From positions 1 through 28,569 of IMG/VR virus record IMGVR_UViG_3300021356_000126: 28,569 nucleotides of DNA. One strand, written 5' to 3'. Shown here piece after piece: positions 1 to 28,569 of the stretch; position 1 is the first letter of the stretch, and each line of letters opens with the position of its first letter. A program made the position numbers and the translations under genes. The notes beneath the pieces were generated by a model, which ran no database searches, had not been told where the DNA came from, and was given only the letters and a program-made list of their open reading frames with translations. The DNA comes from a virus.

Positions 1-1
1 A

Positions 2-3000
2 GGCGATACAGTATTTGTAAAGGAATTCAATTCTTATTTTAACGATATTAATTTAGAGGTTTCTTCATCTAACCCTGCTCAAGTTGTTAAGGTTGAAAAA
101 AACTATACTAGTGCTATTTTACTTGAAAACTTAATTACTGCGAACTCGGCTATTGATAAAGGCAGATGTACAGAAAGAGAATTCTCTAATCAAGGTAGTA
201 TTAAAGATGTAGTCGTAGCATTATCAGGGGCTATATCTAAGCAAGACGGTATGATTGCCTTTGTTAACAACAATGACATATATGTTTATTCAGATAGAAA
301 CATAGGTTATGCTAGATACCAACATGTCATCTTAGTAAACAAGTCTAATGTTGTTGACTTTATATCTTCTTCAAATGAAGATGAGACTAACGACTTGAAA
401 ATAGCACAAATTGTTTTAGATGATTGGAAATCATATTATTTAATAGGTGGTCATTCTGATGGTCGTTCGGTACTTATATCTAATGATTCAATAGGAGGTT
501 TAGGTATAGGAGATTACATAGATAGTAAAACAACTGCGGGGTATAATAGAGTCATAGATATAGTAGAAAATCTTGAAGACGTTTCGTCTAATTATAGTAA
601 AGTTATATTAAAAAATAGACATGACTTAGGTAGCGGAGAGTTTAAGGTATTTAGAGAGTTTGAAGCTGAAATAGGTTTATTTTCAGCCTACGATATCTAT
701 GATATGAATTTTGATTTTTACGATACTTCTAATTCAGATCTTAAAGAGCTTAAGTATGAAACTTATCAAAATACTAATTACGCGCCTGCTAACGAAGCTG
801 TTTTTAATGCAGAGGCTGGAGAAGAAGCTAATGCGCTTGAAGGTATAATAGACCCTGATTATCTAAAAGATCCTGAACTTTTCTTCGCAGGCTTAAATCC
901 TATTTTATATCCTGAAAATCCAGAAGATCAGACTTCCTTTAAGATAGATTCTGAATACGATAGATTGCAAGAAAATGGATTAAAAGAATTTGCAGTTGAA
1001 TCTAGAGTAGTTCCTAATATTAACAAATGGGTTTTAAAGGATGTTAAAACAGTTAGAGATAATCCTTACTATTTAAATGTAAATGAAGCTTTTGGTAGAA
1101 CAAACTTCTCTCCGGATATTACAGTAGAGGGCAAAGATCCAAAGGCATTTACACATGAGTGGTTTTACATAGTTAACAAGCCAGAATATCTAAAACATTA
1201 TATGTTAAACGATACATTTAGCTATATTAACTACATTTCAGGATTTGAACTAACTAAAGATATGTTCAAGTCCACTGAACAAGATTACTTTACCAACTTT
1301 ATGATAAGTGATGGATTTGATGTAGTTGTTGACCCAGATGAACAACAGAATTATGTTGTTACGACTTCAGTAAATTCTAATGGAGGTTACATAGTTTACA
1401 TAAACGGAGAGGCGGGCACAACACTAAATATGGTTGCAAATAACACATACTACTTTGATTTAAGTGGTGTGGATCCTAGCTTATTTGTAATAGAAAACTC
1501 AGCTGGTATGTATCAGCAAGAAAATATAGGAGGCATAGAGTTTGGCATATATACACCTAATACCTATGGATTTTTTACATTTGAATATGACTCATCTATT
1601 GGAGGTAATATTTCAGTATCTAATCAAGACTTTAACAAGTTTGAAGCATTTGTAAAAACTAATAGAAATATTAAATATTCTATAGGTCGAGGTGGAAACG
1701 ATAGATCTTTTGCATCTACTATATTCAAAGGACTTAAGTTTCAATTTAAGAATAGAAAAGAGTTTGATAAGATAAAGCCTTCAGAATTCTTAAAAGATGG
1801 AACCTTTAATGATTATAAGTTTTCTACAGTAGTTGATTATAAAACTGGTCAAAGTAGAAATTCAATAGACTATGAAATTATCAAAAACGATGCGTTTAAA
1901 TTTATTATTTTCTACATAACTGTTAACTTAGACGAAGACTATGTAGGAAACACATTAAATAGAAAACTATCATATCTTCTTTCAAATCAATTGAATTTAC
2001 AAGAAGATGGCGAATATACGGTTGATAACGTTAGAATATCTGGAGCTTTAGACTTAAGCGATATTGACTTTAATTCTCCTGGACCATATGTTGTCAGCGG
2101 TATAACTCATTTTGACGGTTCAGTGCCTAATTTCTTAACACAAATATCTCCTAATTCTGATAATACGTATGGTACTCTTAGTATAGACTACCAATCATTA
2201 GATGACCAAGGAAATCCTTTAATATATCAATTAGAGATTATTAGTGTTGTCTCAGATTCTCAACTAATTATTCAAGGTTTACCATTTGATCAGAATGGAG
2301 ATACAATAGATCCTATTTATTTACCTCTTTCATTACAAGAATTTGCAGAATATACATATGTTGGAGGAGGTATAAACAATCATAGTTTGTTATTGGATAA
2401 CCTATCGATCAGCAATATATTTAATTTAGTTAACGAAAACGACCCATCTATAAAATATACTACAATTACTAAAGACGGAGAAGTTCAATCTAATAGATTT
2501 GTTATATCAATAGATGATGGTAAAGAAATAGTAAGAGCATCTAACTTAATAGCTGAACCTGATAATAACAAGCCTAAGAGCTACTCTTTATTTAATGGTA
2601 CGATAGGCTACGAATTACAAACTAGAAATGCATATTATCCTTTCTTAATTAGACATTCTGGCAAATACACATGTGACTTAAAACCAGTAGTAACTTTTAC
2701 TGACATTTATTCTCATTTCAAAGTTAATAGAAACTATGCTAAAAACTCGTTCTTAGAAGAGAGAAACTTTAAAGATACTTTCTATAGACATCCTTCTTCT
2801 CAAATAGATGAGATTAAATCTTTGGGTCCAAGAAGGGTACATAAAGCCGAGTCTTACTATATTAAATATAATCGTGCTAACGTTGCGTTTAATCTTGGAT
2901 TCATCTCTGATGATGGGCGACATGACACAGATTGGGGAATGATAAAGAATCATTTTTATCATAAAGTAAATGAAGACAATTCAACTGGTGTTACGAAACT

Positions 3001-3715
3001 AAGCGAAAGTGGAGAAGCTTCACCCGTTTACCCTCTTATTGGAGAAATAGCCATAGATAAAAGAGATGTTAATGTATTTAGATCTTCTTGGGAAGATGAT
3101 TATTATAGAACTGCTTTAGCTGGAGGGGAATCTTCTTCTTCTCCGGGAACTTTCTCTACTAAGGAATCTAGATCTTACTTATCTTCTACTGTAATGAAAC
3201 TTAAGGAATCATATACTTTAACTTCGTTTACTACTCAAAATGCAGGAACGTTTGAAAACTTAGATTTAATACTAAAGAATAATTCTCACGAGGCTAACGT
3301 AGTATTTGCAGAAGATTCTGAAAAAGTGTATGTAGATTTTTACATGACTGATTTAATCTCTGACGTTCTTTCAGTGTCTGGCGTCGCCAGTGAAATTCAA
3401 AAATATGTTGACGCAGCATCTTCATTCCAGGATAAAACCGATTTAACAGACGATGTTAGGTCATATGTTAACACAAACTTAGTTAATCTATTTTCGGTAG
3501 ATGAAATAGAGATATACACTAGAAGAACACAGAGCGAATCTACTTCTATTAATCCAGTTGAATCATTAGATCTTATAGATAACGGAGGATTTAAGTTAGA
3601 CATAAATTACACCGTTAATCAACATGCTCAAAGGCCTATCAACTTTAGATTGATATATAATAAGAGTCAGGGATACTCCTATATTATAAGACCTATGATA
3701 AAAATAACGCAATAA
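2..3715 (+). CDS. Large tail/baseplate structural protein, 5' end outside window
   Basis: The reading frame is open from base 2, so the gene begins before the window and the ATG at 251 is only an internal methionine. At least 1,237 residues are present, ending at TAA 3713-3715. The protein is Asn/Asp/Tyr/Ser-rich with many beta-strand-like stretches, no signal peptide in view and no catalytic motif I recognise. Bases about 1351-1626 encode a domain that reappears in the protein at 6523-8610 (shared DPSLF, then a TP.TYG-like turn and a GG-[NK]-I strand); it resembles a cupredoxin-like fold without metal ligands. The next gene starts one base after the stop, and the following genes are also structural. 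A tail, baseplate or fibre-network role is inferred from size, composition and neighbours. I cannot assign a T4 gene number. Arginine is encoded almost only by AGA, unlike gp32. Confidence 0.75.
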   Translation, partial: GDTVFVKEFNSYFNDINLEVSSSNPAQVVKVEKNYTSAILLENLITANSAIDKGRCTEREFSNQGSIKDVVVALSGAISKQDGMIAFVNNNDIYVYSDRNIGYARYQHVILVNKSNVVDFISSSNEDETNDLKIAQIVLDDWKSYYLIGGHSDGRSVLISNDSIGGLGIGDYIDSKTTAGYNRVIDIVENLEDVSSNYSKVILKNRHDLGSGEFKVFREFEAEIGLFSAYDIYDMNFDFYDTSNSDLKELKYETYQNTNYAPANEAVFNAEAGEEANALEGIIDPDYLKDPELFFAGLNPILYPENPEDQTSFKIDSEYDRLQENGLKEFAVESRVVPNINKWVLKDVKTVRDNPYYLNVNEAFGRTNFSPDITVEGKDPKAFTHEWFYIVNKPEYLKHYMLNDTFSYINYISGFELTKDMFKSTEQDYFTNFMISDGFDVVVDPDEQQNYVVTTSVNSNGGYIVYINGEAGTTLNMVANNTYYFDLSGVDPSLFVIENSAGMYQQENIGGIEFGIYTPNTYGFFTFEYDSSIGGNISVSNQDFNKFEAFVKTNRNIKYSIGRGGNDRSFASTIFKGLKFQFKNRKEFDKIKPSEFLKDGTFNDYKFSTVVDYKTGQSRNSIDYEIIKNDAFKFIIFYITVNLDEDYVGNTLNRKLSYLLSNQLNLQEDGEYTVDNVRISGALDLSDIDFNSPGPYVVSGITHFDGSVPNFLTQISPNSDNTYGTLSIDYQSLDDQGNPLIYQLEIISVVSDSQLIIQGLPFDQNGDTIDPIYLPLSLQEFAEYTYVGGGINNHSLLLDNLSISNIFNLVNENDPSIKYTTITKDGEVQSNRFVISIDDGKEIVRASNLIAEPDNNKPKSYSLFNGTIGYELQTRNAYYPFLIRHSGKYTCDLKPVVTFTDIYSHFKVNRNYAKNSFLEERNFKDTFYRHPSSQIDEIKSLGPRRVHKAESYYIKYNRANVAFNLGFISDDGRHDTDWGMIKNHFYHKVNEDNSTGVTKLSESGEASPVYPLIGEIAIDKRDVNVFRSSWEDDYYRTALAGGESSSSPGTFSTKESRSYLSSTVMKLKESYTLTSFTTQNAGTFENLDLILKNNSHEANVVFAEDSEKVYVDFYMTDLISDVLSVSGVASEIQKYVDAASSFQDKTDLTDDVRSYVNTNLVNLFSVDEIEIYTRRTQSESTSINPVESLDLIDNGGFKLDINYTVNQHAQRPINFRLIYNKSQGYSYIIRPMIKITQ

Positions 3716-3716
3716 G

Positions 3717-5714
3717 ATGCCTATTAACTTAAAGGAAATATTTGTTTCTGATACAAATCAAATTAAGATTGACAAAATTAATTATAATTTTGATCAAATT
3801 ATAGGAACTGGTGGACAGCTAGGGCCAAGAGGGCCGCAAGGCGTCCAAGGTAATGTAGGTCCTGTTGGACCACAAGGCGTTCAAGGGCCTGAAGGAGTTG
3901 CTGGAGCTAATGGAGTTGACGGTAATGACGGACAAGATAGATGGTATTCTGTGCAACATGCTGCCGTTACTGGAGAATCTGCAACAGATTACGATACAAC
4001 TATCATCAAACCAAAGATAGATCCAAGTACAAGTGGAACTCAACCTACTTCTGTCTATATAGGAGATCCTGATTTCAATAATTTAAATTTAGAAGACGGT
4101 GATACCGAAGCTAGATCTTCTCTTGTTGTAGGTAAAAAAGATCCATTTGAAAACCATATTAGACTTATCGCTGAAGATGGTTTCGATATGGTTATTAGAG
4201 GCGATCAACTTTTAAATTATGGTGGAATATTTCATATTCAAAGAGGTTTAGCATTTAACACTACTAAGGTTAAAGGTAACATTAGTTTTGATGATGTTAC
4301 AATAAATGCAACTAATGACGATGCGGGTGAAGGTATCATAGAATTATCAGCTAATAAAACAGAAGTAATTTCTACAGAAGATGGTTTTTACACAAGCTTG
4401 GGCACTAAGTCTTATTTTAACGATAGAGTACATGTAGTTGATGCTGACTTATTAGTTCAGGGCGGAGGATTTACTAGAATTTCAAAAGGTACAAGTGCAG
4501 AAAGAGACGCTATATCTTCTGGAGACTTATCAGGAGGTAACCTAAGATATAATTCACAAACTAATCAATATGAAGCTTATTATCAAAATACTGATGAAGG
4601 CGATATTTGGTTAAATCTTAGACAGCTAACAGACGCAGATGGGGATACTTATATAGATTTGCCTATTAACGGTGGAGATGCAGATAGAATTATATTTTAT
4701 TCTAGTAATCAAAACTTTTTAAGAATCGGAGGTACTCAATTTTCTTTACAGTCTGAATCTGCAGCCGGATCAACAACTGTTCCTACCATAGTCGTTAATG
4801 AAACTGTCTTTGCTAGAGAAAGAGTTCATTTTATAGAAACAGGAAAAGGCATATCATTTAAAGAGGGTCCAGCTGCTACTAACACGGCTTCTCCAAGTGG
4901 TGGTTCAGCAGTTAATTATAACACAAGTATTAGTCAAAGAACTCTTGATGATTATTTTGTTAGAGATGTAGGACCATTTGAGTTAGAAGATGATAAGTAT
5001 ATAACTCCGAACGAGGTTCAAGATAGCTATTTTCCAGGTCCATCAACTAGTAGTGACACCAGTGCAATTATAACTGACACTATATTTTCTATTTTAGATA
5101 ATAATAACAATAGAAAGGGTCTACTAACTTGTATTAATGGAAATACAAAAATAGCTTATCAGAAAATAGGTAAACTAGTAAATGTTCAAGTTGACTTAGT
5201 TTGGAAACCGATAATAACTTCACACGATAATTCTTTAGATGGTGGAGCAACTTATTCCGGAGTATATGAAAGCAATACTAATATAGAAGCATATTATTGG
5301 GACGATGCAAGCGTAGATGACTATTTTAGATTTCAAATACCAGAGCTTTATAAAAGGTTAGATCCGGCTATAAAGATAATAGCTCCGTTTACACATGCAA
5401 ACTTAAACATAGATATAACTACCTCTAATCCAATACTAGAGTCGCAAGGATCAAATAATAGAGAATATTTCTTTAAACAAAATGCTTCTACTGGCTTCGG
5501 AGGTGCTTTAAAAACGTCTGATATCGTAGATGGTCATTTCAATTTCGGTAATTTCGGAGATGCTGGTAATTGGATATACACTAATTTTTCTCTTACATAC
5601 CCATGCGATAAAACTTCTATGCAATCTAATTTTCCATTTAATGACGGAAGTTCAGGTGGAGGTACTGGGTTCAATGATTTTAGTGGCGGCGGAACCGGTA
5701 ATGGTAGAGATTAA
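3717..5714 (+). CDS. Collagen-stalk tail fibre-like structural protein
   Basis: A 665-residue protein. Residues 1-30 form a short head (KINYNFDQ) followed by 14 uninterrupted Gly-X-Y triplets at about residues 33-74, a collagen-like triple-helix stalk typical of trimeric phage fibres and tail-attached proteins. The rest is beta-rich with repeated Gly/Asp turns. The last 25 residues are Gly/Ser-rich (GGGTG repeats). No enzymatic motif is visible. It starts one base after the upstream structural gene and ends two bases before the next start, so it is probably translated from the same message. A fibre, fibre-connector or neck whisker-type role is inferred; the receptor and the exact virion position cannot be read from sequence. 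Confidence 0.7.
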   Translation: MPINLKEIFVSDTNQIKIDKINYNFDQIIGTGGQLGPRGPQGVQGNVGPVGPQGVQGPEGVAGANGVDGNDGQDRWYSVQHAAVTGESATDYDTTIIKPKIDPSTSGTQPTSVYIGDPDFNNLNLEDGDTEARSSLVVGKKDPFENHIRLIAEDGFDMVIRGDQLLNYGGIFHIQRGLAFNTTKVKGNISFDDVTINATNDDAGEGIIELSANKTEVISTEDGFYTSLGTKSYFNDRVHVVDADLLVQGGGFTRISKGTSAERDAISSGDLSGGNLRYNSQTNQYEAYYQNTDEGDIWLNLRQLTDADGDTYIDLPINGGDADRIIFYSSNQNFLRIGGTQFSLQSESAAGSTTVPTIVVNETVFARERVHFIETGKGISFKEGPAATNTASPSGGSAVNYNTSISQRTLDDYFVRDVGPFELEDDKYITPNEVQDSYFPGPSTSSDTSAIITDTIFSILDNNNNRKGLLTCINGNTKIAYQKIGKLVNVQVDLVWKPIITSHDNSLDGGATYSGVYESNTNIEAYYWDDASVDDYFRFQIPELYKRLDPAIKIIAPFTHANLNIDITTSNPILESQGSNNREYFFKQNASTGFGGALKTSDIVDGHFNFGNFGDAGNWIYTNFSLTYPCDKTSMQSNFPFNDGSSGGGTGFNDFSGGGTGNGRD

Positions 5715-5716
5715 AC

Positions 5717-6523
5717 ATGAAAAAACGAAACGACAAATATGGTATTGGCTTAATAGCTCTCCTCATTGCAGTTCTTTTCTTGCAGTGTAATCAGTCGCGT
5801 CGTTTAAAAAGAGATCTTCAGCTTGAAAAAGAAAAAGTTGAAAGAGAAATTAACAATAAAAAGGCAGCTGAAGATAACTTAAGATTAGTTAGACTTGAGA
5901 ATGGAGACTTAGCTACCACTATCAGCTCATATGAATTTGATATTCAAAATCTAAAGGAAAAGGAAAAAGAGCTCCTTAAGAAGTATAATGATTTGACTGC
6001 GGGTTATAAAAAACTTAGAGGCATTAACTCACTTATAAAAGCTGATTTAGAATTAACCGAAAAGATACTAGCTGAAACTCAAGCAACTCTTATCAACGAT
6101 ACGACGATTGCTCTTACCTTTTCAGAGTATGATATATTTAGCGAAGGTAACACAAGAATGATATCTGGTACTTCTGCACTTTCTATTAGTCAACTTGATA
6201 AACCTAGATTAATAAGTACTGATATTCAACTTGACCAAACTATAAGACTGAAGGCATTGATAGACGATCTTGAAGAGGGTCCAAGTTTGGTTATTGCAAC
6301 TGACTACCCTGGAATTACAATTACTGACATAGAAAACATTAACCTAATTAATTCTAAGTTAAGAGCTAAGGAGATTGATGACTATGTTTCTAATAGTAGT
6401 TCAGTTGGATTTGGCCTTGGAGTAGGCTATGGACTCAACTATACTGGTGAAGGAACTTTTACGCCAGGACCAACAATAAACTTAGGACTTTTCTGGTCAC
6501 CAAAAAAATTAAGATTTAAATAA
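5717..6523 (+). CDS. Membrane-anchored coiled-coil protein, possible spanin
   Basis: 268 residues. A basic N-terminus (MKKRNDK) precedes one hydrophobic segment at about residues 9-24, then a long Lys/Glu-rich coiled coil at about 27-120, a mixed middle region, and a Gly/aromatic C-terminal stretch from about 225 (GFGLGVGYGLNY) ending in LGLFWSPKKLRFK, which looks like amphipathic outer-membrane beta strands. Inner-membrane anchor, periplasm-spanning coiled coil and outer-membrane-like end together fit a one-protein spanin that disrupts the outer membrane at lysis. That function is inferred from architecture only. A cysteine (FLQC) follows the hydrophobic segment, but Gln at -1 is a poor lipobox. 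The alternative is a tail or virion component, given its place between structural genes. Its stop overlaps the next start (TAATG). Confidence 0.55.
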   Translation: MKKRNDKYGIGLIALLIAVLFLQCNQSRRLKRDLQLEKEKVEREINNKKAAEDNLRLVRLENGDLATTISSYEFDIQNLKEKEKELLKKYNDLTAGYKKLRGINSLIKADLELTEKILAETQATLINDTTIALTFSEYDIFSEGNTRMISGTSALSISQLDKPRLISTDIQLDQTIRLKALIDDLEEGPSLVIATDYPGITITDIENINLINSKLRAKEIDDYVSNSSSVGFGLGVGYGLNYTGEGTFTPGPTINLGLFWSPKKLRFK

Positions 6524-8610
6524 TGGCTCAGTCATCTAGATACTTTAGGATAGACGATGATGTATTGTTAGAGTTTATCTACCATGATCAAAGCAACCCA
6601 GATGCACACTATATTGAGGTTGATGATAACGGTAGTGAGATAAAGAAACTAACAGTAAATCCTAACGATCCATATACTGAGCACATTAATCACTTGATTT
6701 GTGAGCTTGGTAGCCAAGTTGTAAACTTCGACGTTACTGTCAACGGAGCATATTTAGCCGTAGAAAACTTTGCTGGCAGGACTCTTCTCTTAGAGGCTGG
6801 CAAAACTTACAAGTTTAACTTAAGTGCCTTACCAGACCCTAGTTTATTCACAATTACTTCTAACTATGGAACATATAGTTTAAGTGCAGCAGGCATAGGT
6901 ACATTTATACCTACAATTTATGGGACTATTGATTACAGTTATCCTAGTTTAACTGGTGGAAAAATTGTAATTGCAGATAAAGCAAACCCTCTATTTTCTA
7001 CACCGGATGAAGACACAGGAAACGATATCAATCATCTAATTGGTAGATTTCATGCTATACCTCATGTAGATGATAATGTTAAATATGCTCTTTTAGGATA
7101 TGATGTTGATGGTCTTTACGATCAACCTCTAAACTACATCAATTCTTATCCCGGTTGGAGCGGTTCTAATGAAGCTGATTTGCTTTCATCACAGACTACT
7201 GCGAATGCTATTAACCGCATTTACTACGATGATATTAGACTTCACTTAAGATCAGGTTTTTCTTTTGCATCTAGAGGATATGAAGGGTTCTTATTCGAAG
7301 TCAAGACCGAGAGAGATAATGGCATTAAAAACTATTTAACTCAAATAGTTTACTTAAATCAAAGTAACTATGAAGTTTCTAATCCTAAGCCTTTCCTATT
7401 AGGTGAAACTCTATTTACTAAGTTTGTAAACTTAAAGGTTCCAACTCTTGTTAATCAAAACTTTGAATTTGAGGATTTCTTTTACGGTGACGGCAGTATT
7501 GAACAGGTTTCTAACCAAACTTCCAACTTAAGTCCTACCTCTAACTATGAAATTAGCTTTAAGCTTATTGATAGATTAGAAAACATAGATGGATATAATT
7601 ATTTCTATACAGCAGAGGCAAATACGTTTAGCGTAAGTAGAGAAGATGAATATGCTGACTTTACAGTGGTTGTAGAAGAGGCTGAAGATGGAGATTACTT
7701 TCAAATATATGGAGAAAGAGATAATGATTCGGCAGCCTTTGAAGGTTACATAACAAATAGAATCAATACTTCAACAGATGACATTATTGTAATGTATGAA
7801 GTAGAGGTTTATGAACAGGTCGGCGTTTCTCAAATTAAAACATTTGACACAACGTTTACTCAAGTTGTTGATTTCGATACTCCTATTACATTTAGACCCG
7901 TTATCATGAATGGTAATGTGGCAGTCAATTTCTCAATTGATGTAACAATGAGAATAGTTAACGAGACTGATAACACACAGATAGTTAAGAGAGCTAGTGT
8001 TACATTCGATAGAGCTGCTAAATATGCAAAGGTAATGCAATCTGTCAAGATAAATTCTGCTACCAGATTGACCGAAGTTTTCAATACACTACCTAATCTA
8101 TCAGCTAATAGAGCAGTTCGAGGTCTTATCAATAACTCGTTGCCTAAATCAACTAGATATGTGCCCGCTTTTGTAGAAACAGCAAATATTGTTGCAGCTA
8201 ATGTTCCAGTTAATATTACCAGTAACGATAATGCTGATTTACCTCCAACAGAAGTAGAGGATCTAGAAACTCCAGACTATAAGTCAAGCGGCGATGTTAC
8301 GATCTATGTACCGCCATTTACAACTTACTATAAATTCTATATAGCTAAAAAGAACGGAGATGATTTAGATCAACTCTCTTTAACTGGTGCAGACGACATA
8401 GTGCTTTCGTTTGAAGATGGCGGTACTAAGAAGATATTTAACCATCAAAGAAGTAAAGATATAGACTTAGGTAAAGGAGAAGTTTTGTTTAAGGTTGATG
8501 AAGCTAATGCTAGTGCAATTAGAGGTATGCAAAACAAACAGTTCTATATTTCTTCTAAGAGTGGTTCTGACAATACTGTAATAGCTTACGGAAAATTCAC
8601 CATTGAATAA
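6523..8610 (+). CDS. Large tail/baseplate structural protein with cupredoxin-like domain
   Basis: 695 residues. An N-terminal segment (about residues 1-55) precedes a beta domain at about 60-153 that matches, strand for strand, a domain of the giant protein at 2-3715 (TYKFNLS, DPSLF, TYG, GGKIVI). The middle is Asn/Tyr-rich; the last ~110 residues form another beta domain ending FYISSKSGSDNTVIAYGKF. There are no catalytic residues or signal peptide. The shared domain resembles the cupredoxin-like decorations common in marine myovirus structural proteins, but His, Cys and Met ligands are missing here, so it is probably only a structural or adhesion module. Start and stop overlap both neighbours by TAATG, which suggests translational coupling. 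Confidence 0.65.
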   Translation: MAQSSRYFRIDDDVLLEFIYHDQSNPDAHYIEVDDNGSEIKKLTVNPNDPYTEHINHLICELGSQVVNFDVTVNGAYLAVENFAGRTLLLEAGKTYKFNLSALPDPSLFTITSNYGTYSLSAAGIGTFIPTIYGTIDYSYPSLTGGKIVIADKANPLFSTPDEDTGNDINHLIGRFHAIPHVDDNVKYALLGYDVDGLYDQPLNYINSYPGWSGSNEADLLSSQTTANAINRIYYDDIRLHLRSGFSFASRGYEGFLFEVKTERDNGIKNYLTQIVYLNQSNYEVSNPKPFLLGETLFTKFVNLKVPTLVNQNFEFEDFFYGDGSIEQVSNQTSNLSPTSNYEISFKLIDRLENIDGYNYFYTAEANTFSVSREDEYADFTVVVEEAEDGDYFQIYGERDNDSAAFEGYITNRINTSTDDIIVMYEVEVYEQVGVSQIKTFDTTFTQVVDFDTPITFRPVIMNGNVAVNFSIDVTMRIVNETDNTQIVKRASVTFDRAAKYAKVMQSVKINSATRLTEVFNTLPNLSANRAVRGLINNSLPKSTRYVPAFVETANIVAANVPVNITSNDNADLPPTEVEDLETPDYKSSGDVTIYVPPFTTYYKFYIAKKNGDDLDQLSLTGADDIVLSFEDGGTKKIFNHQRSKDIDLGKGEVLFKVDEANASAIRGMQNKQFYISSKSGSDNTVIAYGKFTIE

Positions 8611-9161
8611 TGATTCTAAATTCTAGAAATAACTTATTCTCATTTAGGTTTCCTAGAAACTTTATACCAGAAGAGGTAGCTAACAAATATGTTAAGTATT
8701 TGAATAGAATGCCAGGTAACCTAATGCAAAGGCCTATAGATTTTGTTAATTATTCGATTCAGGGCATTAATGTTCCCGGTGTTTCTTTTGATCCAATATC
8801 ACAAGCTGATAATGATGGCACTACTAGATATCACAGAGGTGCAGTTCCTATTCAAAATACAATAGAGAGACAGTTTACTGTTACTATGCAACTTTTAGAT
8901 GGTTACATTAACTATTGGATAATGCTCGACACTTTATTGTACTACTATGCCAGATCAACCGAACAACCATTTACAGAGAATTTAGTTATGAGAATTATGG
9001 ATGCCGAAGGTATTGGTATGGCTTCTATGGTTTTTGAACAACCTATTATGAATTCGATTAACGAGCTTAACCTTAACTTTGCTGAGAATGTTGCAGAATT
9101 TAGTACGTTTGAAGTTACTTTCTACTACAACAAACTCAACCTAAAGATAGAAATAGATTAA
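8610..9161 (+). CDS. Tail-tube/baseplate-tube family protein (gp19/gp54-like)
   Basis: 183 residues, close to the size of T4 tail tube gp19 (163). The features matching that fold family are a central R-x-F-x-V-T-M-Q strand (about residues 87-93), a helix containing YWIMLDTLLYYY, and a C-terminal pair of strands with NELNLNF and FSTFEVTFYYNKLNL, equivalent to the gp19 end (GELQLDW...FEVTL). I infer a protein that polymerises as, or initiates, the inner tail tube. Whether it is the tube or the baseplate tube initiator cannot be settled, because the sheath and other baseplate genes are outside the window. It starts in a TAATG overlap and is followed by an AT-rich signal before the next gene. Confidence 0.6.
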   Translation: MILNSRNNLFSFRFPRNFIPEEVANKYVKYLNRMPGNLMQRPIDFVNYSIQGINVPGVSFDPISQADNDGTTRYHRGAVPIQNTIERQFTVTMQLLDGYINYWIMLDTLLYYYARSTEQPFTENLVMRIMDAEGIGMASMVFEQPIMNSINELNLNFAENVAEFSTFEVTFYYNKLNLKIEID

Positions 9162-9174
9162 TATATAAGATATG
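9161..9174 (+). promoter_or_regulatory. 14-mer ATATATAAGATATG at a start codon, copy 1
   Basis: The sequence ATATATAAGATATG includes the ATG of the 9172 gene and is repeated exactly at 10279-10292, again including the start ATG. No Shine-Dalgarno sequence is present. It could be a TATA-type late promoter giving an almost leaderless transcript, or an AT-rich ribosome-loading sequence. The identity is observed; the role is inferred. Confidence 0.35.
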
Positions 9175-9540
9175 AAAACATTTGTAGAATATCTAAACGA
9201 GCAAAACATTTCCGAAGAGGATCTACGCATTTTAAACGAGGGTCTTCAAAGCGAGTGGACTGATGAATTAGAGGCTAAAGTAGACGAAGCTATAGATGCA
9301 TTTGCATCGGAATATATGTTAGAGGACGGAACCTATGATATTGATAGATTCAACGAGGAAATGACGAATGAAGGCATATTGGGCAGTATTATAGGAGGTC
9401 TCACTGGTTTTGCTTTAGGCAAGTCAGTAGGTAAACTAATTGCCAAAGTTTTAGGTGTACAAAAAGGTGTTTTATATGATCTATTAACTTCTAGGTTGGT
9501 CGGCGCCGCTTTAGGTGCTTCACTAGGAAAAAGATTCTAA
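9172..9540 (+). CDS. Pro-peptide-like glycine-zipper membrane protein with capsid-targeting-type N-terminus
   Basis: 122 residues in two contrasting halves. Residues 1-67 are strongly acidic (21 Asp/Glu against 4 Lys/Arg) and begin with MKTFVEYLNE, very like the T4 capsid-targeting peptide (MKTYQEFIxE), ending in an L-N-E site of the type cut by T4 gp21. A further L-N-E occurs at 21-23 and T-N-E at 65-67. Residues 68-122 are cationic (7 Lys/Arg, 1 Asp) and rich in small residues (GILGSIIGGLTGFALGKS), a glycine-zipper pattern able to insert in membranes. I infer a precursor packaged in the head and trimmed to release a membrane-active peptide, perhaps helping DNA entry. A tail or tape-associated role is the alternative. 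No homolog is recognised. Confidence 0.65.
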   Translation: MKTFVEYLNEQNISEEDLRILNEGLQSEWTDELEAKVDEAIDAFASEYMLEDGTYDIDRFNEEMTNEGILGSIIGGLTGFALGKSVGKLIAKVLGVQKGVLYDLLTSRLVGAALGASLGKRF

Positions 9541-9541
9541 A

Positions 9542-10192
9542 GTGAATTACGTAGCAGTTGATTTTTCACTCAACTCTCCTGGCATTTGTATCTATAATGA
9601 CAAGAGTAAAAGGTATCAGTTTATAAGCTATATTAAGCCAAAAACTGGAACCAAGGCTGAACAAGCTTTTCAAGAAGACATATCTAAACTTAAGGACGTT
9701 GCTTTAATCTATCAGCCTGACTTTACAACGAGTGATGCATACTCAAGTCAAGAGTTGAATAAGATTAAGAGGTATGATAAGATGGCCGATGATATCGTCA
9801 ACCTTATTCTACAAGAATCTCAACAAGGCGATGGCTATACGATAGCCTTTGAGGGTACAAGTTATGGTTCAAAGATGGGAACTAATAATATGATTGACAT
9901 GGCCGCGGGAGCTGCAGTACTCAAATTAAAGATGTTAAAGATCTTCAAGCCAGAAGATATTCAAACTATTGCTCCTACTACTATAAAGAAGTTTGCAGGT
10001 AAAGGTAACATGAACAAGACTCAGCTTTGTCAAGCCTTTTTAAATAATGTAAATGGAGATGCCTTCTTGATGAAGGGAGAATTATTCCATTTTGCAACAG
10101 CAAATGTAGATTCTGAGAAGAAAATCCCAAAGCCTTTAGATGACCTCATCGATGCTTATTTTCTTTCAGCTCTTTTAGCGTCAAAGGCTTAA
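9542..10192 (+). CDS. RuvC-like Holliday-junction resolvase
   Basis: 216 residues with a GTG start, two bases after the previous stop; there is no better in-frame start. An RNase H/RuvC-type nuclease fold is indicated by the first strand VAVDFSLNSPG with Asp7, a central strand IAFEG with Glu104 followed by SYGS, a basic segment IKKFAGKGNMNK (149-159), and a C-terminal LDDLIDAYFLSAL with Asp200/201/204. This D-E-D-D layout is that of RuvC-type junction endonucleases. The likely role is resolving branched DNA before packaging. T4 itself uses endonuclease VII (gp49), an unrelated fold, so this would be a functional replacement. Its position just upstream of gp32, primase, UvsY and UvsW fits a recombination role. 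Confidence 0.75.
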   Translation: MNYVAVDFSLNSPGICIYNDKSKRYQFISYIKPKTGTKAEQAFQEDISKLKDVALIYQPDFTTSDAYSSQELNKIKRYDKMADDIVNLILQESQQGDGYTIAFEGTSYGSKMGTNNMIDMAAGAAVLKLKMLKIFKPEDIQTIAPTTIKKFAGKGNMNKTQLCQAFLNNVNGDAFLMKGELFHFATANVDSEKKIPKPLDDLIDAYFLSALLASKA

Positions 10193-10207
10193 AGACTATT
10201 CTTTCCC

Positions 10208-10237
10208 TTGAGCCTAAAACCATTTATTGTATGCTAG
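10208..10237 (+). promoter_or_regulatory. Possible weak host-type promoter before small gene
   Basis: CTTG ends at 10210 and TATGCTAG lies at 10230-10237, 19 bases apart, roughly the Bacteroidota pattern TTTG-N19-TAnnTTTG, with mismatches in both boxes. It lies in the 97-base gap before the 10290 gene. Weak evidence. Confidence 0.2.
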
Positions 10238-10248
10238 TTACCACATTC

Positions 10249-10265
10249 TGTTTCATTAAGAAACA
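10249..10265 (+). other. Small inverted repeat in the 10193-10289 gap
   Basis: TGTTTC-ATTAA-GAAACA is a perfect 6-bp stem with a 5-base loop. It has no following T-run, so it is not a standard terminator. It may be an operator half-site pair or an mRNA hairpin upstream of the 10290 gene. Confidence 0.3.
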
Positions 10266-10278
10266 AATGGACTTTAAG

Positions 10279-10292
10279 ATATATAAGATATG
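10279..10292 (+). promoter_or_regulatory. 14-mer ATATATAAGATATG at a start codon, copy 2
   Basis: Exact second copy of the 9161-9174 element. The ATG at 10290-10292 occupies the same place in both. See copy 1 for possible meanings. Confidence 0.35.
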
Positions 10293-10517
10293 TTGATGAA
10301 CGATTTAAATTATTCTCACATGGACTTATGTACGTACGAGTTCCTTCAACTCAATAAGATCCTCAATAAAATGGTGTCTAGTAAGCACATTTCTCTAGAA
10401 GAAAAAGAAGAGCTACTACACAAGTCAGGGCTGACTAAGCTAGAGGACGGAAGTTGGAGTCAATATGTAGAAAGTACCAGAAGTGAGGTTATTTTAGATC
10501 TTTCTGAAACTCTTTAA
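10290..10517 (+). CDS. Small unknown protein upstream of gp32
   Basis: 75 residues, unrecognised. It is acidic and mainly helical, with LNKILNKMV and ISLEEKEELLHKSGLTKLEDG suggesting a small helical bundle, and ends LDLSETL. No metal-binding or membrane motif is visible. A second ATG lies two codons in (10296), but the conserved 14-mer that includes the ATG at 10290 favours the upstream start. It stands alone between a 97-base and a 69-base gap, so it may be separately transcribed. The stop codon overlaps the first TTAAAG unit of the gp32 leader. Confidence 0.55.
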   Translation: MLMNDLNYSHMDLCTYEFLQLNKILNKMVSSKHISLEEKEELLHKSGLTKLEDGSWSQYVESTRSEVILDLSETL

Positions 10518-10577
10518 AGTATTAAAGGTATAACAAACAACTTAAAGCTAATTTTAAGGTATTAACAAATTAAAGGT
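10514..10577 (+). promoter_or_regulatory. TTAAAG-repeat leader of the gp32 gene
   Basis: The short gap before gp32 holds two long imperfect direct repeats, TTAAAGGTATAACAAA (10522-10537) and TTTAAGGTATTAACAAA (10553-10569), plus TTAAAG units at 10514, 10542 and 10570. T4 gp32 represses its own translation by binding cooperatively to an unstructured A/U-rich leader. This leader is A/U-rich and repetitive, so the same kind of autoregulation is plausible. The repeats are observed; their role is inferred. Confidence 0.45.
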
Positions 10578-10586
10578 TTTTTTATT

Positions 10587-11498
10587 ATGGCAGATTTTGA
10601 TATTTTCAATCTCGGTGTTGAGGACGTAGAAACACACACTCAACAAACAACTACCTCAGCAAATGAGGTCTACAAGCCTACCGCTGATGACGGTAAGGAC
10701 GGAACTTACAAGGCGCTCGTTCGCTTTGTTCCAAACCCAGCTAACCCGCGTAACTCTCTTATCCAGAAGTACGTTCACTGGTTAGTTGATTCTAACGGTG
10801 ACGGCAAGATTGTCGACTCACCTCAAACTATCGGCGAGAAGTGCCCGATTGCAGATGTTTTCTGGAAGCTTCGTAAGTCCGATTCAGCTGTTGAGCGTAA
10901 GGCTTCAGACAAGCTTAAGCGTCGTCAACAGTACTATGCACTAATCAAGATTATCAAGGATCCTCAGAATCCAGATCTTGAAGGTCAGTACAAAGTATTC
11001 AAGTTCGGATACAAGATTAAAGAGAAGATCGATGCTGAGTTGAAGCCTGACTTCGGTGAACCAACACAGGTTTTCGACCTCTTTGAAGGCAAGAACTTCG
11101 AGTTGATTATTACCCGCCAAGGCGAGTATAACAACTACGATAAGTCTAAGTTCTCTGCATCGCGTTCTGCAGTCGTTGTTAACGGCGAACCAGCTGAGCG
11201 TAGCAAAGAAACCATGGAGACCATCAAGACAGAACTTGAAGGCGCACCAGACTTGTCAATGTACGACTATCAAGCATGGGACGAGGACACTCGCGAGTTT
11301 GTTAACAACGTACTTCGTATGTACCTCAACCCTGGAGATTCTATCGCTGAAGTCACTCCAAGCGCTGCGCCTAAGACGCAAGCGAAGAAAGAGCCAGTCA
11401 CCACTCCGGTCACTGCTACCACCGAGTCAACGTCAGACACCACTTCGGTCAGCACTGACGACGACCTTGATTCTTTCTTGAATGACCTCGACATCTAA
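10587..11498 (+). CDS. 32: gp32-type single-stranded DNA-binding protein
   Basis: 303 residues, like T4 gp32 (301). It coats ssDNA during replication, recombination and repair. The core is recognisable: a VRFVPNP strand, EKCPIADVFWKLRK, a basic RRQQYYALIKIIKDPQNP segment, GQYKVFKFGYKI, and FDLFEGKNFEL with NNYDKSKF, followed by a Thr/Ser/Pro-rich linker and an acidic tail ending DDDLDSFLNDLDI, the usual protein-interaction tail. T4 gp32 binds zinc through three Cys and one His; here only one Cys is present in that region, so the zinc site is probably lost. Codon use differs sharply from the neighbours (arginine CGT/CGC rather than AGA, many C-ending codons), as expected for a very abundant protein. 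The primase gene overlaps its end by 17 bases. Confidence 0.93.
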   Translation: MADFDIFNLGVEDVETHTQQTTTSANEVYKPTADDGKDGTYKALVRFVPNPANPRNSLIQKYVHWLVDSNGDGKIVDSPQTIGEKCPIADVFWKLRKSDSAVERKASDKLKRRQQYYALIKIIKDPQNPDLEGQYKVFKFGYKIKEKIDAELKPDFGEPTQVFDLFEGKNFELIITRQGEYNNYDKSKFSASRSAVVVNGEPAERSKETMETIKTELEGAPDLSMYDYQAWDEDTREFVNNVLRMYLNPGDSIAEVTPSAAPKTQAKKEPVTTPVTATTESTSDTTSVSTDDDLDSFLNDLDI

Positions 11499-12552
11499 TC
11501 TTACAGAGGATCTAAAGCACAAGATAAAGCTCGCGCTTAAGGACGTAGTAGTACAACAACACTCTGCTCCCAACAAGCAAACACTACGGGACATGTCAGG
11601 ACGAATAGTCTTGGCATGTCCTTATTGTGGTGATTCTCATAAAGACGATACTAAGAAGAGAGGTAACATATATTGGGACACTCTTCAGTACCACTGCTAT
11701 AACTGCAGCTATCATACTAACCTGTATGGCTTCTTAAAGGACCATGATGTTAGGATGCCAAATACTGGCGATTCGTTCGATGTCATAGATTACATTAAAG
11801 CCAATGAGAGAAGCGTTAAGAAGGTCGAGACTCTTCGTCATGGTGTATTTACCAAAGCTGATGAGCTTGCTATTCCTATAGACAAGTTCAAGCAATATTT
11901 TGGAGCAACTGATATTGAACCTGGAGATTGGATTTGGTTCAAGCTTAAGGAGCGATTGCTTCATCACATGACCGATCAGTTTTTGTACTCTGAAAGGGAC
12001 CAAAAGCTATGGATCCTTAACAAGACTCCAGAAGGTAATATACTAGCAGCTCAGAGCCGACGTATGAAGGGCAAAGGCTCCAGGTATCTCACTTACGATC
12101 TACCTAAGTTGTATGAAGAGATGAACATGGAGCTAAGTCTTGAAGAAGACGATCTTGTTAAGATAAGCAAAGTCTCAACCCTATTCGGTATCATGCAGAT
12201 TAACTTTCAACAAGACGTTACTATCTTCGAAGGTCCTCTCGATGCCAAGTTTATGTCTAACTCGCTCGCGTTGGCCACGGCAGGTCGATCAACAGAAGAG
12301 TTTGATAATATGGCAACCGTAAGATATATGTTTGACAACGATAAGACTGGTCGTGAGAAGATGGCGGAGAAACTTAAGAGAGGCCGACCAGTATTCATGT
12401 GGTCTAAATTCTTAAGCGAAAATAAGCTAGATACATATAATATAAAGGATTTAAACGATCTTATGATCGTATGTTACCGAGAGGGGTCTAAGGCTTACAA
12501 ACACATAAACGAATATTTTACCTCAAGCCAACTAGACCTATGGTACGTATAG
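11482..12552 (+). CDS. 61: DNA primase, gp61-type
   Basis: 356 residues, similar to T4 gp61 (342). It makes RNA primers for lagging-strand synthesis, working with a gp41-type helicase. An N-terminal zinc-binding domain is shown by CPYCGD (about 46-51) and the later CYNC (about 72-75). A TOPRIM-like catalytic core follows with VTIFEGPLDAKFMSN (motif E-G-P-x-D, about residues 249-257) and YMFDNDKTGREK (acidic DND). The start ATG lies inside the gp32 gene (17-base overlap), so translation is probably coupled, and the next gene overlaps the end by 13 bases. Assignment rests on the zinc pairs, the TOPRIM motifs and the neighbourhood. Confidence 0.88.
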   Translation: MTSTSNLTEDLKHKIKLALKDVVVQQHSAPNKQTLRDMSGRIVLACPYCGDSHKDDTKKRGNIYWDTLQYHCYNCSYHTNLYGFLKDHDVRMPNTGDSFDVIDYIKANERSVKKVETLRHGVFTKADELAIPIDKFKQYFGATDIEPGDWIWFKLKERLLHHMTDQFLYSERDQKLWILNKTPEGNILAAQSRRMKGKGSRYLTYDLPKLYEEMNMELSLEEDDLVKISKVSTLFGIMQINFQQDVTIFEGPLDAKFMSNSLALATAGRSTEEFDNMATVRYMFDNDKTGREKMAEKLKRGRPVFMWSKFLSENKLDTYNIKDLNDLMIVCYREGSKAYKHINEYFTSSQLDLWYV

Positions 12553-12761
12553 AAGATATAACGAAAATGGTTGAAGAGGATTTAGATAACTTCTACGAAG
12601 ACGGAAAGAGGTTCAAGGGTCACAAGCTGCTGCTTGACTTTGATAGCTCGGAATATGACGTAGAGTTACCTGAAACAGAGTCTATAAAACCAAAGTATAA
12701 AAAGAAAAAGAAGGCTAGCGTATTCGTTAAGCCTAAATCGAATAGAAGATCGCTATTTTAA
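12540..12761 (+). CDS. Small protein with basic tail, between primase and UvsY-like gene
   Basis: 73 residues, unrecognised. The N-terminal half is acidic and helical (VRIEDITKMVEEDLDNFYED); the C-terminal third is strongly basic (KPKYKKKKK) and ends KSNRRSLF. It overlaps the primase gene by 13 bases and shares TAATG with the next gene, so it belongs to the replication/recombination operon. The basic stretch suggests nucleic-acid contact. The terminal SLF is loosely like hydrophobic clamp-binding tails, but that is weak. Function unknown. Confidence 0.6.
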   Translation: MVRIEDITKMVEEDLDNFYEDGKRFKGHKLLLDFDSSEYDVELPETESIKPKYKKKKKASVFVKPKSNRRSLF

Positions 12762-13186
12762 TGGGAAGTAAAGAAAAAATATTGGAAATCGATGAGCGCT
12801 TAGGTAAACAGAGAAGCGAATGGTCTGACAAGATCAAAGAACTTGCTGACAGTCTTAAGTACATTAACGGCATGGAAGAAACCATCGCTAAGGTACTTTC
12901 GTCTCGCCAAACGTTAATCGATCAGATAGCATATATAAACACCAAGATTCGCGCACAAAAGGCAACTCTTGCTAATCGCAACCGCGAAGCTTACATTAGA
13001 TACTTTGAGTATGACTATAAGTTGGGTGAGAAGCAGAAGGTGATGTTTATGGAGGCAGATCTAGCCGACGACAACACTATACTTGCACACTTAGAGAACC
13101 AACTCGAATTTCTAAAAGAGTCGGTGAAGACCCTAGATAATATGGGCTTTGCCATCCGAAACAGACTTGCACTCAAGGATCTGTAA
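12761..13186 (+). CDS. uvsY: Probable UvsY-like recombination mediator
   Basis: 141 residues; T4 UvsY has 137. UvsY loads the UvsX recombinase onto gp32-coated ssDNA. The sequence is almost all helical: an N-terminal helix (EKILEIDERLGKQRSEW), a central basic part (KIRAQKATLANRNREAYIRYFEYDY), and a C-terminal part with ENQLEFLKESVKTLDNMGFAIRN that matches the end of UvsY proteins (LE.L...I...GFAI+N). Identity is low, so size, C-terminal pattern and adjacency to uvsW carry the call; uvsY and uvsW are also neighbours in T4. It starts in a TAATG overlap and is 23 bases from the next gene. Confidence 0.62.
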   Translation: MGSKEKILEIDERLGKQRSEWSDKIKELADSLKYINGMEETIAKVLSSRQTLIDQIAYINTKIRAQKATLANRNREAYIRYFEYDYKLGEKQKVMFMEADLADDNTILAHLENQLEFLKESVKTLDNMGFAIRNRLALKDL

Positions 13187-13209
13187 GGAAAAGAAAACAA
13201 CGAGTCAAT

Positions 13210-14718
13210 GTGGAACTTAGCTTAACAGAAAATAATCAGTTTCTAAGAGTAGATTCAGCGACAGAGTTAGAAATAGAACAACTCAACATCTCACTTACTA
13301 AGAGAATAGAATCATGGCGATTCAATCCCCTGGTCAAGCGAGGTGTCTGGGATGGTTACGTCTCGTATATTAAGGACGATAAGTGGATTCCTTCTGGATT
13401 GTGGAAGGAAATCATGGACATGTGCAAGGAGTATTCGTATGACCTTAAACTTAATGGTGTCACTGATCTTTTTGATAAGGGCGTTAACCAAGAAGAGTTT
13501 GAAGCTTGGGCTTTAGACTTCTTCAAGGACTCTGAGATTACTCCGCGCGACTATCAGATGGACGCCGCGTTCAACATCTTAAAGTTTAGAAGGTGTTTGG
13601 CAGAATTAGCTACTTCAGCCGGTAAGACACTCATCTCTTTCTTGGTAGTAGCATATATGCTTGAAAAGAAAAAGGCTAATAAAGTCTTATTTATAGTACC
13701 TAACGTTTCACTTGTAGTTCAAGCTAGTGAAGACTTTATGGACTACAACTATAAGAACCAAGTCAACATTAAGATTCAGCAGATTTACTCTGGCCAAAAG
13801 ATTAGAGCTGGTCGCAATGTTGTCATAGGAACTTATCAGTCACTTGTCAAGAAGAATAAAGAGTATTTCGAGCAGTTCGACGCTGTTATCATTGACGAGA
13901 CTCATAAGGCTAAGTCTAATTCTATTAAGACCATCTTGCAAAAATGTGTATCTGCTAAGTATCGTTTTGGTTTGTCAGGAACTATTCCCAAGAGAGGTAA
14001 GTTAGACAGACTCACTTTGATGGCTTACACTGGTCCGGTTATTACAGAGGTCAGCGCTAACTTCTTGCAAAAACAAGGTCACATTGCGGGATGTAAAGTT
14101 AAAGTCATCGAGATGGATTATGCACCTGATTCTACAAAACAGGCGTTTATGGAAATGGCTATGAACAAGTATGAGAGCAAAGACGTATTTAAGTTCGAGC
14201 AGAACTACATTATAAATTCCCCCGGCAGACTAAACTTTATTACTAACGTTATCTCTAAAATTCCCCGAAATTCCCTCGTCTTGTTTCATAGGATCGAACA
14301 TGGAAAGAAGCTCTACGAGAAACTAAGACAGGATAGCGATAAGGTCGTCTACTATGTAGATGGAGGCACTGACAAGGACATTAGAGAGGAGTATAAGAAA
14401 AAGATGGAAGCTGGAGAAGAAGTAGTGATCGTAGCATCATATGGCACCTTCTCAACTGGAATTTCTATCAAGAAAATACACAACATCTTCTTCACAGAAT
14501 CGTTTAAATCTGAGGTGATAATTAGACAATCTATTGGTCGCGGACTCAGACAACATGAGTCCAAGGATGAGGTTGTTATAGTAGATTTTGTTGATGATTT
14601 ATCTTCTGAAGAATGGTTTAATTATCTAATGCGACATGCCAGAGCCAGACAAAGGATTTACAAGGAGCAGAAGTTCACGTATACTGTGAAAAAGGTACAA
14701 TTCGAAGGAGATATATAG
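13210..14718 (+). CDS. uvsW: UvsW-type DNA/RNA helicase
   Basis: 502 residues with a GTG start (T4 UvsW 587). It is a superfamily 2 helicase that unwinds R-loops and remodels branched DNA, helping the switch from origin-driven to recombination-driven replication. Visible parts: an N-terminal UvsW-type DNA-binding region with NPLVKRGVWDGY (about 39-50), Q-motif-like TPRDYQMDA (111-119), Walker A ATSAGKT (134-140), motif Ia IVPNVSLVVQ, motif II DETH (229-232), motif III SGTIPKR (256-262), and motif VI RQSIGRGLRQ. The shorter length reflects loss at the ends, not of motifs. The last codons overlap a TATATAG box, a likely promoter for the cargo genes that follow. Confidence 0.92.
   Translation: MELSLTENNQFLRVDSATELEIEQLNISLTKRIESWRFNPLVKRGVWDGYVSYIKDDKWIPSGLWKEIMDMCKEYSYDLKLNGVTDLFDKGVNQEEFEAWALDFFKDSEITPRDYQMDAAFNILKFRRCLAELATSAGKTLISFLVVAYMLEKKKANKVLFIVPNVSLVVQASEDFMDYNYKNQVNIKIQQIYSGQKIRAGRNVVIGTYQSLVKKNKEYFEQFDAVIIDETHKAKSNSIKTILQKCVSAKYRFGLSGTIPKRGKLDRLTLMAYTGPVITEVSANFLQKQGHIAGCKVKVIEMDYAPDSTKQAFMEMAMNKYESKDVFKFEQNYIINSPGRLNFITNVISKIPRNSLVLFHRIEHGKKLYEKLRQDSDKVVYYVDGGTDKDIREEYKKKMEAGEEVVIVASYGTFSTGISIKKIHNIFFTESFKSEVIIRQSIGRGLRQHESKDEVVIVDFVDDLSSEEWFNYLMRHARARQRIYKEQKFTYTVKKVQFEGDI
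14712..14718 (+). promoter_or_regulatory. TATATAG late-promoter-like box, 31 nt before ATG
   Basis: TATATAGAAAAAG begins at 14712; the ATG of the next gene is at 14743. An almost identical arrangement, with the same 31-base distance, occurs at 19451 before the 19482 gene. The box resembles the T4 late promoter TATAAATA. The repeat and spacing are observed; promoter activity is inferred. Confidence 0.45.
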
Positions 14719-14742
14719 AAAAAGTAAAATAATACCATAATC

Positions 14743-15372
14743 ATGAATAAATTACAAGACTTTAATAGCTTTGCTTCAGCTAAAAGGCAAGAGGCTCAAA
14801 TTAAGTTAGAGCAAGAGCAAGACGCAAAGAGAACATCTAGCGCCGAAACATTTAAATCTCTTTTAGCCGAGTATGGCGTAACAGATCTTAATGAATTAGA
14901 TGAAGAGCAAAAAACTACTTTCTTTTTAAAGCTAAGAGGCGGAGAAGTAAATGAGGATGTTAATTATATGATTGATAGATTAGAAGAGGCATATTCAGTT
15001 ACTGAAGCTGAAGTTAAGTCTGATGAAGATTTTCAAGAGTATGCAATGACTGTCTTAAAGAAAGCCTTTGGTGAAGATTTTGATGAGGCTAAGGCACAAG
15101 AAACAATTGATGGTATTCTTGGTAAGGCAGATGGAGATTATGGCGCAGCTGTAGGTATGTTAACATCTTCTTTAGGAGAATCAGTTGAGGTTAACGAAGC
15201 TGACATCAAGTCAGACGAAGATTTTAAAGAGTATGCGTTCTCAGTTCTTCAAAAGGCTTTTGGAGATGAGTTTGACGAGGCGAAGGCACAAGAAGTTGTA
15301 GATGGTATTCTATCTAAAGCTGGAGGAGATTACGGTCAAGCTGCTGGCATGTTACAGAGCTCACTTGGCTAA
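14743..15372 (+). CDS. Tandem-repeat acidic protein of the cargo cluster
   Basis: 209 residues, unrecognised. The N-terminus MNKLQDFNSFASAKRQEAQ has the F-x-x-F spacing of the cargo peptides but lacks the nearby L-x-E. After a charged helix come two copies of a ~58-residue unit at about 88-145 and 151-209, offset by 64 residues, each containing KSDEDF-x-EYA, a KAFG-(D/E) segment, FDEAKAQE, DGIL and GDYG-x-A-x-GML. Each repeat is preceded by a possible protease site (SVTE before AEV, EVNE before ADI), as in other proteins of the cluster. It is very acidic, so it could be a scaffold-like or internal head protein. It has a TATATAG box upstream and overlaps the next gene by TAATG. Confidence 0.6.
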   Translation: MNKLQDFNSFASAKRQEAQIKLEQEQDAKRTSSAETFKSLLAEYGVTDLNELDEEQKTTFFLKLRGGEVNEDVNYMIDRLEEAYSVTEAEVKSDEDFQEYAMTVLKKAFGEDFDEAKAQETIDGILGKADGDYGAAVGMLTSSLGESVEVNEADIKSDEDFKEYAFSVLQKAFGDEFDEAKAQEVVDGILSKAGGDYGQAAGMLQSSLG

Positions 15373-16673
15373 TGGACAAACTGCTGTCATACGATCAATT
15401 TCTATTTGAAAAGACAAAGCCGGTATTATCAGACTATTCACTTATAGTTGAAGGTGGGGCTTATGGCCACCTTACGCACCCGTTTGAAGATTTAGGTCTT
15501 ACCATGCAAGACCTTCAGGACATGATCGATGTTACTGTAGAGGGTGCTTTTGGACCTGAGAATTTCGTACAAGAAAAGACTGATGGACAGCAACTTTCTA
15601 TTTCATGGAAAAACGGAAGGCTCATAGCAGCTCGTAACAAGCAACATCTAAAGAATGCCGGTGAGAATGCTATGGGACCAGAAGACTTAGCCGCTAAGTT
15701 TGCGGGCAAAGGAGATATAGAAGTAGCATACAATGCAGCCATGAGGGATCTTCAAGCTTCTATAGGTGCTCTATCCGATGATAACAAGTTAAAGATATTC
15801 GATGAAGGGCGTAAGTTCGCTAGCATTGAGGTCATAACTCCAGTCACACAAAACACAGTACCTTATGGTCAAGATATGTTAGTCTTTCACAGCATAGTAG
15901 AGTATGATGAAGAAGGCAACGTAATAGGCGAAGACAAACAAGCTGGCTACGAAATAGCTAAGATGATAGAGGATGCCAACTCAGCTGCTCAAGAGATGTT
16001 CTACATTAGAGGACCTAAGAATATAGATATAGTTCCCTTTAAGGATGCTAAGAAGAAGGCTAAGTACTACGGAGATAAGTTAAAGGCTATCATGAAGGAT
16101 GCTGGAATCAATACCACATCTACAGTTTCTGACTTCGTGATGGGATCAGCTTTGAATAAGGTTGATGAGTTGGCTAAAGAGTTTAAGGTTGAGCTTTCTG
16201 AAGAGGCGAGAGAGGGAATAGCAAGAAGATTGGGAGGCATAGACAAGTCTTACAATGCTAGACAAATGAAGAAAGATCTCGGCGATGTAGCTCAACTATT
16301 TACAGATCTTGAGAAGAAGGATGGCAAAATTATCAAGAAGAAGATATATGCCCCTCTTGAGAACCTATTTTTAGAAGTTGGTACTGAGATGATGAAGAAT
16401 ATGTCTTCGTTCCTGTCAGCAAACCCAACAGAGGCCTCTGAGTACATGAGAAAGGAGATAGAATCAACTATATCAACTCTTAGAAAAACAGGAGGAGAAG
16501 AAGAAATAAAGAAGCTAGAACACGAGCTTAGCAGAATAGCCGCTATAGGAGGTATGGAGAATATAGTGCCAACAGAAGGCATTACTTTCGTATTTAAGGA
16601 TAAGGTGTACAAATACACTGGCATCTTTGCTCCGATACACCAGATAAGATCGATGTTAGCATATAGAAAGTAA
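15372..16673 (+). CDS. Ligase-type nucleotidyltransferase with capsid-targeting-type N-terminus
   Basis: 433 residues. It begins MDKLLSYDQFLFE, a cargo-type peptide with L-F-E site at 11-13. The covalent nucleotidyltransferase (DNA/RNA ligase) core is visible: motif I EKTDGQQ with Lys69 as presumed AMP acceptor, Asp71 and Gly72; the following ARNK (87-90) in the place of motif Ia; a motif III-like strand IEVITP with Glu153 then VPYGQDMLVFHSIV; a helical insert (about 200-390); motif IV TEGITFVF (Glu402, Gly403); and motif V-like KVYKYTG (Lys411, Lys414). Known members join or cap nucleic-acid ends using ATP or NAD. The substrate (RNA or DNA) is not visible; an RNA ligase-like role is my preference given the neighbouring nucleotidyltransferases. 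Confidence 0.68.
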   Translation: MDKLLSYDQFLFEKTKPVLSDYSLIVEGGAYGHLTHPFEDLGLTMQDLQDMIDVTVEGAFGPENFVQEKTDGQQLSISWKNGRLIAARNKQHLKNAGENAMGPEDLAAKFAGKGDIEVAYNAAMRDLQASIGALSDDNKLKIFDEGRKFASIEVITPVTQNTVPYGQDMLVFHSIVEYDEEGNVIGEDKQAGYEIAKMIEDANSAAQEMFYIRGPKNIDIVPFKDAKKKAKYYGDKLKAIMKDAGINTTSTVSDFVMGSALNKVDELAKEFKVELSEEAREGIARRLGGIDKSYNARQMKKDLGDVAQLFTDLEKKDGKIIKKKIYAPLENLFLEVGTEMMKNMSSFLSANPTEASEYMRKEIESTISTLRKTGGEEEIKKLEHELSRIAAIGGMENIVPTEGITFVFKDKVYKYTGIFAPIHQIRSMLAYRK

Positions 16674-16676
16674 GTT

Positions 16677-17276
16677 ATGAAGTACCTTAAACTATTCGAA
16701 ACATTTATAAACGAGGCGGTAGAGATATCTAATCCCATAGACGGTAAGGAGGTAGTGATTATGCCTGGCAGGTTTCAGCCCTTTCATTTGGGCCACTTAG
16801 CAGCCATAGAAAATGCTTCCAAACAGTTCGGAAAGCCGGTTATTCCTATTCAAGTTATATCTAAGAAAGACAAGTCTCCGTTTCCAGAAAAGCTACTTCA
16901 ACAAATGGGAGATGATGTTGCCAAGAACGAGTCATATATAGAAAAGTTTTTTATATACCCACAAGGTTACGGTTTAACTGTCATCCCGTGGTTCGTACGT
17001 TTCTTGAGAGACAACGGCTACGAGACAGTTGGTATGGCGGCGGGCAGTGACAGAGAAAAGGCCTATGCTGGACAAATGAAGTATATAACTAGCGATAAGA
17101 CTGATACTGTGGTTAAGGATGAGTTTGAGATGAAGATCGTAGATCAGCGAGTCGAAGGAGGACCCAGTGGCACTAAAACTAGAGCGGCTATAGCGGATGG
17201 AGATGAAGAGGCGTTTAAGTCCATGGTGCCAACTTACTTGCATAAATACTACGATCAATTAAAGAAGCACCTATGA
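16677..17276 (+). CDS. NMNAT-like nucleotidyltransferase (HxGH) with capsid-targeting-type N-terminus
   Basis: 199 residues. The N-terminal peptide MKYLKLFETFINEA has an I-N-E site at 11-13. The enzyme then begins with a beta strand and GRFQPFHLGH (31-40), the HxGH signature of the cytidylyltransferase-like superfamily in the form typical of NMN adenylyltransferases (NadM/NadR). The C-terminal SGTKTRAAIADGDEEAF (from 164) matches their S-x-T-x-x-R nucleotide-binding motif. The likely reaction is NMN + ATP to NAD+ + PPi, although FAD or other nucleotidyl transfers are possible. The reading frame starts 3 bases after the ligase-like gene and overlaps the next gene by 4 bases. With a presumed removable head-targeting peptide, it may act in the host immediately after infection. 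Confidence 0.78.
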   Translation: MKYLKLFETFINEAVEISNPIDGKEVVIMPGRFQPFHLGHLAAIENASKQFGKPVIPIQVISKKDKSPFPEKLLQQMGDDVAKNESYIEKFFIYPQGYGLTVIPWFVRFLRDNGYETVGMAAGSDREKAYAGQMKYITSDKTDTVVKDEFEMKIVDQRVEGGPSGTKTRAAIADGDEEAFKSMVPTYLHKYYDQLKKHL

Positions 17277-18157
17277 TGAAGCACATTAAACTATTCGAGC
17301 AATTTTTATTCGAAAGCGGTAACGCTATAGAAGACTCAAGACCTGTAGAGCAGTCTGAGATACCCAAGACGCTAGAGTGGGTTGAGAAGAACGTTTATCC
17401 AATTATAGGTCTCGACGGTCTTGGAGAAGATGCTGCTGTAATAGGTAGCGCAGGTAAAAAGAAGGAAGGTCAAACTAGTGGGGACATAGACATTGCGGTT
17501 TCTGCTGATAAGATTGCAGGTTTCCTAGACACTTCTGTATCTAAAGTTTTATTTGAGATGAACAACGTGCTAAAGTCAGCTGGTATGAACACGAACATGG
17601 CAGTAGGTTTTCAGCAGGTTAGTATAGCTGCTCCTATCATGGGTGACTTTAAGAAGGGCGTTTGTCAAGTAGACCTAATGCTTTCTAGAGATATTAAGTG
17701 GAGCACATTCATGTATCACTCCCCTGACTTTACAAAGGACGAGTCCAAGTATAAGGGGGCATATAGAAACATTCTACTTATGGTAGCTATAGGATCCTCT
17801 TACGTGGAGATACTTGATAAAACTGAGGAAGATGAAGTTAAGGTATATCAAGCATATGTTATTAGGTTGAATCAAGGTGTTGTTCAAGTTAGAAAGTCGT
17901 ATGAGGGCAAGAGAGGTCTCTTAAAGAATGCTAAGCTTCTTAAGGAGTTTGATAAGGAGATAACTAATACTCCGCAAGAAGTTGTAGATCTACTCTTTGA
18001 TGGGGTTAACGTATCTCAAGTTATGACTTACGAATCATTAAGAGACTTGATAAACTCCAAGGCCTTTAAATTCCAAGATTTAAGGTATGAAATTTACGAC
18101 AAGTTTGCTAAGAGACTGGAACAGAGTGGTCTTCCACTTCCAGACGATATGGCATAA
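17273..18157 (+). CDS. Pol-beta-type nucleotidyltransferase with capsid-targeting-type N-terminus
   Basis: 294 residues. It starts MMKHIKLFEQFLFES (L-F-E site at 12-14). A Pol-beta superfamily active site follows: VIGSAGKKKEGQTSGDIDIAV, with Gly58-Ser59 and the metal-binding Asp71-x-Asp73, and the third carboxylate in CQVDLML (Asp134). The loop between GS and DxD is longer than usual, and the C-terminal half is helical (YESLRDLINSKAFKFQDLRYE). Relatives include CCA-adding enzymes, poly(A) polymerases and antitoxin/toxin nucleotidyltransferases, so the substrate could be tRNA, another RNA, a protein or a small molecule. Its place between two ligase-like proteins favours RNA-end work, but this is inference. 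ATGATG at the start leaves a one-codon ambiguity. Confidence 0.7.
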   Translation: MMKHIKLFEQFLFESGNAIEDSRPVEQSEIPKTLEWVEKNVYPIIGLDGLGEDAAVIGSAGKKKEGQTSGDIDIAVSADKIAGFLDTSVSKVLFEMNNVLKSAGMNTNMAVGFQQVSIAAPIMGDFKKGVCQVDLMLSRDIKWSTFMYHSPDFTKDESKYKGAYRNILLMVAIGSSYVEILDKTEEDEVKVYQAYVIRLNQGVVQVRKSYEGKRGLLKNAKLLKEFDKEITNTPQEVVDLLFDGVNVSQVMTYESLRDLINSKAFKFQDLRYEIYDKFAKRLEQSGLPLPDDMA

Positions 18158-18158
18158 A

Positions 18159-18165
18159 TATATAG
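18159..18165 (+). promoter_or_regulatory. CATAAATATATAG box before the 18170 gene
   Basis: CATAAATATATAG (18153-18165) contains both a near match to the T4 late box TATAAATA (one mismatch) and the TATATAG found before other cargo genes. It lies only 11 bases from the ATG, so a transcript from it would have almost no leader. Role inferred. Confidence 0.3.
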
Positions 18166-18169
18166 TATC

Positions 18170-19450
18170 ATGGCACTTCAAAATTTAAGAACACATTTCG
18201 AGTCGTCTAACAGAAACGAATTTAACTCTCTTTTAAAGCAGAGGTGTTTGGTTACTGAAAAGATCCAAGCTTCCTCGTTTCATGCTAGGAAAACTGATAA
18301 GGGCTACGATTATTACAAGAGCGGGTCTAGAACCCCTATGAACAAAGTGGACAGAACTATCGTTAGGTATTATGAGAATGCAATAGATTACTTTAAATCT
18401 ATTCCTAAAGAAGTTAGGGAAGATATGCCTACAGATTGGAAGTTTGGTTTCGATTATATGACTGAGACCAGAACAGTAGACATTCAATATGATGCTTTGC
18501 CAAAGAATAACTTGATTCTAACGCATATTCAAGTTTTAAATCCAACTGATCCAACTCAAATAAAGAAAGTGATAAGAGATCCCAAAGTTCTAGAAAAATG
18601 GGCTAATATCCTACAAGTTCAAGCTCCGCCTATATTGTTTGACGGAGTTTTAGATTCTAATCAAAAGGACATGCTAATTGATCTTTTAGAGATGAGCGAC
18701 GAAGCATTTAAAAACGTGTTCGAAGATACTTCATTTACTAGAAAGGTCTATAGCATTTTTAATCGCATGGCAAATAAGACTGCTCTTAACGAAAGCCTAG
18801 ACGGAGACATAGATTCACTTATAGTCTCGTTTATTGATAAAAAGAATATTAAGAATTTCAAGCTTGGTAGATTTGATAAGATTGAAGAAAAAGAAAGAGA
18901 AGCTTCAGACATGTATCAAATTACAATTTTAGATCTTGTTGAGTACATGACTCAGTTCAATATGGATAAAGTAAAGCTGGTTGAAGAAGACACTGACTTA
19001 AGATATATTGAGTTGGTCTCAGAGATATTTAACCAATATATGACTAAGAACGCAGTTAAGTACATTGGAGCTGAGTTTGACTCGGCTGGTTTCTCTAGTA
19101 GAAAAGGATTCGAGCTCAATAAGGATTTCATCAAGAATGAGGGTACGGTAAAGCTTATTCAAAATGAGGATCTATCTGAATTGTTTAAGATTATGCTAGG
19201 CTCTTTTAGGAAGAAGAGAACTAAGGAGACCAAGATTATAAACTCAGATCTTATGAGTCAGATGAATGAGATAGTTGAAAAGATAGAGGCTGTAGTAATG
19301 TCTAAGAAGAACGAGTCCGAGATTATGGCCTTCAATACTTATCTGAAGCATCAAAAGATACAAACTCAGTCTAGTCCTGTTATAAACGAAGAGGATGCAT
19401 TGGATGAAGGAGAAACCATAATGACTTTCAACCAGTTTGTGGGACAATAA
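18170..19450 (+). CDS. Divergent ligase-like (Rnl2-type) protein with cargo-type peptide at the C-terminus
   Basis: 426 residues. TEKIQASSFHARK (29-41) is close to motif I of T4 RNA ligase 2-type enzymes (EKIHG-x-NF), with Lys31 as candidate nucleotidyl lysine, although the usual Gly is Ala. FGFDYM and VDIQYDALPKNNLILTHI (about 93-120) fit the motif III region; IDSLIVSF (215-222) and NFKLGRF (229-235) could be degenerate motifs IV and V. It therefore looks like a divergent or possibly inactive ligase-fold protein. There is no N-terminal cargo peptide; instead the last residues, IMTFNQFVGQ, copy the F-x-x-F pattern, preceded by an I-N-E site (VINEED). A TATATAG box lies just upstream and another just downstream. 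Confidence 0.55.
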   Translation: MALQNLRTHFESSNRNEFNSLLKQRCLVTEKIQASSFHARKTDKGYDYYKSGSRTPMNKVDRTIVRYYENAIDYFKSIPKEVREDMPTDWKFGFDYMTETRTVDIQYDALPKNNLILTHIQVLNPTDPTQIKKVIRDPKVLEKWANILQVQAPPILFDGVLDSNQKDMLIDLLEMSDEAFKNVFEDTSFTRKVYSIFNRMANKTALNESLDGDIDSLIVSFIDKKNIKNFKLGRFDKIEEKEREASDMYQITILDLVEYMTQFNMDKVKLVEEDTDLRYIELVSEIFNQYMTKNAVKYIGAEFDSAGFSSRKGFELNKDFIKNEGTVKLIQNEDLSELFKIMLGSFRKKRTKETKIINSDLMSQMNEIVEKIEAVVMSKKNESEIMAFNTYLKHQKIQTQSSPVINEEDALDEGETIMTFNQFVGQ

Positions 19451-19457
19451 TATATAG
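19451..19457 (+). promoter_or_regulatory. TATATAG late-promoter-like box, 31 nt before ATG
   Basis: TATATAGAAAAAG starts at 19451, directly after the previous stop codon; the ATG is at 19482. Sequence and distance to the ATG match the element at 14712. An A-rich leader without a Shine-Dalgarno sequence follows. Confidence 0.45.
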
Positions 19458-19481
19458 AAAAAGAAATAAAACTAACATAAC

Positions 19482-21890
19482 ATGAACTTCAACGATTTTT
19501 TAAACGAGAAGAGAAACGTTACTTTAAAAAGAAGGTATACTGATAATCATCCAGCTATAGAAGCTGGTCTAACTGCAAGAGTTAGGAACAAGATGATTGA
19601 AGCAGTTGCTGATGGTAAGTTGTCTCAAGAAGAATTTAAAACAATTCTATCTGAGTTTAGCACTGATTCTGCCAGATGGATTAGAAGAAACGCAAAGTAC
19701 TTTAATGTATCCGAAGACGGTATTAGCTTGTCTAAGTTTGGTAAGAGATTGTTGAAGACAGTTATTATTACTGAGAACGAAGCCGTCATTCTTGAATCTA
19801 CCAGATCACACGTTGGTATTATAGATAAGAGAGGTAAAATCATCTCTACCTACGTTCACAACGATGGATATCCAGAAGGAGTTGGAGCTATGGTTGTAAA
19901 TCACTTTGCAGATACTCGCAAGGTCAAGGAGCTTCTAAAGCTTGGTAAGTGGGGAATATCTTACTTAGAACCGGGCATTGAAGGCGGTGAAGGCCACTCA
20001 TTCAATACTCCAGTCGATGGAGAGACTGTATTCTACGGAAGAGATAGAGGTCAAAAGAAATTTGTATCTACTTTTACCGCCGATCAAAGAGATTTACAAG
20101 ATTACTTAGCTGACGTTTCTAACGATGCTGGAGCTGAGTATGTTTACCTATGGGACGAAGCCGCTAAGAAGTGGATGTACGCCGAAACTTCAACCAGCGC
20201 TGGAAGAAGACAAGGTCTTAAGGTTTTAGAGAACGTTGAAACAATAGGAGATGAGTTATTTGAAGGTAGAAATGCTTTTATAACTGCAGCAAGAACTGCT
20301 AAGTCTGAAGGTCTAAAGGAGTTTGAATTTAAGGGTAAGACTTTCCCAGTTACAGTAAAGGACGTAAGCGAAGAAGAGGTCGAAGAGGTCGAAGAGGTCG
20401 TTGAAACAAAGGATTTGGTTTTTGAATCGTTCTCAGATTTTGTATCTAAGTTAAACGAAGAACAAGTCAACGAATGGGGATCTTCTGACAGCTACGCCAT
20501 GAGTGTAGAAATTCATCACTATATTAAGAAGCCTAAAAAGATGCCTTCTCCATTTGATAAAAAACTAAGAGATGCAGCCGAGTATGCAGTTGAGCGTCAT
20601 TGGTCAGAATGGCCAGAGTACAGAACTAGGCATGAAAGCCTAGTGGACGACGCTGTTAGAACATATCTAAGACACTTTCATAGAGATGAGTACATGAATA
20701 TGGTTAAGATGTTTGCACCAGTTGACGAGTCTACTGTAAATGAAACCAGATTCTATGCTATATTTCAAAGTGCTAAACATGAGATAGAAGCTAAAGATTT
20801 ATACGATGCTAAAAAGAAGGCAGTTGCACAACTTAAGATTAAGAAGAAAGACCTAGGTCTACTTGCTATTGTCAATGCAGATCAGCATGATGATTTCTCA
20901 AAGGGCAAGAATATGGATTTTGCCTTTGAAGGCGAAGAGCTTAACGAAGCATTTAAGTCTGCTAAGCTACAGCAATTGTTTAATACCAAACAAGGTAGTC
21001 AATGGACTAAAAGACCTATCAAGGATTTGCCAAAGGCATTCTATGGCATGACTAAAGTTGCATTAGACAAAGTAGAAGATGGTGATTTAATCGATATGGC
21101 TGATCCAAAAGAAGCCCATGCTCTTGATAAGGCAGGCAAAGGCAGATATGTTATCTTCTATATTGTAGATCAACCAAAAGATAATCAATATGCACCGACC
21201 GAAGGTTATGGTACTATTCCTCCTGGAATTATAGCGATCGTTAGAAATAATAACTTCCAAGGTTTAACATGGGATAGAACATACCGTGGCAATAAAGGAG
21301 GAAGAACTTTAGGCTCCACTGATGACGGAGGAGTAGGCATAAGCAAGAAGTATAAAGGCTGGGACGGTACAGGCTTATACAACCCTAAGAGAATCGCTGA
21401 TGTAGCCGATAGAGCTGTCATGCTTGACATCAATGCCCTACAAGATAAGTACTCTACTCAAGGCAAGAGAGCCGATAGAGAGGCTGCTAAGAAAGGAGCA
21501 ACTGCATTTAAGAGTGATAGAGACTTTAGACAAGAGAATATGAAAAGGTATAAGCAAATCCTAGCTGATAAAGCAGCTAATCTTCCGCTTGATAAGATGG
21601 TCAATGACGCTATCGATATGTTATCTGCTCAAATCAAGCACGGTCTTGAGTCTGGAGAAACTAACAACGGTGAGCCAATCTTAGGACACGATCCTAAGGG
21701 TAGACCAGTTAGAATGAGAGATGCATCTAATCATATGTCCAATATTCTAGACGACTATGCAGACTATGTTAGATACTCTAACGAAGCTAAAGATTCTATT
21801 GGTGACTACTATGCTGCAAGAGTTAAAGAAGAGGCTAAGTCTATCAAAGATAGAATCAACAAGATCGCCACAATGAACTACGTTTGGTAA
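19482..21890 (+). CDS. Modular cargo polyprotein with capsid-targeting-type N-terminus
   Basis: 802 residues. It begins MNFNDFLNEK (L-N-E site at 7-9). Modules in order: a charged helical part with SKFGKRLLK (84-92); a domain (about 108-240) with SHVGIIDKRGKIISTYVHND and GYPEGVG, resembling a phage family of unknown function; an acidic linker EEEVEEVEEVVE (about 298-308); a second cargo-like peptide VFESFSDFVSKLNEEQVNEW (313-332); a short helical part ending at a VNE site (419-421); a small domain FYAIFQSAKHEIEAKDL (from 424); an LNE site (487-489); and a C-terminal ~310-residue part of unknown function (YVIFYIVDQP, TIPPGIIAIV, ADRAVMLDI). The sites fall between modules, so processing by a prohead protease is inferred. 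T4 Alt, an injected ADP-ribosyltransferase, is a position analogue only; no catalytic triad is seen. Confidence 0.65.
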   Translation: MNFNDFLNEKRNVTLKRRYTDNHPAIEAGLTARVRNKMIEAVADGKLSQEEFKTILSEFSTDSARWIRRNAKYFNVSEDGISLSKFGKRLLKTVIITENEAVILESTRSHVGIIDKRGKIISTYVHNDGYPEGVGAMVVNHFADTRKVKELLKLGKWGISYLEPGIEGGEGHSFNTPVDGETVFYGRDRGQKKFVSTFTADQRDLQDYLADVSNDAGAEYVYLWDEAAKKWMYAETSTSAGRRQGLKVLENVETIGDELFEGRNAFITAARTAKSEGLKEFEFKGKTFPVTVKDVSEEEVEEVEEVVETKDLVFESFSDFVSKLNEEQVNEWGSSDSYAMSVEIHHYIKKPKKMPSPFDKKLRDAAEYAVERHWSEWPEYRTRHESLVDDAVRTYLRHFHRDEYMNMVKMFAPVDESTVNETRFYAIFQSAKHEIEAKDLYDAKKKAVAQLKIKKKDLGLLAIVNADQHDDFSKGKNMDFAFEGEELNEAFKSAKLQQLFNTKQGSQWTKRPIKDLPKAFYGMTKVALDKVEDGDLIDMADPKEAHALDKAGKGRYVIFYIVDQPKDNQYAPTEGYGTIPPGIIAIVRNNNFQGLTWDRTYRGNKGGRTLGSTDDGGVGISKKYKGWDGTGLYNPKRIADVADRAVMLDINALQDKYSTQGKRADREAAKKGATAFKSDRDFRQENMKRYKQILADKAANLPLDKMVNDAIDMLSAQIKHGLESGETNNGEPILGHDPKGRPVRMRDASNHMSNILDDYADYVRYSNEAKDSIGDYYAARVKEEAKSIKDRINKIATMNYVW
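20373..20399 (+). repeat. Three perfect copies of GAAGAGGTC in an acidic linker
   Basis: A 9-base unit is repeated three times in frame, encoding EEV-EEV-EEV in the linker just before the second cargo-like peptide of the polyprotein. Such a tract can change length by slippage without a frameshift. Confidence 0.9.
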
Positions 21891-21891
21891 T

Positions 21892-23094
21892 ATGCCTGCA
21901 AAGAGTAAAGCACAACAAAGATTAATGGGAGTTGCATACGCCGTCAAAAAAGGTGATATGCAACTTTCTGATGTTGATGCCTCTTACAAAGATGAGGTTA
22001 AAGACCTTGTTGATAACATGAGTCTTAATTCTCTTAAAAAATATGCAGCAACTAAACACGATGGTTTACCAGAAAGAGTACCTGAAAATATTCAGGTCGG
22101 TCAGATTAATGGCATGGGACCAATTGAATTGCCAGCTGATGGCTTACTTGGATCAGGAGATGTTCCAGCTGGAAGCGGCGATGCTGAAGAAGAATACAAA
22201 AAAAAGAAAAAGAAGATGGCAAACTTCGAAGAATTTATAAGTGGACTAAATCAATCAAATGTTGATGAAGTATATGGAGGTAACGCTTCTGATTTTAAAT
22301 ATGAATTTACAAATCAGTTTGAAGAAGTTACGGGCTTTTCTGATAAAGCTATTAAAGGCATTAAGAAGAAAGGTAAAAACGGATATGAAGTTAGAACTTC
22401 TACGTATGCGGGTAAAAAATATATGGAGGCCGTTGGCAAAGAAATGGGTCTAGAACTTAAAGAGTTTGAGCAACACAGTAATATGTGCATTTCGGTTTAT
22501 GAGGCTGTTGAAGAATCTGCAGTTACTGAAGCAAAAAAGTACACCGTAGAAGATGTCTTATCCGCATGGGAAGATGCCTTTGGTGAAGACATGAGAGAAA
22601 CTGATAGAGCAGATATACCTGATGATATTGAAGCTGATTACAGGGGCAAAGTTACCGCAAAGGACCTACAAGAAATCTATGACGATCGTTATGGAGAAGA
22701 ATTAGAGCCTGAGTTTTTAGAAGCTCTTGGAGAGTCTGTAGTAAACGAAATCAGAATGTCTTCGTGGGGAGAATTGGTCTACACAGAAGCTCAGGTTAAT
22801 ACGACTCATGGCTGGTGCGGAACGCTGGCTAACGAACTAGGTGAAGATAAGGCGATGTTCTTAACGCATCAGTCTATTCATGAGCTTCAGAAAAGAGCAA
22901 TGGGTCTAACGGCTTGGGAAGCTCTAGCGGTTCTTAACTCAAAGGCAGGTAGACATGCTGCTGAAGCTTATTTAGGTGGAGACGCAGCTGCTTCTGATGC
23001 ACTTTCTGCATTGATCTGGTATTTCGGCAGCAAGTCTAAGCTTGCTAAAGCCGCTAAAGAAGAAAGAGAGCTTCAGTTCCCTAACGAGAAGTAA
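21892..23094 (+). CDS. DUF3008-like protein fused to further cargo modules
   Basis: 400 residues. The first 65 (MPAKSKAQQRLMGVAYAVKK ... YAATKHDGLPERV) match the small DUF3008 phage family, normally a separate short protein. A Gly/Pro linker and a lysine run (103-108) lead to MANFEEFISGLNQ (from Met109), which looks like a cargo N-terminus placed internally. Three more modules follow, separated by V-T-E (211-213) and V-N-E (284-286) sites: FKYEFTNQFEEVTGFSDKAI, TVEDVLSAWEDAFGEDM and SWGELVYTEAQVNTTHGWCG. None has a known activity. An internal start at 22216 (ATG of Met109), behind an A/G-rich stretch, could yield the second half separately. This is the last gene of the long operon; a terminator begins 26 bases after its stop. 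Confidence 0.65.
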   Translation: MPAKSKAQQRLMGVAYAVKKGDMQLSDVDASYKDEVKDLVDNMSLNSLKKYAATKHDGLPERVPENIQVGQINGMGPIELPADGLLGSGDVPAGSGDAEEEYKKKKKKMANFEEFISGLNQSNVDEVYGGNASDFKYEFTNQFEEVTGFSDKAIKGIKKKGKNGYEVRTSTYAGKKYMEAVGKEMGLELKEFEQHSNMCISVYEAVEESAVTEAKKYTVEDVLSAWEDAFGEDMRETDRADIPDDIEADYRGKVTAKDLQEIYDDRYGEELEPEFLEALGESVVNEIRMSSWGELVYTEAQVNTTHGWCGTLANELGEDKAMFLTHQSIHELQKRAMGLTAWEALAVLNSKAGRHAAEAYLGGDAAASDALSALIWYFGSKSKLAKAAKEERELQFPNEK

Positions 23095-23110
23095 TTAACA
23101 CTTTTTAACA
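23095..23110 (+). repeat. TTAACACTTTTTAACA repeat, copy 1
   Basis: A 16-base sequence made of two TTAACA units 10 bases apart, one helical turn. It is identical to 23600-23615. Both copies lie upstream of an early-type gene with a GTATATTAGC box. It may be an operator, an activator site or part of a host-type promoter. Confidence 0.6.
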
Positions 23111-23119
23111 AAATTAAAG

Positions 23120-23148
23120 AGCCCAGACTTTTAAGTTTGGGCTTTTTT
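23120..23148 (+). terminator. Rho-independent terminator after the cargo operon
   Basis: Stem AGCCCAGACTT / AAGTTTGGGCT (one G:U-type pair) with a TT loop, followed by six T. It ends the operon whose last gene stops at 23094. Confidence 0.85.
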
Positions 23149-23150
23149 GT

Positions 23151-23160
23151 GTATATTAGC
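23151..23160 (+). promoter_or_regulatory. GTATATTAGC promoter-like box 1
   Basis: GTATATTAGC directly follows the terminator and is repeated at 23645-23654. It resembles the Bacteroidota -7 element TAnnTTTG (one mismatch). The start point would fall close to the ATG at 23167, giving a nearly leaderless message. A TTTG lies 12 bases upstream, a spacing shorter than usual. Confidence 0.45.
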
Positions 23161-23166
23161 CATGTT

Positions 23167-23319
23167 ATGACAGACGATAAAAAAGACAAAGATATTCTAA
23201 ACGGCCTCAACCTGCGCCACGTTGCTCAGATCGTGCGCCGTAAGATGGTTACAAAATCCGTGCCTTCTAAGAAGAACTATACTCGTAAGAAGAAGCACAA
23301 GAATCAAGACGATCAATGA
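23167..23319 (+). CDS. Small basic unknown protein
   Basis: 50 residues from ATG 23167. Translation from an upstream TTG inside the terminator is unlikely, and the ATG at 23162 is closed at once by TGA. The protein is very basic in its second half (RRKMVTKSVPSKKNYTRKKK), suggesting nucleic-acid or ribosome contact. Arginine codons are CGC/CGT, a host-like usage shared with gp32 and the next genes. It overlaps the following gene by 4 bases. Function unknown. Confidence 0.55.
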   Translation: MTDDKKDKDILNGLNLRHVAQIVRRKMVTKSVPSKKNYTRKKKHKNQDDQ

Positions 23320-23603
23320 AACTCTTAATGTGCACTGAGTGCAATGACATCTTCAACCTCAAGTATAAGACTAAAGCTTGTACTTGTGGAAAGACAGAAG
23401 GTCGCTACGTTGATGATCTGAATGCAACTTATAGCGGACCTGCTATTCCTATTGGTTTCGCCAACACGAGCTTCTTGGAAGCGTGTCGTCGTCAAACATT
23501 TATGAATATCATAGAGCAAGATTCTAAAAACGTTTGTTGTGATGGTGAAGAGTTCACTGCATTTATTATTCCTGAGTGGGCCACTTCACTTGAAAAAATT
23601 TAA
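23316..23603 (+). CDS. Small zinc-ribbon phage protein
   Basis: 95 residues. The N-terminus CTECNDIFNL followed by ACTCGK gives a C-x2-C ... C-x-C cysteine set that fits a short zinc ribbon. The next part, GRYVDDLNATYSGPAIPIGFANTSF, is a pattern I associate with small conserved phage proteins of unknown function. A CC pair occurs later (NVCCDGEE). A nucleic-acid or protein adaptor role is possible but not shown. The stop is followed by the second TTAACACTTTTTAACA copy (23600, overlapping the stop). Confidence 0.65.
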   Translation: MKLLMCTECNDIFNLKYKTKACTCGKTEGRYVDDLNATYSGPAIPIGFANTSFLEACRRQTFMNIIEQDSKNVCCDGEEFTAFIIPEWATSLEKI

Positions 23604-23615
23604 CACTTTTTAACA
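23600..23615 (+). repeat. TTAACACTTTTTAACA repeat, copy 2
   Basis: Identical to 23095-23110, overlapping the stop codon of the zinc-ribbon gene. Here no terminator separates it from the GTATATTAGC box. Confidence 0.6.
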
Positions 23616-23644
23616 TTTCAGATTTTCAGGTTGACCAGCTTTTC

Positions 23645-23654
23645 GTATATTAGC
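23645..23654 (+). promoter_or_regulatory. GTATATTAGC promoter-like box 2
   Basis: Exact repeat of box 1, with a GTTG 12 bases upstream (23630-23633), the same distance as the TTTG before box 1. It would give a leader of about 20 bases before the ATG at 23683. Together the two copies support a real promoter class. Confidence 0.5.
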
Positions 23655-23682
23655 TATGTAACCTTAAGAACAAACAGAACAG

Positions 23683-23898
23683 ATGATTAGAGAAAAACAA
23701 CCCAAGAGCGAGATCGTTATCGACCTCACCGGCCCTGACGGCAACGCCTTCGTCCTTCTCGGCTACGCACGAAACTATGCTAAGCAACTCGGCCTCGATG
23801 CTGACATGATCTGCAACGAGATGCGAGAGTCTGACTATGAAAACCTCATCAGCGTCTTCGACAAGTACTTCGGAGACTTTGTAATTCTCGAACGATAA
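23683..23898 (+). CDS. Small conserved-type phage protein (LTGPDGNAF)
   Basis: 71 residues. IVIDLTGPDGNAFVLLGYARNYAKQLGLDADMI and the ending YFGDFVILER are typical of a short phage family of unknown function. The fold is probably one beta strand with two or three helices. Codon use is host-like, with many C-ending codons, which suggests high early expression. The leader AACCTTAAGAACAAACAGAACAG is A-rich without a Shine-Dalgarno sequence. No activity can be assigned. Confidence 0.6.
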   Translation: MIREKQPKSEIVIDLTGPDGNAFVLLGYARNYAKQLGLDADMICNEMRESDYENLISVFDKYFGDFVILER

Positions 23899-23918
23899 TC
23901 AATAAACCTCAAAAAGAT

Positions 23919-24302
23919 ATGAGTAACAAGATCAACTCCCTCGACCGCGCAGCTGTTCGCCGCATCAACACTGACATTCAATCTGCCCTCGATGCAGTAG
24001 CTGAACGCTACGGCGTTCAGATCAAGGTCGGTAACTCTCGCTTCTCTGATAGCAACTGCACCACTAAGATCGACATCTCTACGATCAGCGAAAGCGGAAC
24101 GGCTATGACTAAAGAAGCCACCGACTTCAACCGCTTTGCCGCTAGCTTCGGTATCACTAAGAAGTTGGGCGACACATTTGACTTCCGCTATGATCGCTAC
24201 GAGATTACAGGTCTCAAGCCTCGAAGCTCAAAGTACCCAGTCTTGGCTAAGAGCCTCTCTAGCGGCAAGACGTTCAAGTTTCCTGCAAGCGTAATTAACT
24301 AA
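23919..24302 (+). CDS. Conserved-type phage hypothetical protein
   Basis: 127 residues, unrecognised in function. It has an N-terminal amphipathic helix (VRRINTDIQSALDAVAERYG), strands around IKVGNSRFSD and TTKIDIST, then EATDFNRFAASFG, and a C-terminal small beta part ITGLKPRSSKYPVLAKSLSSGKTFKFPASVI that could be an SH3-like barrel. There is no catalytic signature. Codons are strongly C-ending with CGC arginine, as in gp32. It lies 20 bases after its neighbour, in the same short early operon. Confidence 0.6.
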   Translation: MSNKINSLDRAAVRRINTDIQSALDAVAERYGVQIKVGNSRFSDSNCTTKIDISTISESGTAMTKEATDFNRFAASFGITKKLGDTFDFRYDRYEITGLKPRSSKYPVLAKSLSSGKTFKFPASVIN

Positions 24303-24306
24303 TCAG

Positions 24307-24441
24307 ATGAATCAGTACGCAATCAACCTCCTCAAAGACGCAGGCTACTCACAAAACGAGATCGACTGCATGTCGCCAAGTCAAGTTCGAAACTTGGCTC
24401 TTGAAATTGAAATGGAACTTGAAAACTTTGAAAATCAATAA
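24307..24441 (+). CDS. 44-residue small protein
   Basis: ATG 24307 to TAA 24441, lying 4 bases after the previous stop and 2 before the next start. The product begins MNQYAINLLKDAGYSQNEID and continues with a second helix (SQVRNLALEIEMELENF). Two short helices with a turn resemble small UBA- or HeH-like units, without a firm match. Tight spacing and host-like codons (CTC, ATC, GAC, AAC) support it as a real gene. Confidence 0.5.
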   Translation: MNQYAINLLKDAGYSQNEIDCMSPSQVRNLALEIEMELENFENQ

Positions 24442-24443
24442 TC

Positions 24444-24674
24444 ATGATCTGTACAGTAAAAGACTTTGTAATGTTCGGCTTTAACTTTCCACCGAACTTC
24501 GTTGAGAAAGCATTTGAAAGCCAAGGCACTTTGATGGTTAATCACCTTAAAGAGAAATTCGATGCTGCGTATGATCGAGGCGGCAGTCGAGGTGCAATGA
24601 ACACCTTCTATGCTCAACTTGATTCTACAAACCAATCTCTTCTAGAGAGCTACGTCGCTGAATACTATTCGTGA
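24444..24674 (+). CDS. Small unknown early-type protein
   Basis: 76 residues, unrecognised. It contains FGFNFPPNFVEKAFE, a central basic/Gly stretch DRGGSRGAMN and a helical end LLESYVAEYYS. No metal or membrane motif is present. It is the last gene before a strong hairpin terminator. The short spacing to the 24307 gene suggests co-translation. Confidence 0.5.
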   Translation: MICTVKDFVMFGFNFPPNFVEKAFESQGTLMVNHLKEKFDAAYDRGGSRGAMNTFYAQLDSTNQSLLESYVAEYYS

Positions 24675-24696
24675 CAATTAGCGTTACACCTAAGTT

Positions 24697-24726
24697 AAAA
24701 GCAGTGAAACTTTCACTGCTTTTTTT
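24697..24726 (+). terminator. Rho-independent terminator
   Basis: A near-perfect palindrome, AAAGCAGTGAAA-C-TTTCACTGCTTT, followed by a run of T (24720-24726). It closes the small-gene operon. Confidence 0.88.
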
Positions 24727-24735
24727 GTATAATTA
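24727..24735 (+). promoter_or_regulatory. GTATAATTA promoter-like box after terminator
   Basis: GTATAATTA lies directly after the terminator T-run and 13 bases before the ATG at 24748, as at 23151. It is a variant of the GTATATTAGC box. Promoter role inferred from place and similarity. Confidence 0.35.
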
Positions 24736-24747
24736 AAAAGTTATGAT

Positions 24748-25071
24748 ATGGCCAATAATATACTAGAGCAAGCAAATAAGATTATCAACGAACGATCAGA
24801 AGAGAAAGAACGCCAATATGGTCCTTTCGAAGAAGGCATGCGAAGAGCTGCCATGATTTGTTCTGGAATGACAGGTAAAGAATGGAATGGCTCTGATATG
24901 TACGCTGCGCTCGTTGCGCTTAAGCTTAGCAGACACTCTTACAACTATAAAGAAGACAATCTTCTTGATGCTGTTGCGTATCTTGGCGCCTTGAACAATT
25001 ATGTTGAAAAGTTCGGCTATAAAGATACTGAAGTTGCTATAAACAACGACGAGGCAGATGCAGGAATTTAA
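24748..25071 (+). CDS. DUF6378-like phage protein
   Basis: 107 residues, all helical. The pattern RQYGPFEEGMRRAAMI, GKEWNGSDMYAALVALKLSR and YKEDNLLDAVAYLGALNNYV fits a small phage family annotated as DUF6378: a YG-x-F start, then D-M-x-x-x-L-V-A-L-K-x-x-R and a D-x-x-x-D-x-x-x-Y-L end. The spaced acidic residues recall MazG-type all-alpha nucleotide pyrophosphatases, but I do not see a complete E-x-x-E...D set and make no enzymatic claim. The end overlaps the next gene by 14 bases. Confidence 0.6.
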   Translation: MANNILEQANKIINERSEEKERQYGPFEEGMRRAAMICSGMTGKEWNGSDMYAALVALKLSRHSYNYKEDNLLDAVAYLGALNNYVEKFGYKDTEVAINNDEADAGI

Positions 25072-26143
25072 TTATTTCACTCAGTTTGAACAAGACATTC
25101 ATGTCAAAGTTGGCATATGTCCTATTGTAGGCAAGCTTAGTCCTAAGATAAGCTCTCACAAAGCGGGTTGGGCTTATATGGTTTGCAACCAACTTTGGCA
25201 TGCAGGATATAAGAATTCCGAAGTTATTACTTCTACTGAAACGCCTTGGTCCGATTACGATGTTATTTTGATAGAACATGGTATGGAATTCAAGGGTACG
25301 TTTAATATTTTTGGAGGTTCTAATGATGATTTATATCATCAGATCGATAGGATATTTACAAATAATGTCCGCATGTATTCTTTACATTGTGATATGCCAT
25401 GTATTGGAGAACTTGTAGAAACCAGACTTAAGACAGGTAGCGAGTTGTTTAAGACGCTTGAGCCAAAGATTGATAAGATTAAAGATATTTGCAAGAATAT
25501 TAAAAGAGTCGATCATATTGAAAGGACAAAAAGACTTTGTTTTGGCGATAGTCATTCATTTAGCCAATATAGCCCTGGCTTTATGTGTAGCCGCAATGAT
25601 GGTCTAACTCTTCATGGTGCCACTACTCGTGGCTTCGATCAATATGTTTGGCCATGGATTGAACAAGTTAGGGTTTATTTGGGTAATATCGATATTCGTC
25701 ATCATTTGATGCGACAAAAGAATCCTCAAGAATCTCTCGAAACACTAGTTAAGTCATATGAGATAGAGCTCAAAAAGCTCGAGGCAAAGCGTATATGTCC
25801 AATTGAAGTTATCGCTGTTTTACCTATCGAAAACGAATCACGTAAGATTCCTAAGACGGGTTATTACAAAGGAGAACCTTATGCTGGTTCTTGGAAAGAG
25901 CGCAATGCTCTTGTTAAGCAATTTAATTCTAGGATGAAAGAAATATGCGAATACAATAAGTATCAGTTTACTGAGCATCCTGAAGTTTTCTACAATAATT
26001 TAGATGAGCTTAGCTTCGATGTTATGGAAAAACCAAAATCAGTTCACATTGCTAGGCAATTCTATCGCTGGGACTTGGTCAATGACGTACCTAACCCTGA
26101 ACTTAAAGCTGATAGAAAGCCTAAAATAGACGCGCTATTTTAA
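25058..26143 (+). CDS. Glycosyltransferase-like/SGNH-like fusion protein
   Basis: 361 residues. The N-terminal half (about 17-120) has a GT-B-like pattern: KVGICPIVGK, SSHKAGWAYMVCNQLWHAGY, DYDVILIEHG, FNIFGG (82-87) and RMYSLHCDMP. Order and spacing recall T4 beta-glucosyltransferase (DYD strand, NFFGG, then a YYLFTDI-type strand). The second half has LCFGDSHSFSQY (160-171), a GDS-type block I, then YLGNIDIRHHL (207-217), which fits blocks III and V of SGNH hydrolase-like folds (Ser165, Asn210, Asp212, His215/216). A protein that transfers or edits a sugar or acyl group on a modified base or glycan is possible, but the substrate is not visible. It is followed by two helical proteins that may act with it. 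The similarity is by eye only. Confidence 0.4.
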   Translation: MQEFNYFTQFEQDIHVKVGICPIVGKLSPKISSHKAGWAYMVCNQLWHAGYKNSEVITSTETPWSDYDVILIEHGMEFKGTFNIFGGSNDDLYHQIDRIFTNNVRMYSLHCDMPCIGELVETRLKTGSELFKTLEPKIDKIKDICKNIKRVDHIERTKRLCFGDSHSFSQYSPGFMCSRNDGLTLHGATTRGFDQYVWPWIEQVRVYLGNIDIRHHLMRQKNPQESLETLVKSYEIELKKLEAKRICPIEVIAVLPIENESRKIPKTGYYKGEPYAGSWKERNALVKQFNSRMKEICEYNKYQFTEHPEVFYNNLDELSFDVMEKPKSVHIARQFYRWDLVNDVPNPELKADRKPKIDALF

Positions 26144-27369
26144 TGGAGATTACAACAACCAAATATTATGACGAGTTTATTAGGTACTTTAAGCTAGCTT
26201 TAGACCAACAGGAAAAGAGTAACTTAGGTCACATACCTCATCAAGACTCAGATATGAACGATCCATTGATGGAGCAAATTGAGCTCTACGATGTGGTCGA
26301 ACGTAAGTTTGCGGGCTTTAGTCAAATCGTTAACGATGTATTTTATGGCTGGACTGAAGATCACCCGTATTGGTCTCGTATGGAAAAAGGATTGGTGACC
26401 TCTCAAAGACTTGAGGTTGCTAAGAATTGGACGGGTAAGCAAGATGTATTCGGACTTGAAGAGTGGTTGTACGTCTTTATCTTACACAGAGTTTGTGGAT
26501 CTGCGATCAACTATGCTACTAAGCCAAGCGGCTATCACAACACCATCTTATTTGATCTATGGCAGTCTGACACCATCGAACAGATGTGTGAGCAAGTTAA
26601 AGCTAGAAAGGAACCGTTCTACACGTCAGTAGGTTATCAGTTCCCCGCTTTCCCTAAGCCACCTCAACCAGAAGTTCAAGAGAACGTCTTTGTTGGTATG
26701 TCAGGTTTTGAAGCACCTAAGTTTACCTACAAAAGAGGCGGAGACTACTTTTTGTGTGAGTTTGCACCTCGCTTAGCTAGAGATATGGCCAACTACTTGA
26801 GAAAGGGGCCAAAGAAAGATCTACGAGAACTTGGCGAGTGGATGTTTAAGTGGAATACTGACAACGGGCTTAGAGCTTACAGGTTCCAATATGCAGCAGT
26901 GATCGCAGACGTCTGTGATTGGTTCCCTGAGTTTATGAACCGCGATTCTATGTTCTACTACGGTACTAACGCTGTCGAGTGTATCGGTTACTTGGCCGAC
27001 ACTAAAGATGGTAAAGGCAAGAAGTCTGAGCCTTTCTTGGACGCGGTGATGACAAAGATATACGAAGAGACTGGTTCTCTTCCTTACAATGCTGAGGATG
27101 TGGCTTGTGACTTTATTCGTTGGATCGAAAACTACATGAGACCAGGCGCAGACTACAATCACATCAATATGGATACATTGTGGAATAGCTCAACTATATT
27201 GGATCACCCATTCGGTCGACAAAAAGCCATGCTTGATCTGGGATTAGTCGAAACGTTTAACGGCATGGCTCACCATCCATCAGATGATAAGATTATTGCT
27301 GAAGCGGGCTTGACAGTAGAGCAATATAAAAGCAAAGTCAAAAAACTACACGAATGTCAAACAGCGTAA
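26143..27369 (+). CDS. Alpha-helical protein of a related pair, possible DNA-base-modification factor
   Basis: 408 residues, rich in Trp/Tyr/Phe and helices, with no signal peptide. Notable segments are DVFYGWTEDHPYW (about 66-78), EEWLYVFILHRVCGSAINYA and FQYAAVIADVCDWFPEFM, followed by SMFYYGTNAVECIGYL, then an HPFGRQKAMLDLGLVE end. The FQY...PEF...YGTN block resembles the next protein (FRSPLYPCKNTARY, PELVDP, FGGTGHFDGL), so the two may be distant paralogs. Helical families of this size accompany phage DNA hypermodification genes (for example thymine pyrophosphorylase and amino-acid transferase families), but I do not see their diagnostic motifs. TAATG overlaps the preceding gene; the next gene overlaps its end by 16 bases. 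Confidence 0.4.
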   Translation: MEITTTKYYDEFIRYFKLALDQQEKSNLGHIPHQDSDMNDPLMEQIELYDVVERKFAGFSQIVNDVFYGWTEDHPYWSRMEKGLVTSQRLEVAKNWTGKQDVFGLEEWLYVFILHRVCGSAINYATKPSGYHNTILFDLWQSDTIEQMCEQVKARKEPFYTSVGYQFPAFPKPPQPEVQENVFVGMSGFEAPKFTYKRGGDYFLCEFAPRLARDMANYLRKGPKKDLRELGEWMFKWNTDNGLRAYRFQYAAVIADVCDWFPEFMNRDSMFYYGTNAVECIGYLADTKDGKGKKSEPFLDAVMTKIYEETGSLPYNAEDVACDFIRWIENYMRPGADYNHINMDTLWNSSTILDHPFGRQKAMLDLGLVETFNGMAHHPSDDKIIAEAGLTVEQYKSKVKKLHECQTA

Positions 27370-28442
27370 AAGAAAAAGAGAAGACTATTATGCCTTTGTT
27401 TGACGAGGAAGGTATCAACGTATTTCCAACGAACAATATCAAGTATCCTAAGACTGTCGAGGTGCCTCTAAAGAATGGTAAACCTAAGGAGTCTTGGATG
27501 CAAAAGTGGAGTGAGGAAGAAAGGATCGAGAAGTTCTTTGAGTTTTGTCGAGTCTTTGACCTTCGTGAAGATGAGTTACTAAGAACCGACTATCAAATCT
27601 TTAGTCATAGACTTCATTGGCATGAGCACTCTTACTGTGATTTCATGCAAAAGATTACTGATAACAAAGAGAGATTGTGGTATACTCTAGTCTTCTCATT
27701 TACCAATGAGCACTGGAAGACTTTGACTACTCTTGTTGATAAGGGTGAAGAAGCTCTTGCTGAACGTTTTAAGAATCACAGACACGCTCGTAACGATCTG
27801 TTTCAGATATACTATCCAAAGGGAACTAACGTCAAGGAGTGGATCCTAGAAGGCCCAAAGAAAGCAGCTGAAGATATGTACCATGTCTTAGAGGATCTTG
27901 ATCGTCCATATACGATGATGGAATTTGCTAAGATTATGGAAAAGTACTTTAAGGAAAAGCAAGGCTTTAGAAGTCCTTTGTATCCGTGTAAGAATACGGC
28001 AAGATACTTAGCTATGACTTGGCCAGAATTAGTAGATCCTAACTCAGTCTTGTTCGGTGGCACTGGCCACTTCGACGGCTTGCATCAAATCTTCGGAGGT
28101 CAGTACCTTAACGGTAAAGTCAAGTACTCTATCGATGCTGACGGCCAATTCGTCTGTGAGAACAAGCATGCTGAAGAGTGGATCAGACAGATGGAAGTCT
28201 TAGCTCAGCATCCTTCTAATCCCATCAGTGAGCAGATGTGGCTGAACCTAGAGGACAAGACTTGTTTCTTCTATAAGCACATCGCCATCAGCCACGGAAT
28301 CAAGTCAGCGACTAAGAGAATCCCGTATAATTGGATCTTTGATTCTCAGTTTGATTTGGCAAAGCATCCTAGCGATAGCGTGCAACTCAACTCGAATACA
28401 ACAAAACATTTATGGGCTAAAGATTACCCAGAAGAATTATAA
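27354..28442 (+). CDS. Second alpha-helical protein of the pair
   Basis: 362 residues. It begins with a charged segment, then WSEEERIEKFFEFCRVFDLREDELLRTD, HRLHWHEHSYCDFMQKI, NHRHARNDLFQIYYP, and a block FRSPLYPCKNTARYLAMTWPELVDPNSVLFGGTGHFDGLHQI that lines up with the FQY/PEF/YGTN block of the preceding gene. The C-terminal part has CFFYKHIAISHG and IPYNWIFDSQFDLAKHP. Clustered His/Asp/Cys residues could bind metal or nucleotide. Function unknown; a shared pathway with the two upstream genes is inferred from overlap and similarity. Confidence 0.4.
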   Translation: MSNSVKEKEKTIMPLFDEEGINVFPTNNIKYPKTVEVPLKNGKPKESWMQKWSEEERIEKFFEFCRVFDLREDELLRTDYQIFSHRLHWHEHSYCDFMQKITDNKERLWYTLVFSFTNEHWKTLTTLVDKGEEALAERFKNHRHARNDLFQIYYPKGTNVKEWILEGPKKAAEDMYHVLEDLDRPYTMMEFAKIMEKYFKEKQGFRSPLYPCKNTARYLAMTWPELVDPNSVLFGGTGHFDGLHQIFGGQYLNGKVKYSIDADGQFVCENKHAEEWIRQMEVLAQHPSNPISEQMWLNLEDKTCFFYKHIAISHGIKSATKRIPYNWIFDSQFDLAKHPSDSVQLNSNTTKHLWAKDYPEEL

Positions 28443-28443
28443 T

Positions 28444-28569
28444 ATGTCACATAATAAACACACCGATCAACTAATTAATCAAGACCTAAATCTAATGATG
28501 CCTAATAGACAGGCGTGGTTGGATTTAGCTGGTGATTGGAAGGATCCTTTTGAGGAACCTGAGATTCAC
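28444..28569 (+). CDS. Start of an unknown gene, cut by window end
   Basis: ATG 28444, one base after the previous stop; open to the last base (42 codons). It begins MSHNKHTDQLINQDLNLMMP and continues NRQAWLDLAGDWKDPFEEPE. Too short to identify; it probably belongs to the same operon as the helical pair. Confidence 0.5.
   Translation, partial: MSHNKHTDQLINQDLNLMMPNRQAWLDLAGDWKDPFEEPEIH

Follow-up and report, generated by a model that had tools for sequence, protein, structure and literature searches.

A probable T4-type head-targeting peptide on dozens of unrelated proteins of large, uncultured aquatic phages suggests a large enzyme kit that may be delivered with the DNA

A short N-terminal peptide resembling the capsid-targeting leader (CTS) of the T4 internal proteins is shared by dozens of unrelated proteins in a group of large, uncultured aquatic phages, suggesting that a large enzyme kit is delivered with the DNA. 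We consider it very probable that this tag is a T4-type capsid-targeting propeptide of an expanded head-cargo system, in which the bodies are packaged and cut free by a gp21-type protease. Packaging and cleavage are strongly inferred, there being neither an isolate nor virion proteomics; injection and an anti-host function are speculative and rest on the analogy with T4 Alt and IPI-III (PMC12373910).

The window, by which we mean the whole stretch of 28,569 nucleotides that was analysed, is a 28.6 kb virus record that encodes T4-like UvsW, UvsY (a weak match), SSB and primase. It is a fragment, and the gp21 gene is absent from these 28.6 kb. The T4 late promoter TATAAATA has one match in the window, on the opposite strand, fewer than the 3.4 expected by chance and therefore uninformative. 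Close relatives are present among viral contigs, and four large ones were analysed in full: G001 (166 kb), G005 (144 kb), G006 (246 kb) and the distant G008 (142 kb). The relevant features of the window are the following (evidence in parentheses).

9172..9540, +, small tagged protein with a glycine-zipper-like hydrophobic stretch at the C-terminus (sequence, orthologues)
9172-9201, +, tag MKTFVEYLNE, N-terminus of the 9172 gene
14743..15372, +, untagged protein from this gene block, in which a ~60-aa domain occurs twice (sequence comparison)
14998-15006, +, VTE88, bound of the ~60-aa domain in the 14743 protein (cassette comparison)
15190-15198, +, VNE152, bound of the ~60-aa domain in the 14743 protein (cassette comparison)
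15372..16673, +, tagged ligase-type covalent nucleotidyltransferase, EKTDG (invariant EKxDG, weak fold match)
15372-15410, +, tag MDKLLSYDQFLFE, N-terminus of the 15372 gene
15444-15452, +, second predicted cleavage site of the 15372 protein, I-V-E27 (E27 invariant in orthologues, P3 L/I/V)
16677..17276, +, tagged HxGH nucleotidyltransferase, NMNAT/cytidylyltransferase-like (PF01467, phrog_3041)
16677-16715, +, tag MKYLKLFETFINE, N-terminus of the 16677 gene
17273..18157, +, tagged Pol-beta-type nucleotidyltransferase (Foldseek, AlphaFold model)
17273-17314, +, tag MMKHIKLFEQFLFE, N-terminus of the 17273 gene
18170..19450, +, untagged second ligase-like protein in the same operon-like block as the tagged genes (excluded from the tagged count)
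19482..21890, +, tagged multidomain polyprotein (cassette comparison)
19482-19508, +, tag MNFNDFLNE, N-terminus of the 19482 gene
19767-19775, +, predicted site ITE98 of the 19482 protein (homology block boundary)
20466-20474, +, predicted site VNE331 of the 19482 protein (sequence only)
20736-20744, +, predicted site VNE421 of the 19482 protein (homology block boundary)
20940-20948, +, predicted site LNE489 of the 19482 protein (homology block boundary)
21892..23094, +, DUF3008 protein with an internal tag-like copy (DUF3008 E = 7.7e-11)
22216-22254, +, internal tag-like copy MANFEEFISGLNQ in the 21892 gene, after Met109 (partial, Glu missing)
22522-22530, +, predicted site VTE213 of the 21892 protein
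22741-22749, +, predicted site VNE286 of the 21892 protein (cassette boundary)

The five N-terminal peptides that a preliminary description of this DNA had singled out (at 9172, 15372, 16677, 17273 and 19482) are real gene starts and lie where it placed them, and all five fit [FY]xx[FY][LIV]xE. The check it proposed, a motif search of N-termini against a shuffled control, came out clearly: [FYW]xx[FYW][LIVM]xE occurs in the first 22 residues of 5 of the 29 window genes, whereas shuffled N-termini average 0.10 matches and never exceed 2 (Poisson p = 9e-8) and internal 22-residue stretches predict 0.16. The pattern rests on published genetics as well as on the window because its constrained positions are the four targeting and processing positions of T4 IPIII (leader MKTYQEFIAE), in which amber-suppressor genetics assigned residues 4 and 7 mainly to capsid targeting and residues 8 and 10 to processing (PMC9026906). 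In a control search of 255 T4 ORFs, the pattern gave 4 matches, IPII and IPIII among them. The start of T4 gp61.1 (gene 61.1, NC_000866 18966-19130), MKTFKEFIKED, fits the full CTS pattern, and gp61.1 may, judging by its sequence, be an unrecognised packaged protein of T4.

The functional assignments that had been proposed for the bodies behind these peptides hold to different degrees. The HxGH nucleotidyltransferase (16677) stands, with matches to PF01467 (CTP_transf_like, E = 3e-7) and phrog_3041 (E = 1.6e-12), and most of its orthologues retain the tag. So does the Pol-beta-type enzyme (17273), the AlphaFold model of which (pLDDT 83.6, tag residues 1-15 below 50) is matched by Foldseek to DNA polymerase beta (E = 7e-5, probability 1.0); its closest named-phage homologues are found in Prevotella Lak megaphages (33-34% identity). 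The ligase-type call for the 15372 protein is supported by the invariant EKxDG, but the best fold matches, T4 RNA ligases 1 and 2, lack significance (E = 0.05; model pLDDT 73.9). PDB sequence-profile searches with the 15372, 17273 and 18170 proteins gave nothing significant. For the 9172 protein, the tag is real, and orthologues in L003, L005 and L006 retain IKTFNEYLTE, but the glycine-zipper call is weak, resting on a Gly-zipper_Omp match in the G001 orthologue (E = 6e-4) that is below the family cut-off. In the window, the internal copy reported behind Met109 in the 21892 gene is incomplete, the Glu being absent, but it is complete in the orthologues from L003 (MKHLKNFESFLNE), L004 (MKHLKTFEAFVNE) and L006 (MKHLNNFESFVNE). 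DUF3008 occurs on its own beside a near-tagged gene in LR756500 (L068 20261-20644) and is fused before the complete internal tag in the relatives of the window.

Five genes, although all real, proved to be far too low an estimate of the scale, which amounts to 17-29 tagged genes per genome: 17 of 196 in G001, 28 of 214 in G005 and 29 of 318 in G006, compared with means of 0.60, 0.80 and 1.24 for shuffled N-termini (p = 2e-19, 3e-33 and 2e-29, respectively). Tagged genes thus represent 9-13% of the genes in these three large genomes and are spread over several clusters. The expansion is not general across all relatives, given that the distant G008 (49% GC) has only 4 matches, with 0.4-1.0 expected. 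As had been claimed for the window, the bodies behind the common peptide are unrelated: counted within each genome, there are 17 families for 17 tagged proteins in G001, 28 for 28 in G005 and 28 for 29 in G006, that is, 73 families for 74 proteins.

The consensus of 79 tags is M-K-[NH]-[IL]-[PK]-[TS]-F-[ED]-[EQ]-F-[LIV]-N-E, with the first aromatic residue exactly six residues after Met in 53 of them. This residue is F in 62 tags and Y in 17, the second aromatic is F in 65, Y in 9 and W in 5, and the position before x-E is L in 42, I in 19 and V in 18. The Glu is present in all 79 but is demanded by the search pattern, as are the aromatics at the targeting positions; the pattern itself is enriched 20-35-fold. 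The P1' residue after the Glu, which the pattern leaves free, is mostly S, A, G or N. When genes of one genome that carry the modal tag are compared, codon positions 1 and 2 are 69-78% identical and position 3 only 48-49%, and the 30 bases upstream are 36-38% identical. Given these variable synonymous sites and unconserved upstream DNA, the peptide, not the DNA, is under selection, and recent DNA duplication does not account for the copies.

Most of the 74 tagged proteins have no family match. Those that can be recognised include 3 HxGH adenylyl/cytidylyltransferases, an HD phosphohydrolase, a family-2 glycosyltransferase (GT2), KTSC and DUF5856. The presence of the tag on clearly non-virion proteins would have refuted the proposal, and such cases were sought among the 74: no polymerase, helicase, primase, terminase, ribonucleotide reductase or tail family was detected with Pfam and PHROGs, the sole exception being a weak RuvC-like match (E = 0.005). 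In the window, UvsW, UvsY, SSB, primase and RuvC lack the tag. Searches of the tagged set for PADLOC defence families gave weak single matches only. The tagged DUF5856 protein of G006 (153000-153428; PHROG annotation, starvation-inducible regulator) is possibly a DNA-binding protein loaded with the genome. A tagged protein of G001 (126140-126859) without a Pfam match contains an HExxH motif, RHELEHI, recognised by eye, and is a possible metalloprotease cargo.

A gp21-like protease, to be looked for elsewhere according to the preliminary description, is encoded by every large close relative and was detected in 22 of the 26 large tag-bearing contigs. Peptidase_S77 (gp21; PF03420) is above the cut-off in G001, G003, G005, G006 and G008 and in 21 of the 22 contigs; it was undetected in the remaining 4 of the 26, and IMG/VR records may be fragments. 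The G001 protein scores 54.3 bits (cut-off 27) and matches the T4 gp21 sequence of PDB 5jbl with E = 5e-6, and the proteases of the relatives contain conserved GELDHP and ISSRAAG blocks. The N-termini of the protease in G001 and its relatives (LLIVE, LLILE, LLVLE) are similar to the LIE-9 site of T4 gp21. The protease ORF is long (604-820 aa), with a repetitive or coiled C-terminal extension (G001 43482-45410, G005 103909-105813, G006 81957-83801 and L278-L294), which suggests a protease fused with a gp22-like scaffold; in T4, the protease and the gp22 scaffold are encoded by two separate genes.

The head module also carries the tag. The gene order in G001 is portal, a tagged acidic-tailed protein of 134 aa, gp21 and major capsid protein, and the same order, with a tagged acidic-tailed protein of ~112-134 aa, is found in several other genomes. 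The portal-gp21 slot is strictly tagged in L278, L280, L282, L284, L287, L289 and L290 (L280 and L282 are near-identical) and near-tagged in L283, L285, L286 and L288; in G015, judging by coordinates, a tagged start lies 389 bases before gp21. In T4, this slot is occupied by gp67 and gp68. The argument is positional because the start of T4 gp67 is not CTS-like. Across 18 sequences of the major capsid protein, an [LI][YN]E site is aligned that reads LNE or INE in L291-L294 and is comparable to the FLTE site of T4 gp23, but this is supportive only since the surrounding block is conserved in general.

Signs of processing come from orthologue comparison. Two enzyme families have, in 17 of 17 orthologues, an invariant Glu directly ahead of the body, with L/I/V at P3 (L012 being counted from its RLDE-GGG sequence), behind leaders of 13-108 residues. 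In the ligase-type enzyme, the leader is 18-41 residues long, and [LIV]-x-E always precedes the body GG[AGS][YF]GHL. In the Pol-beta enzyme, leaders of 13-108 residues all end in [LIV]-x-E followed by [SG]GNA, and the Glu is invariant in 7 orthologues; L004 and L006 have an extra domain between a first and a second FEQFVSE. The 19482 and 21892 proteins are multidomain by cassette comparison, most domains lacking a known-family match (Pfam, PHROGs). Where blocks are shared with differently built proteins of the relatives, their ends coincide with V/L-N/T-E sites or lie only a few residues away, namely, ITE98, VNE421 and LNE489 (19482), VTE88 and VNE152 (14743) and VNE286 (21892), so that the multidomain proteins look like shuffled cassettes joined at putative cleavage sites. 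Because [LIV]NE and [LIV]TE tripeptides, like the reversed controls, show no consistent excess in tagged bodies over other proteins, internal cleavage is argued solely from cassette boundaries and orthologue comparison.

The tag is widespread among viral contigs. A degenerate, gene-blind DNA pattern gave 114 listed matches in 80 viral loci; among these, 109 open into at least 50 codons, nearly all are at a gene start, and most begin a few codons past the preceding in-frame stop. A stricter pattern retrieved at least 120 stretches in viral contigs. Among named phages, a tblastn search with the bare tag peptide gave no good match (best E = 7), so no isolate was found with close copies, and a literature search with the peptide letters returned no matching paper. 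Distant homologues of single bodies occur in Lak phages, Sinorhizobium phage Phosso, Microcystis phage Mel-JY01 and LR756500/LR756508; the tag expansion was not clearly seen in the first 50 kb of Mel-JY01. One aquatic lineage that may be related is that of the moraphages (PMC12619734).

Other explanations of the tag have to be weighed. That it is a chance or compositional artefact of AT-rich, Phe/Glu-rich N-termini might have been entertained for a short motif with only five cases in the window, but this is ruled out for practical purposes by the shuffled N-termini of three genomes (p 2e-19 to 3e-33), by the absence of matches to the reversed DNA pattern in the 26 large contigs, where the forward pattern has up to 24 matches per genome, and by the absence of forward matches to the stricter pattern in 257 Gb of GTDB bacterial and archaeal genomes. 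It is improbable, in our estimate, that the peptide is an uncleaved docking or localisation tag unconnected with the head, such as an amphipathic membrane anchor, a replication-compartment import signal or a host-protein-binding helix. A short aromatic and acidic helix could be a generic docking motif, cleavage data are lacking, and the disorder of the tag in the AlphaFold model of the Pol-beta protein fits any detachable tag; however, the invariant Glu is the T4 processing residue (PMC9026906), every orthologue retains [LIV]xE immediately ahead of its body despite variable leaders, and the tag is found on the gp67-slot gene of a head module in genomes that encode the protease.

Harder to set aside, although still unlikely, is the possibility that the tagged proteins are indeed packaged by the tag but mainly as structural parts of the core or scaffold, remaining in the prohead or being degraded there in the manner of T4 gp22, gp67 and gp68. 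The packaging step is common to this possibility and the cargo interpretation, which differ on the fate of the proteins. The location of several tagged genes inside the head module, one of them in the gp67 slot, and the small size and acidity of some tagged proteins are what a core role would predict, whereas the many enzyme domains (HxGH and Pol-beta nucleotidyltransferases, HD, GT2, KTSC) and the wide variation of the tagged sets between relatives, like that of T4 internal proteins and unlike that of core proteins, are not. We prefer CTS packaging with gp21 removal because it is the sole reading that joins the peptide, the protease, the head-gene position and the conserved processing glutamates. 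The central proposal of the preliminary description, a T4-CTS-like packaging peptide cut by a gp21-like protease, is supported by residue positions, the protease, the gp67-slot tag and the absence of the tag from clearly non-virion proteins (a weak RuvC-like match aside), with packaging and cleavage inferred.

Under the cargo interpretation, a tagged protein would dock late in infection on the scaffold core of the assembling head via the aromatic face of the peptide, [FY]xx[FY]. The gp21-type prohead protease would cut after [LIV]-x-E, mostly L/I/V-N-E and often at one or two sites, setting the body free inside the capsid, and multidomain members would be cut further into cassettes at V/L-N/T-E linkers. 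The freed nucleotidyltransferases, ligase-like, HD and glycosyltransferase proteins, a possible protease and many unknown folds might then leave the head along with the DNA and, early on, target the host or its defences. Whether, in uncultured, widespread large T4-like phages, a head-loading tag has become a general address label, with about a tenth of the genes serving as exchangeable cargo, including polyproteins cut by the protease in the capsid, and then injected, appears to us evenly balanced.

The T4 internal proteins are textbook phage effectors delivered with the DNA, but there are only three in T4, and to our knowledge, each known target represents just one type of restriction enzyme. 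In G001, G005 and G006, a single readable peptide picks out 17-29 proteins each, most of them unknown, yielding from sequence alone a catalogue of candidate injected effectors that spans many uncultured phages and likely includes counter-defence and host take-over factors. How much protein a phage can deliver, and which proteins act ahead of phage gene expression, become directly testable questions, and a large set of natural tags, complete with [LIV]NE cut sites, is on offer for loading proteins into phage heads.

Although T4-type CTS cargo is known in kind, the literature searched describes neither such an extent nor the enzyme content nor the protease-bounded cassettes, and these look new. 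The polyvalent proteins of phages and conjugative elements are multidomain effectors, Pol-beta nucleotidyltransferases included, that are predicted to be packaged and injected, and in these respects may resemble the tagged proteins, but the accessible part of that source describes no conserved packaging tag or prohead-protease linker for them (PMC5512222). As in phages of the phiKZ/SPN3US type, multiple head and ejection proteins would be trimmed after x-E by a gp21-related protease; in those giant phages, however, several propeptides exceed 100 residues, with S/A-x-E as the motif in phiKZ (PMC5694885, PMC9026906), compared with tags of 9-14 residues and L/I/V-x-E here. The variable ip genes of T-even phages, which block GmrSD nucleases (Repoila 1994, via PMC12373910), likewise combine diverse bodies with one conserved leader and are read as arms-race cargo; T4, however, has three ip genes at two loci, in contrast to 9-13% of genes in several clusters. 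The closest parallel is the CTS of T4 IPI-III, which is also N-terminal from Met and ~10-14 residues long, with aromatics at 4 and 7, I/L at 8 and Glu 10, and which likewise precedes unrelated bodies, with a gp21-type protease in the related genomes and the portal, protease, capsid gene order; unlike in T4, V is tolerated at P3 and N is strongly favoured at P2, the protease ORF has a ~450-aa C-terminal extension, and the tags extend to enzymes and multidomain proteins and number 17-29 per genome, where T4 has about three.

Follow-up and report, generated by a model that had tools for sequence, protein, structure and literature searches.

The window analysed here is the whole stretch of 28,569 nucleotides (positions 1 to 28,569) of the IMG/VR virus record IMGVR_UViG_3300021356_000126. 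The original prediction read four consecutive open reading frames as nucleotidyltransferase-fold proteins; all four, here called P2 to P5, are present on the plus strand with neighbours nearly overlapping, and P1 and P6 are the genes on either side. The features are:

9172..9540, + strand: small open reading frame of 122 aa outside the cluster, N-terminal capsid-targeting peptide MKTFVEYLNE
14743..15372, + strand: P1, 209 aa, two internal repeats, N-terminus MNKLQDFNSF
15372..16673, + strand: P2, ligase-type covalent nucleotidyltransferase, 433 aa
15372..15410, + strand: capsid-targeting peptide of P2, MDKLLSYDQFLFE
15450..15455, + strand: E27-G28 of P2, invariant, candidate second cut site (in the window I-V-E/G-G, cut after E)
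15576..15587, + strand: motif I of P2, K69-T-D-G72
16575..16580, + strand: motif IV of P2, E402-G403
16677..17276, + strand: P3, NMNAT-type HIGH adenylyltransferase, 199 aa
16677..16715, + strand: capsid-targeting peptide of P3, MKYLKLFETFINE
16767..16796, + strand: P3 motif GRFQPFHLGH
17273..18157, + strand: P4, Pol-beta-type nucleotidyltransferase (by motif), 294 aa
17273..17314, + strand: capsid-targeting peptide of P4, MMKHIKLFEQFLFE, predicted cut before S/G-G-N-A
17444..17491, + strand: P4 motif G58-S59...S-G-D71-I-D73 (GS...SGDIDIAV)
18170..19450, + strand: P5, divergent RNA-ligase-fold protein with eroded active site, 426 aa
18257..18280, + strand: motif I equivalent of P5, EKIQASSF, residues 30-37
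19418..19447, + strand: C-terminal TFxxF tail of P5, IMTFNQFVGQ, 3' of SPVINE
19482..21890, + strand: P6, 802 aa, N-terminal targeting peptide MNFNDFLNE

P2, P3, and P5 recur at about 80 loci in the same or permuted order with 31-97% identity, and are therefore real genes. An NMNAT gene is found at 80 of 82 P2 loci and NMNAT together with P5 at 76, i.e., the three genes form a conserved unit, while P4 is present at a minority (19/82). The position of P1 immediately 5' of P2 is conserved as well, and P6 varies among relatives. Judged from the sequences, motif conservation in P2, P3, and P4 is far beyond chance. A cellular origin of P2 was considered and rejected, as merely five MAG contigs matched and these are probably phage DNA.

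The assignment of P2 as a ligase-type enzyme, originally made from Lys69-x-Asp-Gly, is strengthened by a full motif set and a ligase-like model. As many as 28/28 relatives share E68-K69-T70-D71-G72-Q73, R88, E153, F172-H173, P400, E402-G403, and K414-x-T-G, and the covalent nucleotidyltransferase motifs I (KxDG), III, IIIa, IV (EG), and V (K) are ordered and complete, by which P2 is a complete covalent nucleotidyltransferase. Sequence profiles of P2, P4, and P5 gave nothing significant against the PDB, and fold comparison was therefore needed for P2 and P5. Pfam RNA_ligase matched neither of these two proteins; it was found in 5/21 records elsewhere in the genome and in none at the P2-P5 locus. 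Alignment with hhalign of P2 or P5 to DUF6267, T4 Rnl2, or the ligase-like proteins of Moby and Phosso was not significant. The AlphaFold (AF2) model of P2 (pLDDT 84.8), in contrast, has a ligase-type fold with motifs I-V intact, and its best PDB matches are ligases with T4 Rnl1 first (Foldseek E 3.7e-3, prob 0.84); the scores are moderate, with Z 8.6 over 188 residues against an RNA ligase. P2 differs from T4 Rnl1 and Rnl2 in having a helical insert of about 200 residues (189-392) between motifs IIIa and IV, which places motifs IV and V at the C-terminus, and in lacking the C-terminal domain. As RNA ligases are its closest fold matches and it lacks an OB domain, P2 more likely acts on RNA than on DNA, though it could alternatively have DNA as substrate, serve as an RNA-capping enzyme, or modify proteins.

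In layout P2 also resembles DUF6267 (PF19782), a conserved protein of unknown function in T4-like cyanophages. The order of HxxHP-, KxDG, EG(I/F/Y)V, and K(L/V)(T/V) agrees between the two, as does a tail of 30 residues, and the HxxHP...KxDG...EG layout was seen in 7+7 proteins. Both families are spanned by phrog_455, and in S-RSM4 the ligase-type DUF6267 gene, like P2, adjoins an NMNAT-type gene. With E values up to 10 allowed, the PF19782 profile had no match among 28 P2 members, and hhalign of P2 against DUF6267 gave a probability of 2%, which is not significant; a tie between the two may be read from the common layout.

The NMNAT-like nature of P3, proposed from GRFQPFHLGH, is confirmed by motifs as well as profiles. 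G31-R32, P35, G39-H40, and S164-x-T166-x-x-R169, which include the (H/T)xGH and S-x-T-x-x-R motifs, are invariant in 23/23 sequences, Pfam CTP_transf_like matches at 3e-7, and the P3 profile finds the archaeal NMNAT 1f9a with E 1.8e-13. By these signatures P3 is an archaeal-NMNAT-type HIGH enzyme with intact motifs. It scores 22.2 bits against the archaeal NMNAT equivalog TIGR01527, below the cut-off of 181.2, so that NMN is a candidate substrate.

An intact NMNAT-type enzyme would suit a phage that injects it to make NAD+ from NMN, blunting NADase defences or feeding NAD-using phage or host enzymes, with the ligase folds merely anchoring the NMNAT or consuming its product. NMNAT-like proteins occur in virions of S-SCSM1, S-CBWM1, and S-CREM2, and a role in NAD levels was suggested by the authors (PMC9602691, PMC10665884). 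The missed TIGR01527 cut-off argues against this reading, as does the NMN supply, which would depend on the host. NadM was always accompanied by NadV in a survey of phages (PMC9503650), whereas NadV/Nampt was found in only 4/19 related records, some of which are fragments, and NadV-coupled salvage was on this count not supported as a general rule. P3 shares the NMNAT-type adenylyltransferase with phage NAD+ salvage systems (NadV-NadM/NadR), but has no Nudix or kinase domain, and the partner conserved with it has a ligase fold instead of being a salvage enzyme. NAD restoration as the main purpose, one option of the original prediction, is thus weak given the few NadV/Nampt genes and the genetic linkage of NMNAT to ligase-fold proteins, and protection of NAD+ is an unlikely explanation for the set.

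The Pol-beta type of P4 (GS...D-x-D) holds at the level of the motif, G58-S59, S69-G70-D71-x-D73, and the third aspartate D134 being invariant in 10/10 sequences; the Pfam matches are weak (Polbeta E 0.09, DNA_pol_B_palm E 0.07), and its sequence profile has no match in the PDB. Like RlaP, the RNA-ligase-associated Pol-beta nucleotidyltransferase, P4 is encoded beside a ligase, but membership of RlaP (PF10127) was rejected since there was no profile match at E up to 1. RlaP was found in 1/21 records, away from the P4 locus. The partnership of an RNA ligase with RlaP is already known from jumbo phages (PMC7824862).

P5 was described as a divergent Rnl2-like protein, and of this the fold stands. 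The model (pLDDT 83.7) has a T4 Rnl2-like core followed by a helical C-terminal region, with T4 Rnl2 as best match (2hvr, Foldseek E 4.6e-8, prob 1.00) and Z about 10.6 over 184-190 residues against Rnl2 structures (1s68, Z 10.7 over 184). The catalytic motifs are eroded. All near-family members have K31 and K231, but motif I keeps its lysine while the glycine has become alanine, the motif IV glutamate has become aspartate, and in homologues from huge phages the motif I lysine is replaced by D or N; the canonical Rnl2 family motifs (KxxG in motif I, Glu in motif IV, Lys in motif V) are thus absent as a set. P5 is doubtful as an active ligase because of the altered motif I glycine and motif IV glutamate and the loss of the nucleotidyl lysine in distant homologues, and on these grounds it is probably inactive as a ligase.

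The genetic linkage of ligase folds and NMNAT extends to gene fusion. In 46 close-family fusions P5 and NMNAT form a single protein, and the junction carries P[ILV]xE[AG]L, a T4-protease-like cut site, in 46/46. Microcystis phage Mel-JY01 has NMNAT and a P2-type ligase in one fused protein, and Stenotrophomonas phage Moby has Pol-beta-, ligase-, and NMNAT-type genes grouped together. A possible endonuclease-fold gene, read by eye, lies between the Pol-beta and ligase genes of Moby. The cluster adjoins UvsW, UvsY-like, gp32, and primase genes. These neighbours, the pairing of a Pol-beta-type signature with an intact ligase-type enzyme, and the Moby gene would be in agreement with DNA repair at genome entry, where P2, P4, and partners seal nicks or gaps in the injected DNA and NMNAT regenerates NAD+ for host LigA. 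African swine fever virus (ASFV) offers an analogy, as it carries a ligase and Pol X thought to seal nicks and gaps. T4-like phages usually have a DNA ligase of their own, however, and RNA ligases outrank DNA ligases among the nearest structures of P2 and P5; together with the missing OB domain this makes repair of the entering genome improbable.

The peptides of head-targeting type predicted for P2, P3, and P4 are confirmed with a strict motif. In the window this motif selects five genes only, i.e., the one at 9172, P2, P3, P4, and P6, and the tagged block reaches P6 (19482-21890), beyond the four genes named originally; from its peptide the 9172..9540 product is likely further head cargo. 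P1 has FxxF at its N-terminus without LxE. A T4-type capsid-targeting peptide is present in 44/49 P2 N-termini, and the same motif in none of the UvsW (0/29), gp32 (0/28), primase (0/36), UvsY-like (the 12761 gene, 0/38), and RuvC-like (0/30) genes. P5 lacks a tag at its N-terminus; instead, 50/55 unique P5 sequences have a conserved TFxxF tail at the C-terminus, which likewise ends the P5-NMNAT fusions and is likely a C-terminal targeting propeptide. The S77 prohead protease was found in 18/19 relatives, a count taken from relatives as the phage's own record is 28.6 kb. In cyanophage S-CREM2 the targeting motif selects 6/197 genes, and the products of 5/6 of these, NMNAT and other enzymes among them, were detected by MS in the published virion proteome (Fisher p=0.004; PMC10665884). 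The DUF6267 ligase-like gene of S-CREM2, gp87, is untagged and was not detected there; gp160 is not DUF6267, and neither of them shows a ligase in virions.

NMNAT-like proteins are thus reported from virions of at least three named cyanophages, S-SCSM1, S-CBWM1, and S-CREM2, and the authors of both proteomes point out that CsCl carry-over may account for non-structural proteins in MS (PMC10665884, PMC9602691). P3 is of the same NMNAT-type superfamily as these virion NMNAT/cytidylyltransferases, and the S-CREM2 protein, detected in virions, has the same type of targeting peptide as the present set; the reports concern NMNAT alone, with linked ligase-type genes, fusions, and cut sites unmentioned. 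As with the T4 internal proteins and Alt, there are N-terminal FxxF(L/I)xE peptides, an S77 protease (in relatives), and an expected cut after Glu. The T4 protease gp21 cleaves on the C-terminal side of L/I-X-E and trims Alt at its C-terminal end too (PMC9026906), which may be compared with the C-terminal tail of P5. T4 cargo, however, consists of basic internal proteins or ADP-ribosyltransferase, whereas here it would be ligase-, NMNAT-, and Pol-beta-type enzymes, and P5-NMNAT would be packaged as a single polypeptide that has a cut site where the two parts meet. Peptide statistics, the protease in relatives, and the cyanophage proteomes support the view of the set as head cargo well, and by analogy the present phage would package it too. 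Nearly all members of the set have T4-like head address tags, and it is therefore probable that a nucleic-acid mending set is injected along with the phage genome.

It could be argued that these are ordinary late or replication enzymes acting after expression, and that they have FxxF tags and LxE sites because they fill the prohead core or scaffold, with catalysis in the virion of little importance. Many T4-like core proteins bear such peptides, the cluster is located among replication genes, and P5 seems catalytically eroded. Filler would have no need of fixed active sites, however, yet in P2, P3, and P4 the active-site residues do not vary even between strongly diverged relatives, and the tagged S-CREM2 proteins include virion-detected enzymes, so this view has little probability.

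The best explanation, to which we give an even chance, is that T4-like phages package the products of the cluster in the head and inject them as a set for processing nucleic-acid ends; the most likely function is repair of RNA or DNA ends once the set has entered the cell. The missing tag and detection of gp87, the erosion of P5, and the minority presence of P4 speak against it, and the cluster has no recognisable polynucleotide kinase or phosphatase, enzymes that are usually required where tRNA ends cut by an RNase are repaired. We infer cleavage, ejection, catalytic activities, substrate, and a role against host defences as follows. The N-terminal FxxF(L/I)xE peptides would draw the proteins into the prohead core, which P5 and P5-NMNAT would enter via their TFxxF tail, and S77 protease would release the cargo at (L/I/V)xE sites. 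The cargo would leave the head together with the DNA, and its action would therefore precede phage transcription; targets may be, e.g., tRNAs or DNA cut by the host. P2 would adenylylate itself and then seal ends, RNA more likely than DNA, P4 would add nucleotides at gaps or ends, and P5, as a worn-down ligase fold, may be an RNA-binding or scaffold partner. P3 would be tied physically to a ligase-fold partner and either recycle NMN to NAD+ or provide an adenylylated product on site. It is tempting to speculate, if doubtful, that a widespread and so far overlooked virion-borne ligase-NMNAT machine exists, in which the P5-NMNAT precursor is cut in the head and P2 and NMNAT, instead of repairing independently of each other, are chemically coupled, be it by exchange of NMN, NAD+, and ATP at NAD+-linked ligation or through NAD-type caps or adenylates on RNA ends.

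The packaged combination was originally thought to be undescribed. This is half right, since head-borne NMNAT in cyanophages and RNA ligase with RlaP in jumbo phages are known. No published account was found of fusions between a ligase fold and NMNAT, of P2 as a ligase with its DUF6267 parallel, or of targeting from both ends, which appear new; the TFxxF tail of P5 and P5-NMNAT and the junction cut site are new in the present analysis.

Cyanophage proteomics has repeatedly met NMNAT-like virion enzymes without explanation. The ligase-fold partner and the fusions provide a concrete hypothesis, namely that NMNAT is part of a nucleic-acid end-processing set and not, or not only, of NAD metabolism. 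As the targeting motif predicted virion cargo well in one proteome (five of six), injected effectors could be listed across T4-like genomes. If the hypothesis is true, T4-like phages bring ready-made repair enzymes into the cell, which would be relevant where defences need just minutes to cleave tRNA or DNA.

The window, a virus record 28.6 kb long, carries T4-like genes, namely tail-fibre-type genes, RuvC-like, gp32, primase, a UvsY-like gene and UvsW. Directly 3' of UvsW lie:

14743-15372, + strand, P1, repeat protein
15372-16673, + strand, P2, ligase-type enzyme
16677-17276, + strand, P3, NMNAT-type protein
17273-18157, + strand, P4, Pol-beta-type protein
18170-19450, + strand, P5, RNA-ligase-fold protein
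19482-21890, + strand, P6, tagged 802-aa protein
21892 (start), + strand, DUF3008 protein

P1 holds two near-identical repeats (SDEDFxEYAxxVLxKAFGxxFDEAKAQExxDGIL), parts of which recur in variable P2 neighbours of relatives. P6, with a partial match to phrog_1987, differs strongly in length and domains among relatives and is a candidate modular cargo protein.

P2 matches no family in Pfam, PHROG or NCBIfam. In an alignment of 28 relatives, with identity down to about 30%, all covalent nucleotidyltransferase motifs are kept (EKTDGQ 68-73, R88, E153, FH 172-173, P-x-EG 400-403 and K414-x-T-G), including the Lys69-x-Asp-Gly on which P2 was originally called ligase-type. The AlphaFold model (pLDDT 84.8) bears this out, as the motifs sit on the expected strands and the leading PDB matches are ligases. 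The scores are moderate, with T4 Rnl1 found by Foldseek at E 3.7e-3 (prob 0.84) and Z scores of 8.0-8.6 over 185-221 residues for RNA ligases, and agree with the motifs. Between motifs IIIa and IV the chain has a roughly 200-residue helical insert (189-392); it stops shortly past motif V, and there is no OB domain. Judged by motifs and model, P2 is the only member of the set that is clearly intact as a ligase-type enzyme.

P3 was correctly recognised as NMNAT-like: it is an NMNAT-type HIGH enzyme with a Pfam match beyond the gathering score (3e-7), and its profile matches archaeal NMNAT 1f9a at 1.8e-13. It falls far short of the NMNAT equivalog cut-off, so that NMN is a likely but unproven substrate. 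For P4 the Pol-beta assignment holds in its signature, GS...SGDIDIA and a third Asp being invariant in 10 relatives, and less so in the profile comparison (Polbeta 0.09, weak). The P5 model (pLDDT 83.7) confidently takes the predicted T4 Rnl2 fold (2hvr, E 4.6e-8; 1s68, Z 10.7), but motifs I (EKIQASS) and IV (I-D-(G/S)-L) are altered, and in huge-phage relatives D or N replaces the motif-I lysine (EDIQGSK, ENLDGST). We read P5 as a ligase-fold protein that is probably altered or has lost catalysis. P5 homologues of 440-453 aa without this lysine occur in huge phages (635-735 kb), where no NMNAT is recognisable nearby.

In a count of 82 P2 loci that have 4 kb or more of downstream sequence, with some contigs entering as overlapping pieces, NMNAT is present in 80, NMNAT together with P5 in 76 and P4 in 19. 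Window-like phages have the order P2-P3-P4-P5, while in the larger group P2 is followed by one 611-618-aa protein, P5 fused to NMNAT. Huge phage LR756500 has P2 and then a P5-NMNAT protein of 653 aa. In Microcystis phage Mel-JY01 NMNAT is fused to a P2-type ligase. Similar sets occur in more distant T4-like phages, where assignments other than the NMNATs, DUF6267 itself and the P4 homologue are by motif reading. In S-RSM4 a DUF6267 gene (KWDG...EGYV) overlaps NMNAT, in syn9 DUF6267 adjoins a tagged NMNAT, and in Sinorhizobium phage Phosso a P4 homologue adjoins a KLDG ligase-like gene. Stenotrophomonas phage Moby has a row (3390-6507) of Pol-beta-like, endonuclease-like (possibly PD-(D/E)XK-like), KMDG ligase-like and NMNAT genes; the first three are annotated hypothetical, and phrog_12709 covers the middle two families. 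DUF6267, found in about 465 phage records, shares with P2 the layout HxxHP, KxDG, EG(I/F/Y)V, K(L/V)(T/V) and 30-residue tail, but profile tests give no link between them.

Of the two roles originally proposed, RNA repair or NAD restoration, a predicted repair kit for nucleic-acid ends, acting on arrival, fits best, given an intact ligase-type enzyme, in some members a putative end-adding nucleotidyltransferase, and a partner of ligase fold with an NMNAT linked to it. The nearest folds favour RNA over DNA as predicted substrate. NAD+ rescue alone is a less likely role, since NadV was found in just 4 of 19 relatives and the constant partner of NMNAT is a ligase fold. Novelty as packaged cargo stands only in part. 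NMNAT-like proteins are published in S-SCSM1, S-CBWM1 and S-CREM2 virions, where CsCl carry-over is a stated caveat (PMC9602691, PMC10665884), and jumbo phages are known to pair an RNA ligase with the Pol-beta protein RlaP (PMC7824862). In the openly searchable literature no description of a link between ligase and NMNAT was found.

Within the first ten residues of T4 IPIII, entry depends on positions 4 and 7 and cutting on 8 and 10; gp21 cleaves following L/I-X-E and trims Alt at its C-terminus as well (PMC9026906). A strict targeting motif modelled on the IPIII peptide shape marks 5 of 28 window genes, the small ORF at 9172, P6, and P2, P3 and P4, the three already credited with such peptides. 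Over the loci it occurs in 44 of 49 distinct P2 N-termini and in none of 161 distinct ones from UvsW, gp32, primase, the UvsY-like gene at 12761 and RuvC. P5 lacks an N-terminal tag; the C-terminus of P5 and P5-NMNAT is (L/M)TFxxF in 50 of 55 distinct sequences. The P5-NMNAT junction reads P(I/L/V)xE(A/G)L in all 46 close fusions, and the putative cut sites P2 E27|GG and P4 E14|(S/G)G are invariant in alignments of relatives. An S77 prohead protease is found in 18 of 19 relatives. In most of them the match lies in an unusually long frame of 614-831 aa, which may reflect fusion to a core or scaffold protein, against some 220 aa in two records.

As an outside check the motif was applied to Synechococcus phage S-CREM2, a cyanophage with a published virion proteome (PMC10665884). 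It matches 6 of 197 genes, five of them with products in virions (SAM hydrolase, gp13, APH-like kinase, gp136 and NMNAT; Fisher p=0.004). The Cas9-like gp12, also detected in virions, carries a peptide of this kind, RFASFMAEAA, some 20 residues from its N-terminus. Taken with the tag counts, C-terminal tail, junction, putative cut sites and protease, this makes packaging of the set in the head likely, and P5-NMNAT is probably, if with less assurance, cut apart there. The strict targeting motif may predict injected cargo genome-wide.
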